DNA from: Sinorhizobium sp. 8-89
GTDB taxonomy: Bacteria > Pseudomonadota > Alphaproteobacteria > Rhizobiales > Rhizobiaceae
Assembly (NCBI RefSeq): GCF_030124325.1
Contig: NZ_JASKLR010000001.1
Coordinates: 354,427-418,426 of the forward strand
Direction: 5' to 3'
DNA length: 64,000 bases
In this document: in pieces, positions 1 through 64,000 of the stretch
How the letters are laid out: the number at the start of each line of letters is the position of its first letter
Numbering within the stretch: position 1 is the stretch's first letter
Made by a program: the position numbers and the translations under genes
The notes under the pieces: model-generated
What the model was told of the DNA's origin: nothing
The model's database searches: none
What the model saw: only the letters and a program-made list of their open reading frames with translations

Positions 1-320
1 CCACGCGTGAGCAGAACCTCGGTGAAGCCGCCGGTCGAGGCGCCGATATCGATGCAGGTCTGCCCCAACGGGTCGAGGCCGAAATGGTCGAGGGCGGCGA
101 CGAGCTTCAGCGCCGCTCGGGAAACATAGGCCTGCGCCGGATCATCTATGGTAATCGCGACGCCTTCGACGAAGGTGGCGGCGGGCTTGGTGACGGTGCG
201 GCCATCGACCTTGACGGTACCGCGCTGGATGGCATCGCGCGCACGGGCGCGGCTGGCAACGAGGCCGCTGTTGAGCAGCAACTGGTCAAGGCGGAGGGAT
301 ATCTTGGCTTCATCGGACAT
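1..320 (-). CDS. tlyA: TlyA-family rRNA methyltransferase, N-terminal part (cut by window edge)
   Basis: Only the first 106 residues are visible because the gene runs off the left end. The protein starts MSDEAKISLRLDQLLL and opens with an S4 RNA-binding domain (about residues 8-70, ending in KVDGRTVTKPA). It then enters a Rossmann methyltransferase fold with the SAM-binding motif DIGASTGGFTEVLL. This order is that of the TlyA/hemolysin A family, 2'-O-ribose methyltransferases acting on rRNA. It is downstream of dxs on the same strand with a 57-bp gap, the usual rhizobial arrangement, so co-transcription is likely. The family name 'hemolysin' is historical. The catalytic C-terminal half cannot be checked here. 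Confidence 0.9.
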   Translation of the reverse strand, partial: MSDEAKISLRLDQLLLNSGLVASRARARDAIQRGTVKVDGRTVTKPAATFVEGVAITIDDPAQAYVSRAALKLVAALDHFGLDPLGQTCIDIGASTGGFTEVLLTR

Positions 321-377
321 GCTGTCTCATCGCGCCTTGGCGTCGTCTCTTCGTTGAGGCGTGTGACCGAGAAGGTC

Positions 378-2315
378 TCAGCCAGCCGCCCCGAGGTCGA
401 CCGCATGCTTCTGGCCGAGGGCCTTGAAGACGGTCGAGACGATGCCGGCCCGGTCGAGTCCGGCCGCGGCATACATAGCTTCGGGTTTCGCCTGTTCCAT
501 CCAGATATCCGGCATCACCATCGGCCGCACCTTGAGTCCGCCATCGAGCAGCCCGTCCAGGGCAAGGAACTGCAGCACGTGACTCGCAAAGCCGCCGATG
601 GCGCCCTCTTCGATGGTGATCAGCACTTCATGATGACGCGCAAGCTGGCGGATGAGATCGTAGTCGAGGGGCTTTGCGAAGCGGGCATCGGCAACTGTCG
701 TCGAGAGACCGGCAGCGTCCAAGTCCTCGGCCGCCACCAGACAGTCGGCAAGCCGCGTACCGAACGAAAGCAGGGCAATCTTCGATCCTTGCTTGACGAT
801 GCGGCCCTTGCCGATCTGCAGGATCTCGCCGCGTTCCGGGAGTTCGACGCCGACGCCTTCGCCGCGGGGGTAGCGGAAGGAAATCGGGCCTTCGTCATAG
901 GAGGCAGCGGTGCGCACCATATGTTTCAGTTCCGCCTCGTCGGCGGCCGCCATCACCACGAAGCCCGGAAGAGTGGCGAGGTAGGTCGTATCGAAGGAGC
1001 CGGCGTGCGTCGGTCCATCGGCGCCGACAAAGCCGGCGCGATCGATCGGGAAGCGGACGGGCAGTCCCTGGATTGCCACGTCATGGACGACCTGGTCGTA
1101 GGCGCGCTGAAGGAACGTGGAATAGAGCGCCGCGAAAGGCTTGTAGCCTTCCGCCGCAAGCCCCGCCGCGAAGGTCACGGCGTGCTGCTCGGCGATGCCC
1201 ACATCGAAGCAACGCGACGGGTGCACGGCCATGAACTTGTCGAGACCGGTGCCGGACGGCATCGCCGCGGTGATGGCGACGATCTTGTCGTCAAGGCTCG
1301 CTTCCTGGATAAGCGCTTCCGCAAACACGGAGGTGTAGGCCGGCGCATTCGGTTTCGCCTTCGCCTGCGCACCGGTAATCACGTCGAACTTGTTGACGCC
1401 GTGATATTTGTCGGCCGCAGCTTCTGCCGGCGGATAGCCCTTGCCCTTCTGCGTGACCACATGGATCAGCACCGGTCCCTTGGCATTATCCCGGACATTG
1501 CGCAGGACGGGCAGCAGATGGTCGAAGGAATGACCGTCGATCGGGCCGATATGGTAGAAACCCATCTCCTCGAAGAGAGTGCCTCCGGTTACATAGCCGC
1601 GAGCATGCTCGACGGCGCGGGTGAGCGCCCGGTCGACCGACTTGCCGAGATAGGCCGTCAGCTTCTTGCCGACCTCGCGGATGCCCATATAGGTGCGCCC
1701 CGAGGCAAGCCGCGCGAGATAGGCGCTCATGGCGCCGGTCGGTGGCGCGATCGACATGTCGTTGTCGTTGAGGATGACGATGAGGCGTGCATCCAGCGCG
1801 CCGGCATTGTTCAGCGCTTCGTAAGCCATGCCGGCGGAGAGCGCGCCGTCGCCGATCACGGCGATCACGTTGCGGCTCTTGCCGTCGAGATCGGCGGCGA
1901 CCGCCATGCCAAGCCCCGCGGAGATCGACGTCGAGGAATGCGCCGCGCCGAAGGGGTCGTACTCGCTTTCGGCGCGCCGCGTGAAGCCGGAAAGGCCGCC
2001 TTCCTGGCGTAGCGTGCGGATGCGGTCGCGCCGTCCAGTCAGGATCTTGTGCGGATAGCACTGATGGCCGACGTCGAAGATCAGCCGATCATGCGGCGTG
2101 TCGAAAATCTTGTGAATCGCGATCGTCAGTTCGACGACACCGAGGCCGGCGCCGAGATGGCCCCCGGTACGCGACACCGCATCGATCATTTCCGCGCGCA
2201 ATTCGCTTGCCAGTTGCGGCAGATCCTTCTCGTCGATCTTCTTGAGATCGTCGGGGAACTTAACCTGATCAAGCAAGGGCGTCGCCGGCATAGGATTGGT
2301 TGGCAGTTGTGTCAC
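378..2315 (-). CDS. dxs: 1-deoxy-D-xylulose-5-phosphate synthase
   Basis: Dxs condenses pyruvate with glyceraldehyde-3-phosphate using thiamine diphosphate, the first step of the MEP isoprenoid pathway. The protein has about 645 residues (E. coli Dxs has 620). It shows [15 protein letters not shown] near residue 80, the thiamine-diphosphate motif [20 protein letters not shown] near 155, and the transketolase motif [15 protein letters not shown] near 375. I chose the GTG at 2315 (reads [14 protein letters not shown]) because a GAGG lies about 9 bases upstream and the family N-terminus begins there; the frame stays open for 25 more codons. It lies between a pirin gene and tlyA, all on the minus strand. 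IspH, the last enzyme of the same pathway, is encoded at 34547. Confidence 0.96.
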
Positions 2316-2448
2316 GCTGCATGCCTCATGCGCGCCGGAGGGGCGCGCGAATTGTTGATGGTGTTCTTCGGAACGGATCTTTAGACGCAATCGCCGTTGA
2401 ATGCAAAATTAGGCTTTCCTGCGACTTCAACCAAGAGCTTAACGAAAA

Positions 2449-3372
2449 TTAGCTTTCGGGCAAAGGTATGAACTCTTCCTCATCCCCCGGCACTATGTCG
2501 AACCGCCCGGTGCGCCATTCTTCCTTCGCCTTGTCGATCCGTTCCTTCGACGAGGAAACGAAATTCCACCAGATGTGGCGCGGCGAGCCGAGAGCAGCGC
2601 CGCCGAACAGCATGATATGACAGCCCGCGGGACCGGCGGTTACCGTGATTTCATCGCCGGGGCGGAAGACGAGCAGCTGGTTGTCGGCAAAGTGATCGCC
2701 GGCGATGATCGCTTCGCCGGAGAGGATGTAGAGCGCACGCTCTTCCCAATTGGCCGCGAAGGGGGCGCTTTTGCCCGCTTCGATCGCGAGATCCACATAG
2801 ATCGTGTCGGTGAAAGTGGAGACGGGTGACGCCGCGCCCTCGAAACGGCCGAGGACCACGCGTGCGCGTACGCCGCCGTCGGCAAGGTGCGGCAGCAAGC
2901 GTTCTTCGGTGTGCGTGAAGATCGGGTCGATTTCCTCCCTGTCGTCGGGGAGTGCCAGCCAGGTTTGCAGCCCGGACAGCGAACGTTCAAGGCCGCGCTG
3001 GTTCTCCGGGGAGCGTTCGGAATGCACGATGCCGCGGCCAGCGGTCATCAGGTTCACGTCTCCGGGGCGGATCACCATTTCGGTACCGAGGCTGTCGCGA
3101 TGCTTGATCTCGCCGTCGAAGAGGTAGGTCACGGTCGAAAGGCCGATATGCGGATGCGGGCGCACGTCGATTGCCTGACCGGCCCGAAGCAGTGCCGGCC
3201 CCATCCGGTCAAAGAAAATGAACGGACCCACGAGGCGGCGCCTTGCGGTCGGCAGCGCCCGACGAACCTGAAGACCTCCGATGTCGCTGGTGCGCGGAAT
3301 GATGAGATGCTCGATGGCGTCGCAGGCCGGCTTGTCGCCGGCGAGCGGATCTGGACCAGGAAAGAAGGACAT
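2449..3372 (-). CDS. pirin-family bicupin protein
   Basis: A 307-residue protein with the pirin N-terminal cupin: RPHPHIGLSTVTYLFDG carries two of the metal-binding histidines, and GRGIVHSE carries the third histidine and the glutamate. A C-terminal pirin domain follows (AGDHFADNQLLVFRPGDEITV). Bacterial pirins bind Fe(II) or similar metals; some have quercetinase activity and others affect metabolic enzymes, so the substrate is open. The start MSFFPGPDPL at 3372 is preceded by GGAG at a good distance, which is better than the longer frame that extends to 3417. It sits 58 bp upstream of the open frame leading into dxs, so it may be transcribed with it. Confidence 0.88.
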   Translation of the reverse strand: MSFFPGPDPLAGDKPACDAIEHLIIPRTSDIGGLQVRRALPTARRRLVGPFIFFDRMGPALLRAGQAIDVRPHPHIGLSTVTYLFDGEIKHRDSLGTEMVIRPGDVNLMTAGRGIVHSERSPENQRGLERSLSGLQTWLALPDDREEIDPIFTHTEERLLPHLADGGVRARVVLGRFEGAASPVSTFTDTIYVDLAIEAGKSAPFAANWEERALYILSGEAIIAGDHFADNQLLVFRPGDEITVTAGPAGCHIMLFGGAALGSPRHIWWNFVSSSKERIDKAKEEWRTGRFDIVPGDEEEFIPLPES

Positions 3373-3464
3373 GGCGATCACTCCGGTTGGTGGCGTACAG
3401 GTCGAGACTATCCTCAATGCTGCCGGTCCGGTAGCAACAATCGGGAGACGCAGCGTTTCGCGAT

Positions 3465-3499
3465 CCTGTGGCGTTTCTCACAGGTCGAAACGCCACAGG
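3465..3499. other. 13-bp perfect inverted repeat (stem-loop) between xseB and pirin
   Basis: CCTGTGGCGTTTC at 3465-3477 is exactly complementary to GAAACGCCACAGG at 3487-3499, with a 9-base loop. It lies between two minus-strand genes. No T-run follows it in either direction, so it is not a classical intrinsic terminator. It may stabilise or process the transcript. Confidence 0.6.
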
Positions 3500-3509
3500 A
3501 GCAGCTTAG

Positions 3510-3554
3510 CCCGCTTGCGAGGGAGAAGGTGGCCGGCTGGCCGGACGAGGGCAG
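3510..3554. repeat. degenerate copy of a rhizobial intergenic repeat
   Basis: The stretch beginning CCGCTTGCGAGGGAGAAGG and ending GACGAGGGCAGC resembles the second half of the larger repeat at 37104-37206 (CTTGCGGGGAGCAGGTGCC and onward). Both lie between genes. This is a by-eye similarity and the copy is diverged. Confidence 0.45.
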
Positions 3555-3579
3555 CAAACCGGCAACGTCTCGTTGTTCA

Positions 3580-3831
3580 CTATTCGGCGTCGAGCGGTTC
3601 CACGCCCTGCGGCTTGCCGGCGCGGTCGAGGCGGATTTTCTCGATGCGGTCCTCGGCGGCCTTCAAGAGCATCTCGCAATGCTTCTTCAGCGCCTCGCCG
3701 CGTTCATAGATCTCGATCGACTTGTCGAGCGCGACGTCGCCGCGTTCAAGCGCCGAGACGATACGCTCCAGCTCTTCGACGGCCTGCTCGAAGGAGAGGG
3801 TGGAAACGTCCTGTTGCGCGGTGGTGGTCAT
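3580..3831 (-). CDS. xseB: exodeoxyribonuclease VII small subunit
   Basis: An 83-residue acidic helical protein, [21 protein letters not shown] onward, with the XseB signature ([33 protein letters not shown]). XseB associates with XseA to form exonuclease VII, which degrades single-stranded DNA. The ATG at 3831 directly follows a TTG; an AGAGGG about 9 bases upstream fits the ATG. The upstream HDAC-like gene ends 3 bp before this start, so translation is probably coupled. XseA is not in this window. Confidence 0.93.
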
Positions 3832-3834
3832 CAA

Positions 3835-4764
3835 TTACCCTCTCATCAATCTCAGAGTATGCATACCCGCCGATTCGGCGAGCCCCTGCAGGTCATAGCC
3901 GCCCTCGAGCAGGCTGACGACACGGTTGCCGGCGCTTCTGCCGGCGATTTCCATGAGGCGACCGGTTGCCCAGTCGAAATCCTCCGCCACAAGGTTGATC
4001 TGAGCCAGCGGATCTCGGTGATGGGCATCGAAGCCGGCGGAAATCAGCACGAAGTCGGGACGGAAATCATCAAGTGCATTCAGTACCCGTGTCCGGAACG
4101 CGTCGCGGAAATGCTCGCTGCCGCTGTTCGGCGAGAGTGGGGCGTTGACGATGTTGTGCTTTATGCCCGTCTCGTCCTTCGCGCCGGTGCCGGGATAGAG
4201 CGGCATCTGATGGGTCGAGCAGAAGAGCACCGACGGGTCGTCCCAGAAAATGTCCTGCGTACCATTGCCGTGGTGGACGTCCCAATCGACGATCGCGATG
4301 CGCTCGGCCCCATGTGCCTTCTGCGCATGACGGGCGGCGATCGCGACCGTGTTGAAGAAGCAGAAACCCATCGCCTTGTTCTTCTCCGCGTGGTGTCCCG
4401 GCGGGCGCGCGGCGACGAAGGCGTTGTCCGCCTCGCCGGCGAAAACGGCATCGACCGCCGCGACGGCACCGCCAATAGCGGTCAGCGCCGCGACAAGGCT
4501 CTGCGGGCTCGCGTATGTGTCAGCCTCGAGCTGGTTTATGTCCTCCTCGGGAATCTCCCTGACGATCGACCTCAGGTGCTGTTCCGGATGGGCGAGCAGG
4601 ACGAGGTCCTCGCTGCCCTTGGACGCCTCGACCCGTTTAAGTTCGGCAAAATTCGGATGGTCGAGCGCAAGGTTCAGCGCCCTCAGCCGGTCCGGCCGCT
4701 CGGGATGCCCCTCGGGAACCTTGTGCTCCAGAAAGACCGGGTTTTCGTAGAGAAACGTGGTCAT
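3835..4764 (-). CDS. histone-deacetylase / acetoin-utilisation family deacetylase
   Basis: A 309-residue zinc deacylase of the arginase/deacetylase fold. Diagnostic motifs are ARPPGHHAEKNKAMGFCFFN (tandem histidines near residue 125), VDWDVHHGNGTQDIFW (zinc aspartate and histidine near 160), ISAGFDAHHRDPL (second zinc aspartate near 250) and LLEGGYDLQGL (near 288). Members deacetylate lysines or small acetylated amines, and the natural substrate is unknown. It is followed after 3 bp by xseB, a pairing commonly kept in alphaproteobacteria. All zinc ligands are present, so it should be active. Confidence 0.92.
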   Translation of the reverse strand: MTTFLYENPVFLEHKVPEGHPERPDRLRALNLALDHPNFAELKRVEASKGSEDLVLLAHPEQHLRSIVREIPEEDINQLEADTYASPQSLVAALTAIGGAVAAVDAVFAGEADNAFVAARPPGHHAEKNKAMGFCFFNTVAIAARHAQKAHGAERIAIVDWDVHHGNGTQDIFWDDPSVLFCSTHQMPLYPGTGAKDETGIKHNIVNAPLSPNSGSEHFRDAFRTRVLNALDDFRPDFVLISAGFDAHHRDPLAQINLVAEDFDWATGRLMEIAGRSAGNRVVSLLEGGYDLQGLAESAGMHTLRLMRG

Positions 4765-4826
4765 GCCGGAAAACTAGTGCGTGAACTGCCAGAGGTCCAT
4801 GGTGCAGATCGTGAAAGTGCCGATTT

Positions 4827-5795
4827 TCAACAACGCGGATCCAGCAGGATCTTGCCGGCGCGGAGCGGGTTCGCTTGGTACGCCAGCGCTTCGGCGAGAC
4901 GGCTCAGGGGATAGGTGGCGGCGATCGGGCTCGCAAATAACCCGTCGCGCAAACCCGCAAAGCTTCGCGCAAAGGCCGCTTCGAGTGCATCGCGGCCGAC
5001 CGAATGCACCCAGGTTCTAAGCCACAGGAAGGCGAAACGGACGTCGGGGCGGCCACTGATTGCCGATTGCGGCACCGGCACGCCGCCTAGAGCGCCGTAC
5101 TGCAGGAAGATCCCGCCGGATTGGACGGAACGCGTGATCAGTTCGCCCGCCAAGGTCCCGCCGACGGCATCGAGCACGGCGTCGAAAGCGAGCCGTGGCG
5201 GAAGGCTGTTGCCGTCTGCGACAACGATCCGGTGCACATCGCCGAGGCGGCTCACGCTCTTTTCGCTTCGGACGATGGCGGTTGTCGTCAGGTCTTCGAG
5301 AGCGAGCAGACGCAGCAGCATTCCGCCAATCGCGGAGCCCGCCGCGGTGACACCGACGCTGCGGCCCTTGAGAGAGCCGAAATGTTCCTGCAACTGCTCG
5401 ACGAGCCGCAATGCCGTAAGCGGGTTGACGTAGCTTGTGGCAGCCTGTGCGTCGTCGATGTCGTCCGGGACGGAAAAGCACCATTCGGCCGGGCGGACGA
5501 GAAACTGCTGCCACAGACCGCTTGCGCCGATGGGGATGACCCGATCTCCCGGTTGCAGACCTTGTGCGCCAGCCCCGACGCGGCTGATTACCCCGACGCC
5601 CTCGAAACCGGGAACGAAGGGCAGGACCGTGCGTGCGCTGTAGGCGCCGGTGACGGGGATCAGGTCCGAGGGGTTGATGGCCGAAAGCGACACGGCGATC
5701 TCGACTTCCCCGGTTCCCGGCGTGGCACGATCGACATCTACGAGCGCGATGACTTGTCCGGGATCGCCAAACTGTCTAACCAAGGAAGAACGCAT
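4827..5795 (-). CDS. zinc-independent MDR-family oxidoreductase (quinone/enoyl-thioester reductase type)
   Basis: A 322-residue medium-chain dehydrogenase/reductase. The GroES-like half shows SAINPSDLIPVTGAY and FEGVGVISRVGAGA. The Rossmann half has VGVTAAGSAIGGMLLRLLALE near residue 150. The structural-zinc cysteine cluster of alcohol dehydrogenases is absent, which places it with the quinone reductase or mitochondrial-type 2-enoyl thioester reductase branch. It is transcribed divergently from a hot-dog thioesterase, with only 14 bp between the two start codons. With the thiolase and ligase nearby this hints at acyl-thioester chemistry, but the substrate is not readable from sequence. Confidence 0.82.
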   Translation of the reverse strand: MRSSLVRQFGDPGQVIALVDVDRATPGTGEVEIAVSLSAINPSDLIPVTGAYSARTVLPFVPGFEGVGVISRVGAGAQGLQPGDRVIPIGASGLWQQFLVRPAEWCFSVPDDIDDAQAATSYVNPLTALRLVEQLQEHFGSLKGRSVGVTAAGSAIGGMLLRLLALEDLTTTAIVRSEKSVSRLGDVHRIVVADGNSLPPRLAFDAVLDAVGGTLAGELITRSVQSGGIFLQYGALGGVPVPQSAISGRPDVRFAFLWLRTWVHSVGRDALEAAFARSFAGLRDGLFASPIAATYPLSRLAEALAYQANPLRAGKILLDPRC

Positions 5796-5809
5796 CGTGA
5801 GGGCCTCGC

Positions 5810-6211
5810 ATGGACGGCACGCAACGGGAAAATGTTACGGAAATCCGCATTCCGTTTCGCGATATAGACATGCACGGCCATATGCACAATGCGGCCTATT
5901 ACGCGCATGCCGAGGCCGCCTTGTCCGGCCTCTGGCGCCATCGGCCGACCGTCAGGAACGAGCCCGCCTATCTCGTGCGCCGATCGGCCTGCCTCTTTCA
6001 TCGTGGCCTGCGCTATGACGAACCCGCCCGTTTCATCGTCAACGTCTCGAAGATCGGCGGCAGTTCAGTGAGTTTTGCGGTACGTGTCGAGGCTGGCGGC
6101 CAGCTCGTCGCCGAGGTCGAGATCGTCTGGGTGGCGGTTGATCCCGCTCGCCATGCGCCTGTGCCCCTGCCTGCCGCCACACGCGAATGGCTGACCGGCT
6201 ATCTCGTCTGA
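5810..6211 (+). CDS. hot-dog fold acyl-CoA thioesterase (4HBT family)
   Basis: A 133-residue single hot-dog domain. IRIPFRDIDMHGHMHNAAYYAHAEAAL contains the aspartate-to-asparagine catalytic region of 4-hydroxybenzoyl-CoA-type thioesterases, and YDEPARFIVNVSKIGGSSVSFAVRV is the central strand pair. Members hydrolyse acyl-CoA or aryl-CoA. Its start is 14 bp from that of the divergent oxidoreductase, so their promoters must overlap each other or the coding ends. Its last 13 bases overlap the 3' end of the convergent thiolase gene, which is unusually tight. Confidence 0.88.
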   Translation: MDGTQRENVTEIRIPFRDIDMHGHMHNAAYYAHAEAALSGLWRHRPTVRNEPAYLVRRSACLFHRGLRYDEPARFIVNVSKIGGSSVSFAVRVEAGGQLVAEVEIVWVAVDPARHAPVPLPAATREWLTGYLV

Positions 6212-7398
6212 TCCAGCCGAAGGCTACGGAAGTGAGCAACGACGCCCATGCCGCCGCCGATCCCCATCATTGCCAGGCCCTCGGCTTCGGAGGGGGCCGC
6301 AAGCATCTGCGAAAACAGCCGGACGATGAGGATTGCCCCCGACGCGCCGTAGGGATGTCCGAGCGCAATCGCGCCGCCGTCGCGATTGACGCGGGCCGGC
6401 GCGATATCGAGCTGGTCGAGACTGCCCAGAACCTGTGAGGCGAAAGCCTCGTTGAATTCGATGAACTCGATGTCGTCGAGGTCGAGCGCCGGGTTGCGCG
6501 CACGAAGCTTCGCCATCGCCGGGACGGGTCCGAGCCCGAGCAGGCCAGGATGCACGCCCGCCGCCGTCGCGTCGACGAATTCCAGGGCAAATGGAACCCC
6601 AAGCCGGCGTGCCTCGGCGAGGTTCGTCAGCAGTACCATGGCAGCTCCGTCATTGATCGGGCAGGCATTGCCGGCGGTCACGGTGCCGTCTTTGACGAAA
6701 ACCGGCTTCAGCCGGGCAAGCGTCTCGGCGGCTGCGTTTGCCCGGGGGCATTCATCGCTGGAGACGAGACCCGTCGGCGTTGACACCGGCACGATCTCGC
6801 GCTGGAACCTGCCGGCCGCCGCGGCCGCGACGGCGCGTCGGTGGCTTTCCAGCGCGAACCGGTCCTGCCTTTCGCGGGAGATGCCGCAGGCGGTGGCGAC
6901 ATTCTCGGCAGCGACGCCCATATCCGGGTCGCCGATGGAATCGGGCGCCATCCGCGCGCGCTTCACTGGCTGCAGCTCCTCGTCGGGTACAAGCGGCGGG
7001 CGAAGGCGGATATGGGCGCGGCTGGCGCTTTCGCTGCCGCCGGCAAGATAGAACCGTCCTGCGCCGGCCTGAATTTGCCGCGCTGCGAGTGTAACGGCTT
7101 CCAGCCCCGAGCCGCATTGCCGGTCGACCGTCACGCCCGGAATGGCGACGGGCAGGCCGGCTTCGAGCGCGGCAAGTCGCGCGAGGTTGCCGGCGCTGTT
7201 GGCGGCATTGCCAATGAGCACGTCGTCTATTTCATCGCCGTCGATGCCCATGTCCGTGATGATCCGGGCAATCAGCGGCGCGGCAAGCGTGGCCGGCTCA
7301 ATTTTGCCCAGACTGCCGTTCACGCGGCCGATCGGCGTCCGCAGGGCGGCGATGATGACGGGTATGCGTGCCGGATCAGACGAGGCGTTCAAGGGCAC
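6199..7398 (-). CDS. thiolase (acetyl-CoA acetyltransferase family)
   Basis: A protein of about 399 residues with the thiolase hallmarks: VTVDRQCGSGLEAVTLAARQI (nucleophilic cysteine near 85), GGSESASRAH, NEAFASQVLGSL, and the C-terminal NRDGGAIALGHPYGASGAILIVRL with the catalytic histidine. The usual second catalytic cysteine of the CxG motif is not obvious: the C-terminal GIGGGMGVVAHF has glycine where CIGGGMG is normal, so condensation or thiolysis may be altered. I chose the GTG at 7398, with GGAGG 6 bases upstream. It overlaps the ligase gene by 23 bp, so the two are translationally coupled at the end of the bioMNY operon. Confidence 0.88.
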   Translation of the reverse strand: MPLNASSDPARIPVIIAALRTPIGRVNGSLGKIEPATLAAPLIARIITDMGIDGDEIDDVLIGNAANSAGNLARLAALEAGLPVAIPGVTVDRQCGSGLEAVTLAARQIQAGAGRFYLAGGSESASRAHIRLRPPLVPDEELQPVKRARMAPDSIGDPDMGVAAENVATACGISRERQDRFALESHRRAVAAAAAGRFQREIVPVSTPTGLVSSDECPRANAAAETLARLKPVFVKDGTVTAGNACPINDGAAMVLLTNLAEARRLGVPFALEFVDATAAGVHPGLLGLGPVPAMAKLRARNPALDLDDIEFIEFNEAFASQVLGSLDQLDIAPARVNRDGGAIALGHPYGASGAILIVRLFSQMLAAPSEAEGLAMMGIGGGMGVVAHFRSLRLDQTR

Positions 7399-8875
7399 CG
7401 TTCCCCTCCGCGATCCATTGCCGGAGCTCCTTGGTGGCAATCTTGCCGGAGGCCGTCATCGGCATGTCACGGCAGAGCCAGATCTTGCGCGGATGCTTGT
7501 AGCGCGGCAGGGCGGCATCAAGATGGCGCTGCAGCGCCCTATGGTCGAATGCATCTCCGCGCGGCTGGACGACCGCCGCGAGCTCGGCGCCGAGGTCGGG
7601 GTGATCGAGACCCAGGACCGAGACGGCGCGGACTTCGCCGGCAGCCATGATCGCGGCCTCGACCTCGGACGGATAAATGTTGTTACCACCGGAAAGCACC
7701 ATGCCGCCGGCGCGGCCGATGAGGTGCAGCGTGCCGTCGGGATCAAGGAAGCCGAGATCGCCGACCGTTGCGAGATTGCCGTTCCGGGAAAAGCCCACGC
7801 CGTCGCCGCCAGCAATATAGCCATCGGAGATGAGCGCGCTTTCGACGAAGATCGTACCGATCTCTCCCGCGGGAAGATCGTTTCCCGTCTCATCAAGGAT
7901 CGCGAGACGAACGCCGGGGAACGCCTTGCCGACCGCAGTCGGGGCGAGACTGTCTGACGCATCGGCGACGCTGATGAAGCCCAGTTCGGAAGCGCCGTAA
8001 TATTCGATCATCCGTGACTCGGGAAAGGCAAGGCTCGCCGCCTTCCGGTCCGCAGGCGTGAGCTTGGCTCCGGCAACGGTGATCGCTTCGACGGAGGGCA
8101 GTGTGGTGCCCTCTGCCTGTTCGCAGAGCCGTCGCAGCATTGTCGGCACCAGCACGAGCCGCTTGACCTTCCCGGCTGAGATGGTCGCCATTGCGTGCCG
8201 TGGGTCGAAATGCCGGGCACCGACGAATTCCGCGCCTGCCTTCAGAGTTTCCGCAAGCGCGTAAAGCGTCAGTCCATGCGCGAGCGGACCGGGCGCATAG
8301 GTCGTCGTCTCCGCTCCGACGTCAAAAAAGTATCGCCCTGTTTCGAGGCTGAGACGCCAGGAGCGGCGATCGCGGATGATCGCCTTCGGCTCTCCCGTGG
8401 TGCCGGACGTGAAAACGATGAGGAAAGGTTCGCCGTCTTTGCCAACAGGAATGGGGCGGAAGCCCTCGGTCGCAGTCTCGAAGAGCGCGGTTTCGCCAGT
8501 CGCCGGCCGTTCGAGCCGCAGCGCATCGCCCTCCGTATGAATGACGATATCGGGCCGCAATTGCTCTACCATTCGCCGGCGCGTGGCCGTTGGCAGATGC
8601 GGATCGATGAGCGCGGCGCAATTGCCGCCTGCGGTCGCGGCGACGAAGGCGGCGGGAAAGAGCGGGTGGTTGCCGCTTTGAATTGCGATCAGTCGCGCCC
8701 GATCTGACAGAATACTTCCACCCGCCCTGGCGGGCACCCATTGTTCAATCAAGCCGAGAATGCTGCTTGCGTCGGCGGCAAGTTGTCCGAAAGTAAAAAT
8801 CCGGCCTTCGATGCGGAAGGCGGGATCGTGCGGGCGGCTCACCGCATGACGCATGATTGCTTCGGCGAGCGGCAT
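7376..8875 (-). CDS. AMP-forming acyl-CoA synthetase
   Basis: A 499-residue ANL-superfamily enzyme. The phosphate-binding loop IVFTSGTTGEPKAI is near residue 155, the substrate/adenine motif MIEYYGASELGFIS near 290, VGDLGFLDPDGTLHLIGRAGGMVLSGGNNIYPSEVE near 375, and the catalytic lysine in MTASGKIATKEL near 480. Such enzymes activate a carboxylic acid to acyl-AMP and then acyl-CoA. It starts 4 bp after bioY and overlaps the thiolase, so it belongs to the biotin-transporter operon. A dicarboxylic or fatty acid related to biotin synthesis (for example pimelate) is a plausible but unproven substrate. Confidence 0.9.
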   Translation of the reverse strand: MPLAEAIMRHAVSRPHDPAFRIEGRIFTFGQLAADASSILGLIEQWVPARAGGSILSDRARLIAIQSGNHPLFPAAFVAATAGGNCAALIDPHLPTATRRRMVEQLRPDIVIHTEGDALRLERPATGETALFETATEGFRPIPVGKDGEPFLIVFTSGTTGEPKAIIRDRRSWRLSLETGRYFFDVGAETTTYAPGPLAHGLTLYALAETLKAGAEFVGARHFDPRHAMATISAGKVKRLVLVPTMLRRLCEQAEGTTLPSVEAITVAGAKLTPADRKAASLAFPESRMIEYYGASELGFISVADASDSLAPTAVGKAFPGVRLAILDETGNDLPAGEIGTIFVESALISDGYIAGGDGVGFSRNGNLATVGDLGFLDPDGTLHLIGRAGGMVLSGGNNIYPSEVEAAIMAAGEVRAVSVLGLDHPDLGAELAAVVQPRGDAFDHRALQRHLDAALPRYKHPRKIWLCRDMPMTASGKIATKELRQWIAEGNGALERLV

Positions 8876-8879
8876 CGCT

Positions 8880-9443
8880 TCAGGCGCGGGCCGGCAGCAG
8901 CGGATAGCCGGCGTAGACGGCGCGGGCGGCGAGCGTGGCGATCGCGGCTTTCAGCAGATCGCCCGGGATAAAGATGAGCGAGCCTGTCGCCGCGGTAAGA
9001 AGCGGTGTTCCAGAAACGGCAGACAGCCACGGCACGCCGATCGCGTAGAGGACGACAATGCCGCCGATGACCGAAGCGAGGAAGAACCCGACGAACTGGC
9101 GGATTTCCCGCTGGCCTTCATGAACGAAACGTTCGGCGACGAGGCCGGTGACAAACGCCGCGACCGCCCAGCCGAGGATGAAGCCGCCAGAGGGGCCGGC
9201 CAGAACAGCCAGGCCGCCGCGCCCGCCGGAAAGCACAGGCAGGCCAATGGCGACGAGGAGGACGAACAGCAGGAAGGCGAGCGCACCGCGCTTCGCGCCG
9301 ATGATGCAGCCGGCAAGCATCACGCCCATCGATTGCGCCGTGATTGGAACAGGGATGAAGCCGAGCGTGATCGGCGGAATGAGGCCGAGTACCACAACGA
9401 TCGCGGCAAAGAGCGCGATGAGGACGAGATCTCTGGTGTTCAT
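8880..9443 (-). CDS. bioY: BioY biotin-binding S component of ECF transporter
   Basis: A 187-residue membrane protein with about six hydrophobic segments. It carries the BioY features FIPVPITAQSMGVMLAGCIIGAKRGALAFLLFVLLVAIGLPVLSGGRGG and GPSGGFILGWAVAAF. BioY captures biotin at the cytoplasmic membrane and works with an energising pair, BioM (ATPase) and BioN (transmembrane). All three are in one minus-strand operon here, in the order bioM, bioN, bioY, followed by the ligase and thiolase. A second, solo bioY lies at 51398 with different control. Confidence 0.93.
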   Translation of the reverse strand: MNTRDLVLIALFAAIVVVLGLIPPITLGFIPVPITAQSMGVMLAGCIIGAKRGALAFLLFVLLVAIGLPVLSGGRGGLAVLAGPSGGFILGWAVAAFVTGLVAERFVHEGQREIRQFVGFFLASVIGGIVVLYAIGVPWLSAVSGTPLLTAATGSLIFIPGDLLKAAIATLAARAVYAGYPLLPARA

Positions 9444-9475
9444 ACGGTCTTACCCTTTTATTAGAAAGCGCGAAT

Positions 9476-10081
9476 TCATTGCCGGCGAAATCCGCGAGCG
9501 TCAATGGCTGCGGCAATCGTATCCGCATCTTTGAGCGTCAGGATGATGAGCGGCCCGATAATCGTCAGTGGCCGTATCGGCAGCCCGCGCGCGCGATGCG
9601 CCTCGCGGATTGCCTCGTATCGGGCGAAGATATCAGGAACGAAACGCAGTACGAGGCCGAGCGCAAGGCTGACGTCGGCAGCACGCAGTAGGCCAAGGCG
9701 CTCGAACGGCTTCACGAGGAAAGTGACCTCGTCCATGAAGGCGCCGATTGTCGTCGTCGCGGTAACCGCGGCGGCGAAAAGCACGAGCGCCATCAGCCGC
9801 AGCAGCAGCGCGGCGACCTCGGCGACAGGAAGAAGGAAAAGGTTGATAGCGGCCAGGACGAGTATGGTGAAGAAAAGGAAACCGATTCGCGCGAGAGCCT
9901 GGCGGAACGTCAGGCCGAGCGAGAAGTAGAGCCACCCGCAGAGCAGGAAGGCGGGTGCAAGCAGATAGAGCGATTGCGTCGCGAAGAGCGCGAGGCTGAG
10001 AACCAGAAGAGCAAGAAGCTTCGCCCGCACCGGCAGGCGGTGAAACCAGCTTCTGCCCTCCACATAGAGGCTTGTCAGCAT
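9476..10081 (-). CDS. bioN: ECF transporter transmembrane protein BioN
   Basis: A 201-residue CbiQ/EcfT-family membrane protein. Hydrophobic segments start with VRAKLLALLVLSLALFATQSLYLLAPAFLL. The EcfT coupling region is visible as the charged RYEAIREAHRARGLPIRPL near residue 155, and the chain ends DADTIAAAIDARGFRRQ. It links the BioY substrate unit to the BioM ATPase. It overlaps the bioM gene by 7 bp, and 32 bp separate it from bioY. Confidence 0.93.
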   Translation of the reverse strand: MLTSLYVEGRSWFHRLPVRAKLLALLVLSLALFATQSLYLLAPAFLLCGWLYFSLGLTFRQALARIGFLFFTILVLAAINLFLLPVAEVAALLLRLMALVLFAAAVTATTTIGAFMDEVTFLVKPFERLGLLRAADVSLALGLVLRFVPDIFARYEAIREAHRARGLPIRPLTIIGPLIILTLKDADTIAAAIDARGFRRQ

Positions 10082-10755
10082 CCCGCCACCTCGTGATAGC
10101 GCTTGATCGTTTCGGCGGGCGGCCCGTCGGCAAGCAGCCGTCCCTCGTGGAAGAGCAACAGCCTCTCGACGCCTTCGACGAGCTCGAGGTCATGGGTGAT
10201 GACGACCGTGTCCTCGTCGAGTGCGTCGATCGTGTTGGCGACCATGCGGCGGTTGCGGAGGTCGAGCTGGTTGGTTGGTTCGTCGAGGATCAGGATCTTC
10301 GGACCGGTGACGACGACGCTGGCCATGGCGACGAGCTGCGTTTCCCCGCCCGAAAGCTCATGTACACGGCGCCTCGCAAGGTGGGTCACTCCGAACCGCG
10401 TCAGCGCCGCCTCGGTCCGCGCGGCGATCTCCTGTGCAGGCAGGCCGCGATTCTTCAACCCGAATGCGATATCGTCCGAGACGATCGGCATGATCAACTG
10501 GTGCTGCGGATTCTGGAAGATGAAGCCTGCCTCGGCGAGGACGGCCCTGTCGTCCTTGACCGTATCGAGCCCGTTGACCGTTACCCGGCCTTTGCTCGGC
10601 TTGACGAGCCCGTTGATCAGCCGCGCGAAGGTGGTCTTGCCGGAGCCGTTGAGGCCGATAATGCCGATCCGTCGTTCGTCGAGAGCGAGTGTCAGAGGAT
10701 GAAGCGCGACCCGTTCGCCGAAGCTGACCGAGCAATCGGTAAAGCGAATATCCAA
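10075..10755 (-). CDS. bioM: ECF transporter ATPase BioM
   Basis: A 226-residue ABC ATPase with every motif intact: Walker A GLNGSGKTTFARL near residue 38, Q-loop FIFQNPQHQLIMPIVSDDIAFGL, signature LSGGETQLVAMA near 135, and Walker B ILILDEPTNQLD near 157, followed by the switch histidine in VVITHDLELVEG. The FQNPQHQL form of the Q-loop is typical of ECF/cobalt-type importers. It heads the bioMNY-ligase-thiolase operon, and a sigma70-like promoter lies just upstream. Confidence 0.94.
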   Translation of the reverse strand: MDIRFTDCSVSFGERVALHPLTLALDERRIGIIGLNGSGKTTFARLINGLVKPSKGRVTVNGLDTVKDDRAVLAEAGFIFQNPQHQLIMPIVSDDIAFGLKNRGLPAQEIAARTEAALTRFGVTHLARRRVHELSGGETQLVAMASVVVTGPKILILDEPTNQLDLRNRRMVANTIDALDEDTVVITHDLELVEGVERLLLFHEGRLLADGPPAETIKRYHEVAGC

Positions 10756-10785
10756 GCCTTGTCCCTCGCAGTTTGCGTGGTGGCT

Positions 10786-10814
10786 CTATAGGGCAAGTCG
10801 ATCGGGAAGGGCAA
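10786..10814 (-). promoter_or_regulatory. candidate sigma70 promoter of the bioMNY operon
   Basis: On the minus strand TTGCCC (10814-10809) and CTATAG (10791-10786) are spaced by 17 bases, close to the rhizobial sigma70 pattern CTTGAC-N17-CTATAT. The start codon of bioM is about 30 bases downstream. No BioR box was seen here. Confidence 0.45.
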
Positions 10815-10875
10815 TGCAGCCGGCCATTCGCACAACCGTATTTGAAAAATGGGAATAAAAGCCTACTCTCCTGCT

Positions 10876-12075
10876 ATGACGATTCGCCTCTCCAATCGCG
10901 ATGCCCGGCGCATCTTCCTCGCGAAACAGGGCCTCACCGCCGCGCCGCATCGCGCGCTCGGCAAGGACGGGCTGCTGAAACTCATTAGCGATCTCGGCTT
11001 CGTCCAGGTTGACAGCATCGCAACGGTCGAGCGGGCCCATCACCAGATTCTCTTTTCGCGCAACCAGACCTACCGCCGCGAACATCTGACCGAGTTGCTG
11101 GAGAAGGATGGCGAGCTTTTCGAGCACTGGACTCATGATGCCTCGATCATTCCGAGCACCTTTTTTGTCTACTGGAAACATCGCTTCAAATGGGAGAGCG
11201 AAACGCTGCGCGAGCGCTGGCGCAAATGGCGGGGCGAGGGGTTCGACGACGGCTGCGACGAGACTTACGAACGGATCGTCAACAACGGTGCGGTGATGGC
11301 CCGCGATCTCAAGGCGGACAGTCACGAATCCGGCGGCTGGTGGAACTGGCACCCGTCGAAGACGGCGCTCGAGGTGCTCTGGCGCCAAGGCAAGCTGGCG
11401 ATTGCCCGGCGGGAGAACTTCCAGAAAGTTTACGACCTCACGGAACGCGTCATTCCCCCGCATCACTATCAGGGGGAGGTGAGCCACGAGGAATTCGTCG
11501 ACTGGGCTTGCCGCAGCGCTCTCGACCGGCTGGGCTTCGCGACCCATGGAGAAATCGCCGCCTTCTGGGACCTGGTGTCGCCGGATGAGGCGAAAGCCTG
11601 GGTTGCCGCACATCGGGACGAGCTTTGCGACGTTCTGGTCGAATCCGCCAATGGCGGTAAGCCGCGCCCGTCCTATGCCTTCTCCGGCTTCCCCGACGAC
11701 TTCGGCGACATCACCGAGCCGCCGGCACGCATCCGCGTTCTCAGCCCTTTCGATCCCTTGCTGCGTGATCGCAATCGAACGGAGCGACTTTTCGGCTTCT
11801 TTTATCGAATCGAAGTTTTTGTGCCGGAGGCGAAGCGCGAATACGGCTACTACGTCTTTCCGTTAATTGAAGGTGATCGGCTGATCGGCCGCATCGATAT
11901 GAAAGCAGACCGAAAGCTTGGACGACTCGATGTCCGCCGCCTCTGGCTGGAGCCGGGCGTCAGGGCCTCTTCGGGCCGCATGGAAAAGCTTGCTGCCGAG
12001 CTTGACCGCATCGCTCGCTTTACCGGCGTCGAAGAGGTCAAGCTTCTCGACGGCTGGAATGCTTCCGTTTCCTGA
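10876..12075 (+). CDS. YcaQ/AlkX-like winged-helix DNA glycosylase
   Basis: A 399-residue protein of the HTH_42 family. The segment LGFVQVDSIATVERAHHQILFSR near residue 40 contains the QxD catalytic motif (here QVD) known from E. coli YcaQ and Streptomyces AlkZ, which unhook interstrand crosslinks or excise bulky alkylated bases. HDASIIPSTFFVYWKHRF and the C-terminal LSPFDPLLRDRNRTERLFGFFYRIEVFVPEAKREYGYYVFPLIEGDRLIGRIDMKADR are also typical. Length matches the YcaQ branch (about 410). The ATG at 10876 is preferred to the upstream ATG at 10849. It is divergent from bioM and followed by tldD. Confidence 0.88.
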   Translation: MTIRLSNRDARRIFLAKQGLTAAPHRALGKDGLLKLISDLGFVQVDSIATVERAHHQILFSRNQTYRREHLTELLEKDGELFEHWTHDASIIPSTFFVYWKHRFKWESETLRERWRKWRGEGFDDGCDETYERIVNNGAVMARDLKADSHESGGWWNWHPSKTALEVLWRQGKLAIARRENFQKVYDLTERVIPPHHYQGEVSHEEFVDWACRSALDRLGFATHGEIAAFWDLVSPDEAKAWVAAHRDELCDVLVESANGGKPRPSYAFSGFPDDFGDITEPPARIRVLSPFDPLLRDRNRTERLFGFFYRIEVFVPEAKREYGYYVFPLIEGDRLIGRIDMKADRKLGRLDVRRLWLEPGVRASSGRMEKLAAELDRIARFTGVEEVKLLDGWNASVS

Positions 12076-12082
12076 AAATTTC

Positions 12083-12111
12083 CTTGGCTTGCGGCCCTGT
12101 GCTTCCTAAAT
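12083..12111 (+). promoter_or_regulatory. candidate sigma70 promoter of tldD
   Basis: CTTGGC (12083-12088) and CTAAAT (12106-12111) are spaced by exactly 17 bases, near the Sinorhizobium sigma70 consensus. The tldD ATG is 39 bases downstream. Confidence 0.55.
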
Positions 12112-12149
12112 GGAGGCTCAGGACCTTGAACCAGCGGGAGCGGACGACC

Positions 12150-13565
12150 ATGAACACCGATCTGATAAGCCTCTTCGATGCGGACGAGGCGACGGTCCGT
12201 AAGGTTCTGTCCGAGACGCTTGCTGGCGCCGACGACGGCGAGCTCTTTCTCGAGCATGCGCAAGCCGAGGTCCTTTCGTTCGACAACGGCCGCCTCAAGG
12301 GTGGCAGCTTCAACACCGACCAGGGCTTCGGCCTGCGCGCCGTGGCGGGTGAATCGGTCGGCTACGCGCATGCCGGCGAACTGTCGCTTGCTGCCCTGCG
12401 CAGGGCCGCCGACGCCGTCGGTCAGGTGACGCGCGGCTATGCCGGTTCCTATGCCGCAGCCCCCCAGCGCACCAACAAGAAGCTCTACGGCGACGAGAAC
12501 CCGATCGGCGAACCGACCTTCGAGGCCAAGGTTGCCTTGCTGCAGGAGGTCGACGCCTATCTGCGCGCCAGGGATCCCAAGGTGCGGCAGGTGACCGCCT
12601 CGATCTCCGCCAGTTGGCAGGTGGTCAATATCCTGCGTTCCGACGGTCACCGCGTCCATGACGTGAGACCGATGACCCGCATCAACATCTCGGTCGTCGT
12701 CGGCGATGGCGACCGGCAGGAAACCGGATCGTTCGGCATCGGCGGACGGCGCGGGTTCGGCGACTTCGTCACGGAAGAGAACTGGAAGCGCGGCGCCGAC
12801 GAAGCGTTGCGGCAGGCGCTCGTCAACCTCGAAGCCATCGATGCTCCGGCGGGCACGATGGACGTCGTGCTCGCCTCCGGCTGGCCCGGCGTGATGCTGC
12901 ATGAAGCGGTCGGTCACGGGCTCGAGGGCGATTTCAACCGCAAGAAGACGTCAGCTTTCGCGGGCCTCCTCGGCGAGCAGGTGGCCGCAAAGGGGGTCAC
13001 CGTTGTCGATGACGGCACGATCGAGGCGCGGCGCGGTTCTATTTCAGTCGACGATGAGGGCACTCCGTCCGGCTACAACGTCCTGATCGAGGACGGGAAA
13101 TTGGTCGGCTATATGCAGGACCGGCAGAATGCACGGCTGATGGGCATGGAGCCCACCGGAAATGGCCGCCGGCAGGGCTACGCACATGTCCCGATGCCCC
13201 GCATGACCAACACTTACATGCTTTCCGGCGATCGCACGCCAGAGGAGATCATCGCTTCGGTTAAGAAGGGCGTCTACGCCGTCTCCTTTGGCGGCGGCCA
13301 GGTGGACATCACCTCCGGCAAGTTCGTGTTCGGCTGCACCGAAGCCTATCTGATCGAGAACGGCAAGGTCGGTGCGCCCGTCAAGGGGGCGATGCTGATC
13401 GGCAATGGACCGGACGCGATGAAGCGGGTGACGATGGTCGGCAACGACAGCAAGCTCGATACCGGCATCGGCAATTGCGGCAAGGCCGGCCAGTGGGTGC
13501 CGGTCGGTGTTGGCCAACCGCATCTCAGAATGGATCAGATCACCGTCGGCGGCACGCAGGCATAA
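12150..13565 (+). CDS. tldD: metalloprotease TldD
   Basis: A 471-residue TldD. The zinc motif HEAVGHGLEGDFNRKKTSAF near residue 250 is the family HExxxH region, and PMPRMTNTYMLSG and FGCTEAYLIENGK are conserved C-terminal blocks. With TldE (PmbA) it forms a protease that degrades unfolded peptides and matures microcins. TldE is not in this window. The start MNTDLISLF at 12150 has GGGAG about 9 bases upstream. Confidence 0.94.
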   Translation: MNTDLISLFDADEATVRKVLSETLAGADDGELFLEHAQAEVLSFDNGRLKGGSFNTDQGFGLRAVAGESVGYAHAGELSLAALRRAADAVGQVTRGYAGSYAAAPQRTNKKLYGDENPIGEPTFEAKVALLQEVDAYLRARDPKVRQVTASISASWQVVNILRSDGHRVHDVRPMTRINISVVVGDGDRQETGSFGIGGRRGFGDFVTEENWKRGADEALRQALVNLEAIDAPAGTMDVVLASGWPGVMLHEAVGHGLEGDFNRKKTSAFAGLLGEQVAAKGVTVVDDGTIEARRGSISVDDEGTPSGYNVLIEDGKLVGYMQDRQNARLMGMEPTGNGRRQGYAHVPMPRMTNTYMLSGDRTPEEIIASVKKGVYAVSFGGGQVDITSGKFVFGCTEAYLIENGKVGAPVKGAMLIGNGPDAMKRVTMVGNDSKLDTGIGNCGKAGQWVPVGVGQPHLRMDQITVGGTQA

Positions 13566-13614
13566 GGCCCACGACCGACTGAGCGGAGCCGAGGTCCGTG
13601 GAGGGAAGGGTGCC

Positions 13615-14118
13615 ATGACGGGAGCGGTGGAAATCCGGCGCTTTGCAACGGCGGATGAGCAGGGTGTCATCGACGTCATTTTGCCGATCCAGCGCGAGGA
13701 ATTCGGCATTGCCATCACCATCGACGATCAACCGGATCTTCGCTCGATCGCCGACTTCTATCAAAGCGGGAACGGAGATTTCGGGGTTACCACCATCGGC
13801 GACCGGATCGTCGGTACCCTTGGTCTCAGGGATATCGGCGGTTCTCAAGCGGCGCTCCGCAAGATGTTCGTCGCTCCCGATTTCCGTGGCCGCGGTCATG
13901 GCGTGGCAGCGCGGCTGCTCGAGAGACAGCTTGCCCATGCCGAGCAGCGGAAAATCGCGGCTGTCTTTCTCGGCACGAGCGACAAGTTCCTTGCCGCGCA
14001 TCGTTTCTACGAGAAGAACGGGTTTGCCGAGATCAGCAAGGATGACCTGTCGATTGGCTTTCCGGTCATGGGCGTCGACACCAGATTCTATGTTCGACGG
14101 CTTGCGCCCGCCGTGTAG
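13615..14118 (+). CDS. GNAT-family N-acetyltransferase
   Basis: A 167-residue single GNAT domain. The acetyl-CoA binding motif A is MFVAPDFRGRGHGVAARLLERQL near residue 85, and motif B is AAHRFYEKNGFAEI near 130. The acceptor is unknown. The ATG at 13615 follows a strong GGAGGGAAGG. It lies 49 bp after tldD and before a RIME repeat. Confidence 0.88.
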   Translation: MTGAVEIRRFATADEQGVIDVILPIQREEFGIAITIDDQPDLRSIADFYQSGNGDFGVTTIGDRIVGTLGLRDIGGSQAALRKMFVAPDFRGRGHGVAARLLERQLAHAEQRKIAAVFLGTSDKFLAAHRFYEKNGFAEISKDDLSIGFPVMGVDTRFYVRRLAPAV

Positions 14119-14143
14119 CTTGCGGCGCGGGAAAATCTCCTTG

Positions 14144-14250
14144 CTGCATGTTTCCTTGAATCGTAATCGATTGGCCAAAGGAAAAACATGCAGCAAATTC
14201 AAAGTGCTACAGCGTTCCTTGTGCGGCTGACAAGACGCGCGGCGCTGTAG
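14144..14250. repeat. RIME intergenic repeat, copy 1
   Basis: Two palindromes in tandem. Hairpin A runs from CTGCATGT (14144) to ACATGCAG (ending 14193), and hairpin B from CTACAGCG (14208) to CGCTGTAG (ending 14250), joined by a short AAAGTG-type linker. This is the layout of the Rhizobium-specific intergenic mosaic element. The order A-B is inverted relative to copies 3 and 5. Confidence 0.85.
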
Positions 14251-14266
14251 AAGCACGCGGGACAAA

Positions 14267-15517
14267 CTAACCCCGGTCGGGAAGCAGCCTGCAATCGTAG
14301 GATCGCTTCTTGAGAATCGTGCAGGCCGAAGTGGCCGCCTCGCGGCTGGCGAAGCCGATAAAGCGCGCGCGATAGCGCCTGGCGCTGCCGTCGCCCGAAA
14401 CTTCCGTATGAGGCGAGGCGCCGAGCAGCGCCGCGCCGCCGGCGGACTGTGCTTCGACCAGGATCTTCCTGGCGCCTTCCGCGGTTGTGGCCGTGGAAAT
14501 CTGAATCTGCCAATATCCGCTGTCGCTTAGTGTTGCTACGCCGCCATCGACGGCAGCAGGGCGATCGGACGGCATCGCCGTTTCGGTGGATGCCGCAACG
14601 ATCGGCGCGGGAGCGGTTTCGCGCGTTCGCACCGTATCGGCGTAGGACAGCCGGACACCGGGCAACCCCGCTATGTCGAAGATGCCGCGCGAAGTGGTTG
14701 CGGCGATCAAACGGCCGCCGGGGGATCCCGTCCTGCCCAAATGCTGATCGAGCAGGGAAGCCATCTTGTCGTCCCGGCCTCTCGCCGACCGCCCGCCGAG
14801 CACCACGCCGACGATGCGGCGATTGCCATCTCTTACGGCGCTCACGATGTTGTAGCCGGACGCATTGGTGTAGCCGGTCTTGATCCCGTCCATGCCCGAG
14901 TAGCGATACATCAGATTGTTGTGGCCGCGGACTGTGCGGCCGCGAAAGGTGAACCCCTGGGCCGCGAACATTCGATACTCCCCCGGGAAATCTCTCATGA
15001 GTGCGATGGCGAGCCGCGCCATGTCGCGCGCTGTCGTGACTTGCTCGCGTGCCGGCAGACCGGAGGCGTTGACGAAATACGTGCGGGTCATGCCCAGGCG
15101 ACGCGCTTTTGCGTTCATCATCTGCGCAAAGCCGGCCTCCGACCCGCCGAGCGCTTCGGCGACCGCCGCCGCCGCATCGTTGGCCGAGCGGACGATCATG
15201 CCGTTGACGGCCTCCTGAACGGTGATCGTGTCGCCGGCCCTGACGCCGAGCTTCGTCGGCGGTTTGCGCGCGGCCGTTGGCGACATCACCAACCTGGTGT
15301 TCCAGCCGATCTGACCCCGATGCAACGCCTCGAAGGTCAAATAGAGCGTCATCATCTTCGTTAACGACGCGGGATGGTTGAGCGTGTCGGCATTCTCGGC
15401 AGCAAGAATTCTGCCTGTCCGCGCGTCAAGAACGAGGGACGCGCTACCCGCCACCGCTTGCGCGGTGCTGAGCACAAAAGCGGCGACCGCCGCCAGGGCA
15501 AATCGGAAGCTCTTCAT
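14267..15517 (-). CDS. D-alanyl-D-alanine carboxypeptidase (DacA type) with SPOR domain
   Basis: A 416-residue secreted penicillin-binding protein. An N-terminal signal (FRFALAAVAAFVLSTAQAVAG) precedes the serine peptidase S11 motifs: SLTK (active-site SxxK) near residue 52, SAN near 110 and KTGYTN near 210. A C-terminal SPOR domain (DSGYWQIQISTATTAEGARKIL to FASREAATSACTILKKRSYDC) binds denuded peptidoglycan at division sites. It trims D-Ala from pentapeptides in the periplasm. The ATG at 15517 has a strong GAGGGGGGA upstream. Confidence 0.93.
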   Translation of the reverse strand: MKSFRFALAAVAAFVLSTAQAVAGSASLVLDARTGRILAAENADTLNHPASLTKMMTLYLTFEALHRGQIGWNTRLVMSPTAARKPPTKLGVRAGDTITVQEAVNGMIVRSANDAAAAVAEALGGSEAGFAQMMNAKARRLGMTRTYFVNASGLPAREQVTTARDMARLAIALMRDFPGEYRMFAAQGFTFRGRTVRGHNNLMYRYSGMDGIKTGYTNASGYNIVSAVRDGNRRIVGVVLGGRSARGRDDKMASLLDQHLGRTGSPGGRLIAATTSRGIFDIAGLPGVRLSYADTVRTRETAPAPIVAASTETAMPSDRPAAVDGGVATLSDSGYWQIQISTATTAEGARKILVEAQSAGGAALLGASPHTEVSGDGSARRYRARFIGFASREAATSACTILKKRSYDCRLLPDRG

Positions 15518-15724
15518 CGGATCCCCCCTCACCAAAAGCACGATCGTTAGCAATGTTGTTCCGCTTTGTGACAGGGTAGCGGCTTCGTTGCAACATCGAG
15601 GCCGATAATCGCTGTCCAAAACCGGAAATTGCTGGCCGTAAACTCGCGCGCAGGCTGACCGGATTCAGCAAGGTTTAACCGGCCGCCGCTAGTTTCCCGT
15701 CGCAGGGCAGGGTGACGAAACCGG

Positions 15725-16780
15725 ATGAAGCAGGGCATCGCGCGGGTGGTCAGAAACCGAGTGAGGCGCGTCGCGATCGGCGGCGGGCTCGAGATCGCGC
15801 AACTCATCGCGCGCTCGGGATTGATGAACGGCGCGCGCGGATACGGCGCGATCTTCACCCTGCATCACGTTCGCCCCAGGCTTCAGCGAGCCTTCGATCC
15901 CAACGCCCACCTGGAAATTACGCCGACGTTTCTAGAGGAAGCGATCCTTGCGCTGAAGCGCGACGGTTATCGCTTCGTCGCGTTGGAAGATCTGCCGGGA
16001 CACCTGGCTCTTCACGATGCGCAACCTGTCGCCTGCTTCACGCTTGATGACGGCTATCGCAACAATCTCGACCACGCGCTGCCGGTTTTCGAGCAGCACG
16101 GCGTGCCGTTCACCGTCTTCGTCACAGGCGGCTACGTCGATCGCACCCACACGCTCTGGTGGGAAACGCTTGCCGACATGCTTTCGGCCGTAAGCGACTT
16201 CCGCTTTGACTTCGGCTCCGGCATGGAGATCATGAAGGCCGCAAGCACTGCCGAAAAGCAGGTCGTCTTCGACCGCGTCGCCACCCATGTTCGAGGGCGC
16301 GACGAGGCAGATTCCATTGGCAAACTGAATGCGCTGGCGCGGATTCAGGGCATTGATCCGCTTGCGATTACCGCGCGCCTGACGCTCGATGCGACGGGGC
16401 TGCGTTCATTGCTCGAAAGCCCCCTTGCAAGCCTCGGCGCACATACGATCAGTCATCGTGCACTCGCGCGCCTGAGCGATGCCGAGGCGCAGCGGGAGAT
16501 GTCGGAATCTGCCGCACGCGTCGAGGCCATCGCCGGCCGCTGGCCGGGAAGCTTTGCGTATCCCTATGGGGACGAACCCGCCGTTTCAGAGCGCGACCAC
16601 CGCCTGGCCGAGCGGCTCGGCTTCACGGTGGCGGTGACGACACGACCCGCCATCCTTTCGGCCGACGCCGTTTCAAACCCTCAGGCCCTGCCGAGAATCT
16701 CGCTGAACGGCCATTTCCAGAACGCCCGCCACGTTTCGACGCTTGCTTCCGGCGTGCCGTTCCGGTTGATGGAGCGATAG
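15725..16780 (+). CDS. polysaccharide deacetylase (NodB-like, CE4)
   Basis: A 351-residue protein with the CE4 motifs CFTLDDGYRNNLDHALP (catalytic and metal aspartates near residue 105), TISHRALARL (the HxxxxL metal region near 245) and SFAYPYGDEPAVSERDH near 280. The family deacetylates N-acetylated sugars in exopolysaccharide, chitin oligosaccharide or peptidoglycan. No signal peptide is evident, but an N-terminal basic amphipathic stretch is present. It is divergent from the carboxypeptidase gene and convergent with pdxH, 12 bp away. Confidence 0.88.
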   Translation: MKQGIARVVRNRVRRVAIGGGLEIAQLIARSGLMNGARGYGAIFTLHHVRPRLQRAFDPNAHLEITPTFLEEAILALKRDGYRFVALEDLPGHLALHDAQPVACFTLDDGYRNNLDHALPVFEQHGVPFTVFVTGGYVDRTHTLWWETLADMLSAVSDFRFDFGSGMEIMKAASTAEKQVVFDRVATHVRGRDEADSIGKLNALARIQGIDPLAITARLTLDATGLRSLLESPLASLGAHTISHRALARLSDAEAQREMSESAARVEAIAGRWPGSFAYPYGDEPAVSERDHRLAERLGFTVAVTTRPAILSADAVSNPQALPRISLNGHFQNARHVSTLASGVPFRLMER

Positions 16781-16792
16781 CCTGCAGGCTGA

Positions 16793-17413
16793 TCAGGGAT
16801 ACATGCGAACCTTTGCCCAGCCACCCTCCGGCTTCTGGCGACGGAACTCCAAGCGGTCATGCAGCCGGAACGGCCGGTCGTGCCAGAATTCGATCGAAGT
16901 GGGGAGAATGCGGAAACCGGACCAGTATTCCGGGCGGGGAATCTCGCCGATGGCGTGGCGCGCCGTGTATTCGGCGACCGCCTTTTCCAGAGCGAAGCGG
17001 CTTTCCAGCGGACGCGATTGCTTGGAGGCCCAGGCACCGATCCGGCTGCCGCGCGGGCGGCTCTTGAAATATTCGTCCGCTTCTTCATCGGAGACGACTT
17101 CGACCGGACCTCGGATTCGCACCTGCCGGCGTAGCGATTTCCAGTGGAAGCACATGGCGGCTTTTCGCGACGCGAGAATTTCACGGCCTTTCTGACTTTC
17201 GAAATTCGTGTAGAACACAAAACCGCGTTCATCGAATCCCTTGAGCAGCACCATGCGCACATTGGGCAATCCATCCGGATCGACGGTCGCAAGCGCCACG
17301 GCGTTCGGGTCGTTGATCTCGTTCTCTTCGGCGTCCTTCAACCATGTGCCGAAAAGGGAAAATGGCTCATTTGCTTCGGTGAAGTCACCGGTTATTAACT
17401 CATTCGCGGTCAT
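16793..17413 (-). CDS. pdxH: pyridoxamine/pyridoxine 5'-phosphate oxidase
   Basis: A 206-residue FMN flavoprotein making pyridoxal phosphate. Typical blocks are [43 protein letters not shown] (FMN site), [34 protein letters not shown], and the C-terminal [25 protein letters not shown]. The start [11 protein letters not shown] at 17413 is chosen over an open frame extending to 17482. The start region faces the divergent lipoprotein gene across about 140 bp. Confidence 0.95.
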
Positions 17414-17554
17414 AATGCCTTCCAATGCCGTGATATCTGGCGCGGGAACGCTTCGGGATGAGCCCGATCCGTGTTTCCGCATCGAAAAATGTCAGAGCCT
17501 GCCTGTGGACTTCCTCGGAAAACGTGCAGCTCTAGCGAGTCTGACAGGATTGCC

Positions 17555-18007
17555 GTGCAAGACATAGCAAAGTGGATCGATGGCAAGAAGGGTTTTTCCT
17601 TCGCATTGCTGCGCAGCGGAGTGTTCTGCCTGGCAATTCTCGCCCTGCCGGGGTGCATGGGCGCGGGTCTCGATCTTTTTGGCGGCCCTAGCGTCGACCG
17701 GGTGTCGACGGGAACCGTACCGGTCGCGAAGACCTCGGACGGCCTCTCCGACGCGGTCGCAGTGCGCAACGCCGTTTCCTCCGCCGATATCAGCCAGGGT
17801 GGCGACAACCCTATCCCGTGGGCAAACGCGAGGTCCGGCAGTGCAGGCGTCATCAGTGCCATCCAGGAAGACCGTGCAAGCGGCATGCTCTGCCGGCGCT
17901 TCACGACGACACGCCACTCCTATGAAGGCATAGCCAAATTCGACGGCAGCGCCTGCCAGCTGGGCAACGGCGAATGGTACCTGACGAGTTTCGGCCCGCA
18001 GGACTGA
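17555..18007 (+). CDS. RT0821/Lpp0805-family surface lipoprotein
   Basis: A 150-residue exported lipoprotein beginning with GTG at 17555, with AGGA 8 bases upstream. The signal segment GFSFALLRSGVFCLAILALPGC ends in the lipobox LPGC. The mature part ends with the conserved C-terminal block CRRFTTTRHSYEGIAKFDGSACQLGNGEWYLTSFG. The family (COG4520) is described as surface antigen-like, and its function is unknown. It is the only gene between pdxH and the J-domain gene. Confidence 0.8.
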   Translation: MQDIAKWIDGKKGFSFALLRSGVFCLAILALPGCMGAGLDLFGGPSVDRVSTGTVPVAKTSDGLSDAVAVRNAVSSADISQGGDNPIPWANARSGSAGVISAIQEDRASGMLCRRFTTTRHSYEGIAKFDGSACQLGNGEWYLTSFGPQD

Positions 18008-18222
18008 AAATCCTCGATTAACCACGTTGCTTCAAAGCCGCGGAAAAACAACTGCGACCAGTCCGCTCGCGCCAATCCTGCACCCGCCGACTAACCGATA
18101 TTTAGCAACTTCTCCAGATCATCGCCGGGAGAAGAAAGCCGCAAGCCCGGCCTTCGCCCCGGGGACGAGCTACGAGGCGAACACCGGGAGAGGCTGCCGG
18201 TCGGAGAAGATGGTGACAAATC

Positions 18223-19281
18223 ATGCGTGATCCCTATGCAATTCTCGGCGTGCGCCGCAATGCCGGGCAGGATGAGATCAAGGCCGCTTGGCGATCCGTA
18301 GCCAAGGCCGTCCATCCCGACCACAACCAGGACGATCCCCTGGCGACGCAGCACTTTGCCGAGGCGGGCAAGGCTTACGAGCTCCTGCGCGATCCGGTTC
18401 TGAGAAGCCGTTACGATCGCGTTCGCCGCGAGGCCGAGCTGCGCCGTATGGAAGCGATGAAGCAGAAGATGCGTGGACCGGAGTCTGCTGAGGAGCCAGT
18501 GGACGCGGAAACGGCGGAAGAAGCGATTTCGCGTATCTTCGGCGTTGAACCGCAGGCTGCCTCCGCTTCCTCGAAGCCGAAGCCGGCGTCCGCGCGCCCA
18601 GCCGAAAAGGGCGAACCGCCGGCGGATATCAGGCCGGAGGCGGCCGCTGAACCGAAGCGGGAGGAATTATCGAGGTTTGACCCGTTGGTCGTCCGGCGCT
18701 CCGCCGCACCTGCGGCGGACCTGGTTGCCGCGATCGTGCGGCGAATTCGTGGCCGCGTCGCAAAGACCGCCGAGAAGGTTCCGGACCTGGCGATCGACGT
18801 CAATGTCAGCATCGAGCAGATCATCAATCGCGCCCGGGTGTCGGTCGAGCTTCCGGATGGCGAGACCGCGAAGCTTTCCATTCCGTCGGGTGCGATCGAC
18901 GGCCAGAGCATCCGGCTGAAGGAACAGGGTTACCGCGTGACGGGCATGGCGCGCGGCGATGTCGTGGCGACATTACGGGTCAACCAGGAAGGGGCGTTTC
19001 GAACGCAAGGTCTCAACCTCGTGACCACCTTGCCACTCGACCTTCAAGATGCCGTATTGGGCTGTGAAACTGCCATCGAAACGCCTAACGGGCCGGTGGC
19101 GGTCACCGTTCCCGCCTGGTCGGGGTCGGACAAGTTGATCCGGATTGCCGGCGCGGGTTTGCGCGGTGCGGATGGAGAGGCCGGAGATCTGCTTGTCGAA
19201 CTGCGGCTGATGCTTCGCGAAAAGCCGGACGACAAGGTAACGGATTTGATGCGGTCGTTGCGCCACGGCCTTTATCTGTGA
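18223..19281 (+). CDS. J-domain co-chaperone (CbpA-like, no zinc fingers)
   Basis: A 352-residue protein. The N-terminal J domain has AVHPDHNQDD, with the HPD motif needed to stimulate DnaK ATPase near residue 32. There is no cysteine-rich zinc module. A low-complexity Ala/Pro/Glu linker (about 95-160) leads to DnaJ C-terminal beta domains (VNVSIEQIINRARVSVELPDGETAKLSIPSG). The architecture is that of CbpA-type proteins rather than DnaJ itself. It is followed by fabI on the same strand across a 201-bp gap with its own promoter candidate. Confidence 0.88.
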   Translation: MRDPYAILGVRRNAGQDEIKAAWRSVAKAVHPDHNQDDPLATQHFAEAGKAYELLRDPVLRSRYDRVRREAELRRMEAMKQKMRGPESAEEPVDAETAEEAISRIFGVEPQAASASSKPKPASARPAEKGEPPADIRPEAAAEPKREELSRFDPLVVRRSAAPAADLVAAIVRRIRGRVAKTAEKVPDLAIDVNVSIEQIINRARVSVELPDGETAKLSIPSGAIDGQSIRLKEQGYRVTGMARGDVVATLRVNQEGAFRTQGLNLVTTLPLDLQDAVLGCETAIETPNGPVAVTVPAWSGSDKLIRIAGAGLRGADGEAGDLLVELRLMLREKPDDKVTDLMRSLRHGLYL

Positions 19282-19341
19282 CGGTTTTCTGACAAGCTGA
19301 ACCAATATTACGGGGACTAACAGTTCCTGATCTGCACTGCG

Positions 19342-19370
19342 CTTGAACCGCTGTGACGGCTATGCCATAG
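19342..19370 (+). promoter_or_regulatory. candidate sigma70 promoter of fabI
   Basis: CTTGAA (19342-19347) and CCATAG (19365-19370) are separated by 17 bases. The leader to the fabI ATG would be about 105 nt. Confidence 0.45.
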
Positions 19371-19482
19371 GCAATGCTCGACAATTTGCCGCACCGCACA
19401 GGCGCTGGTGCGGCGTCGTTGAGATTCATGAACTCTCGCACCGGCGGCGGCCGGTGCAGGCAGACAGTATTGGGGACATTCC

Positions 19483-20301
19483 ATGGCTCAGGCATCGGGT
19501 CTGATGAATGGCAAGCGCGGCGTCATCATGGGCGTCGCAAACAATCGCTCGATTGCATGGGGCATCGCGAAGGCTTGCTCGGAAGCGGGTGCTGAAATCG
19601 CACTGACCTGGCAGGGCGACGCGCTCAAGAAGCGTGTCGAACCTCTGGCACAGGAACTTGGTGCCTTCATGGCTGGCCACTGCGATGTGACCGACCTTGC
19701 AACGATCGATGCCGTTTTCTCGGCGCTCGAAGAGAAGTGGGGCAAGATCGACTTCGTCGTGCATGCCATCGCCTTCTCCGACAAGGATGAGCTGACGGGG
19801 CGGTACCTTGATACGAGCCGCGACAACTTCGCCCGTACGATGGATATTTCCGTCTACTCCTTCACGGCCGTCGCCGCACGCGCCGAGCGCATCATGAACG
19901 ACGGCGGCTCGATGTTGACGCTCACCTATTACGGCGCCGAAAAGGTCATGCCGCATTACAATGTCATGGGCGTTGCCAAGGCAGCGCTCGAGGCGAGCGT
20001 GCGGTATCTTGCAGTGGATGTCGGCAATCGGGGGATACGCGTCAACGCGATCTCGGCCGGCCCGATCAAGACGCTTGCCGCCTCCGGCATCGGCGACTTC
20101 CGCTACATCCTCAAGTGGAACGAGTACAATGCGCCCCTGAAGCGCACGGTCTCGATAGAGGAAGTCGGCAATTCGGCCCTCTATCTGCTCTCCGATCTGT
20201 CGAGCGGCGTCACCGGCGAAGTGCACCACGTCGATTCCGGCTATCATACGGTCGGCATGAAGGCTGTCGATGCACCGGACATTTCCGTTCTCAAGGACTG
20301 A
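19483..20301 (+). CDS. fabI: enoyl-[acyl-carrier-protein] reductase (NADH)
   Basis: A 272-residue SDR-fold enzyme closing the fatty-acid elongation cycle. The cofactor site is GVANNRSIAWGIAKACSEAGAEIALTWQG. The catalytic Tyr-x6-Tyr-Met-x-Lys pattern is seen as LTYYGAEKVMPHYNVMGVAKAALEAS near residue 155, and PIKTLAASGI is the substrate loop. The N-terminal MAQASGLMNGKRGVIMGVANN is typical of alphaproteobacterial FabI1. It is the triclosan-target type enzyme. It precedes a histidine phosphatase gene on the same strand. Confidence 0.95.
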   Translation: MAQASGLMNGKRGVIMGVANNRSIAWGIAKACSEAGAEIALTWQGDALKKRVEPLAQELGAFMAGHCDVTDLATIDAVFSALEEKWGKIDFVVHAIAFSDKDELTGRYLDTSRDNFARTMDISVYSFTAVAARAERIMNDGGSMLTLTYYGAEKVMPHYNVMGVAKAALEASVRYLAVDVGNRGIRVNAISAGPIKTLAASGIGDFRYILKWNEYNAPLKRTVSIEEVGNSALYLLSDLSSGVTGEVHHVDSGYHTVGMKAVDAPDISVLKD

Positions 20302-20353
20302 TTTCCTTTGTTGATGTGACGGCGGTGGTGACAGCTCGCCCGGAGTGAACGCT

Positions 20354-20938
20354 GTGCTCATCTACATGGTTCGGCATGGGCAAACGGATTGGAATGCCGA
20401 AAGCCGCCTGCAGGGACAAAAGGACATTCCCCTCAACGAAACCGGTCGCCGGCAGGCGACCGAGAACGGCTTGGTTCTGAGGGAGATTCTCGGACCTGAA
20501 GCCAATGGTTTCGATTTCGTCGCCAGCCCGCTCGGCCGCACACGCGAGACCATGGAACGCCTCAGATACGCCATGGGGCTTGATCCGGCTTCCTATCGCA
20601 TCGACGATAGGCTGAGGGAAGTCTCCTTCGGTGACTGGGAAGGCTACACCCTGCCCGAATTGAAGCGCCAGGTACCCCAGCGGATCGCTGAAAGGCGCGT
20701 CGCCAAATGGGATTTTATCCCGCCCGGCCAATATGCCGAAAGCTACGAGATCCTGTCATGGCGCGTGGGCGCCTGGTTGAACGACGTGACGCAGCCGACC
20801 GTCTGCGTCAGCCATGGTGGCGTCATTCGCGCGTTGTTCAAGCTTCTTGGGGAAATGAGTGCCGATGAAGCCGCAACTTCCGCCATTCCGCAGGACCGTC
20901 TGCTGAGGATAGCCGACGGGGCGATCGGCTGGGTCTAA
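20354..20938 (+). CDS. histidine phosphatase (phosphoglycerate-mutase-like)
   Basis: A protein of about 194 residues. The phosphoaccepting motif YMVRHGQTDWNAE stands at the N-terminus, the second catalytic block is REVSFGDWEGYTLPEL, and VCVSHGGVIRALFKLL supplies the second histidine. Substrates in this superfamily range from sugar phosphates to nucleotides, so no specific role is claimed. I prefer the GTG at 20354 because GGAG is 8 bases upstream; a GTG at 20345 overlaps that ribosome site. It starts 52 bp after fabI and may share its transcript. Confidence 0.85.
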   Translation: MLIYMVRHGQTDWNAESRLQGQKDIPLNETGRRQATENGLVLREILGPEANGFDFVASPLGRTRETMERLRYAMGLDPASYRIDDRLREVSFGDWEGYTLPELKRQVPQRIAERRVAKWDFIPPGQYAESYEILSWRVGAWLNDVTQPTVCVSHGGVIRALFKLLGEMSADEAATSAIPQDRLLRIADGAIGWV

Positions 20939-20940
20939 AC

Positions 20941-20983
20941 CAATTCCGGAAAAGGGGTGCAACGGTTTTTCCGCGCGGAATTG
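20941..20983. repeat. rhizobial intergenic palindrome
   Basis: CAATTCCG at 20941-20948 pairs perfectly with CGGAATTG at 20976-20983, enclosing a GGAAAA/TTTTCC inner region. Similar short palindromic repeats are common between rhizobial genes. It separates two convergent genes. Confidence 0.65.
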
Positions 20984-21073
20984 CCTTTCAAAAACTTGAA
21001 TCGGCACCGCGCCTCAAAGGCGACGCCAGGCGTGCCTCCGAAAGGCCCGCGCTTGTGCGGGCCGGGTTGCGAC

Positions 21074-21334
21074 TCACTGGACGATTTCCAGATCGTTGAT
21101 GACGCGTTTGCCGTCAATCTCGGTGTAGAAGACGAGCACCTTTACGCCTGCCTCGAGACCTTCGAAGTTGAACTCCTCGGGCGCCTGGTAGCTCTTGCCA
21201 TCATCCAGCGAGAGGCTAAGGCGATCGGTGTCAACACTGGTGATCACCGCCTCCACGTCGGCGCTTTCGGCATGCACGGAAAGCGGCGAAAGCAAGCCTG
21301 CAGTGGCCATGAGCGCGGCAATGACAAATCGCAT
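21074..21334 (-). CDS. DUF1344 small exported protein
   Basis: An 86-residue protein beginning MRFVIAALMATAGLLSPLSVHA, a clear signal peptide. A compact domain follows, VEAVITSVDTDRLSLSLDDGKSYQAPEEFNFEGLEAGVKVLVFYTEIDGKRVINDLEIVQ. This matches DUF1344, a rhizobial family of periplasmic proteins of unknown function with an OB-like beta pattern. The ATG at 21334 has GGAGGG 9 bases upstream. It is divergent from the CHASE-GGDEF-EAL gene across a 286-bp gap. Confidence 0.8.
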   Translation of the reverse strand: MRFVIAALMATAGLLSPLSVHAESADVEAVITSVDTDRLSLSLDDGKSYQAPEEFNFEGLEAGVKVLVFYTEIDGKRVINDLEIVQ

Positions 21335-21620
21335 TCTTCCTGCCCTCCTCAATGATTCCGCGAATATTTTTGTCATCACCATTTGATCCCCGATTGTGGC
21401 AAAAGTTGCCTTGTACCGTAGCTTTAGCGCGCATGTCGGCTGGTGGTGAACTGCGCGGCCGCCGAACGAAGAGTGGACGCCGGAGCGGACAATTTCAAGC
21501 CGGCGGAGCCGATTGGCCGCCCGGCCGACTGTCGTCTCGGCCACGTTTTCCAAGGAAATTTTTGCGAAAGCCAATCTTAAGATTCCAAGGCTACCGTGCA
21601 CCGGGGATTGGGGAAAACAA

Positions 21621-24329
21621 TTGAAGATTATCGTCGCTCTGCGCCGCCGCATCCGTGCGATTGCCAACTTTGCGAAGCCATCGCTCGTTCCGGCAGTGAT
21701 CGCGGGTGCTGTCGTCTTCATCGGCGGCAATATCTATGAGCGGCAGAACCGCGAGAACTTTCGCGAAGACCTGAAGATCGACGTCGAAAACGAATTGAAT
21801 CTGATCGCCGGCCGTTTCCGCGCGGAGTTCAGCGCCAATATCGCCGCGCTCAATGGGCTGGCCAACGGGCTCGCCGTCCAGCCGGAGACGACGTCGAGCG
21901 ATTTCAGCAAACTGGCGGCGAAGCTGCTCTTGCAAAACCCGCAGCTGGTTCGCGTTTCCGCGGCGCCGGCGGGCGTCGTCACAATGACCTTTTCGCAGGA
22001 TCGCCAACAATCGTTCGTCGGCACGGATCTTGGCCGATTCCGAGCGATGCGCGTGGCACTCGATCGTGCGTCCTCGACTGCAAAACCCGTGGTCGTCGGA
22101 CCGGTCAGGCTGCCGAACGGTCGAACCGGCTTCGATGTCTTCGTGCCCGTCTTCTCGAACATCGGCGGACGAGCCTCGTTCTGGGGCTTCGTCGAGGCTG
22201 TCCTCGACGAAGAGGCGCTTTATCGATCGGCGCGCCTGCATGAGGAAGGCGCGGAAATGCCGGAGGCAGTCGGCGACCATAAGCGCGTTCCTGTTGATCT
22301 TGCCATTCGCGATATCTCGGTCAGCGACAATGTGATGGAACCGTTCCTCGACGAAACCGGGGTTTTCCTGAGGTCTCCGGTCGTCCGCGAGCTGCACCTG
22401 CCCGGCGGCGTGTGGGAGCTGGCCGCGGCTCCCGCGACCGGCTGGGCCCAGGAACCGGAGAACAGCGGCGAAATCAGGCTTGCGACGATTGCCGCGGTCA
22501 TGGTCGTCGTTGTGCCCATTCTTGTCACCGGCGGCCTCGTCAACGAGCGTCAGCGCAACATAGCCAAGCTGAAGGCGCGCGAAAGCGAAGTGATGGCCCT
22601 GTCGCATCGTCTCAACCTGGCCTTGGATGCGTCGAAGATCGGGATCTGGGAAATCGACATTGCCACGCAGGAACGAACCTGGGACGACCGGATGTTCCAC
22701 CTGCATGGACTGACCGGTGGCGATCCCACTCATGAGAAATGGCGTGCGACCGTGCATCCTGACGACATCGCCGCCGTCTCCGCCGCCTTGTTCCGCAGCC
22801 TGGACGAAGGGCTTGAATATCGCTCGCAATACCGAGTCGTGATGACGGATGGCTCCATCCGCCACCTCCGCCATGTGGGCTCGGGCCATGAGGGGGCTGA
22901 TGGCCGGGCGAAAATCACCGGTATTAGCTGGGACGTCACCGACGATGTGCTGATGACCGAGCAGCTTAGGGCGGCCAAGACGGTGGCCGATATGAAGAAT
23001 GCCGAACTCGCCCACGCGAAGGACCGCATCGAGCACAATGCCCTGCATGATCCGCTGACGGGGCTCGGCAATCGGCGAATGCTCGACGAGACGCTGGAGC
23101 AACTCTTCGCGGCAAGCGTCGAAAAGTCCGAACGCGTCGCCATCCTCCATATCGATCTCGACCGTTTCAAGCAGATCAACGACACGCTTGGCCACGCGGC
23201 GGGCGACGCCATGCTTGTTCATGCCTCCGAGATCCTGCGCTTGAACATCTCGGCAGGTGACATCGTGGCGCGCATCGGCGGAGACGAATTCGTCGTGGTG
23301 ATTTCCGAAGCGCCGGACGATGCCGCGCTGGCCGCGCTATGCGACGGCATCATTGCCCAGATGCGCCAACCGGTCGATTACGACGGTTTCCCCTGTCGCT
23401 TCGGCGTCAGCATCGGCGTTGCCGTGGCGCGTCGCTCCACGGCCGATGCGCGCAAGTTGCTCGTGAACGCCGACATCGCCCTTTACCGAGCCAAGGAAAG
23501 CGGTCGCAACCGCTACCAGTTCTTTACGCAGGCGCTGCAGGCCGAAGTGGTGACCAACAAGCGGACCGCCGACGAAATACTGGAAGGGATCGAACGCGAC
23601 GAGTTCGTGCCATGGTACCAGCCGCAGTTCGACGCCGCGACGCTCGCGCTATCCGGCGTCGAGGCGCTGATCCGTTGGGAGCATCCGCGCGAGGGGATCC
23701 TGACGCCGGACCGGTTCCTGAGGATCGCCGAAGAGCTGAACGTGACCGCCACGCTCGATCGTCTGGTCCTACAAAAAGCCCTTGCCAACCGGATGCGCTG
23801 GGCCGCGGCCGGTCTCCGGGTGCCGAAGATTTCCGTCAACGTCTCGGCCAAGCGCCTGCAGGAAAAGGATCTGCTCGCTTCGCTCGAGGGGCTAAGCATC
23901 ACGCCCGGCCAGATCTCGTTCGAACTGGTGGAGTCGATCTTCCTGGACGAAAGCGACGACATCGTCACGGCCAATATCGAGGGGATCAAGAAACTCGGTA
24001 TCGATATCGAGATCGACGATTTCGGCACTGGCCACACCTCGATCGTTAGTCTGCTGAAAATCAAGCCGAAGCGGCTGAAGATCGATCGCCAGCTGGTCGC
24101 CCCTGTGCTTGGCGCCCGAACCGAGCAGGCACTCGTGCGCTCGATCATCGACATCGGCCGCTCTCTTGGCATCGAGACCGTCGCCGAAGGCGTGGAAACC
24201 ATGGCGCATGCGGAAATGCTCGGCATTCTCGGTTGCGACCTTCTGCAGGGTTACGCCTTTTCGAAGCCGTTGAGCAGCGAAAGCTTCGTCGCCTTCGCGA
24301 TGGAGCGCGGGTCCCGCCTCGCTTCGTGA
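21621..24329 (+). CDS. CHASE-PAS-GGDEF-EAL cyclic-di-GMP enzyme
   Basis: A protein of about 902 residues. It has an N-terminal transmembrane helix (SLVPAVIAGAVVFIGGNIY), a periplasmic CHASE sensor (about 30-285), and a second helix (LATIAAVMVVVVPILVTGG). A PAS domain follows (LNLALDASKIGIWEIDIATQERTW). The GGDEF cyclase carries RIGGDEFVVV, with the catalytic motif intact, and the EAL phosphodiesterase begins GVEALIRWEHP, also intact. It could both make and break c-di-GMP under control of an external ligand. I chose the TTG at 21621, preceded by a purine-rich GGGGA; no ATG is well placed nearby. Confidence 0.88.
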   Translation: MKIIVALRRRIRAIANFAKPSLVPAVIAGAVVFIGGNIYERQNRENFREDLKIDVENELNLIAGRFRAEFSANIAALNGLANGLAVQPETTSSDFSKLAAKLLLQNPQLVRVSAAPAGVVTMTFSQDRQQSFVGTDLGRFRAMRVALDRASSTAKPVVVGPVRLPNGRTGFDVFVPVFSNIGGRASFWGFVEAVLDEEALYRSARLHEEGAEMPEAVGDHKRVPVDLAIRDISVSDNVMEPFLDETGVFLRSPVVRELHLPGGVWELAAAPATGWAQEPENSGEIRLATIAAVMVVVVPILVTGGLVNERQRNIAKLKARESEVMALSHRLNLALDASKIGIWEIDIATQERTWDDRMFHLHGLTGGDPTHEKWRATVHPDDIAAVSAALFRSLDEGLEYRSQYRVVMTDGSIRHLRHVGSGHEGADGRAKITGISWDVTDDVLMTEQLRAAKTVADMKNAELAHAKDRIEHNALHDPLTGLGNRRMLDETLEQLFAASVEKSERVAILHIDLDRFKQINDTLGHAAGDAMLVHASEILRLNISAGDIVARIGGDEFVVVISEAPDDAALAALCDGIIAQMRQPVDYDGFPCRFGVSIGVAVARRSTADARKLLVNADIALYRAKESGRNRYQFFTQALQAEVVTNKRTADEILEGIERDEFVPWYQPQFDAATLALSGVEALIRWEHPREGILTPDRFLRIAEELNVTATLDRLVLQKALANRMRWAAAGLRVPKISVNVSAKRLQEKDLLASLEGLSITPGQISFELVESIFLDESDDIVTANIEGIKKLGIDIEIDDFGTGHTSIVSLLKIKPKRLKIDRQLVAPVLGARTEQALVRSIIDIGRSLGIETVAEGVETMAHAEMLGILGCDLLQGYAFSKPLSSESFVAFAMERGSRLAS

Positions 24330-24391
24330 TCGTACAGCGACAAAAAGCACGCCTGCGCTGTAGTGGAAGTCCTTTCCCTTCGGCGGCCTTC

Positions 24392-24498
24392 CGCTAGCGC
24401 CATGGCCCTTTTTCAGACGCACAAAAGATCGCTGTAGCACTTTGATTTGCTGCATGTTCTTATTCTTAAATCGGTTCCGATTTAACGAAACATGCAGT
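24392..24498. repeat. RIME intergenic repeat, copy 2 (partly degenerate)
   Basis: The intact hairpin A spans CTGCATGT (24451) to ACATGCAG (24498). Hairpin B keeps its right arm CGCTGTAG (24431-24438), but the left arm is degraded to CTAGCG near 24394. A further partial arm pair (TACAGCG near 24333, CGCTGTAG near 24356) suggests a second decayed unit next to it. Confidence 0.72.
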
Positions 24499-24556
24499 AA
24501 GAGAGGGCGCGCGCGTCTGTTTTCCCGCGTGTGGTTGTCAGCATTCGGTTCTCGTC

Positions 24557-25654
24557 ATGTCGCACAATAGCTTCGGTCACCTCTTCCGCGTCACCACCTG
24601 GGGCGAAAGCCACGGGCCGGCGCTCGGCTGCGTCGTCGACGGATGCCCGCCCGGCATTCGCTTCACCCTAGACGAAATCCAGGCTTGGCTCGACAAGCGC
24701 AAGCCCGGGCAATCCCGGTTCGTGACCCAGCGCCGCGAGGACGACCTAGTGAAGATTCTGTCCGGGGTGATGTTGGACGGGGACGGCGAGACGATGATCT
24801 CGACCGGCACGCCGATTTCGATGATGATCGAGAACACCGACCAGCGTTCCAAGGACTATTCCGATATCGCCAAGCGTTACCGTCCGGGCCACGCCGATTA
24901 TACATATGACGTCAAATACGGTATTCGCGACTATCGCGGCGGCGGTCGCTCTTCCGCGCGCGAAACGGCGGCTCGCGTTGCGGCCGGCGGCATCGCCCGC
25001 AAAGTGGTGCCCGGCCTGGTCGTGCGCGGGGCGCTCGTCCAGATCGGCAAGCACAGGATTAATCGGGCCAACTGGGACTGGGCCGAGGTGAACAACAACC
25101 CGTTCTTCGCCCCGGACCCGGCGATCGTTCCCGTCTGGGAAGAATATCTCGACGGCATCCGCAAGGCCGGTTCGTCGATCGGCGCGGTCGTCGAAGTGGT
25201 TGCCGAGGGCGTGCCTGCGGGTATCGGCGCACCGATCTACGGCAAGCTCGATCAGGACATCGCCTCGAACCTGATGTCGATCAACGCGGTCAAGGGCGTG
25301 GAGATCGGTAACGGTTTCGGCGCGGCGGAGATCAGCGGCGAGGAGAACGCCGACGAGATGCGCATCGGACCCGGCGGCGAGCCGGTTTTCCTGTCCAACA
25401 ATGCCGGCGGCATCCTGGGAGGCATCGCAACGGGTCAGCCGATCGTTGCACGCTTCGCGATCAAGCCGACGTCATCGATCCTGACCGAACGTCGCTCGAT
25501 TGATAGCGACGGCAATGAAGTGGATGTCCGCACCAAGGGCCGCCACGATCCTTGCGTCGGCATCCGCGCCGTGCCGATCGGTGAGGCAATGCTCGCCTGC
25601 ACGATTGCCGACCATTATCTGCGCGATCGGGGTCAGACCGGACGGCTGAAGTAG
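24557..25654 (+). CDS. aroC: chorismate synthase
   Basis: A 365-residue FMN-dependent enzyme making chorismate, the branch point to aromatic amino acids. The N-terminal [29 protein letters not shown] holds the GESHG motif. [41 protein letters not shown] is the second signature, and [29 protein letters not shown] the third. It is followed after 18 bp by the RibBA-like gene, so the two are probably one operon. Confidence 0.97.
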
Positions 25655-25672
25655 TTTGCGGGGAGTATCTTG

Positions 25673-26773
25673 ATGTCCTATGACCAGAAGCGCGTCGTTG
25701 ACGCCATTCGCGCCTTCGAGGCCGGCGAGATCGTCGTCGTCACCGATGACGGCGGCCGTGAGAACGAGGGCGACCTGATCGTCGCAGCCGTGCATTGCAC
25801 GCCCGAGAAGATGGCCTTCATCGTCCGCCATACCTCCGGTATCGTCTGTGCGCCGATGCCGCGCGAGGAGGCAAAGCGCCTCAATCTGAATGCGATGGTG
25901 GCGGAGAACGACTCCGCCCATACGACCGCGTTCACCGTTTCGGTGGATTTCAGGCACGGAACCACCACCGGCATCTCGGCCGATGACCGGACGCTGACCG
26001 TGCGGAATCTGGCCAATCCGAATATCGGACCAGCAGATTTCGTTCGTCCGGGCCATATCTTTCCGCTGGTGGCCCGCGAGGGCGGCGTGCTGATGCGTTC
26101 AGGTCACACGGAGGCGGCCGTGGACCTCTGCAAGCTCGCGAGCCTCCCCCCGGTCGGCGTCATCTGCGAGCTCGTCAATGACGACGGCACCGTGATGCGC
26201 GGCCCGCAGGTCGAAAGCTTCGCCGAAACACATGGTCTCAAGCAGGTGTCGGTCGCGGATCTGATCGCCTACCGCCAGCGCAAGGAGACGCTGATCGAGC
26301 AGGGCAATTGCTTCGAGATCGACACGCCTTACGGCAAGGCGAAGGGCCACACATATTCGCTGCCCTGGGATCCGATGCAGCACCTCGCCGTTGTCTTCGG
26401 CGACATTCGCGACGGCGTCGACATCCCCGTTCGTTTGCATCTCGAGAATGTGGGTGCGGATGTTTTCGGCAGGGACCGTCAGGTCGATGCGATCATGAAG
26501 CGCATCGCCGGGGAGGGCAGGGGCGTCATCGTCTATCTGCGTGAAGGTTCCGTCGGCGTCGGCATTTCGCAAACGGCGCGGAAGGGCAAGCACGATCGCG
26601 AGGATCACTCGGAAGCCCAGGCGCGCGAAAGCGAATGGCTGGAAATCGGTCTCGGCGCACAGATCCTCAAGGATCTCGGCATTACCTCGATCCGTCTCAT
26701 CTCCTCGCGCGAGCGCCATTATGTCGGCCTTGAAGGTTTCGGCATCAAGATTGCCGCAACCGATATTCTGTAA
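25673..26773 (+). CDS. ribB: 3,4-dihydroxy-2-butanone-4-phosphate synthase fused to degenerate GTP cyclohydrolase II
   Basis: A 366-residue protein. Residues 1-205 form an intact RibB domain (VTDDGGRENEGDLIVAAVHCTPEKMAFIVRHTSGIVCAPM, HTTAFTVSVDFRHGTTTGISADDRT, RSGHTEAAVDLCKLASLPPVGVICE) that makes the four-carbon riboflavin precursor. Residues 206-366 resemble RibA (cyclohydrolase II), but its three zinc cysteines are gone: RLHLENVGADVFGRDRQV stands where HSEC and RCDC are expected. Cyclohydrolase activity is therefore unlikely. The start ATG at 25673 follows a TTG. A bidirectional terminator follows. Confidence 0.93.
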   Translation: MSYDQKRVVDAIRAFEAGEIVVVTDDGGRENEGDLIVAAVHCTPEKMAFIVRHTSGIVCAPMPREEAKRLNLNAMVAENDSAHTTAFTVSVDFRHGTTTGISADDRTLTVRNLANPNIGPADFVRPGHIFPLVAREGGVLMRSGHTEAAVDLCKLASLPPVGVICELVNDDGTVMRGPQVESFAETHGLKQVSVADLIAYRQRKETLIEQGNCFEIDTPYGKAKGHTYSLPWDPMQHLAVVFGDIRDGVDIPVRLHLENVGADVFGRDRQVDAIMKRIAGEGRGVIVYLREGSVGVGISQTARKGKHDREDHSEAQARESEWLEIGLGAQILKDLGITSIRLISSRERHYVGLEGFGIKIAATDIL

Positions 26774-26795
26774 CGAACAGTCGTTATACCGCCGC

Positions 26796-26825
26796 AAAAA
26801 AGCCGCGCTCGAAGCGCGGCTTTTT
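26796..26825. terminator. bidirectional intrinsic terminator after ribB and ialB-like gene
   Basis: Stem GCCGCGCT (26802-26809) pairs with AGCGCGGC (26813-26820) around a CGA loop, with an A-tract on the left and TTTTT on the right. It serves both the plus-strand ribB and the convergent minus-strand gene. Confidence 0.88.
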
Positions 26826-26845
26826 AGTCTTCGATGCCGCCCCGA

Positions 26846-27376
26846 TCAGGGCAGGGCGTCGTAACCCTCGCCAAAACCCTTGAGGTCGACCGGGATCCCG
26901 ATACCTTCCTCCGGCGACTGGAAAACGATGAAGGTTGCAGTCGCGCCGGCGCGGAAGGTCTTCAGGAGTTCGTCCTCGAGCACCACTTCAGCGTAGCAGC
27001 CGTCGGAGAAGCAGCGCACGAAATAGGCGCGACCGATATCCTTGCCATCGACATTGAGACCAAGACCGTTCGGTAGAAGCACGCCGAGCGGCGCGAGAAC
27101 GCGAAGGATCTTCGCCTTGCGGTCGGCGGTTTTCAGAACGACAACTGAAAGGCCGACTTCCGGCCTGTCCTCGGCGATAACGTTCTGCATAAGCGCGCAT
27201 TGCTCAGCAGAGGCTCCAGCCGGCTGATCGCAGACGATCGACCAGGCGCCGTGGTTTGACTTCACTGTTCCAGGCGTTCCGCCGGATTGCTGGGCCAGGC
27301 TTACGGTAGGGAACATGAAGGTGGCAATTCCGAGCGCGGCCAGAACCGGCAGCCGGGAGAAGAGGGACAGGCCCAT
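26846..27376 (-). CDS. IalB-family invasion-associated exported protein
   Basis: A 176-residue protein starting MGLSLFSRLPVLAALGIATFMFPTVSLAQQ, a signal peptide. The IalB domain follows (TVKSNHGAWSIVCDQPAGASAEQCALMQNV, SVVVLKTADRKAKILRVLAPLGVLLPNGLGLNVDG, RCFSDGCYAEVVLEDELLKTFRAGATATFIVFQSPEEGI). Four cysteines could form two periplasmic disulfides. IalB was named for Bartonella red-cell invasion, but in free-living alphaproteobacteria its job is unknown. The ATG at 27376 has TGAGG 7 bases upstream, so I prefer it to the ATG at 27400. It is divergent from ctaC. Confidence 0.85.
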   Translation of the reverse strand: MGLSLFSRLPVLAALGIATFMFPTVSLAQQSGGTPGTVKSNHGAWSIVCDQPAGASAEQCALMQNVIAEDRPEVGLSVVVLKTADRKAKILRVLAPLGVLLPNGLGLNVDGKDIGRAYFVRCFSDGCYAEVVLEDELLKTFRAGATATFIVFQSPEEGIGIPVDLKGFGEGYDALP

Positions 27377-27646
27377 GTAAACCTCAAAACGTCGAATCAT
27401 CAGGGCTATTCTTGATGCGCGCGAAGATAAATGAAAAGCCCTGCTGGCTACATTCCAGCGCCGTATGGCGGAAATGGGGCCTCCGCCCGGGGGAAGCTCC
27501 GGATCGCACGTCGGCGGACTGGCGGTTCCACGAGCCGCGACAGGCCTAACCCAATTTGGCAGCGGGCGCGAGGGGCGCCCATGTGAAAAGCTGCCTTTGT
27601 GCAAAAATGCCGCACGGGGTTGGTTGGACAGATGTTGCGGCGCTGG

Positions 27647-27662
27647 TCAAACTGTGGTTTGA
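27647..27662. promoter_or_regulatory. inverted repeat upstream of ctaC (possible operator)
   Basis: TCAAAC (27647-27652) and GTTTGA (27657-27662) are separated by 4 bases, a 6-4-6 dyad typical of dimeric regulator sites. The protein that would bind is not identifiable. Confidence 0.4.
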
Positions 27663-27697
27663 AGCGCTGCAGTATCGCAGGGATTCTGCGTTTCGGT

Positions 27698-27711
27698 TTG
27701 ATCCTGATCAA
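27698..27711. promoter_or_regulatory. perfect FNR/FixK-type box in front of ctaC
   Basis: TTGATCCTGATCAA matches the anaerobox pattern TTGAT-N4-ATCAA on both arms. It ends 20 bases before the ctaC start codon. A box this close to the start would usually lie at or after the transcription start, which suggests repression; the start site itself is unknown. Confidence 0.7.
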
Positions 27712-27731
27712 GCGCATTGGGGAGACACATT

Positions 27732-28616
27732 GTGAAAAACAAGGCTTATGCAGTTCTGGCAGCGCTTGCCTGTCTGCTTTTTGCTTCGAGCGCCTTTGCT
27801 GACAAGCCTGTCGAATGGCAGACGAGTCTTCAGACGGCCGCGACCGGCATCATGGAAGAAATAACGTGGTTTGAACGTTACACACTGTGGTTCATCATCC
27901 CGATCACGCTCTTCGTTCTCCTCCTGCTGATTGTCGTTGTGGTCAAATTCCGCGAAGGCGCCAATCCGGTTCCTTCCAGGACCAGCCACAACACCGCGAT
28001 CGAAGTTCTCTGGACCGTCGGTCCGGTTATCGTTCTGCTTTTCCTCGCTATTCCGTCCTTCCAGCTTCTGACCGCGCAGCTGACGCCGCCGCAGAACCCG
28101 GATCTGACGGTCAAGGCGACCGGCAACCAGTGGTATTGGTCGTACGAATATGAGGTCGGTGAAAATCCGCTTTCCTTCGACAGTCTGCTGATGAAGGAAG
28201 AGGATCGCGCGAGCCTCGGCAAGGAAGACAAGGCCCAGTATCCGCGCCTTCTCGCCGTCGACAACGAAGTGGTCGTGCCCGTCGGCAAGACAGTCCGCAT
28301 GCTCGTGACGGCTGCCGACGTTATCCATGCCTTTGCCATGCCGGCTTTCGGTGTGAAGATCGACGCCGTCCCTGGTCGCCTCAACGAAACCTGGTTCAAG
28401 GCTGACCGCGAAGGCCTTTATTATGGTCAGTGTTCCGAGCTCTGCGGCAAGGATCACGCCTACATGCCGATCGCCATTCGCGTTGTCGCGCAGGATAAAT
28501 ACGACGCCTGGCTCGCTGCCGCTGCAAGCAATCTCGGCGAAGCGAACAAGGCGCTCATGGCGTCCATCGACGGCACGGCCAAGACCGTTGACGTCGCCGC
28601 AAACGCCGCACAGTAA
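27732..28616 (+). CDS. ctaC: cytochrome c oxidase subunit II
   Basis: A 294-residue subunit of the aa3-type oxidase. It has a signal peptide (KNKAYAVLAALACLLFASSAFA), two membrane helices (YTLWFIIPITLFVLLLLIVVVVKF; IEVLWTVGPVIVLLFLAIPSFQLL) and a periplasmic CuA cupredoxin. The CuA ligands are seen in FYGQ-like YYGQCSELCGKDHAYMPI and in the HAFAMPAFGVK loop. It accepts electrons from cytochrome c. It starts with GTG at 27732 behind GGGAGA and leads the cta operon. Confidence 0.96.
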   Translation: MKNKAYAVLAALACLLFASSAFADKPVEWQTSLQTAATGIMEEITWFERYTLWFIIPITLFVLLLLIVVVVKFREGANPVPSRTSHNTAIEVLWTVGPVIVLLFLAIPSFQLLTAQLTPPQNPDLTVKATGNQWYWSYEYEVGENPLSFDSLLMKEEDRASLGKEDKAQYPRLLAVDNEVVVPVGKTVRMLVTAADVIHAFAMPAFGVKIDAVPGRLNETWFKADREGLYYGQCSELCGKDHAYMPIAIRVVAQDKYDAWLAAAASNLGEANKALMASIDGTAKTVDVAANAAQ

Positions 28617-28633
28617 TCGGAAGGGGAGCTTGA

Positions 28634-30325
<1,692 letters not shown>

Positions 30326-30338
30326 CGGGGAACGAACA

Positions 30339-30362
30339 GAAGCCGCCGGTTCCGGCGGCTTC
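30339..30362 (+). other. stem-loop between ctaD and ctaB
   Basis: GAAGCCGCCG (30339-30348) pairs with CGGCGGCTTC (30353-30362) around a 4-base loop. No T-run follows, so it may protect or process the operon mRNA rather than end it. Confidence 0.6.
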
Positions 30363-30423
30363 ACACCGCCGGCCCGCCGGCAGAATGCGGCTGTCGCCGC
30401 CGCAGCAGTTTCAAGGACGAGAC

Positions 30424-31380
30424 ATGACGCTCATGGACAATCACGAAGCAGTCGGCATGGAAGGCGCACCGCGCCTGTCCGAGGCCTCTGCGCGCGATTA
30501 TTTCGAGCTTCTGAAACCGCGCGTCATGTCTCTCGTCGTCTTTACAGCCTTTGCCGGGCTCGTCCTTGCGCCAGGACAAATTAATCCGTTCATCGGCTTC
30601 ATCGCCATCCTGTGCATCGCCGTCGGCGCCGGCGCCTCCGGTGCGCTGAACATGTGGTACGACGCCGATATCGATGCCGTCATGAGCCGCACGGCCAAGC
30701 GTCCCATTCCCGCCGGCAAGATCCTGCCTGAGGAGGCGCTCGCCTTCGGCCTGACGCTATCAGCATTTTCCGTGATCATCCTCGGGCTCGCCGTCAATTG
30801 GCTCGCAGCCGGGTTGCTCGCCTTTACGATTTTCTTCTATGCCGTCATCTACACAATGTGGCTGAAGCGCTCGACGCCGCAGAACATCGTTATCGGCGGT
30901 GCTGCCGGAGCCTTCCCGCCGATGATCGGCTGGGCCTGCGTGACGGGCGGCGTATCGATCGAAAGCATCGTGCTTTTCCTCATCACCTTTCTCTGGACGC
31001 CGGCCCATTTCTGGGCGCTGGCCTTGTTCAAGATGCGTGACTACGGTGCTGTCGGCGTGCCGATGATGCCCAACGTCTGTGGTGAGGCGACGACGAAGAA
31101 GCAGATCGTCATCTACGCCGTCTTGACCGCTCTTATCGGTATCTGTCCCACCTTCCTCGACTTTGCGAGCCTTGGCTATGGGGCGTTCGCCACTGTCATG
31201 GGCCTGGGGTTCGTCTGGTACTCAATCGCCGTCCTGCGCATGCCCGAAGGAGATGAGAGAATGGTCCCGGCCAAGAAACTCTTCGCCTTTTCGATTGCCT
31301 ATCTCTTTGCGATCTTCTCGGCCCTGGTGGTCGATCACATGATCGCCCAGATCTGGCTCAACGCCGGAGGTATCGCCTGA
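30424..31380 (+). CDS. ctaB: protohaem IX farnesyltransferase (haem o synthase)
   Basis: A 318-residue membrane prenyltransferase of the UbiA family. It transfers farnesyl to haem b to make haem o, which is then converted to haem a for the oxidase. Motifs are [24 protein letters not shown] (first Asp-rich motif near residue 75), [53 protein letters not shown], and about eight hydrophobic segments. It overlaps the next small gene by one base (TGATG), showing tight coupling. Confidence 0.96.
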
Positions 31381-31520
31381 TGGAAACCGTCAAACTCAGC
31401 GAAGCGCAGCGCAAGTCGCGGCGCGGCCGCAACATCGCTCTTGGTCTGGTGCTCGCCTCTCTCGTCGCGCTTTTCTACGTCGTTACGCTGATCAAGTTCG
31501 GCAACGGCATGGTTCATTAA
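31380..31520 (+). CDS. coxF: CoxF-like single-helix cytochrome oxidase assembly protein
   Basis: A 46-residue gene that short-ORF filters miss. It begins in the ctaB stop codon and reads [18 protein letters not shown], then one transmembrane helix [20 protein letters not shown], then KFGNGMVH. This is the small CoxF/CcoS-like protein usually found between ctaB and ctaG in alphaproteobacterial oxidase operons. It is followed after 11 bp by ctaG. The biochemical role is not established; a scaffold role in assembly is inferred from context. Confidence 0.85.
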
Positions 31521-31531
31521 GAAGGCCGCGC

Positions 31532-32137
31532 ATGACCAACGCCCCGCAACCGACCCGGAAAGAGCGCGCAAACGGCGTGATCGTCGGCACATGCATCGCC
31601 TTCGTGGCGGGCATGGTGGGCATGGCCTATGCCGCGGTGCCGCTCTACGACATGTTCTGCCGGGTGACGGGCTATAACGGCACGACGCAGCGGGTCGAGC
31701 AGGCTTCGGACGTCATCCTCGACGAGAAGGTCAAGGTTACTTTCGACGCCAACACGTCGTCGGGCCTGCCCTGGGAATTCAAGCCCGTCCAGCGCGACAT
31801 CGACGTCAGGATCGGGGAGACCGTGCAGGTCACCTATCGGGCGAAAAATCTATCGTCCAAGCCGACGACCGGTCAGGCGACCTTCAACGTGACGCCGATG
31901 GCGGCCGGCGCCTATTTCAACAAGGTGCAATGCTTCTGCTTCACCGAAACGACCCTGCAACCCGGTGAAGAGATGGAGATGCCAGTCGTCTTCTTCGTGG
32001 ACCCGGAGATCGTCAAGGCGGTTGAGACCAAGGGCATCAAGACACTTACGCTGTCCTACGCCTTCTACCCGCGCGAACCGTCAAAGCCGCTTGCCGGAGT
32101 GAAGGCTAAGACAGGTGCAGCTGAGAACAAACTTTGA
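31532..32137 (+). CDS. ctaG: cytochrome c oxidase assembly protein CtaG (Cox11)
   Basis: A 201-residue Cox11-type copper chaperone that loads the CuB site of subunit I. It has an N-terminal transmembrane helix ([35 protein letters not shown]) and a periplasmic immunoglobulin-like domain. The copper-binding cysteine motif is [31 protein letters not shown]. It stands between coxF and ctaE. Confidence 0.95.
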
Positions 32138-32201
32138 CAGAGGGCCTGTTTCGGCTATGCCGGGCGGGCGACAAGAGAAAGACCTATCGGGGATTACTGA
32201 C

Positions 32202-33080
32202 ATGGCCGATGCGCATCAGAAGAATCACGACTATCACATCATCGACCCGAGCCCGTGGCCGCTGCTCGCCTCCATCGGCGCCTTCGTCATGGCTGTCGGC
32301 GGCGTAGGCTTCATGCGCTACGCCTCCGGTGGCTCGTTCAAGCTGTTCGGTGCGGAACTTGCCAATCCCTGGGTCTTCTTCATCGGCCTGGCGCTCGTGC
32401 TCTATACCATGTTCGGCTGGTGGTCGGACACGATCAAGGAAGCAAATGAAGGACATCATACCCGCGTCGTGTCGTTGCACCTGCGCTACGGTATGATCAT
32501 GTTCATCGCTTCGGAGGTGATGTTCTTCGTGGCCTGGTTCTGGGCCTTCTTCGATGCGAGCCTCTTTGCAGGCGAAGCGATCCAGGCGGCGCGCACGACC
32601 TACACCGGCGGCGTCTGGCCGCCGAAGGGCATCGAGGTCCTCGATCCGTGGCACCTGCCGCTCTACAACACCGTCATCCTGCTTTTGTCCGGCACGACCG
32701 TGACCTGGGCACACCATGCGCTGCTTCACAATGACCGCAAGGGTCTGGTCTACGGCCTGACGCTGACGGTTCTGCTCGGCGTCCTGTTCTCCTTCGTCCA
32801 GGGCTATGAATATGCGCATGCGCCGTTCGCCTTCCGGGACTCCATCTACGGCGCAACCTTCTTCATGGCCACCGGCTTCCACGGTTTCCACGTGCTCGTC
32901 GGAACGATCTTCCTGCTGGTCTGCCTGTTGCGGGCAATGCGTGGCGACTTCACTCCGAAGCAGCATTTTGGCTTCGAAGCGGCCGCCTGGTACTGGCACT
33001 TCGTTGACGTAGTCTGGCTGTTCCTCTTCTTCTCCATCTACATCTGGGGCAGCTGGGGTGCGCCGGTCGCCCACGGCTAA
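32202..33080 (+). CDS. ctaE: cytochrome c oxidase subunit III
   Basis: A 292-residue, seven-helix subunit stabilising the proton-pumping core. Conserved features are YHIIDPSPWPLLASIGAF, RYGMIMFIASEVMFFVAWFWAFF, WPPKGIEVLDPWHLPLYNTVILLLSGTTVTWAHHALL, GFHGFHVLVGTIFLLVCLLR, and the C-terminal YWHFVDVVWLFLFFSIYIWG. The ATG at 32202 begins MADAHQKNHDYHIIDPS, typical of rhizobia. Confidence 0.96.
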   Translation: MADAHQKNHDYHIIDPSPWPLLASIGAFVMAVGGVGFMRYASGGSFKLFGAELANPWVFFIGLALVLYTMFGWWSDTIKEANEGHHTRVVSLHLRYGMIMFIASEVMFFVAWFWAFFDASLFAGEAIQAARTTYTGGVWPPKGIEVLDPWHLPLYNTVILLLSGTTVTWAHHALLHNDRKGLVYGLTLTVLLGVLFSFVQGYEYAHAPFAFRDSIYGATFFMATGFHGFHVLVGTIFLLVCLLRAMRGDFTPKQHFGFEAAAWYWHFVDVVWLFLFFSIYIWGSWGAPVAHG

Positions 33081-33107
33081 GGGGCCGGCGAAGGTGCATT
33101 GAGTTCG

Positions 33108-33137
33108 GGGGCGGCCTGCGGAAAATGCGGCCGCCCC
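33108..33137 (+). other. GC-rich stem-loop between ctaE and DUF983 gene
   Basis: GGGGCGGCC (33108-33116) pairs with GGCCGCCCC (33129-33137) around a 12-base loop, without a following T-run. It may act as an mRNA stability or partial termination element. Confidence 0.55.
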
Positions 33138-33157
33138 TTGCATTTGGAGATTGAACA

Positions 33158-33541
33158 ATGACTGACGACAAGGCGCTCTATCCGCCGGTCGATCCGATCA
33201 TGACCGGCATCAAGGGGCACTGCCCGCGCTGCGGCCAAGGTCAGCTCTTCGATGGTTTCCTCAAACTGCGCCCGGCCTGCAGCAATTGCGAACTCGACTA
33301 TCGTTTCGCCGATTCCGGCGACGGGCCCGTCGTCTTCGTGATTCTGATCGTCGGCTTCATCGTCGTCGGAGCGGCGCTGTGGATGGAGGTCAACATCAAC
33401 CCGCCGCTTTGGTTGCACTTCCTGCTCTGGATACCGCTCGCGACGGTGCTTAGCCTTGGGTTGACCCGGATACTGAAGGGCGTGCTGATCAACCTGCAAT
33501 ACCGCAACAGCGCGCGTCCGGGTGAAATTGACCGTGGTTGA
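33158..33541 (+). CDS. DUF983 zinc-ribbon membrane protein
   Basis: A 127-residue protein with a N-terminal zinc ribbon (CPRCGQGQLFDGFLKLRPACSNC, four cysteines) and two membrane helices (VVFVILIVGFIVVGAALWMEV; LHFLLWIPLATVLSLGLTRIL). DUF983 genes commonly follow oxidase operons. A role in copper or haem delivery is guessed from context only. It overlaps surf1 by 20 bp. Confidence 0.86.
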   Translation: MTDDKALYPPVDPIMTGIKGHCPRCGQGQLFDGFLKLRPACSNCELDYRFADSGDGPVVFVILIVGFIVVGAALWMEVNINPPLWLHFLLWIPLATVLSLGLTRILKGVLINLQYRNSARPGEIDRG

Positions 33542-34310
33542 AGAACGCAAGCCGGTGCCTCGCGGCCGCGTCGTCGGGATTGCCGGCCTTCTCCTCGTGG
33601 TCGCGGCCCTCGGCGTGCTTGTGTCCCTCGGCACATGGCAGATGCAGCGGCTTCAATGGAAGGAAGCGTTGCTGACCGCGATCGCCGAGCGGCGCACTGC
33701 GCCCCCGGTCTCGCTCAAGGAAATCGAGACGATGGCCGCCGCCGGCGACGATATCGACTATCGCACGGTGCGCGTTTCGGGAGTCTACGACCACGGCAAG
33801 GAGCGTCACTTCTTTGCGACCCACGAAGGCCGCACCGGCTATTATGTCTTCACTCCGCTGATACTCGACGACAGCCGTGCCCTGTTCGTCAATCGCGGTT
33901 TCGTGCCGTTCGAGAAGAAGGACGCATCGACACGTCCTCAGGGGCAGGTTGCCGGAACGGTAACGGTGAATGGACTCGCCCGCCCGAGACTTCTCGAGAA
34001 GCCTTCCTCGCTCGTTCCCGACAACGACGTCGCCAAGAACATCTTCTACTGGAAAGATCTCGATGCCATGGCGGACGCGGCGGGCATTGCGACCGAGCAG
34101 ATCGTCCCCTTTTTCGTGGACGCGGATGCCTCCGCAAATCCCGGCGGCCTGCCGATCGGCGGCGTCACGCAATTCGATCTGCCGAACAACCACCTGCAGT
34201 ATGCCCTTACCTGGTACGGCCTCGCGGCCGCGCTCGTGGCGGTGAGCGGCGCCTACCTCTATCGGCGCAGACGGCAGCCCGCCCGGGAAAACGCTGCTCC
34301 GCACGTCTGA
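33522..34310 (+). CDS. surf1: SURF1-family cytochrome oxidase assembly protein
   Basis: A 262-residue protein with the SURF1 layout: N-terminal helix (VVGIAGLLLVVAALGVLVSLGTWQMQRLQWKEALL), a periplasmic domain (VRVSGVYDHGKERHFFATHEGRTGYYVFTPLIL, VNRGFVPFEKK), and C-terminal NNHLQYALTWYGLAAALVAVSGAYLYRRRR. SURF1 helps insert haem a into subunit I. The GTG at 33522 overlaps the DUF983 gene; a GTG at 33534 is an alternative. It closes the oxidase operon. Confidence 0.92.
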   Translation: MKLTVVEERKPVPRGRVVGIAGLLLVVAALGVLVSLGTWQMQRLQWKEALLTAIAERRTAPPVSLKEIETMAAAGDDIDYRTVRVSGVYDHGKERHFFATHEGRTGYYVFTPLILDDSRALFVNRGFVPFEKKDASTRPQGQVAGTVTVNGLARPRLLEKPSSLVPDNDVAKNIFYWKDLDAMADAAGIATEQIVPFFVDADASANPGGLPIGGVTQFDLPNNHLQYALTWYGLAAALVAVSGAYLYRRRRQPARENAAPHV

Positions 34311-34427
34311 GCCGAGGCATCACAGGCGCATGCAAGCTTTCACGTGACCCTATCCGAAGATACGGCACGACACTCTCAAGGTCCGCCTCTGCCGGGCGCG
34401 CCATTTGCTTGGCTAGAAGTGTTCTTC

Positions 34428-34455
34428 CTTGTGTGTGTGGTCGTTGCCGCTATAT
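34428..34455 (+). promoter_or_regulatory. candidate sigma70 promoter of ispH
   Basis: CTTGTG (34428-34433) and a perfect CTATAT (34450-34455) are separated by 16 bases, in the rhizobial sigma70 style. It lies 91 bases before the ispH ATG in a 236-bp gap. Confidence 0.6.
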
Positions 34456-34546
34456 ATGGCCCATGGTTGGTCGAGCCCCGCATGTTTTGAGGCGAGGGTT
34501 GCCCGGCGATATTCGCGCTCCTGTTTGTCCTACCGATTCGTGACTC

Positions 34547-35557
34547 ATGGCCTCATCCGCGGCAGAAAAATCTCCGATTACCATTCGCCTCTGCGGTCCG
34601 CGCGGCTTCTGCGCCGGCGTTGATAGGGCGATCCAGATCGTCGTGCTGGCGTTGAAGGAGTTCGGCGCGCCGGTCTACGTCCGCCACGAGATCGTGCACA
34701 ACCGCTATGTCGTCGAAGGGCTCGAAGCCAAGGGTGCGATCTTCGTCGAGGAGCTCGACGAGATTCCGCCCGAGCATCGCAAGCAGCCGGTCGTCTTTTC
34801 GGCCCATGGCGTTCCGAAGTCGGTGCCGGCGGATGCGGACGCGCGCAATCTCTTCTATCTCGACGCCACCTGCCCGCTTGTCTCGAAGGTGCACAAGCAG
34901 GCGATGCGTCACCATCGGCTGGGACGCCATGTCGTGCTCATCGGCCATGCCGGGCACCCGGAGGTTATCGGCACGATGGGCCAGTTGCCCGAGGGCGCGG
35001 TGTCGCTCGTCGAGACGGTCGAGGACGCGGAGGTCTATATGCCTCCGGATCCCGATAATCTCGGATTCGTGACCCAGACGACCCTGTCGGTGGACGATAC
35101 CGCCGGCGTGATCAAGCGGCTCCACGAGCGCTTCCCCAATCTGACGGCGCCGGCTGCCGATTCGATCTGCTACGCGACCACGAACCGTCAGGAAGCGGTC
35201 AAGCAGGCGGCGCCCGGCTGCGACCTGTTCCTGATCGTCGGCGCGCCGAATTCATCCAATTCCAAGCGTCTCGTCGAAGTGGCGCTCAGGGCCGGGGCAA
35301 AAAAATCGGCGCTGGTCCAGCGCGCGTCGGAAATCGACTGGGAAGCGATCGGGAATATCTCTACAGTCGGCCTGTCCGCCGGCGCGTCTGCGCCGGAAGT
35401 CATCGTCAACGAAATCATCGAGGCGTTCCGCGAGCGTTATGACGCGAGGGTGGAGCTTGCCGATACGGTCGAGGAAAACGAGAACTTCCTCGTCAACCGC
35501 GAGCTGCGTCACGTCGAACTGACCGCCGCCGACATGGCTTTCGTCAACGGCGAATAA
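34547..35557 (+). CDS. ispH: 4-hydroxy-3-methylbut-2-enyl diphosphate reductase
   Basis: A 336-residue iron-sulfur enzyme performing the last MEP step, giving IPP and DMAPP. The three [4Fe-4S] cysteines are in [30 protein letters not shown] and [20 protein letters not shown] and [11 protein letters not shown] are further conserved histidine blocks, and [12 protein letters not shown] is the C-terminal signature. The first pathway enzyme, Dxs, is at the left of the window. Confidence 0.97.
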
Positions 35558-35636
35558 ACCGGATCATGAAGGTGTGCGGTCGCGCGCCGCAGCCCGCTGC
35601 ATCCTACCCGACTTGCGTTTCTGAAAGTGGCGAGCC

Positions 35637-36617
35637 TTGGCAGTTTATACCGACATCACGGAAGACGATCTGATCCGTTTTCTGGCGGCCTATGACGTGG
35701 GAGCACTGACCTCTTACAAGGGCATTGCGGAAGGCGTCGAAAATTCGAACTTCCTCCTCCACACGACCAAGGGCTCCTATATCCTGACGCTATATGAAAA
35801 GCGCGTGAACGCGGACGACCTGCCGTTCTTCCTGGGCCTGATGCATCATCTGGCCGAAAGGGGCCTGTCCTGCCCGCTGCCGCTGCCGCGCGCGGATGGC
35901 AAGCTTCTGGGAGAACTGTCCGGCCGCCCGGCTGCGGTGATTTCCTTCCTCGAAGGCATGTGGCTGAGAAAGCCAGAGGCGCGGCATTGCCGCGAGGTCG
36001 GCCGCGCGCTCGCCGCCATGCATGTTGCTGGCCAGGATTTTCCCTTGAAGCGCGGCAACGCGCTTTCGGTCGGTGGCTGGCGTCCGCTCTGGCAGAATTC
36101 GGAGGCCCGTGCCGATGAGGTGCAGGCCGGCTTGAAGGACGAGATCGCGGCGGAGTTGAGCTATCTGGAGGCTCATTGGCCGAAGGACCTGCCGGAAGGC
36201 GTCATTCATGCGGATCTCTTCCCGGACAATGTCTTCTTCCTTGGCGATCGTCTGTCGGGTCTCATCGACTTTTATTTCGCCTGCAACGATTTTCTCGCCT
36301 ATGACGTCGCCGTCTGCCTGAACTCCTGGTGCTTCGAGAAGAACGGCTCCTACAACATCACCAAGGGCATGGCGCTGCTGGCGGGCTACCAGAGCGTACG
36401 AAGGCTGACGGCGGAAGAAGTGGCCGCCCTGCCGTTGCTTGCGCGCGGGTCGGCCTTACGCTTCTTCCTGACGCGTCTCTATGATTGGCTGATGACGCCA
36501 CCCGGCGCGCTCGTGGTGAAGAAGGACCCGCTCGAATATCTGACCAAGATCCGCTTCCATCGCGCCATCCTGTCGAGCGCCGAATACGGTCTCACGCGCG
36601 AAGGGGCATCGGCATGA
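35637..36617 (+). CDS. thrB: homoserine kinase (ThrB, APH-fold type)
   Basis: A 326-residue kinase of the aminoglycoside-phosphotransferase fold, phosphorylating homoserine for threonine synthesis. It shows [17 protein letters not shown], the catalytic loop [47 protein letters not shown], and a C-terminal [22 protein letters not shown]. The start is TTG at 35637 ([15 protein letters not shown] follows), which fits the family N-terminus. It overlaps rnhA by ATGA. The partner threonine synthase is at 45707. Confidence 0.94.
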
Positions 36618-37075
36618 AGCACGTCGATATCTTTACCGACGGTGCCTGTTCGGGAAATCCCGGCCCGGGCGGCTGGGGTGCCGTGCTTCGCTATGGCGAC
36701 GTCGAGAAGGAAATGTCCGGCGGAGAGGCCGATACGACGAACAACCGCATGGAGTTGCTGGCCGCGATTTCGGCGCTGAACGCGCTGAAGCAACCCTGCG
36801 AGGTCGACCTTCACACCGACAGCAAATACGTCATGGACGGCATTTCCAAATGGATTCATGGCTGGAAGCGCAACGGTTGGAAGACCGGAGACAGGAAGCC
36901 GGTGAAGAATGGCGAACTTTGGCAGGCTCTGGATGAGGCGAGGGGCCGCCACAAGGTGACCTGGCACTGGGTCAAGGGCCATGCGGGACACCCGGAGAAC
37001 GAACGTGCGGACGAACTCGCGCGCAAGGGCATGGAACCGTTCAAGAAGTCGCGCCGCCCGGATGCAGTGCAGTAG
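36614..37075 (+). CDS. rnhA: ribonuclease HI
   Basis: A 153-residue RNase H. All catalytic residues are visible: Asp in [19 protein letters not shown], Glu in [10 protein letters not shown], Asp in [11 protein letters not shown], and Asp in [17 protein letters not shown]. It degrades RNA in RNA-DNA hybrids such as R-loops and primers. The ATG is within the thrB stop region (ATGA), so the two are translationally coupled. Confidence 0.96.
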
Positions 37076-37103
37076 AAACGGGCTGTGCTGGCAGGAAATT
37101 TCT

Positions 37104-37206
37104 CCTCACCCTAGCCTTCTCCCCACACGCGGGGAGAGGGGACTGGGTGCCGCTTGCCCCTTCGCCCCGCTTGCGGGGAGCAGGTGCCGGCAGGCGGATG
37201 AGGGGG
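37104..37206. repeat. rhizobial intergenic repeat (GC-rich, CTCACC to GATGAGGG)
   Basis: The convergent gap between rnhA and the peroxiredoxin is filled with a GC-rich repeat opening CTCACCCTAGCC and closing CAGGCGGATGAGGG. Internal short hairpins are CTCCCC/GGGGAG at 37119-37136 and CCCCGC/GCGGGG near 37165-37178. The same wording occurs widely between genes of Rhizobiales, and a decayed relative is at 3510. Confidence 0.75.
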
Positions 37207-37231
37207 TCTTTTGGACGCGCTGTGCTTCAGT

Positions 37232-37717
37232 TCAAAGCTGTTCCAGCATCGTGGCGGCGCCCGAAACCGTCGCCTGGCCGGGGGTTTCCTCGACGTTCAG
37301 CGCCTTTACCACGCCGTCTTCGACGAGCATCGAATAGCGCTTGGAGCGGATGCCGAGCGTCCCGGCCGACAGGTCGATATCCATGCCGAGCGCCTTCGTG
37401 AAGGCGGCGTCCCAGTCCGAAAGGAAATGGATTTTGCCCATGCCACCGGACGAGGTTGCCCAAGCGCCCATGACATGCAGGTCGTTGACCGCGACCACGG
37501 CAATATCGTCCACGCCGCGGGCAAGGATTGCATCGCGGTTTTCGAGATAGCCGGGAAGGTGATTGAGCGAACAGGTCGGCGTGAAGGCACCCGGCACGGC
37601 AAAAAGAACGACGCGCTTGCCTTTGAACAACTCGTCCGTCGTCACCTCGACCGGGCCGTCGGCAGTCTTTTCCTTGAAGGTTGTGGTGGGCAGCTTGTCT
37701 CCGACGGAAATAGTCAC
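37232..37717 (-). CDS. peroxiredoxin (Prx5/AhpE-like, glutaredoxin-type)
   Basis: A 161-residue thiol peroxidase. The peroxidatic site is VLFAVPGAFTPTCSLNHLPGYLE with the catalytic cysteine near residue 49. The C-terminal half has GIRSKRYSMLVEDGVVKALNVEE. This is the Prx5 form that reduces H2O2 and alkyl hydroperoxides, probably with glutathione/glutaredoxin. No resolving cysteine is seen at the C-terminus, so a 1-Cys mechanism is likely. It is monocistronic by position. Confidence 0.92.
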   Translation of the reverse strand: MTISVGDKLPTTTFKEKTADGPVEVTTDELFKGKRVVLFAVPGAFTPTCSLNHLPGYLENRDAILARGVDDIAVVAVNDLHVMGAWATSSGGMGKIHFLSDWDAAFTKALGMDIDLSAGTLGIRSKRYSMLVEDGVVKALNVEETPGQATVSGAATMLEQL

Positions 37718-37790
37718 GGTTCTCTCCTGATATAAGCGAGGTTCGGTGCGATGGGGAGCGACCGAACGCGTGAGGGACTATAGGTCGCCA

Positions 37791-38639
37791 TCAATCAAAG
37801 GCAAGGGTCGTTTCCATGCTCCGGCTGCCGGCGCGCACCGTGAGGGCGATCGGCTTTCCCTTGATGCTCTTGTCCTTGCCGGAGAGCTTTACCGGAATAT
37901 CCGCCGTGCGGTGAGCGCCCGTTTCGCCGCCGAAAACCAGCTCGCCGAAGCTCACGCCGGAGGGGCCGGCAAGAAAGAAATCCGGCCGGTCCGCGCTTGC
38001 CTCCGGAGGCAATTGAAGGCGGAGCCGGATTGCTCCAGCCTCTGTGTCAAAGCGCGCCGCCGTGACCTTGAAATCGGCTGATGGGGCTTGCGGCAAAGCG
38101 GCGACCGCATCGGCGATGCGTGCTCCATCGAGCGGATTGTCGAACTCGCCTTTCTTCAACACGAGGTCCAGTTCGCCCTGGACCGGGATGCAGATGTCCT
38201 CGCAGATGCCCAGGAACACGGAGGCCCGGATGGCGAGGTCGCCATCGTCGCGCGTCCTCTTCAGCACCAGCGGGAAGGCGACCGGCGTGTCATAACCGAC
38301 ATAGCGTGCCGGCCCTTCACCGAACGTCTGCGGTGCGGGGAAGCGGATTGCCTCGAGAACGACGCCGGAAGAGGGGTCTATCGCAATCTGCGGCGGTATG
38401 CCGCTTGCTCCCGGATTCCGCCAATACGTCTTCCAGCCGGGCTTGAGCCTGACCTCGAGGATCGCCGGAATTGTGCCGTCCGCTTTGGGCTGAGCGGCGA
38501 CGAGACGGATCGTGCCGCCGGCCGATGTTACCCAGTCGCTGGCGGCCGCATAGGTTTTGGCTGGAAGAAAAAATAAGAGCAGCAGGCTTGCCGTGGCGAT
38601 GCGTTGGGCCATCTTCTCTAGTGCAGGGCGCTTGGTCAT
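37791..38639 (-). CDS. exported DsbD-alpha/thiol-disulfide-related protein
   Basis: A 282-residue protein with a signal sequence (MAQRIATASLLLLFFLPAKTYAA) followed by a domain like the N-terminal alpha part of DsbD: ILEVRLKPGWKTYWRNPGASGIPPQIAI, FGEGPARYVGYDTPVAFPLVL, and FLGICEDICIPVQGELDLVL, whose cysteine pair would receive electrons. The membrane and thioredoxin parts of DsbD are absent. The ATG at 38612 is an alternative to 38639, because a TATAAT-like -10 on the minus strand at about 38648 would leave almost no leader for the first. Confidence 0.78.
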   Translation of the reverse strand: MTKRPALEKMAQRIATASLLLLFFLPAKTYAAASDWVTSAGGTIRLVAAQPKADGTIPAILEVRLKPGWKTYWRNPGASGIPPQIAIDPSSGVVLEAIRFPAPQTFGEGPARYVGYDTPVAFPLVLKRTRDDGDLAIRASVFLGICEDICIPVQGELDLVLKKGEFDNPLDGARIADAVAALPQAPSADFKVTAARFDTEAGAIRLRLQLPPEASADRPDFFLAGPSGVSFGELVFGGETGAHRTADIPVKLSGKDKSIKGKPIALTVRAGSRSMETTLAFD

Positions 38640-38804
38640 GGGCTTAGCATTATAGTTCTTCGACCCATGTCGCCAGTCGCCCGCGCGTATGCCGACGATC
38701 ATAATCGCTTGATCGGCACGCTTGAGCGTCGTGCGTGCAAATTTTCGCAGCCGCCACGTAGAGGCGCTTTTCATTTCGCGGCGAATTGGTAGGCTATCTC
38801 CATT

Positions 38805-39410
38805 ATGGCGACAACGGTGCTGCATAAGACACGCGAACGTGGGTTCCTTGACGGTCAATTCCTGATCGCCATGCCCAGTATGTTCGATTCCAATTTTGCC
38901 CGCACCGTCATCTTTGTCTGCGCCCATTCCGAGGATGGAGCTATGGGCTTCGTCCTCAACCGGCCCCAGCAGCTGACCTTCCCGGATGTCCTCTTGCACC
39001 TGCAGATTCTCGATGAGGAGGAGGCGATCCGTCTGCCCCCAATGACACGGGACTTTCAGATACAGGCAGGCGGTCCCGTCGAGACCGGACGAGGCTTCGT
39101 GCTGCATTCCGACGATTATCTGAGCGACTCCAGCATTCCCGTCAGCGACGACATCTGCCTGACGGCGACGCTCGATATCGTCAGGGCCATTTCGCGCGGC
39201 GAAGGACCGCTCAAGGCGACGATGCTGCTCGGTTATGCGGGATGGGGTCCCGGTCAACTCGAAAGCGAAATCGCTCAGAACGGCTGGCTGACTTGCCCTG
39301 CGCGCGAGGAGCTCATCTTCGACCGCGCGTTGGACGAGAAGTATGACCGGGCACTTGAGCTGATGGGCGTCAGCTCCGCCATGCTTTCCACGGATGCCGG
39401 CCACGCTTGA
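38805..39410 (+). CDS. YqgE/AlgH family protein
   Basis: A 201-residue protein of the YqgE/AlgH family (DUF179). The sequence has [40 protein letters not shown] and [18 protein letters not shown] near residue 95, then [25 protein letters not shown]. No catalytic activity is established; AlgH was once named as an alginate regulator. It stands alone, in front of a metallopeptidase gene. Confidence 0.9.
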
Positions 39411-39524
39411 CCGTGAAGCTGGTCGCATTTGCCGGCCTCGGGGAACCGCTACAGCCTTGTTTCGTTATCGAGTGCAGCTTTCGCTTATGGCGCAAGCTTT
39501 GGCAACCGTGCAGCCGGTGTCTCA

Positions 39525-40583
39525 ATGAAGCTCTTTCAGTGTAGCAATTGTGGCCAGCCGGTCTATTTCGACAACCGTGTCTGTGTCGCCTGTGGTGGTC
39601 AACTCGGCTTTCTCCCCGAAAAGAGCGCAATGTACACTGTGGCGCCGGCGGACGGCGGACTCTGGCAAAGTGCTGTGCTGCCGAGCAGAAGCCTGCGTTT
39701 CTGTGCCAATGCGGCAACCGATGTTTGCAATTGGATGCTGACCGACGCGGAGGCAGGCCCCTATTGCTCAGCATGTCGTCACAACCGGATCGTGCCCGTG
39801 ACCGACAAGCCCGAAGGGCTGCGGCGATGGCAGCGCATAGGGCAGGCGCAGCGGCACCTGTTCTATTCGCTGATCCGGTTGAACTTGCCGCATCCGGATC
39901 GCAGTGAGGATCCGGAAGCGGGTCTCGTTTTCGATTTTCTCGCCGACGAGCTTGATGGCGCCGGAAACATCGTCCCGGCGATGACCGGCTACGAGGGCGG
40001 TGTGATCAGGTTGCGCGCCGCTGAGGCCGATGACGAGACACGTGAAAGTATCCGGGTGTCCATGAACGAGCCCTACCGGACCTTGCTTGGGCACTTCCGC
40101 CACGAGATCGGACATTTCTACTGGGCTCAGCGTGTTCGCGGCGACCAGGCGCTGCTGGAGGAGGCGCGAGCACTGTTCGGCGACGAGCGCCAGGACTATG
40201 CGGAGGCGCTGCGGCGAAACTATGAGCACGGTCCGCCCCCGGACTGGCAGGACCGCTTCATTTCCACCTATGCAAGCTGCCATCCAGCCGAAGATTTCGC
40301 GGAATGCTGGGCGCATTATTTCCACATCGTGGATACACTGGAAACGGCACGGGCCTTTGGTCTCTCGACCGATCCGCACCATCGAGGGATGGCAGCCGAA
40401 GTGGACTTCGACCCTTATGCAGCGCAGGACGCGCAGGCGCTCGTCGATGCTTGGATACCGCTCAGCGTTGCGCTGAACAGCATTCAACGCAGCATGGGGC
40501 AGCCGGACAGCTATCCTTTCGTGCTGTCGCCGCCGGTGATCGAAAAGCTCGGTTTCATCGGGGAGTTGATACACACAAGGTGA
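39525..40583 (+). CDS. zinc-ribbon putative metallopeptidase (Peptidase_Mx type)
   Basis: A 352-residue protein. The N-terminus is a zinc ribbon with two CxxC pairs (FQCSNCGQPVYFDNRVCVACGGQLGF), followed by a second cysteine group (CNWMLTDAEAGPYCSACRHNRI). The middle has the gluzincin motif RHEIGHFYWAQ near residue 195, with the downstream acidic ESCHPAEDFAECWAHYFH-like region (CHPAEDFAECWAHYFHI) as third zinc ligand. The substrate is unknown. I chose MKLFQCSNCG at 39525. Expected location is the cytoplasm, since no signal peptide is visible. Confidence 0.82.
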   Translation: MKLFQCSNCGQPVYFDNRVCVACGGQLGFLPEKSAMYTVAPADGGLWQSAVLPSRSLRFCANAATDVCNWMLTDAEAGPYCSACRHNRIVPVTDKPEGLRRWQRIGQAQRHLFYSLIRLNLPHPDRSEDPEAGLVFDFLADELDGAGNIVPAMTGYEGGVIRLRAAEADDETRESIRVSMNEPYRTLLGHFRHEIGHFYWAQRVRGDQALLEEARALFGDERQDYAEALRRNYEHGPPPDWQDRFISTYASCHPAEDFAECWAHYFHIVDTLETARAFGLSTDPHHRGMAAEVDFDPYAAQDAQALVDAWIPLSVALNSIQRSMGQPDSYPFVLSPPVIEKLGFIGELIHTR

Positions 40584-40622
40584 CGCGCCTAGCCATGTTC
40601 GGTGTCGACACCTTCGCCGGGG

Positions 40623-43535
40623 TCAAGCCCGCTTCATCAGCGGAAATCGCTCCTTCAGCAGGCGCAGGATCGATTCCGATCCGACCGGCGGCCCAAAGAG
40701 GAAGCTCTGGCCATAGTCGCAACCCATCTGTGCGAGCTGGATTGCATCCTCTTCCGATTCGATGCCTTCGGCGACCACCCGCATATCGAGTTCGCGGGCC
40801 ATCGTAATCACGGAACGCAGGAGGATGCCGCGTTTGTCGCTCGGGTCGCGAACCAGTGCCTTGTCGATCTTGATGGTATCGAAGGGAAAGCGCGTCAAGT
40901 AGGACAGCGACGAGTGGCCGGTACCGAAATCGTCGAGCGCCAGCCGCAGACCCGCTTCCTTGAGTTTTTCGAGGACGAGCCGCGCCTGTTCGGGATTTTC
41001 CATCACCAGCGATTCCGTCAGCTCCATCTTGACCTTCGCCGGGTCGCAGCGGTTTTTGCTGAGAACCGCCCGGATATCGTCATAGAGTTCGTTGTTCAGA
41101 AGCTGTGCACTCGAAAGATTGATCGCCACGAAGATCGGCAGGTCGCCCGTCTGTATCTGCCAATCGGTGAGATCGCTGGTCGCCTTGTCGAAGGCGAACA
41201 TGCCAAGCTGATTGATGAGATCGGAATTCTCGGCGATCGGGATGAACTCCGTCGGAGAGACGTTGCCGCGCTTCGGATGATCCCAGCGCATCAGCGCCTC
41301 GAAGCCGGCGATTTCGGCATCGTTGAGCCGAACGATCGGCTGGTAGACCAGTGAAAGTTCCTTGCGCTCGATCGCCCGCTTCAGGTCCGCTTCGAGCTGC
41401 AGCCGGTCCGATCCCGATGTCCGGAAAGCAGGCCGGAACGGCTCGACGCGGTTGCCGCCCGCCTTCTTGGCGCGGAACATCGCAAGCTCCGCGTCGTCGA
41501 GCAAGCCGGCTGCGCTCTGCTCCTGGTCGAGCCAGGAAACGAGGCCGATCGAGGCGGTGAGATTGATCTCGCGATTGCCGTAGTTGAGCGGGACCATGAT
41601 CGCCTTGCTGACTGCATCGGCGAAATCGGCGATTTTCGCCGGGTCGCGCTCTGACAGAAGGATCAGGCCGAACTGATCACCGCCGAGGCGCGCCAGAGTG
41701 TCCTGGGGACGCAGCAGACGGCGCAGGCGGCGCGTCAAGGCGATGAGAATATTGTCGCCGGCCGCGATGCCGAGCATGTCGTTGACCTGCTTGTAGCGAT
41801 CGACGTCGATCGCAAGAACCGTCGGCCGCACGGAACCGGATCCGTCGGCCATCAGCAGGATCGCCTGCAAGCGATCGAGGAATACCTGCCTGTTCGGAAG
41901 GCCGGTCAAATTATCGTGGAGCGCGTTGTGCAGCAGCCGCTCGACCGAATTGCGCTGCTCGGTGATGTCGACGATGGTGCCGACGCAGCGGATGATTTCG
42001 CCGTTCGCGCCGAGCACCGGGCGGGCGCGGATCGACAGCCAATGATAGTGGCCGTCCTCGGCGCGCACGCGAAACTCATGGTTCAACCGGCCGCGCCTAT
42101 GTTCGAGGAGCACGTCGAGCGTTGCGCGGAAGCGGTCGCGATCGTCCGGGTGGAGGCGCGGCACCCAATTTCGGACGGGGCCGTTCATCGTTCCAAGCGA
42201 AAGTCCGAGCTGGTGCGAGATGTCGGGGATGGTCACGACGCGATCGCGCGCCACGTCCCAGTCCCAGACCGTATCGCCCGATCCGGTAAGCGCGAGGGAC
42301 TGCCGCTCCAGGTCGGAGAAAAGGCCCTGCTGGTAGGCGCCGCCAGCAAAGGCATGCTGCATCACGGTGAAGCCGATCAGGAGCACGATAAGCACGAGCC
42401 CGCCGCCGAGCGCCGGCTGAACGATATCGTTGGCGAGCTGGCCGGTAACCGCGAGCCATGCGCCGAAAAGCCAGACAAGGATCAGAAGCCAGGCCGGAAC
42501 AAGAAGGATCGCGCGGTCGTAGCGGTTGAAGCCGAGATAGGCGATCAGCACGATGCCGACGGTTGCCGTCAGTGCGAAGGAGAGGCGGGCAATGCCCGAC
42601 GCGATCGCCGGATCATAGACCGCGACGCCGAAGAGCAGCGCCAGGCCGAGAATCCAGGCGAGCGTCGCATAGCCGAGATGCTGATGCCAGCGATTGAGGT
42701 TGAGATAGGTGAAAAGAAAAACGACCAGTCCCGCCGCGAGGAAAACTTCGGTGCCCGCTCGCCATACTCGCTCGTCGCTCGCGGTAACGCTGATCAGTTT
42801 CGACAGGAAACCGAAATCGACGCAGATATACGCAAGCACCGCCCAGGCAAGCGCGGCCGTCGCCGGCAGCATCGAGGTTCCCTTGACGACGAAGAGGATG
42901 GTGAGGAACACCGCCAGGAGACCGGCAATCCCGAGCACGATTCCACGGTAGAGCGTGAACGCATTGACCGTGTCCTTGTAGGCGTCGGGCTGCCAAAGGT
43001 AGATTTGCGGCAGGTCCGGCGTGGCAAGCTCGGCGACGAAGGTAATGACAGCGCCGGGATTGAGGGTGATGCGGAAGACGTCGGCTTCGTCGCTCGGCTG
43101 CCGGTCAAGGGCAAAGCCTTCGCTCGGCGTGATTGACAGGATGCGCTGTGAACCGAGATCCGGCCAGAACAGCTTGGAATTGACCAGCCGGAAATGCGGC
43201 GCGACGATCACGCGCTCGAGTTGCTCCTCCGAGACATTCGCCAGCGCGAAGACCGCCCAGTCGCCCTGGTGGTTTTCGGTGCTCGATCGCACCTCGATGC
43301 GCCGCACGATGCCGTCGGTGCCGGGAGCCGTCGAAACCTGGAACGCCTCGCCCCTTCCACTGTAGATCTCCGTGGTGGCCGTCAGGTCGAGCGCCGTGTC
43401 CTCGCGCGAGATCTTCACCGGTTCGAGCGCGTGCGCGACGCCGCCGGCAAAGCCGATGGCGAACACGACGAATGCGACCAGAAACGCCGCCAGCTTTGCG
43501 GCTGGTCGCGCGAACGGCTTAGAGGTCAGGGGCAT
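40623..43535 (-). CDS. membrane 7TMR-DISM-PAS-GGDEF-EAL protein with altered cyclase motif
   Basis: A 970-residue protein. A signal segment (AAFLVAFVVFAIGFAGGVAHA) is followed by an extracellular beta region, then about seven transmembrane helices (DTVNAFTLYRGIVLGIAGLLAVFLTILFVV to LGGGLVLIVLLIGFTVMQ). A PAS domain carries the HPDDRDRFRATLDVL block. The GGDEF domain reads RLGGDQFGLI, so the catalytic Glu position is Gln and cyclase activity is doubtful. The EAL domain reads GFEALMRWDHP, with NLSSAQL and LDDFGTGHSSLSYL. Activity is probably c-di-GMP hydrolysis. Its ATG overlaps the stop codon of the acetyltransferase gene. Confidence 0.88.
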   Translation of the reverse strand: MPLTSKPFARPAAKLAAFLVAFVVFAIGFAGGVAHALEPVKISREDTALDLTATTEIYSGRGEAFQVSTAPGTDGIVRRIEVRSSTENHQGDWAVFALANVSEEQLERVIVAPHFRLVNSKLFWPDLGSQRILSITPSEGFALDRQPSDEADVFRITLNPGAVITFVAELATPDLPQIYLWQPDAYKDTVNAFTLYRGIVLGIAGLLAVFLTILFVVKGTSMLPATAALAWAVLAYICVDFGFLSKLISVTASDERVWRAGTEVFLAAGLVVFLFTYLNLNRWHQHLGYATLAWILGLALLFGVAVYDPAIASGIARLSFALTATVGIVLIAYLGFNRYDRAILLVPAWLLILVWLFGAWLAVTGQLANDIVQPALGGGLVLIVLLIGFTVMQHAFAGGAYQQGLFSDLERQSLALTGSGDTVWDWDVARDRVVTIPDISHQLGLSLGTMNGPVRNWVPRLHPDDRDRFRATLDVLLEHRRGRLNHEFRVRAEDGHYHWLSIRARPVLGANGEIIRCVGTIVDITEQRNSVERLLHNALHDNLTGLPNRQVFLDRLQAILLMADGSGSVRPTVLAIDVDRYKQVNDMLGIAAGDNILIALTRRLRRLLRPQDTLARLGGDQFGLILLSERDPAKIADFADAVSKAIMVPLNYGNREINLTASIGLVSWLDQEQSAAGLLDDAELAMFRAKKAGGNRVEPFRPAFRTSGSDRLQLEADLKRAIERKELSLVYQPIVRLNDAEIAGFEALMRWDHPKRGNVSPTEFIPIAENSDLINQLGMFAFDKATSDLTDWQIQTGDLPIFVAINLSSAQLLNNELYDDIRAVLSKNRCDPAKVKMELTESLVMENPEQARLVLEKLKEAGLRLALDDFGTGHSSLSYLTRFPFDTIKIDKALVRDPSDKRGILLRSVITMARELDMRVVAEGIESEEDAIQLAQMGCDYGQSFLFGPPVGSESILRLLKERFPLMKRA

Positions 43536-44146
43536 CAAAGGGGCATATTCCTGTTCGGTACGGCGTCTGCGGACAGGAGGGAAAACATCAGATGGTCCCG
43601 CCACTGTCCGTTTATCTTCAAGTACTGTCTCAAATAGCCTTCACGCTCAAAGCCGGCCTTTTCAAGGAGCCGGATGCTCCGCGCGTTCTCTGGAATACAG
43701 GCTGCTTCAATACGGTGCAACTCAAGGGTCGAAAAGATGTAGGGGATCGTCAGCTTCAGCGCCTCGTACATATGACTCTGGCCGGCATATTTCTGTCCCA
43801 TCCAGTAGCCGATCATGCAGTTCTGGGCCGCGCCTCGTCGGATGTGTCCGATGGTAAGGCCGCCAAGGAGTATTTCGTCCGGCTTGTGGAAAAGAAACAA
43901 GGGAACGGCCTGACCGGAGGCATATTCCTGTTCGTTGCGAATGACGCGGCTGCGAAACGCGCTCTCGGTCATTTCGTCGGCGCGCCAGGTGGGTTCCCAC
44001 GGCTCCAGGAAAGCGCGGCTCTCGCTGCGCAACTGATACCATTGACGATAATCGGCATAACGGGGGAGGCGAAGCAGATAGTTCCGGTTGGCGATCTCGA
44101 TCGACTCGGGCTGCCGCGACAGAAACCGAAAAACCGATCGTGCCAT
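43535..44146 (-). CDS. RimJ-like GNAT acetyltransferase
   Basis: A 203-residue GNAT protein of the ribosomal-protein-alanine acetyltransferase branch: YLLRLPRYADYRQWYQLRSESRAFLEPWEPTW, GGLTIGHIRRGAAQNCMIGYWMGQKYAGQSHMYEALKLTIPY, and IEAACIPENARSIRLLEKAGFEREGYLRQYLKINGQWRDHLMFSLL. The start MARSVFRFL at 44146 is supported by GGAGG exactly upstream. Its stop codon shares one base with the ATG of the GGDEF-EAL gene, so the two are translationally coupled. Confidence 0.88.
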   Translation of the reverse strand: MARSVFRFLSRQPESIEIANRNYLLRLPRYADYRQWYQLRSESRAFLEPWEPTWRADEMTESAFRSRVIRNEQEYASGQAVPLFLFHKPDEILLGGLTIGHIRRGAAQNCMIGYWMGQKYAGQSHMYEALKLTIPYIFSTLELHRIEAACIPENARSIRLLEKAGFEREGYLRQYLKINGQWRDHLMFSLLSADAVPNRNMPL

Positions 44147-44220
44147 ATATACCTCCGGGCCAGGGTCGCGGGCGGGGGCGAAAGCCGTCTGGGGCTTCCT
44201 CGCCGTCCCAGCCACTATGC

Positions 44221-44247
44221 TTGACGGAAGGAATTATCTCCCGTCAA
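44221..44247. other. perfect 7-bp dyad in the M16/acetyltransferase gap
   Basis: TTGACGG (44221-44227) is mirrored by CCGTCAA (44241-44247), 13 bases apart. It lies upstream of the acetyltransferase start on the minus strand in a 243-bp gap. It could be a regulator site or an mRNA hairpin. Confidence 0.4.
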
Positions 44248-44389
44248 CGGCGCCGCCGCTCGAACCTTCCGGTGGCGCCGCCACACAGTGAACGTTGCAC
44301 AACTTCGCGCCCGAATCGAATCCGATTTTCAGAAATTGTTCAAGAAAAACACTCCGGTTCCGCTGCGTTGAGCTCTGCGGCAGACCCGG

Positions 44390-45691
44390 TCAGATCGCCA
44401 TGGCGTGCGCCTCAGCGGCCTTCATGTTCAGAGACGACAGAATGTCGCTCATGGGAGCAAGCTGTTCAAGTGGGCCGATCGCCGACAGCGTCGGGACCGT
44501 ATCGAAGAACAGGCGGCCGGCGAGGTCGGTCAGGCGCTCTATGGTGATGCCCGACAGCCGTTCCATCAGTTCGTCATTGGGAATGGGGCGGCCATAGAGC
44601 ATCATCTGGCGGGCGATCTGTCCGGCCCGCGCAGCAGGGCTTTCCTGTCCCATGAGTAACTGCGCGCGGATCTGCGCGCGGGCACGCTCGATTTCCTGCT
44701 GCTCAATGCTCATCGATGATTTGCGCAGTTCGTCGATGATCACCGGCATCAGTTCCGGCAGGTTTTCCCCGCCGGTGGCAGCATGGACGCCGAAGATACC
44801 GGTGTCGGAGAAGCCCCAGTGGAAGGCATAGACGGAATAACAGAGGCCCCGGTGCTCGCGCACTTCCTGGAAGAGGCGCGAAGACATGCCTCCGCCGAGA
44901 ATATTGGCGAGGATCTGTGAACAGTAGAAGTCGCGCGCGTGATAGGCTTTCCCCTCGAAGCCGAGCAGGATCTGCGCATCCATAAGATCACGGCTCTCGC
45001 GGCTGTCGCCGCCGGTGTAGAGCGCCGTATCGAGAACGGGAGAGGAATGCGGCTGGCGCGGCAGCGTGGAAAAGCGTCTTTCCACCTCGCGCACGAAGGA
45101 ATCGTGCTCCACCGCACCGGCCGCCACGATGAAGATTCGGTCGGTCGTATAGTTGCGGCCGAGGTAGTGGCGAATTTGGTCCGCCGAGAAGGACATGACG
45201 GTTTCCGGCGTGCCGAGGATCGGGCGGCCAACCGTCTGGTCGCGGTAGGCAGTCTCGGCGAAACGGTCGAAGACGACGTCGTCCGGGGTGTCGTCCGCCG
45301 CGCCGATTTCCTGCAGGATGACGTGTTTCTCGCGCCTGAGTTCCTCGTCTTCGAAGGTCGATTCCGTCAGGATATCGGCGAGGATGTCGACAGCCAGCGG
45401 CACATGGTCCTTGAGCACGCGAGCGTAGTACGAGGTCGTTTCGGTGGAGGTGGCGGCGTTGAGTTCGCCGCCGACATTCTCGATCTCCTCGGCGATCTGG
45501 CGGGCGCTGCGCCGCCGGGTCCCCTTGAAAGCCATGTGCTCCAGCAGGTGCGCTATGCCGTGTTCATCCACGGTTTCGTTGCGCGAACCGGACTTGATCC
45601 AGACGCCGAGCGCCACGCTTTCGAGATGCGGCATCCGCTCGGTCACCACCGTCAGCCCGGATGGTAGCCGGGTGCACTCAACTTTCATCAT
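44390..45691 (-). CDS. M16-family metallopeptidase (processing-protease type)
   Basis: A 433-residue peptidase with the inverted zinc motif HLLEH in GIAHLLEHMAFKGTRRRSA near residue 48, and the downstream zinc glutamate region ILQEIGAADDTPDDVVFDR. The glycine-rich loop of the MPP alpha subunit is seen only in a general form (LGGGMSSRLFQEVREHRGLCYSVYAF). Members degrade small peptides or process presequences. Two ATG codons at 45691 and 45688 compete. It is 15 bp downstream of thrC, so co-transcription is likely. Confidence 0.92.
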   Translation of the reverse strand: MMKVECTRLPSGLTVVTERMPHLESVALGVWIKSGSRNETVDEHGIAHLLEHMAFKGTRRRSARQIAEEIENVGGELNAATSTETTSYYARVLKDHVPLAVDILADILTESTFEDEELRREKHVILQEIGAADDTPDDVVFDRFAETAYRDQTVGRPILGTPETVMSFSADQIRHYLGRNYTTDRIFIVAAGAVEHDSFVREVERRFSTLPRQPHSSPVLDTALYTGGDSRESRDLMDAQILLGFEGKAYHARDFYCSQILANILGGGMSSRLFQEVREHRGLCYSVYAFHWGFSDTGIFGVHAATGGENLPELMPVIIDELRKSSMSIEQQEIERARAQIRAQLLMGQESPAARAGQIARQMMLYGRPIPNDELMERLSGITIERLTDLAGRLFFDTVPTLSAIGPLEQLAPMSDILSSLNMKAAEAHAMAI

Positions 45692-45706
45692 ACGTTTCTT
45701 CTCGTT

Positions 45707-47107
45707 CTAATCCCGAACGCGGGTACGCTCGCCGATGAAGGTTTCGACGTTCTTAAGCTCCGGATCCAGGATATCGAAACGCTCCGCCCTATTCATGAGA
45801 TCAGCAAGCCACGTTGGAAGCGCGGGGTCAATACCACTTGCCGATTTTACTGCGTCGGGGAATTTTGCCGGATGGGCTGTCGCAAGTGTGACCATCGGCG
45901 CCGAAGATTTCTCGTTTTTGCCCGCCACGAATACGCCGATTGCTGTATGCGGATCAAGGAGATAGCCGCTTTCTTCGAAGGTCCTGCGGATCGTCTTCGC
46001 CACCTCTTTTTCCGAGGCGCGGCCCGCGCGGAATTCCTTGCGGATTTTTTTCGCGGCACTGTCGCCGATCGCGAAGGAACCGGATTGCTTGAGGCCTGCC
46101 ATCGCCGCACGGACCTTGGCCGGGTCGCGATCGTAAGCCTCAAACAACAGTCTTTCGAAGTTGGAAGAGATCTGGATGTCCATCGAGGGCGACGTCGTCG
46201 CCTTGACCTCGCGCATTTCGTAGCGACCGGTTTTCAGCGTGCGCGCGAGAATGTCATTCTCGTTGGTCGCGATGATCAGCTTGTCAATCGGCAAGCCCAT
46301 GCGCTTAGCCACGTATCCTGCGAAGATATCGCCGAAATTGCCGGTCGGGACGGTGAAGGAAATCTTGCGGTCGGGACCGCCGAGCGAGATCGCGGCGGTG
46401 AAATAGTAGACGATCTGGGCCATGATGCGGGCCCAGTTGATCGAGTTGACGCCCGAGAGCTTGACGCCGTCGCGGAAGCTCTCATCGTTGAACATCGCTT
46501 TGACCAGGTTCTGGCAATCGTCGAAATTTCCCTTGACCGCGATCGCATGCACGTTCGAGGCCGTGGACGTCGTCATCTGCCTTTGCTGCACCGGCGACAC
46601 CTTGCCGTGCGGGAAGAGAATGAAGATGTCGGTTCTCTCCCTGCCGGCGAAGGCGTCGATCGCCGCGCCACCGGTGTCGCCCGAAGTCGCGCCGACGATG
46701 GTCGCGCGTTCGCCGCGTTCTGCGAGCACGTGGTCCATCAGGCGGGCGAGCAACTGCATCGCCACATCCTTGAAGGCCAGCGTCGAGCCGTGGAAAAGCT
46801 CCAGCACGAAGGCATTCGGTCCGGTCTGGACGAGCGGCACGACCGCCGGATGCCTGAAGGTGGCATAGGCCTCGTCGATCATCTCGCGAAACTTGGCGGC
46901 CGGGATTTCGCCGTTGGTGAAGGGCTCGAGCACGGCAAAAGCGATCTCCTGATAGGACTTGCCGCGCAGCGCCCGTATTTCCTTCTTCGAGAGCGTCGGC
47001 CATTCCTTCGGGAGATAGAGCCCGCCGTCGCGCGCGAGCCCTGCGAGAAGGGCGTCGCAAAAACCGAGAGGCGCCGCTTCTCCCCGTGTCGAAATATACT
47101 TCACCAT
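45707..47107 (-). CDS. thrC: threonine synthase
   Basis: A 466-residue PLP enzyme converting O-phosphohomoserine to threonine. The N-terminus MVKYISTRGEAAPLGFCDALLAGLARDGGLYLPKEWP is typical. The PLP lysine sits in FHGSTLAFKDVAMQLLARL near residue 107, and GATSGDTGGAAIDAF and VPTGNFGDIFAGYVAKRMGLP bind phosphate. The start at 47107 has GAAGGGAAG upstream. Its pathway partner ThrB is 9 kb away on the other strand. Confidence 0.96.
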   Translation of the reverse strand: MVKYISTRGEAAPLGFCDALLAGLARDGGLYLPKEWPTLSKKEIRALRGKSYQEIAFAVLEPFTNGEIPAAKFREMIDEAYATFRHPAVVPLVQTGPNAFVLELFHGSTLAFKDVAMQLLARLMDHVLAERGERATIVGATSGDTGGAAIDAFAGRERTDIFILFPHGKVSPVQQRQMTTSTASNVHAIAVKGNFDDCQNLVKAMFNDESFRDGVKLSGVNSINWARIMAQIVYYFTAAISLGGPDRKISFTVPTGNFGDIFAGYVAKRMGLPIDKLIIATNENDILARTLKTGRYEMREVKATTSPSMDIQISSNFERLLFEAYDRDPAKVRAAMAGLKQSGSFAIGDSAAKKIRKEFRAGRASEKEVAKTIRRTFEESGYLLDPHTAIGVFVAGKNEKSSAPMVTLATAHPAKFPDAVKSASGIDPALPTWLADLMNRAERFDILDPELKNVETFIGERTRVRD

Positions 47108-47351
47108 CTTCTTCCCTTCATCATCGTTCCGCGAGAGTGCGACCGTATGAAAGGTCCGCCCAACCCGGCCGCCTTTTTGCGTCAATCCCCGGCAAAACAC
47201 CTAGTCAATCTTGTCACCATGGCAATTTCCGGCTGGTCGTGCTCCCCGGAATTTTCTGCGCGGGACGGCTGACTGGATCGATTTTTCAAAACGCCGCTGC
47301 TATAGACGATGCCCGTGGGCCATGAAAGGCCTTCGGCCGATCCTTTTCGGT

Positions 47352-47455
47352 CTACAGCGCCGCGCGTCTTACCAGACGCGTAAACGACGCTGTAGCACTT
47401 TGAATTGCTGCATGTTTTCATCCTTGAAACAGCTACGATTCAAGGAAACATGCAG
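47352..47455. repeat. RIME intergenic repeat, copy 3
   Basis: Hairpin B runs from CTACAGCG (47352) to CGCTGTAG (47395), and hairpin A from CTGCATGT (47408) to ACATGCAG (47455), joined by CACTTTGAATTG. Both stems are intact. The order is B then A, the same as copy 5 and opposite to copy 1. Confidence 0.87.
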
Positions 47456-47522
47456 GAGGGCGTGGTGGGGCAAGGATTTCATGCGATTTTCCTCTCCCGT
47501 CCCGCTCTAACCTATTGGAATC

Positions 47523-47567
47523 GATCACGATGATTTTGGATTGATTCAGTCCAAAATCATCGTGATC
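47523..47567. repeat. 18-bp perfect palindromic repeat
   Basis: GATCACGATGATTTTGGA (47523-47540) is mirrored exactly by the complementary 18 bases at 47550-47567, around the 9-base loop TTGATTCAG. It is a strong hairpin and resembles a family of short intergenic elements in rhizobia. It ends 36 bases before the chosen start of the lipoprotein gene. Confidence 0.75.
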
Positions 47568-47602
47568 TGGTGTTTAACCGGGTTCAGCAGAGGTTGTGCA
47601 AC

Positions 47603-48148
47603 GTGTTTGGCAAAGTATCTCGCCGTCTTCTCGCCGTGTCTCTTCTTGCGGCGCTCGCCGGCTGCAACAAGACGCAAACGGGCGGCGCCATCGAATCTGG
47701 CGGCAGTGCGGCCGCCGCGACGCCGGCGGTAATACAGGCCGCTTGTCCTCAGGTTACTCTTCGGGACGGGACCTCCAGCTACCGCACCTATGCGAAGGGC
47801 GCGAAAGACGATCCGACCAAGGTCGTCTATCAAGCGTCACTTGCCGACACGACGCGCCAATGCGTGCAGAGTGCAGATGCGCTCAAGGTGACGGTGGTGG
47901 TGCAGGGGCGTGTCGCGGCAGGTCCCGCCGGCGGACCCGGCAAGCTGACCATGCCGATCCGCGTTGCGGCGACGGATGGCGAAAAGACGCTCTATTCCGA
48001 ACTCACCCAACATCCGGTCGAGATTCCGCAGGGAAGTGCCTCGACCCAGTTCGTTTTCACCAAGGCCGACGTCACGCTTCCCGCTGGTGCCGGCGCCGAA
48101 ACCAAGATTTTCGTCGGCTTCGACGAGGGGCCGCCCCGGACGCAGTGA
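47603..48148 (+). CDS. exported lipoprotein of unknown function
   Basis: A protein of about 181 residues starting with GTG at 47603 (AGAGG 9 bases upstream). The signal region FGKVSRRLLAVSLLAALAGC ends in the lipobox LAGC. A glycine/alanine linker is followed by a beta-rich domain (CPQVTLRDGTSSYRTYAKGAKDDPTKVVYQASLADTTRQC) and a cysteine pair. I do not recognise a named function. An alternative start is the GTG at 47570, giving 11 extra residues. It is convergent with the branched-chain amino-acid binding protein. Confidence 0.75.
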   Translation: MFGKVSRRLLAVSLLAALAGCNKTQTGGAIESGGSAAAATPAVIQAACPQVTLRDGTSSYRTYAKGAKDDPTKVVYQASLADTTRQCVQSADALKVTVVVQGRVAAGPAGGPGKLTMPIRVAATDGEKTLYSELTQHPVEIPQGSASTQFVFTKADVTLPAGAGAETKIFVGFDEGPPRTQ

Positions 48149-48181
48149 GGCCGGCGGACGGGTTATCCCGCAACACGCAAA

Positions 48182-48207
48182 AAACGCCGGGGCATGCCCC
48201 GGCGTTT
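48182..48207. terminator. bidirectional intrinsic terminator
   Basis: A 26-base self-complementary palindrome built on AAACGCCGGGGC and its mirror, with A-tract and T-tract ends. It separates two convergent genes. Confidence 0.85.
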
Positions 48208-48229
48208 CCTTTCGTCCGTCGCCGTCCGC

Positions 48230-49336
48230 TTATTCTGCGGCGACGCTCTGGCCGGCTTGCCATTTGTACAGCGAGAAGCTCGGCGAAGTGAGATCGCCGG
48301 TTTCGCCATAGGTCAGCTTGCCGATCGTGGTGTCGATCGCCTCGCCTGACTTGATCGCAGTTGCAACGGCAGTCGCGTCCTCGGCGGAACCGGCCTTCTC
48401 GATGCCCGCCTTGAGGACCTGCACAGCCGCATAGGCATTGAGCGTGAAGGCTTCGGCCGGGATGTTCTTGGCATTGAGAGCCTCGATGATCGGGGCTGCG
48501 GCCGGGTGGCGGGTTGCGTCGCTGGCATTGGTGTAGAGCGTGCCCTCGGCAGCGTCTCCGCCGATCGCCCAGAACTCGGTATTGGAGAGGCCGTCGCCGC
48601 CGATGAGTTGCGCCTTGACGCCCTGGTCGTGCATCTGGCGCACGAGCAGGCCGCCTTCGGCATGGTAGCCGCCGAAATAGACGACATCGACATTTTCGGC
48701 CTTGAGGCGCGTGACGACGGCTCCGAAGTCCTTTTCGCCGGGGGTCAGACCCTCGTAGACGACTTCGGTGATGCCGCCCGCGTTGATCGCAGCTTTGAAT
48801 CCATCGGCAAGGCCCTTGCCGTAGGCGGCCTTGTCGTGCAGCACGGCGACGCGCTTGTCCTTCAAGTTCTTGACGACATAGTCGGCGGCGACGACCGCCT
48901 GCTGGTCATCTCGCCCGCAGGTGCGCAGCACGTTCCACAGCCCGCGGGTCGTGAGGTCCGGCGTGGTCGCCGTCGGCGTAACCATCAGAATCCCGTTTTC
49001 CGCGAGCACGTCGGATGCCGGCATCGCGGTGCCGGAGGTTACCGGACCGACGACATAGCGCAGACCTTCGCCGGCAAGCTGGTTGGCAACGGATACGGCT
49101 TGCTTGGGTTCACCGGCGTCATCGACGATCTTGATGATGATCTTTTCGCCATTGATGCCGCCGGCATTGTTGATGGCCTCGACCGCCGCTTGGGCGCCGT
49201 TCTTGACCTGCTCGCCGAAGGCGGCGACCGGGCCCGTGAGCGGAGTGATCACGCCAATCGTGATATCGGCATGGGCGAGCGGTGCGAAAGCGACACCGGC
49301 CGCCAACGTCAAACCGGTCAATATCGAAAGACGCAT
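48230..49336 (-). CDS. branched-chain amino-acid ABC transporter substrate-binding protein
   Basis: A 368-residue periplasmic binding protein of the LivJ/LivK type. It begins [25 protein letters not shown] with a signal peptide, then [57 protein letters not shown] and [23 protein letters not shown]. The permease and ATPase genes are not adjacent. GGAGGAG lies upstream of the start. Its ligand within the amino-acid or amide group is not readable. Confidence 0.93.
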
Positions 49337-49649
49337 AATGTCTCCTCCTTGGAAGTAACGCTTGTGGACTGCTTGATATAGCCCCTGGGCGCAGTGCGAA
49401 AGCCATGATTTTCGAAGGAAGGTCACGCGCAATCAATGCGGCATGGCGTCCTCGCGCGCCAAATGAGCGCGCCCCCATCGCAACCCGCGGGATTTTTCCG
49501 TCCCGGTAGCCGGGCGAAAAAGAGATCTGGCCCGCTGTAGGTTCCCTTAAATCGCAGCCGATTTAAAGGATAAAACATGCAGCGATTCAAAGTGCTACAG
49601 CGTCCTTTGCGCGTCTATTAAAGCACGCAGCGCTGTAGTCACACGACCG
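49337..49649. other. gap between livK-like gene and HAD gene, with RIME copy 4
   Basis: A 313-bp gene-free region. The left part is the leader of the binding-protein gene; the right part is filled by RIME copy 4. A small GC hairpin CCCGG-TAG-CCGGG is at 49502-49514. Confidence 0.6.
49533..49638. repeat. RIME intergenic repeat, copy 4 (hairpin A degenerate)
   Basis: The right hairpin is intact: CTACAGCG near 49595 pairs with CGCTGTAG ending 49638. The left hairpin keeps ACATGCAG near 49575 and the TTAAATCG/CGATTTAA core, but the outer left arm reads CGCTGTAG instead of CTGCATGT, as if arms had been exchanged. Confidence 0.75.
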
Positions 49650-50345
49650 TCAGGCCGTCATGGACTCCGACCATTCGGCGAGCGCTGCGATCACGCCGGG
49701 CAAGACCGCCATGCGGGAAATCACCGTCTCGGCGCCGGCTTCCGTCAACTTATCCGCATGCGACGGATAGGTATGGGCGCCGCCGGTGAAGCCGACGACG
49801 CGCATCCCTGCGGCGCGGGCGCCATGGATGCCGTGCACCGAATCCTCGATGACGAGGACGCGCGAAGGGTCGATTCCGAATTGGGCGGCGCCATGCAGGA
49901 AGATGTCCGGCTTCGGCTTGACGCGGTCTGGGCCGAGATCACGCGCCGAGTAGATATGCTTGCCGAAATGGTCCCTGATGCCGACCTTGCCGAGCATTAT
50001 GGCAAGGCGCTCGGAGGTGGAGTTGGAGCAGACGCAATGCGGCAGCGTCAGTTGCGTCAGCGCCAGCTTGACGCCGTCGATGATCTTGACGTCGCGGGCA
50101 AGCCGCTTGTCGAGAATCGCGTCGACCTTGTCGATCAGCGATGCCGACAGGGGAATGCTCGCTTCCTTCTCGATTGCGAGCAGGGTGTTGCGCCAGGTCA
50201 TGCCGGCGAAGCGCTCGGCCATTTCCTCGACGCTGATCGGGTAACCCGCTTCCGTCAGCAATCCGGCCTCGACTTCCGAGGCGATGATTTCCGAGTCGAC
50301 GAGAACACCGTCGCAGTCGAAGATAATGAGATCGATACCGGTCAT
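49650..50345 (-). CDS. HAD-superfamily hydrolase (phosphoglycolate/beta-phosphoglucomutase-like)
   Basis: A 231-residue HAD protein. Motif I is LIIFDCDGVLVDSEIIASEVE, motif II the VCSNSTSERLA threonine/serine region, motif III the lysine in RVKPKPDIFLHGA, and motif IV VLVIEDSVHGIHGARAAGM. It has the small alpha cap of the phosphatase/phosphomutase branch. The substrate is a phosphorylated sugar or similar and cannot be named. The ATG at 50345 is supported by MTGIDLIIFDCDG. Confidence 0.9.
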   Translation of the reverse strand: MTGIDLIIFDCDGVLVDSEIIASEVEAGLLTEAGYPISVEEMAERFAGMTWRNTLLAIEKEASIPLSASLIDKVDAILDKRLARDVKIIDGVKLALTQLTLPHCVCSNSTSERLAIMLGKVGIRDHFGKHIYSARDLGPDRVKPKPDIFLHGAAQFGIDPSRVLVIEDSVHGIHGARAAGMRVVGFTGGAHTYPSHADKLTEAGAETVISRMAVLPGVIAALAEWSESMTA

Positions 50346-50524
50346 TTGGGAGTCAGTTCCTTGGGAGAAAAGGCGCCACTGGCAGGGGAGGAGTCTGGAT
50401 CGCCACGAGCGCGACAGCAGGCGGAGCTTTATACGATGGCGGCCCAAAGCTCAACCTTTGGAAATCGCCGGAAGAGTACCCGGGCTTCCTCGACAGCGTC
50501 GGGATGCGCCTCTATCTGTAGCGC

Positions 50525-51193
50525 ATGAACAGGGAACGCGACGACACGCTTGCGAGCCGCATCAGCCGCGTGCTTGCCGAAAGGATCATCTCCGGAGTGC
50601 TGCCGCCGGGCGAGCGGCTGCGGCAGGATCACGTTGCCGAGGAGTTCGGCGCCAGTCACGTTCCTGTGCGCGAGGCCTTTCGCCGGCTTGAAGCGCAGGG
50701 GCTTGCGGTCAGCGAACCGCGCCGTGGCGTGCGCGTCGCCGCTTTCGACCTCAAGGAGGTGCGCGAGGTGGCAGAGATGCGGGCCGTCCTGGAGGTTTTG
50801 GCACTGCGCCACGCCGTGCCGCACCTGACGCCGGCGATCCTCGATCGGGCCGAGGCGGCAACGGTTGCGGCCGACCGTTCACGGGACGTGCGCTCCTGGG
50901 AGGCGGCGAACCGCGCCTTCCACCGGATAATTCTCGAGCCTTGTGGCATGCCGCGCTTGCTCGCGGCGATCGACGATCTTCATGCAGCAAGTGCCCGGTT
51001 TCTTTTCTCGGCTTGGCGTTCGAGCTGGGAAGCCCGCACCGATCACGATCATCGCGCCATCCTGGCGGCTCTCCGTCAAGGGAAGGGCGAGGAGGCGGCA
51101 GCCATTCTCGAGCGTCACGTGGGCTGGATCGGCAAGACTCCGGTGAAGACCGCAGCCGGTGAGGTCCACGACGCCTTCTCTATCGTCGGCTAG
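50525..51193 (+). CDS. bioR: BioR biotin repressor (GntR/FadR family)
   Basis: A 222-residue regulator. An N-terminal winged helix (TLASRISRVLAERIISGVLPPGERLRQDHVAEEFGASHVPVREAFRRLEAQGLAV) is joined to a FadR-type helical effector domain (VREVAEMRAVLEVLALRHAV to RSWEAANRAFHRIILEPCG). The neighbouring bioY and three TTATCTATAA-type boxes in the 205-bp gap downstream identify it as BioR, the alphaproteobacterial biotin repressor. A weak half-matching CTATCTGTAG (50512-50521) overlaps its own start region, so autoregulation is uncertain. Confidence 0.88.
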   Translation: MNRERDDTLASRISRVLAERIISGVLPPGERLRQDHVAEEFGASHVPVREAFRRLEAQGLAVSEPRRGVRVAAFDLKEVREVAEMRAVLEVLALRHAVPHLTPAILDRAEAATVAADRSRDVRSWEAANRAFHRIILEPCGMPRLLAAIDDLHAASARFLFSAWRSSWEARTDHDHRAILAALRQGKGEEAAAILERHVGWIGKTPVKTAAGEVHDAFSIVG

Positions 51194-51218
51194 AGGCCGT
51201 CGCTGCGACGATTCAAAA

Positions 51219-51228
51219 TTATCTATAA
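51219..51228. promoter_or_regulatory. BioR box 1
   Basis: TTATCTATAA, an exact match to the BioR consensus TTATMKATAA, 25 bases after the bioR stop codon and 169 bases before bioY. Confidence 0.8.
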
Positions 51229-51342
51229 TTTCTCCAGCCGGAGGCGCGTGGATGCGTCGCTCCAGAGCTTCCATTCGGTTGCGAGCGCCAGTTCGCAGCC
51301 TCATGACTATTGATCGCGTCTCGGCTTACGGCTATTGGATAA

Positions 51343-51352
51343 TTATAGATAG
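51343..51352. promoter_or_regulatory. BioR box 2
   Basis: TTATAGATAG, one base away from the BioR consensus. It is 19 bases upstream of box 3, nearly two helical turns, suggesting side-by-side binding. Confidence 0.72.
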
Positions 51353-51361
51353 TTCCAGAAA

Positions 51362-51371
51362 TTATCTATAA
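51362..51371. promoter_or_regulatory. BioR box 3 overlapping a TATAAT element
   Basis: TTATCTATAA matches the consensus exactly and overlaps TATAAT (51367-51372), a likely -10 element for bioY. The ATG of bioY is 26 bases further on. Binding here would block the promoter. Confidence 0.82.
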
Positions 51372-51397
51372 TTCTGAATTCCAACTTGAGAGAACCA

Positions 51398-51991
51398 ATG
51401 TCCGATCTTGTTTCTGCGCATTCGCCCGTTTTCGATCCGCTGCGTCTCGACGGAAAAGCGTGGCCACTCAAGGCGCTGTTCGTGCTGGCAGGCACAGGCT
51501 TCCTTGCAATCTCCTCGCAGATCAGCGTGCCGATGGTGCCGGTGCCGATCACCATGCAGACCTTCGCAATCACCATGATCGGCGTCATCTACGGCTGGCG
51601 TCTGGGTGTGGTCACCATCCTGGCATGGCTGACGGAGGCCTTGGTCGGGCTGCCGGTGCTTGCCAATGGCGCGGGCGGCATCGTCCACTTTGCCGGTCCG
51701 ACGGCCGGTTACCTCGCCTCGTTTCCGCTGATCGGCGGCCTCGCCGGTTGGCTCGCCGCGCGCGGCTGGACGGGTGATCGGGTGGTGCTGAGCTTCCTGG
51801 CGCACTTCTCCGCCAATATCCTCTGCCTCGTCATCGGTGTGGCGTGGCTTGCCACGCTGATCGGCCTCGAAGAGGCGATCATGTTGGGCGCCGCTCCATT
51901 CCTGCTCGGTGCGGTCCTGAAATCAGCGTTAGCGGCGGCGGTTCTCAAGGCAATCCAGCGCTCCATTCGCAAGCCGGCAGGCCTGTTTTGA
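51398..51991 (+). CDS. bioY: BioY biotin transporter (solo)
   Basis: A 197-residue BioY with six hydrophobic segments. The family blocks are ISSQISVPMVPVPITMQTFAITMIGVIYGWRLGVVTILAWLTEALVGLPVLANGAGG and GPTAGYLASFPLIGGLAGW. Solo BioY proteins can transport biotin without a dedicated BioMN pair. The ATG at 51398 (MSDLVSAHSP) is used; a TTG at 51386 would add 4 residues. It overlaps the DUF1284 gene by one base (TGATG). The paralogue in the BioMNY operon is at 8880. Confidence 0.93.
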   Translation: MSDLVSAHSPVFDPLRLDGKAWPLKALFVLAGTGFLAISSQISVPMVPVPITMQTFAITMIGVIYGWRLGVVTILAWLTEALVGLPVLANGAGGIVHFAGPTAGYLASFPLIGGLAGWLAARGWTGDRVVLSFLAHFSANILCLVIGVAWLATLIGLEEAIMLGAAPFLLGAVLKSALAAAVLKAIQRSIRKPAGLF

Positions 51992-52404
51992 TGGTTCGCC
52001 TGCGCGGGCATCATCTTCTGTGTCTGCTGACCTTCGTGGGCGAGGGCTATACGCCCTCGTTCACCCGCAACTATCGCCAGATTGCCGGTCGCCTTTCGGC
52101 CGGCGAGCCGATCGAGATTGTCGACGGGCCGGACGATATCTGCGCGCCGATGCGGGATGTGCCCGAGGCGCATTGCCGTAACGAAAATATCCGCTGTCGC
52201 GACAACCGGGCTTTGGCTGCGGTATCCAACCTGCTCGGGCTGCCGCTTGGTCCCGGCTCGGTTCTCATTCTCGATGATGGCCGCCTTCAGGACCTGCGCG
52301 GCGCCTTTACGCGTGGCTCTGTTCGCGCCGCCTGCGACGAATGCGAATGGTCCACGCTTTGTACACGCGTCGCGACCGATGGCTTTGATGGCGTGCTCGT
52401 TTGA
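51991..52404 (+). CDS. DUF1284 cysteine-rich protein, coupled to bioY
   Basis: A 137-residue protein: MVRLRGHHLLCLLTFVGEGYTPSFTRNYRQI, then CAPMRDVPEAHCRNENIRCRDN and CDECEWSTLC. Six or more cysteines in two clusters suggest an iron-sulfur or metal site. It matches DUF1284, function unknown. Its ATG uses the last base of the bioY stop codon, so it should be made with BioY and controlled by the BioR boxes. A link to biotin is inference from this coupling. Confidence 0.85.
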   Translation: MVRLRGHHLLCLLTFVGEGYTPSFTRNYRQIAGRLSAGEPIEIVDGPDDICAPMRDVPEAHCRNENIRCRDNRALAAVSNLLGLPLGPGSVLILDDGRLQDLRGAFTRGSVRAACDECEWSTLCTRVATDGFDGVLV

Positions 52405-52431
52405 GGAGTGCCGGCGTCGGCTGCCGTATCC

Positions 52432-53112
52432 CTATTGCGGAAAGAGCTCTGAGAAGGCTTTTTCGCCAGTGGCGGTAAAGCGGATGGCACGGCTGTTCTG
52501 CTCGCGCTTCGCCCAGCCCTTGTCGATGAAGAGGGTCAGGAGCGCCTCACCGAGCGAGCCGGCGAGATGCGAACGGCGCTCGCTCCAGTCGAGGCAGGTC
52601 CGACAGATCGGTCGGCGTGATTTCTTGAGCGCGGCGTAGTCGATGCCCAGCGCCTCGACGCGGGCGCGACCGCCATCGGTCAGCGCAAGGTCTTCGCCTG
52701 TCACTGCGATCTGCCGTGCGGCCACCAGGCTGTCGAGCATGCGTACGCCGTAATCGCCGGCCAGATGATTGTAGCAGACGCGCGCCTTTCTCAGCGCCGG
52801 GTCCTTCGGCCCCGGTTGATGGCGCGTCAGGCCGCGGCTCGCTGCAAAACCCATGATGCTTTCGAGCATCAGCCCGACCTCATCCTCGCTCAAGGCATAA
52901 TAGCGGTGGCGGCCCTGCTTGCGCTGCGTCAACAGGCCGCCAGCCTCGAGCTTGGCGAGGTGTGAACTCGCGGTCTGCAATGTGATTCCGGCATGTGCCG
53001 CAAGCTCCGTCGGCGTCAATGCCCGACCGCCCATCAGCGCGGTCAGCATATTGGCGCGCGCAGGATCGCCGATGAGCGAGCCGATCAAGGCAATGTCCGG
53101 ACCTTCCTTCAT
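52432..53112 (-). CDS. ArsR-type winged-helix transcriptional regulator
   Basis: A 226-residue regulator. The ArsR/HTH_20 DNA-binding half covers residues 1-95 (LIGDPARANMLTALMGGRALTPTELAAHAGITLQTASSHLAKLEAGGLLTQRKQGRHRYYALSEDEVGLML). A C-terminal extension with cysteines (KSRRPICRTCLDWSERRSHLAG) is longer than in classical ArsR. Divergent start codons face the small NIPSNAP-type gene, with a palindrome between them, so it probably regulates that pair and itself. Confidence 0.9.
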   Translation of the reverse strand: MKEGPDIALIGSLIGDPARANMLTALMGGRALTPTELAAHAGITLQTASSHLAKLEAGGLLTQRKQGRHRYYALSEDEVGLMLESIMGFAASRGLTRHQPGPKDPALRKARVCYNHLAGDYGVRMLDSLVAARQIAVTGEDLALTDGGRARVEALGIDYAALKKSRRPICRTCLDWSERRSHLAGSLGEALLTLFIDKGWAKREQNSRAIRFTATGEKAFSELFPQ

Positions 53113-53113
53113 A

Positions 53114-53131
53114 CTTCGATCTTAATCGAAG
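53114..53131. promoter_or_regulatory. palindromic operator of the ArsR-type regulator
   Basis: CTTCGAT-CTTA-ATCGAAG, a perfect 7-4-7 dyad lying 2 bases from the regulator start codon and 54 bases from the divergent gene. It has the size and position of ArsR-family sites. Confidence 0.65.
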
Positions 53132-53184
53132 CATTCGCGCCGGACAAGGAGGCATAATTGTTCCCAAGCCAGAAGGAGAAAACC

Positions 53185-53505
53185 ATGATCACCTGCTTCA
53201 TCCGTTACGAGATCGATCCGTTTCGCAAGGACGACTTTGCGACCTACGCCCGCAATTGGGGCCAAGCCATCCCTCGCTGCGGCGCCGATCTCATCGGCTA
53301 TTTCGGCCCGCACGAAGGTTCGGCGACGACCGCCTACGGCGTCTACAACATCGAAAGCCTCGCCGCCTACGAAGCCTATCGCGCCACACTCGCCGCCGAC
53401 CCGCTTGGGCGCGAGAACTACGAGTTCGCGCGGAGGGAACGCTTCATCTTGAAGGAGGAACGCATCTTTTTGAGGAATGTCTCTCTGCCGCATGGAAAGG
53501 AGTGA
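53185..53505 (+). CDS. NIPSNAP-family small protein
   Basis: A 106-residue protein beginning MITCFIRYEIDPFRKDDFATYARNWGQAIPRCGADLIGYFGPHEGSATTAYGVYNIESLAAYEAYR. This is the NIPSNAP/dimeric alpha-beta barrel pattern; the bacterial function is unknown. The ATG at 53185 has AAGGAG upstream. It is followed after 4 bp by an ABM-type gene, and the two are likely one operon controlled by the divergent regulator. Confidence 0.87.
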   Translation: MITCFIRYEIDPFRKDDFATYARNWGQAIPRCGADLIGYFGPHEGSATTAYGVYNIESLAAYEAYRATLAADPLGRENYEFARRERFILKEERIFLRNVSLPHGKE

Positions 53506-53509
53506 CGCG

Positions 53510-53869
53510 ATGATTGCTGTGATATTCGAAGTTGTGCCGGCCGCAGGGAGGCGTGACACCTATCTCGGCCTTGCCGCCGATCTGCGGCCCCTTCTGGACA
53601 GCATCGATGGCTTCATTTCCATCGAGCGTTTCCAGAGCCTCACCGATCCGAATAAGCTGCTGTCGCTCTCCTTCTGGCGCGATGAAACGGCGGTGCAGGC
53701 GTGGCGCATCGGCGCCGAGCATCGCACCGCGCAGGAGGCGGGCCGGCGTGGAGTCTTTGCCGACTACCGGCTGAGGATCGCGGCAGTCGTCCGGGACTAC
53801 GGTCTCAACGATCGCGATCAGGCGCCGGCCGACAGCCGCCAGTGGCATGATCGGGACGAGACGACTTGA
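53510..53869 (+). CDS. antibiotic-biosynthesis-monooxygenase (ABM) fold protein
   Basis: A 119-residue protein beginning MIAVIFEVVPAAGRRDTYLGLAADLRPLLDSIDGFISIERFQSLTDPNKLLSLSFWRDETAVQAWR. This is a single ABM/dimeric alpha-beta barrel domain, used by small oxygenases and haem-degrading enzymes. Activity cannot be assigned. AAGGAG lies upstream of the ATG at 53510. It closes the pair begun by the NIPSNAP gene. Confidence 0.88.
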   Translation: MIAVIFEVVPAAGRRDTYLGLAADLRPLLDSIDGFISIERFQSLTDPNKLLSLSFWRDETAVQAWRIGAEHRTAQEAGRRGVFADYRLRIAAVVRDYGLNDRDQAPADSRQWHDRDETT

Positions 53870-53955
53870 GGAAAGCGCTGCACAGGTGAACCACTGATCG
53901 CGGATTGGTCGGCATAAGCATGGACGCGAATTTTTCTGGAGCGGCTTCAGCCTTT

Positions 53956-55151
<1,196 letters not shown>

Positions 55152-55226
55152 TCAACCAGTTCCGCTCGGGTCTTCGAAAGGCGCTCCGTCCGGTTTTTGT
55201 ACCTTCAGTCCCGGAGGGAGAGCTTT

Positions 55227-55260
55227 AAACGCCCGGAATCCGCAAGGATTCCGGGCGTTT
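55227..55260 (+). terminator. intrinsic terminator after ccrM
   Basis: AAACGCCCGGAATCC (55227-55241) and its exact 15-base complement (55246-55260), loop GCAA. It ends in TTT and may also serve the convergent RTX gene. Confidence 0.85.
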
Positions 55261-55321
55261 GTAATCAATGTCGGAAAAGGAAACCCGCCGCGGCAGGTCT
55301 TCCATCGAGAGATGCAGCGTA

Positions 55322-56359
55322 TCAGAGAAAGAAGTCGTCGAACCGCAAGCTGGAGACGCCATTGACCTTGATCTGGAAATCGGCGTAGCCGTCGCCATTG
55401 ACGTCACCGGAGACGACCCCGTAGCGGAAATTGAGCTCGCCCGCCTCTCCGGAGAAGGTGCTGCTGCCGATGAAGGTGAAGCTCTGATTGCCGCTCCAGG
55501 TCGTGTCGGCGTCGATCGTCGAAAGGTCGATCACGTCGTATTCGGAACGATGGAAATCGGTGATCACATCGCGGCTGCTGCCGACCGCCGTTTCGCTGAT
55601 CGAATTGAAGTCGAAGTCGTCGGCGCCAGTACCGCCGACCAGATAATCGAACCCTGTCCCGCCGCGCAGGATGTCTGCGCCGGAGCCGCCATAGAGATCG
55701 TCGGCACCGCTGCCGCCGTCGAGAAAGTCGTTGCCGCCGAGGCCGTCAAGAATGTCGTTGCCACCGAGCCCGCGCAGGACATTGGCGACCGAGCTGCCGG
55801 TAATATCGTCGTGGCCGTAATTCGTGCCCGTCGCATTCTCGATACTGATCAGGTCTTCCCGACGACCCGTGCCGGTGGTCGCATATTTATAGCCGAGGTC
55901 GATCGTCACCCCTCTGCCGCGCTCCGAGCTGAAGCTGTCCTGCAGTTGATAGCTGATCGTATCGACTCCGGTTCCGCCGTTGAAATAGTTCTTGAAACCG
56001 ACGGAGAGGAAGGTGTCGTTGCCGCTATCGCCATAATAGTCGCTGGCGTAGGTCTCAATCTCAAACCGGTCGTTGCCGGTGCCGCCGGAAACTACGTCAT
56101 AGGAGCTTGCGTCGCGGACACGTGCGTCGGCGATGTAAAGGTCGTCGCCGGCACCCATGAAGATATCGTTGCCACCCTCGAAGTAATTCACGACCATGTC
56201 GTTGCCGTAGCCGGCATCGACGAAGTTGTATCCGCCGTAGGCGTCAGTCCTGTTCAGGTAAATCTGGTCGTTGCCATCAAGTGCATAGATCTCAACCGAG
56301 ATGTAACCGTTCTGAACGATCTTATCGCTGTAGTTCGTTCCGTAGATACGCGTGGCCAT
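55322..56359 (-). CDS. RTX calcium-binding secreted protein
   Basis: A 345-residue protein beginning MATRIYGTNYSDKIVQNGYISVEIYALDGNDQIYLNRTDAY. It carries several RTX nonapeptide-type repeats (GGTGNDRFE, GLGGNDILDGLGGNDFLDGGSGADDLYGGSGADILRGGTGFDYLVGGTGADDF) that bind calcium in a beta-roll. The C-terminus (FRYGVVSGDVNGDGYADFQIKVNGVSSLRFDDFFL) resembles serralysin-type M10 secretion ends. There is no N-terminal signal, so type I secretion is expected. No transporter genes are in the window, and no enzyme domain was recognised. Confidence 0.86.
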   Translation of the reverse strand: MATRIYGTNYSDKIVQNGYISVEIYALDGNDQIYLNRTDAYGGYNFVDAGYGNDMVVNYFEGGNDIFMGAGDDLYIADARVRDASSYDVVSGGTGNDRFEIETYASDYYGDSGNDTFLSVGFKNYFNGGTGVDTISYQLQDSFSSERGRGVTIDLGYKYATTGTGRREDLISIENATGTNYGHDDITGSSVANVLRGLGGNDILDGLGGNDFLDGGSGADDLYGGSGADILRGGTGFDYLVGGTGADDFDFNSISETAVGSSRDVITDFHRSEYDVIDLSTIDADTTWSGNQSFTFIGSSTFSGEAGELNFRYGVVSGDVNGDGYADFQIKVNGVSSLRFDDFFL

Positions 56360-56502
56360 GGAGAAGAACCTTTCGGGGTGGGCGTCGAATTCTGGCCGTG
56401 ATCATTAAGGGTGAGACCTGAATGACGGCTGAACCGATTGTGGCGCTTTGGTGATTTCACAGCCACCACGGACATTAAAAAATCGTGCGACTCAAAGAGT
56501 TG

Positions 56503-56540
56503 GATCATTTCACCGTTTCAATGGAAACAGTGAAATGATC
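56503..56540. repeat. palindromic repeat touching the stop codon of the HAD gene
   Basis: GATCATTTCAC (56503-56513) pairs with GTGAAATGATC (56530-56540), with an inner GTTTC/GAAAC pair. It has the form of a common rhizobial short repeat. Its last base is also the first base of the neighbouring gene's stop codon complement. Confidence 0.72.
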
Positions 56541-57157
56541 TAGTGATGAATGCCATACGCCGCGAGGTCGACCTTCAGCTTCTCGGGGTCGGTGAAGCGA
56601 ACCGCATGCCAGCCCGCAGCGCGCGCGCCTTCGACATTGGCGATGCTGTCGTCGATGAAGAGCGTGGCGGCGGGATCGAGGTCAAAGGCCTCGGCATGGG
56701 CCTCGTAGATTGCGACGTCCGGCTTGATCAGCCCGACGTCACCGGAGACCGTCACGCCGCGCGGCAGCGTCAGGAACGGAAAGAGCTTCTGCGCCTCCCG
56801 GAACGTATCGGACGCAAAATTGGTGAGCATGGTGACGTCGCGTCCTTCGGCGATCAGTCCCTCCATCAGGGAGACGGTCTCGACATAGGCATGCGGTACC
56901 ATCTCCTGCCAGCATCGGCGAAATGCGCGAATCTGTTCCTCGCGGTCCGGGTGTTCCCGTATCAAGATTTCCTCCGCCTCTTTCCATGAGCGTCCGCGAT
57001 CCTGCTCGACGTTCCAGTCGTGCGTGCAGACCTTGGCGAAGAACCAGTTGCGCTCGGTCTCGTCGGGAATGATGCGGCAGTAGGGAAGATGTGGGTCGTA
57101 GTGGATCAACACCTTGCCGATGTCAAAGACGATGTGGCGGATGTTGGCGCTGCTCAT
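56540..57157 (-). CDS. HAD-family hydrolase (YihX-like)
   Basis: A 205-residue HAD protein. Motif I reads RHIVFDIGKVLIHYDP, with glycine in place of the second aspartate as in YihX-type sugar-phosphate phosphatases. The cap region and MLTNFASDTFREAQKLF lead to the lysine in SGDVGLIKPDVAIYEAHA and motif IV TLFIDDSIANVEGARAAGWHAV. The substrate is unknown. The start MSSANIRHIVF at 57157 is chosen. It lies 73 bp downstream of mutY on the same strand. Confidence 0.88.
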   Translation of the reverse strand: MSSANIRHIVFDIGKVLIHYDPHLPYCRIIPDETERNWFFAKVCTHDWNVEQDRGRSWKEAEEILIREHPDREEQIRAFRRCWQEMVPHAYVETVSLMEGLIAEGRDVTMLTNFASDTFREAQKLFPFLTLPRGVTVSGDVGLIKPDVAIYEAHAEAFDLDPAATLFIDDSIANVEGARAAGWHAVRFTDPEKLKVDLAAYGIHH

Positions 57158-57230
57158 CGGCAATCCTTGGTTGTCCAACAGGTTCTGTGCGGGGGAGATT
57201 GACGAAAAACGCTTCATGCCTTGGCTCTAT

Positions 57231-58325
57231 CTAGTTTCGCTCGGCCTTGAAGGCGTTTGGTATAGCCTGGGCGATTGCCTTTTTCATGACGGTTGGCAGC
57301 GCCTGCGCCTTGAGTGACGCGATCGGTTCCCACCATCCGTTCGCGCCCGTCTCGGCGCGCTGGACATTGGCGCGGTAGACCGAAAGGTGCAACTCGAAAT
57401 GCGTGAAAATATGCGTGATCGCTCCGCAGGGCGCCCAGGGCGCGGCGAAGGGCTGGGCATCGATCGTGGTCTCGCCGTCGCGGCGGGCCGTCCATCCTGT
57501 GCCGGGAACCTCGGTCATGCCCCCGAGAAGGCCCGTGTCGGCGCGCTTCTGCAGGTAGACGGCGTTCGAGTTGTCGATCGCCACGAAAGCTGCGCCGAGA
57601 CGTAGCGGCTTTTGCTTCTTTTCCGCCTTGCGCGGGAAGGTTTCGGGGTCGGCCGTCGCAAGTGCCAGACAGCTTGAACGGAAAGGACAGAGCGAACAGG
57701 CTGGCCGCTTCGGGGTGCAGATCGTCGCGCCGAGATCCATCATCGCCTGCGCAAAATCCCCCGGGCGATCCACCGGCGTCAGGGCAAGGACACGCGCCCG
57801 CATTTCGGGCTTGGCGGCCGGCAGCGGCGTTTCGATGGCATGGAGTCGCGAAATCACGCGCTCGACATTGCCGTCGAGAACGGCGCTTCGGCGGTTGAAG
57901 GCAATCGCGGCGATCGCCGCCGCCGTGTAGTCGCCGATGCCTGGAAGTGCTTTCAGCCCCTCCTCGGTGTTCGGAAAGTGCCCGCCGTGCTCACCCGCCA
58001 CCGCTTCGGCGCATTTTTTCAGGTTGCGCGCGCGGGCGTAATAACCGAGCCCGGCCCAGGCCTTCATCACGTCTTCCGTATCTGCAGCGGCAAGATCACC
58101 GACCGTCGGCCAAAGCTTCAGGAACTTGTTGAAATAGGCCCTGACCGCCTGGACGGTGGTCTGCTGCAGCATGACCTCGGACAGCCAGACATGGTAGGAG
58201 TCGGCGACCGCGCCCTTTCGCGCCATAGGCGGCGAGACCCGCCATGGCAGGTCGCGATGGTGGCGATCATACCAGTCGAGGAGAAGAAAGGTGGCTTCCG
58301 CCGCCTTCGGGGTGTCGTGCATCAT
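57231..58325 (-). CDS. mutY: A/G-specific adenine glycosylase MutY
   Basis: A 364-residue base-excision enzyme removing adenine opposite 8-oxoguanine. It shows WRVSPPMARKGAVADSYHVWLSEVMLQQTTVQAVRAYF, the helix-hairpin-helix LPGIGDYTAAAIAAIAF with the catalytic Asp region DGNVERVISRLHAIETPL, and the [4Fe-4S] cysteines in CTPKRPACSLCPFRSSC. A C-terminal NUDIX-like domain (GLLGGMTEVPGTGW to HIFTHFELHLSVYR) recognises 8-oxoG. Two ATGs (58325 and 58322) compete. Confidence 0.96.
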   Translation of the reverse strand: MMHDTPKAAEATFLLLDWYDRHHRDLPWRVSPPMARKGAVADSYHVWLSEVMLQQTTVQAVRAYFNKFLKLWPTVGDLAAADTEDVMKAWAGLGYYARARNLKKCAEAVAGEHGGHFPNTEEGLKALPGIGDYTAAAIAAIAFNRRSAVLDGNVERVISRLHAIETPLPAAKPEMRARVLALTPVDRPGDFAQAMMDLGATICTPKRPACSLCPFRSSCLALATADPETFPRKAEKKQKPLRLGAAFVAIDNSNAVYLQKRADTGLLGGMTEVPGTGWTARRDGETTIDAQPFAAPWAPCGAITHIFTHFELHLSVYRANVQRAETGANGWWEPIASLKAQALPTVMKKAIAQAIPNAFKAERN

Positions 58326-58369
58326 TTGCCGGGGAATCCTTTTCCGGCCTATAGTTGGATGACGTCAGC

Positions 58370-58473
58370 CTACAGCGCCACGCGTCTTATCAGACGCGCA
58401 AAGGACGCTGTAGCATTTTGAATGGCTGCATGTGTTTATCCTTAAATCGGCGATGATTTAAGGAAACATGCAG
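58370..58473. repeat. RIME intergenic repeat, copy 5
   Basis: Hairpin B: CTACAGCG (58370-58377) to CGCTGTAG (58406-58413). Hairpin A: CTGCATGT (58426-58433) to ACATGCAG (58466-58473), with a TTAAATCG/CGATTTAA core. Both stems are intact and 104 bp in total. It separates the divergent mutY and DUF721 genes. Confidence 0.88.
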
Positions 58474-58512
58474 TAGGCCGCAAGGCGCAATCGGAGTTGC
58501 AAACAGAAAGTC

Positions 58513-59028
58513 GTGCCGGTGAATCAAGAGAAGGCCCGCAAGGGCGTCGTCCAGATCAGCGAGGTCGCGAACGGCCTTATCGATCCGGTGCTCGCCAAGC
58601 GCGCGGGCATCAACACCATGCTGCTGGGGTCCTGGGACGAGATCGCCGGGCCCGAGTTTGCCGACTGTACGCGGCCGGAAAAAATCGCCTGGCCGCGGCG
58701 CGCCTCCGAAATGGGCGGCGAGGGCGGCCATCAACCGGGTGTTCTGACCGTCGCCTGCGAGGGCGCGAGAGCACTTTTCCTGACTCACGCCCAGGGCGAG
58801 CTTATCCAGCGCATCAACGGCTTCTTCGGTTTCCATGCGATCGGGCAAGTGCGCATCGTGCAGAAGCCGGTTGCGGCGCCTAGGCCGTTCCGTCGTTCGC
58901 GTCCGCTCGTCGGCGAGCCCGCGCGAAAACTCGAAGCCATGGTGGAAGGCGTGGAAAACGAGGCGCTGAAGGCAGCGCTCCGGCGCCTTGGGACCGCCGT
59001 GTTTTCGTCGCGTCCGAAGAGAAGCTGA
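58513..59028 (+). CDS. DUF721 (DciA-like) protein
   Basis: A 171-residue protein with the DUF721 pattern: KGVVQISEVANGLIDPVLAKRAGINTMLLGSWDEIAGPEFADCTRPEKIAWPRRA followed by LTVACEGARALFLTHAQGELIQRINGFFGFHAIGQVRIVQKPV. DciA-like members are linked to DnaB helicase loading in bacteria without DnaC. GTG starts at 58513 and 58519 are both possible. It is between mutY and the DsbA-like gene, the usual rhizobial order. Confidence 0.86.
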   Translation: MPVNQEKARKGVVQISEVANGLIDPVLAKRAGINTMLLGSWDEIAGPEFADCTRPEKIAWPRRASEMGGEGGHQPGVLTVACEGARALFLTHAQGELIQRINGFFGFHAIGQVRIVQKPVAAPRPFRRSRPLVGEPARKLEAMVEGVENEALKAALRRLGTAVFSSRPKRS

Positions 59029-59145
59029 TCTTCAAGCGGTCACATTTCTTTGAATTCAGTTGAGACGCCGCCCCTTGTCGCCTCCAGCAAGGCAAGTTAT
59101 CGAATTCGCAATTCAATTTTCCCTCATAGAACACGGGTCAAATTC

Positions 59146-59961
59146 ATGTCCGCTTCCGAAAAGAGCCTTTCGAAACGCCTTCTGGGCGGTGCTGCCGTCG
59201 CCGCGCTCGCCCTGGTGCTCGCCGCCTGCAGCGAGGAGAAGAAGGAGGCGGCTTCGACTGCGCCGGCCGAAACCAGCGCGACCGCGGAGGCGACGACCAC
59301 TGCGTCCACCCCGGCAGCACCGGCCGCCACCAGCGAGGCAAAGCCTGCTGAAACCGAAGTTGCCCAGGCATCCCCATCCACTGCCGCCAAGGTTGAGCTG
59401 CCGCAGCCGGAAGGCACTGTCGATGTGAAGAAGCTGCTCGAACCGGGCGCGCTGCCGGAAATGGCGCTCGGCGAAGCCAATGCGCCGGTGACGATCGTCG
59501 AGTACATGTCTATGACCTGCCCGCACTGCGCGAACTTCCACAACAAGACCTTCGACGCCATCAAGGCGAAATATGTCGACAGCGGCAAGGTGCGCTTCAT
59601 CATTCGCGAGTTCCCGTTCGATCCGCGTGCGGCTGCGGCCTTCATGCTGGCGCGCTGCGCGCCGGAAGGACAGTATTTCCCGATGATCTCCATGCTGTTC
59701 AAGCAGCAGGAGCAATGGGCCGCAGCGCAGAATGGCCGTGATGCGCTCTTGCAAATGTCCAAACTCGCCGGTTTTACACAGGAGAGCTTCGAGGCCTGCT
59801 TGACGAACCAAAAACTTCTGGATGATGTGAATGCAGTGATGCAGAGGGGCGCCAAGGATTTCGGCGTCAAGTCGACGCCGACCTTCTTCGTCAATGGTGA
59901 GCACTATTCGGGGGACATGTCGGTTGACGTTATGTCGGCCCTCATCGACAGCAAGCTCTGA
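59146..59961 (+). CDS. DsbA-like thioredoxin-fold lipoprotein with long flexible linker
   Basis: A 271-residue protein. A signal ending LALVLAAC gives a lipoprotein. A linker of about 70 residues rich in Ala, Thr, Pro, Ser and Glu (EKKEAASTAPAETSATAEAT onward) is followed by a DsbA/thioredoxin domain with VEYMSMTCPHCANFHNKTFDAIKAKYVDSGKVRFIIREFPFDP (CPHC active site) and the cis-proline region VKSTPTFFVNGEHYSGD. It should oxidise or isomerise periplasmic thiols. It precedes smc with a strong terminator between. Confidence 0.9.
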   Translation: MSASEKSLSKRLLGGAAVAALALVLAACSEEKKEAASTAPAETSATAEATTTASTPAAPAATSEAKPAETEVAQASPSTAAKVELPQPEGTVDVKKLLEPGALPEMALGEANAPVTIVEYMSMTCPHCANFHNKTFDAIKAKYVDSGKVRFIIREFPFDPRAAAAFMLARCAPEGQYFPMISMLFKQQEQWAAAQNGRDALLQMSKLAGFTQESFEACLTNQKLLDDVNAVMQRGAKDFGVKSTPTFFVNGEHYSGDMSVDVMSALIDSKL

Positions 59962-59977
59962 TCCTTCGCTTTTCCTG

Positions 59978-60014
59978 AAAACGGGCGACGGCGGCAGCCG
60001 TGCGCCCGTTTTTT
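59978..60014 (+). terminator. intrinsic terminator after the DsbA-like gene
   Basis: AAAACGGGCG (59978-59987) pairs with CGCCCGTTTT (60003-60012), with an inner ACGGC/GCCGT pair and a GGCA loop, then a T-run. It separates the DsbA-like gene from smc. Confidence 0.88.
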
Positions 60015-60075
60015 CGTTCTATCCGCCTCGTCCTGATGGCGAATGGCTCGGCGGCCGCCAGCCGAGGTGCGGCTG

Positions 60076-63000
60076 ATGAAGTTCAACAAGCTTCGTCTGC
60101 TCGGTTTTAAATCCTTCGTCGAACCGACCGAATTCGTCATCGAGCGAGGCCTGACCGGCGTTGTCGGGCCGAACGGCTGCGGCAAGTCGAATCTTGTCGA
60201 AGCGCTCCGCTGGGTGATGGGCGAGAACTCCTACAAAAACATGCGCGCCTCCGGCATGGACGATGTGATCTTTTCCGGATCGGGCAACCGGCCGGCGCGC
60301 AACACGGCTGAAGTCGGCCTCTATCTTGACAACGCCGATCGCACGGCGCCCGCCGCCTTCAACGACAGCGACGAGATCCAGGTGACCCGCCGCATCGAGC
60401 GCGAGCAGGGATCGGTTTACCGCATCAATGGCAAGGAAGCGCGCGCCAAGGATGTGCAGCTGCTTTTTGCCGATGCGTCAACCGGCGCGCGTTCGCCGTC
60501 GATGGTTGGCCAGGGCCGGATCGGCGAACTAATTGCCGCCAAACCCCAGGCCCGGCGCCAGCTTCTTGAAGAGGCGGCCGGCATTTCCGGCCTGCATTCG
60601 CGCCGCCATGAGGCCGAATTGCGCCTGCGAGCGGCCGAGACCAACCTCGAGCGGCTCGACGACGTGACGTCCCAGCTCGAAAGCCAGATCGAGAGCCTGA
60701 AACGCCAGGCCCGCCAGGCCAACCGCTTCAAGATGCTGTCGGCCGATATCCGCCGGCACGAGGCGATCCTTTTCCATATCCGTTGGGTACAGGCCAAGGA
60801 AGCTGAGGCCGAGGCGACAAGCCAGCTGAACCAGATCACCGCATTGGTCGCCGAGAAGGCGCAGATCCAGATGGAGGCAGCGAAAGCCCAGGCGATCGCC
60901 AGCCTCAAGCTGCCGGAACTGCGCGAGAACGAGGCGAAGCTCGCGGCGGCACTGCAGCGCTTGCAGATCGCCCGCGCGCAACTGGAGGAGGATGCAGGCC
61001 GGATCCTCAGGCGCCGCGATGAATTGCAGCGCCGGCTGGCGCAGCTCGCCGAGGATGTCGCGCGCGAGGAGCGGCTGGTTGCGGACAATGCCGGCATTCT
61101 CGCTCGCCTCGACGAGGAGGAGGCGGAGCTCCAGGACGTCCTGGCGGAGGCGGATGACCGCGCCGGCGAAGCGCGCGAACGGCTGGAGGCGGCCGACGGG
61201 ACCCTGTCGATCAGCGAGGCCGAACTTCAACGGCTGACGGCTGAGCGTGCCGAGGCTCAGGCTGCCCGCAATCAGATCGAGAGAACGCTTCGCGATCTCT
61301 CCGAGCGGCAGGCGCGTCTCGCCCGTCAGCTTTCCGACCAGACGCGCGATCTCGATGATCTCGATCGCCAAATGTCGGCACTTCCCGATCCGCATGAAAA
61401 GCAGGGGCAGGTGGAGGTCGCGGAAGCTGCACTCGAAGAAGCCGAAGCCGCTGTCATCGCCATCGAAGAGGCACTTTCCGACGCTCGCGCCGATGAAGCT
61501 GCCGCGCGCCCGCCGGTCGATCAGGCGCGTGCAACGTTGAATGGCATCGAAGCCGAGGCACGCACGATCCGCCGGATGCTGGAGGCGGTCGGTGGTGCGG
61601 CCTATCCGGCGATCGTCGAGGAGGTGAAGGTCGAGCGCGGTTTCGAGACGGCGCTTGGTGCGGCGCTCGGCGACGATCTCGATTCGCCTTTGGATCAGGC
61701 GGCGCCCGCCCATTGGCGCATGCCCGGCGACCATTCTGCCGATCCATCCTTGCCGGCTGGTGCCGTGCCGCTGGACGGCTATGTGCGCGGGCCGGAGGCG
61801 CTCAAGCGGGTGCTTGGCCAGATCGGGATCGTCGAAAGCGAAGCGGAGGCGGAGCGCCTGCTGCCGTTGTTGAAGACTGGCCAGCGCCTGGTGACGAAGG
61901 AAGGCGCGGTCTGGCGCTGGGACGGTCACGTGACGGGATCGGAGGCGCCGAGCGCCGCAGCCTTGCGGCTCGCGCAGAAGAACCGGCTTGTCGAGCTCGA
62001 GAGCGAGACCGAGGATGCGACCGAGGCGTTGCGGCGGGCCGAGGCCGATCTCACCGCGGCCAGTGCACGCATCCGTGCCGAGGATGAACGGCTGCGGCTT
62101 GCGCGCGATGCCCAGCGCATGATCGCCCGTCAACTCGGCGAAGCGCGGGAAGCCTTGGCCACGGCCGAGCGTGCCTCGGGCGATCTCGCCCGCCGTCGTG
62201 CCGTGCTTACCGAAACGAAGCTTCAGGTGGAGGGACAGGTCGACGAGGCGGCGGAACAGATCGAGGCGGCCAATGACGCGCTTGCCGCAGCACCCGATCT
62301 TTCCGAACTCGAGCTTGGCCTCCGCAACCAGACGGCCTTGGTCGCCGCCGATCGCGCAGCGGTCGCCGAAGCCCGTGCCGCACATGACGGCCTTGCCCGC
62401 GAAAACGAAGTGCGGCTGCGCCGGCTTTCGGCGATCGTCGCGGAGCGCGAGACGTGGCGAGCGAGGGCCGCGAGCGCGGAGGAACATATCGGCACGCTGC
62501 GCGATCGCGAGGCGGAAGCGCGGGAAGAGGTCGAGGAACTGATCGATGCGCCCGACGAGTTTGAGGACAAGCGCCGCGCGCTGATGAGTGAATTGCAGAA
62601 AGCGGAGGCGTCGCGCCGTGAAGCGGCCGATATTCTCGCCGAAGCGGAAGGCCGCCAGCGGGAGACCGATCGGGTGGCCGCGGCTGCGCTTTCGGACCTC
62701 GCGGAGGCCCGTGAAAAGCGTGGTCGCGCGGAGGAGCGCCTGGTCTCGGCCCGCGAGCGGCGCGTCGAGATCGAGGCGCGCATTCAAGAAGGGCTCGCTT
62801 GCGCGCCGCATGAGGTAATGCGCCTGACGGGACTCGCTGCCGACGAGGCGCTGCCCGGCATGCATGGCGTCGAGCGCGAACTTGAGCGGCTGAAGATCGA
62901 GCGGGAACGGCTCGGAGCCGTCAATCTTCGCGCCGAGGAAGAGCAGAAGGAGCTCTCCGAACGCCTTGCGGCGATCCTCAAGGAGCGCGACGACGTGATC

Positions 63001-63537
63001 GAGGCAATCCGCAAGCTCCGCAGTGCCATCCAGAACCTCAATCGCGAGGGGCGCGAGCGGCTGATCGCCGCGTTCGACGTGGTCAACGGGCAGTTCCAGC
63101 GGCTGTTCACCCATCTCTTCGGCGGCGGCACGGCCGAACTGCAACTGATCGAGAGCGATGATCCGCTCGAGGCCGGCCTCGAGATCCTCGCGCGTCCGCC
63201 CGGCAAGAAGCCGCAGACGATGACGCTACTATCGGGCGGCGAGCAGGCGCTGACGGCGATGGCGCTGATCTTTGCCGTCTTCCTCACCAATCCGGCGCCG
63301 ATCTGCGTGCTCGACGAAGTCGATGCCCCGCTCGACGACCACAATGTCGAGCGCTACTGCAACCTGATGGACGAAATGGCGGACTCGACAGAGACCCGCT
63401 TCATCATCATCACTCACAACCCGATCACCATGGCCCGGATGAACCGTCTCTTCGGCGTCACAATGGCCGAACAGGGTGTCTCGCAACTCGTTTCCGTCGA
63501 TCTGCAGACGGCAGAGCGTATGCGGGAAGTGGTCTGA
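60076..63537 (+). CDS. smc: chromosome segregation protein SMC
   Basis: A 1153-residue SMC ATPase that condenses and segregates the chromosome. The N-terminal MKFNKLRLLGFKSFVEPTEF and Walker A VVGPNGCGKSNLVEALRWVMGE are followed by a long coiled coil. The hinge lies around residues 510-640 (VGGAAYPAIVEEVKVERGFETALGAALGDDLDSPL), then a second coiled coil. The C-terminal LLSGGEQALTAMALIFAVFLTNPAPICVLDEVDAPLDDHNVERY carries the ABC signature and Walker B. The start ATG at 60076 is used rather than the ATG at 60043. Confidence 0.96.
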   Translation: MKFNKLRLLGFKSFVEPTEFVIERGLTGVVGPNGCGKSNLVEALRWVMGENSYKNMRASGMDDVIFSGSGNRPARNTAEVGLYLDNADRTAPAAFNDSDEIQVTRRIEREQGSVYRINGKEARAKDVQLLFADASTGARSPSMVGQGRIGELIAAKPQARRQLLEEAAGISGLHSRRHEAELRLRAAETNLERLDDVTSQLESQIESLKRQARQANRFKMLSADIRRHEAILFHIRWVQAKEAEAEATSQLNQITALVAEKAQIQMEAAKAQAIASLKLPELRENEAKLAAALQRLQIARAQLEEDAGRILRRRDELQRRLAQLAEDVAREERLVADNAGILARLDEEEAELQDVLAEADDRAGEARERLEAADGTLSISEAELQRLTAERAEAQAARNQIERTLRDLSERQARLARQLSDQTRDLDDLDRQMSALPDPHEKQGQVEVAEAALEEAEAAVIAIEEALSDARADEAAARPPVDQARATLNGIEAEARTIRRMLEAVGGAAYPAIVEEVKVERGFETALGAALGDDLDSPLDQAAPAHWRMPGDHSADPSLPAGAVPLDGYVRGPEALKRVLGQIGIVESEAEAERLLPLLKTGQRLVTKEGAVWRWDGHVTGSEAPSAAALRLAQKNRLVELESETEDATEALRRAEADLTAASARIRAEDERLRLARDAQRMIARQLGEAREALATAERASGDLARRRAVLTETKLQVEGQVDEAAEQIEAANDALAAAPDLSELELGLRNQTALVAADRAAVAEARAAHDGLARENEVRLRRLSAIVAERETWRARAASAEEHIGTLRDREAEAREEVEELIDAPDEFEDKRRALMSELQKAEASRREAADILAEAEGRQRETDRVAAAALSDLAEAREKRGRAEERLVSARERRVEIEARIQEGLACAPHEVMRLTGLAADEALPGMHGVERELERLKIERERLGAVNLRAEEEQKELSERLAAILKERDDVIEAIRKLRSAIQNLNREGRERLIAAFDVVNGQFQRLFTHLFGGGTAELQLIESDDPLEAGLEILARPPGKKPQTMTLLSGGEQALTAMALIFAVFLTNPAPICVLDEVDAPLDDHNVERYCNLMDEMADSTETRFIIITHNPITMARMNRLFGVTMAEQGVSQLVSVDLQTAERMREVV

Positions 63538-63625
63538 TCGGTCCTCCCTGGGCATTTCCAGCGGCTTCGAACAGGCAGAACCGGCCGTCGCCGCACGGTG
63601 CGCCAGCTTCAGGTTTCAATTTTGG

Positions 63626-63656
63626 TGCACTGCAGCAAAATTCTTCGCTGAGTGCA
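63626..63656. promoter_or_regulatory. dyad upstream of ppdK
   Basis: TGCACT-GCAGC (63626-63636) faces GCTG-AGTGCA (63647-63656) with one bulged base, forming a near-perfect inverted repeat. It stands just upstream of the -10-like TATACT at 63673. Confidence 0.45.
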
Positions 63657-63718
63657 TTTTCACGCCGAAGCATATACTGTAGATCGTCATAAAAGGCTGT
63701 TTCGGGTGGAGAGCAGGC

Positions 63719-64000
63719 ATGGCGAAATGGGTATACACCTTCGGCGGAGGCAAGGCCGAAGGGCATGCGGGGGATCGCGACAGGCTTGGCGGCAAGGGTG
63801 CAAACCTCGCCGAGATGTGCAATCTCGGCCTGCCGGTGCCGCCGGGGCTGACGATCGTCACGGATGCCTGCAACAGCTATTTCGAGAACGATAGAGCCAT
63901 GCCCGACGGCCTGCGCGAGCAGGTGCGGGAAGGTATTCGGCGGATGGAGGAGATTACCGGCCGGACATTCGGCGATACGACCCGTCCGCTTCTGCTGTCC
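63719..64000 (+). CDS. ppdK: pyruvate, phosphate dikinase, N-terminal part (cut by window edge)
   Basis: The first 94 residues read MAKWVYTFGGGKAEGHAGDRDRLGGKGANLAEMCNLGLPVPPGLTIVTDACNSYFENDRAMPDGLREQVREGIRRMEEITGRTFGDTTRPLLLS. This is the nucleotide-binding N-terminus of PpdK, which interconverts pyruvate and phosphoenolpyruvate. GGAGA lies upstream of the ATG. The phosphohistidine and PEP domains lie beyond the window. Confidence 0.94.
   Translation, partial: MAKWVYTFGGGKAEGHAGDRDRLGGKGANLAEMCNLGLPVPPGLTIVTDACNSYFENDRAMPDGLREQVREGIRRMEEITGRTFGDTTRPLLLS

Follow-up and report, generated by a model that had tools for sequence, protein, structure and literature searches.

The 204 bp between bioR and bioY very probably form the control region of a bioY-DUF1284 operon under BioR repression, with a double operator lying over the transcription start and an auxiliary operator, box 1, placed farther upstream. 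BioR boxes, tandem boxes, BioR control of bioY and a bioMNY operon lacking a box are already published, and the bioY locus is a well-supported, ordinary new case of such control; a few of its details had not been studied before. The features of the gap are listed below by position in the window, that is, the whole 64-kb stretch of DNA that was analysed.

51219-51228, plus strand: BioR box 1, TTATCTATAA; no mismatch to TTATMKATAA; 26 bp 3' of the bioR stop codon.
51310-51338, plus strand: probable bioY promoter, TTGATC (51310-51315), 17 bp, TATTGG (51333-51338); predicted start at about 51345.
51343-51352, plus strand: BioR box 2, TTATAGATAG; one mismatch; sits on the predicted bioY transcription start.
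51362-51371, plus strand: BioR box 3, TTATCTATAA; no mismatch; about +17 to +26 of bioY.

A motif scan found the three boxes where the sequence-only reading had put them, two of them exact and the other with one mismatch. The 19-base spacing of boxes 2 and 3 was also borne out, counted start to start and leaving 9 bp between them; the gap itself, given earlier as 205 bp, is 1 bp shorter (51194-51397, with bioR ending at 51193 and bioY starting at 51398). No other site with at most one mismatch occurs in the 64-kb window, and all three fall inside 153 bp. Such sites are expected at 0.84 per window, and 6 of 100 shuffles reached three anywhere in it; the whole-window count taken alone is weak evidence, which the clustering within 153 bp offsets. 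Across the 7.06-Mb genome the exact consensus occurs at 12 places, compared to three for the reversed control. Two of these 12 sites are at bioR-bioY and three at a second bioR/bioB locus, so that TTATMKATAA boxes stand at two sets of bio genes, bioY and bioR2-bioB, of the same genome.

The predicted promoter ends about 4 nt before box 2, so that the predicted start falls in box 2, and box 3 lies at about +17. A strict consensus scan returned no promoter in the bioY region, and TATTGG is a poor match to the sigma-70 consensus. When loci were aligned on box 2, TTGAT was present in 12/12 genus loci and TTGAC in three others (L095, L096 and L146); in an 11-row alignment (G021 absent), TTGAT was the longest invariant run upstream of box 2. 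The second hexamer, 17 bp further on, reads TATTGG, TATCGG, TATTGA or TACCGG in the genus and TAGTGG, TATCGG and CTAGCG in L095, L096 and L146, respectively. Judged from conservation alone, in loci that are related, TTGAY-N17-hexamer is the probable bioY promoter.

The sequence-only reading had placed the promoter differently, with box 3 overlapping a TATAAT that would serve as the –10 element, so that BioR would compete there with RNA polymerase. Box 3 with the next T does make a perfect TATAAT (51367-51372), a start about 7 nt beyond it would give a short leader, and box 3 is identical in all 15 pair-bearing bioY loci compared (the 12 of the genus plus L095, L096 and L146, which are related loci; L090 and L099 duplicate G027 and G004, and the R. 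rhizogenes-type L156, L161 and L162 were left out). However, with its flank every one of the three boxes contains TATAAT (box 2 on the minus strand), because the hexamer is part of the extended palindrome AATTATNNATAATT. The –35 position 17 bp from the box 3 TATAAT is box 2 itself (TATAGA), with no TTGAC. Outside the operators, conservation falls on the upstream TTGAY and on the second hexamer, 17 bp from it. We consider this placement rather unlikely, at roughly one chance in five.

Under the preferred reading, boxes 2 and 3 would together make up a double operator, with box 2 at +1 and box 3 at about +17 of the TTGATC-N17-TATTGG promoter. Two BioR dimers would occupy it, probably jointly since spacing and orientation are fixed, and would block RNA polymerase initiation or early escape. 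The BioR operator of Agrobacterium tumefaciens is reportedly downstream of the mapped bioBFDAZ start. BioR1 would be supplied by the gene directly upstream, and these boxes may also be bound by BioR2 from the biotin-synthesis locus. Box 1, which lies some 125 bp before the pair and follows closely on bioR, would be an auxiliary operator that goes with bioY.

The search for BioR covered 60 genomes, 33 of them from the genus; 22 genus genomes (own included) carry BioR1 at 89-100% identity, and the bioR1-bioY locus is present in 12 of the 33. Boxes 2 and 3 are exactly 19 bp apart in all 12 (box 2 of G010 has two mismatches). This constancy, despite divergence of the DNA separating boxes 1 and 2 (46-88% identity in 28 locus pairs, G007 pairs excluded), supports the earlier view of the boxes as bioY operators. 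Box 1 is kept in 11 of the 12 loci, G003 being without it, and two loci, G021 (L003) and G032 (L007), retain the boxes with a gap between boxes 1 and 2 that is 100 bp longer. This suggests that the distance of box 1 can vary and that the box may not be essential. Strict helical phasing between boxes 1 and 2, as for looping, was rejected: the distance is 225 bp in two loci and 121, 125 and 133 bp in relatives. In nine genus loci it is 123-127 bp (variance 1.6), and the much shorter stretch from the bioR stop to box 1 has a variance of 6.0 in ten genus loci, in a comparison of related rows that omits G007 (134 bp) on one side and G021 and G032 (225 bp) on the other. In both L003 and L007 the long gap includes an inverted repeat, which may be a mobile palindromic element; in L003 it reads CTGCATGA...TCATGCAG.

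The other ten genus bioR1 loci have lost both bioY and the boxes. Each of the ten genomes has a bioB preceded by one or more boxes with no more than one mismatch; nine show a 19-20 bp pair (at most two mismatches) and G028 a single box. None has a second BioR at 60% identity or more. With a single BioR and a boxed bioB, BioR1 is likely the regulator of bioB there. Among the 31 genus genomes at least 90% complete, the 27 with BioR (at least 60% identity) are exactly those with bioB or solo bioY: 26 have bioB and G010 has bioY only, and the four BioR-less genomes have neither. BioR, biotin synthesis and solo bioY thus appear to be lost or retained jointly. G006, G018, G025 and G031 lack bioB, solo bioY and any BioR at 60% identity; they carry bioMNY only and are likely unable to make biotin. 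G024 (85% complete) has bioB with the pair, yet its best BioR match is 37% identical, with none at 60%.

The regulator gene and its own control elements lie directly upstream of the gap.

50489-50517, plus strand: probable bioR promoter, CTCGAC-N17-CTATCT, ending 7 nt before the ATG; both hexamers present in 22/22 genus BioR1 loci.
50512-50521, plus strand: eroded autoregulatory BioR box, CTATCTGTAG; three mismatches; 13 nt before the bioR ATG.
50525-51193, plus strand: bioR (BioR1), GntR-FCD regulator of 222 aa; PF00392 and PF07729 over cut-off; placed by the tree among BioR proteins.

The sequence-only reading of this protein as BioR-like stood: it has GntR and FCD domains, and bioY or bioB lies just 3' of bioR in 70/80 named loci, these being the best 80 of at least 408 confirmed. 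No NCBIfam model scored BioR1 over its cut-off (the best, a phosphonate-regulator model, gave 95.6 bits against 271.5), and so the BioR name rests on gene context, boxes and tree. The tree of 84 rows separates 82 BioR rows from two other GntR rows by a 99* branch; it is a quick tree made without experimentally studied BioR proteins, and 37 of its 79 inner branches are weak. A second BioR-like protein, BioR2, 63% identical, adjoins bioBFDAZ in the same genome.

Upstream of bioR itself the window has only the three-mismatch remnant, which is conserved with two or three mismatches in the window and 21 genus relatives (CTATCTGTAG in 18/22); a strict consensus scan reported no bioR promoter. A box within 45 nt before bioR occurs in 56 of the best 80 of at least 408 loci, beginning 13 nt before the next ATG in 53 of the 56, and the remaining 24 are also without one, which indicates that an own-gene operator is not obligatory for BioR. 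In the rows examined among L100-L169 the upstream box stands behind a TCGAC-like element with little or no leader, and in loci with this box bioR may be a leaderless, self-repressed mRNA. The upstream box is absent from all 18 HAD-linked loci, the lineage of the window, and present in 56/62 of the other named loci (same best 80 of at least 408). L120, with just 158 bases before bioR, may or may not be HAD-linked. On the quick tree the HAD-linked label changes twice, and the position of the own BioR2 is unsure.

This distribution bears on a different role for box 1, in which it would serve bioR as a downstream autoregulation site (a roadblock or an antisense start) taken up after decay of the start-codon operator. 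In 9 of the 18 HAD-linked loci, including all eight with bioY, the 60 nt behind the bioR stop contain a box, which fits a site that compensates for the lost upstream box. However, a box at the bioR stop or directly behind it is found in all six bioR-bioYB loci as well, and four of them keep the upstream box too (two boxes are 62-63 bp apart in five of the six). Box 1 is also gone from the ten genus loci that lost bioY although bioR stays, possibly a single event; L165 retains box 1 after bioY loss, but this is read as a deletion scar. Service to bioR is improbable, somewhat more so than a –10 element in box 3, and we prefer to regard box 1 as an auxiliary operator of bioY.

The double operator recurs at bioB. 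A composite pair pattern (at most two mismatches) searched in 33 genomes gave 29 matches, 12 at bioY and 17 at bioB as assigned by coordinates (one being bioB of G024), and none for the control. With orientation not forced, the pair is present at 24 of 30 bioB loci and absent from six. The first box of these pairs is AG-centred in 24/24, and the second is CT-centred in 21, TG-centred in two and CG-centred in one, never reversed. Spacing is 19-20 bp throughout, and orientation does not vary at bioY and varies little at bioB, which makes the joint action of the pair, one half of the earlier proposal of cooperative repression by biotin, plausible. The other half, repression by biotin, is not established, as exogenous biotin raised bioYB more than tenfold in Paracoccus denitrificans and lowered bioBFDA about fivefold, according to the available part of PMC4554459. 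Mesorhizobium-type bioY loci have one strong box and at best a degenerate partner at 20 bp; across 45 such loci the mean partner score at 20 bp was 2.9 sd above other offsets, with a matrix built from just nine distinct sites. The R. rhizogenes-type L156, L161 and L162 have box 1 and one strong proximal box.

Boxes 2 and 3 could in principle act in the bioY leader as an RNA hairpin, instead of or besides being DNA operators. They do pair, as a 13-bp stem of –11.1 kcal/mol (z –2.5; equalled in stability by 2 of 200 shuffles), and the AG-first, CT-second orientation just described would suit a stem. Such pairing is automatic, however, as each box is nearly palindromic, and the changes seen in box 2 across the 15 loci are not compensated in box 3, which is invariant. 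A terminator scan of the bioR-bioY region found no terminator-like site, and the ribosome-binding region is outside the stem. We regard a hairpin as very improbable. That the boxes are relics or chance AT-rich matches devoid of present function is least probable of all: their one-mismatch count in the window is not extreme against shuffles, but the exact pair spacing is kept across 12 species through the divergence between boxes 1 and 2, and the pair pattern had no control match in the 33 genomes.

We more tentatively entertain a wider reading of the BioR regulon, which we hold to be possible, though distinctly less probable than the control region itself. A pair of BioR dimers would bind a dyad-symmetric double operator (ATAGAT, 19-20 bp, ATCTAT) at both bioY and bioB, each unit would have a third remote site (for bioY the one behind bioR; for bioB one within the start of the coding region, in the own genome and some relatives), and bioR autoregulation would have been lost by decay of its start-codon operator. 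If true, a simple repressor would have become a cooperative switch with a fixed regulator level.

An exact BioR box does lie inside the bioB coding start at G000:C10:113846 (L031), 135 bp downstream of the pair's first box; in L103, L104, L106, L111, L113, L114, L121 and L128 a coding-start box lies 155 bp after it. The exact coding-start box is present in the own genome and 8 of 14 named bioB loci, and most genus genomes have two mismatches there. It may be an auxiliary operator or a codon by-product, as protein coding may explain it.

The closest studied parallel is the bioR1-bioYB2 locus of P. denitrificans, as described in the available part of PMC4554459: it too has two BioR proteins, a two-box bioY operon with TTATAGATAG as one box, a separate bioMNY without a BioR box and a synthesis operon under BioR-box control. 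Unlike the present locus, its bioY is followed by bioB rather than DUF1284, and both its bioR genes have an upstream box. A probe with the exact TTATAGATAG 10-mer, from bioYB, was bound by BioR there; both BioR proteins bound bioYB, and either one cut an A. tumefaciens bioB reporter six- to eightfold (PMC4554459, same part). BioR proteins of different origin are called exchangeable in that text, in which no tested biotin-related metabolite altered BioR binding and no BioR ligand was found (PMC4554459). In Brucella, BioR likewise represses bioY and bioBFDAZ, the latter with two boxes, but bioR has its own operator and negative autoregulation, where the corresponding operator is eroded here (PMC4554459 and PMC13209338, as far as their accessible parts go). 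The A. tumefaciens bioBFDAZ operator is almost identical to box 1, whereas bioB has a single box there; bioMNY of that species is reported without a BioR box, as here, and no operator upstream of its bioR is mentioned (PMC4554459, accessible part).

Among the papers listed by a literature search, none gave BioR binding or expression data for this genus. The same listing, with subscription papers outside its scope, included no paper on the bioR-bioY locus of Ensifer/Sinorhizobium and no description of the dyad-symmetric pair common to bioY and bioB, the eroded start-codon operator or the DUF1284 coupling. The locus would extend BioR control of biotin uptake to Ensifer/Sinorhizobium-type genomes, with an operator layout precise enough for testing cooperation. 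The natural series, from one strong box in Mesorhizobium through the pair in Ensifer to some bioB genes with a pair and a further box in the coding region, could help explain how BioR senses biotin, by whatever route, without a known ligand.

The genes under control, and the second biotin transporter locus of the window, are the following.

51398-51991, plus strand: bioY, biotin transporter S component; PF02632, E 5.4e-32; no adjoining bioMN.
51991-52404, plus strand: DUF1284 gene; PF06935; start codon overlapping the bioY stop (TGATG, 51989-51993).
7376-10755, minus strand: bioMNY, then an AMP-binding gene; bioM 10075-10755, bioN 9476-10081, bioY2 8880-9443.

Although bioY had been described as solo, and indeed no bioMN lies beside it, the same window carries bioMNY, and bioY overlaps the DUF1284 gene, so that the controlled unit probably comprises two genes. 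DUF1284 adjoins bioY in 48 of 50 bioR-bioY loci without bioB, in 26 of the 48 by a 4-nt overlap, and is probably the second gene of a BioR-controlled operon. Its residues H7, H8, C11, C51, H61, C62, C115, C118 and C124 are invariant in 13 sequences, and it may belong to the BioR regulon as a metal or Fe-S protein. The predicted fold (mean pLDDT 80) had 0/47 matches in the PDB at E 0.001 or better, the sequence had no convincing PDB relative (one match, E 0.84), and no paper naming DUF1284 was found in the literature search. As an uncharacterised gene coupled to bioY, it is a candidate new part of biotin uptake.

The genome's single CbiQ/EcfT match is bioN of bioMNY, and this bioN could also serve the solo bioY. 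No BioR box of at most two mismatches was found at bioMNY (8000-12500), and the available part of a regulon survey lists bioYMN among BioR targets (PMC5343134). What is apparently the same operon in S. meliloti (a BioY-like gene, then AMP-binding and thiolase genes) has a predicted NolR site and lower expression when NolR is present, according to the accessible text of PMC12445080. An extra BioY in Rhizobium tropici CIAT 899 was interpreted as an aid to biotin scavenging (PMC3557214, in the part available).

Exact boxes elsewhere in the genome were also considered and set aside. The one on C26 lies inside two short overlapping open frames. TTATCTATAA at G000:C38:138335 (L051, about 5336) lies between ccmA-like and aconitase-like genes; it keeps this context in all 11 relatives scanned, without a pair, and is probably a promoter element. 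Another exact box, at C38:302589, precedes a sugar-binding-protein-like gene.
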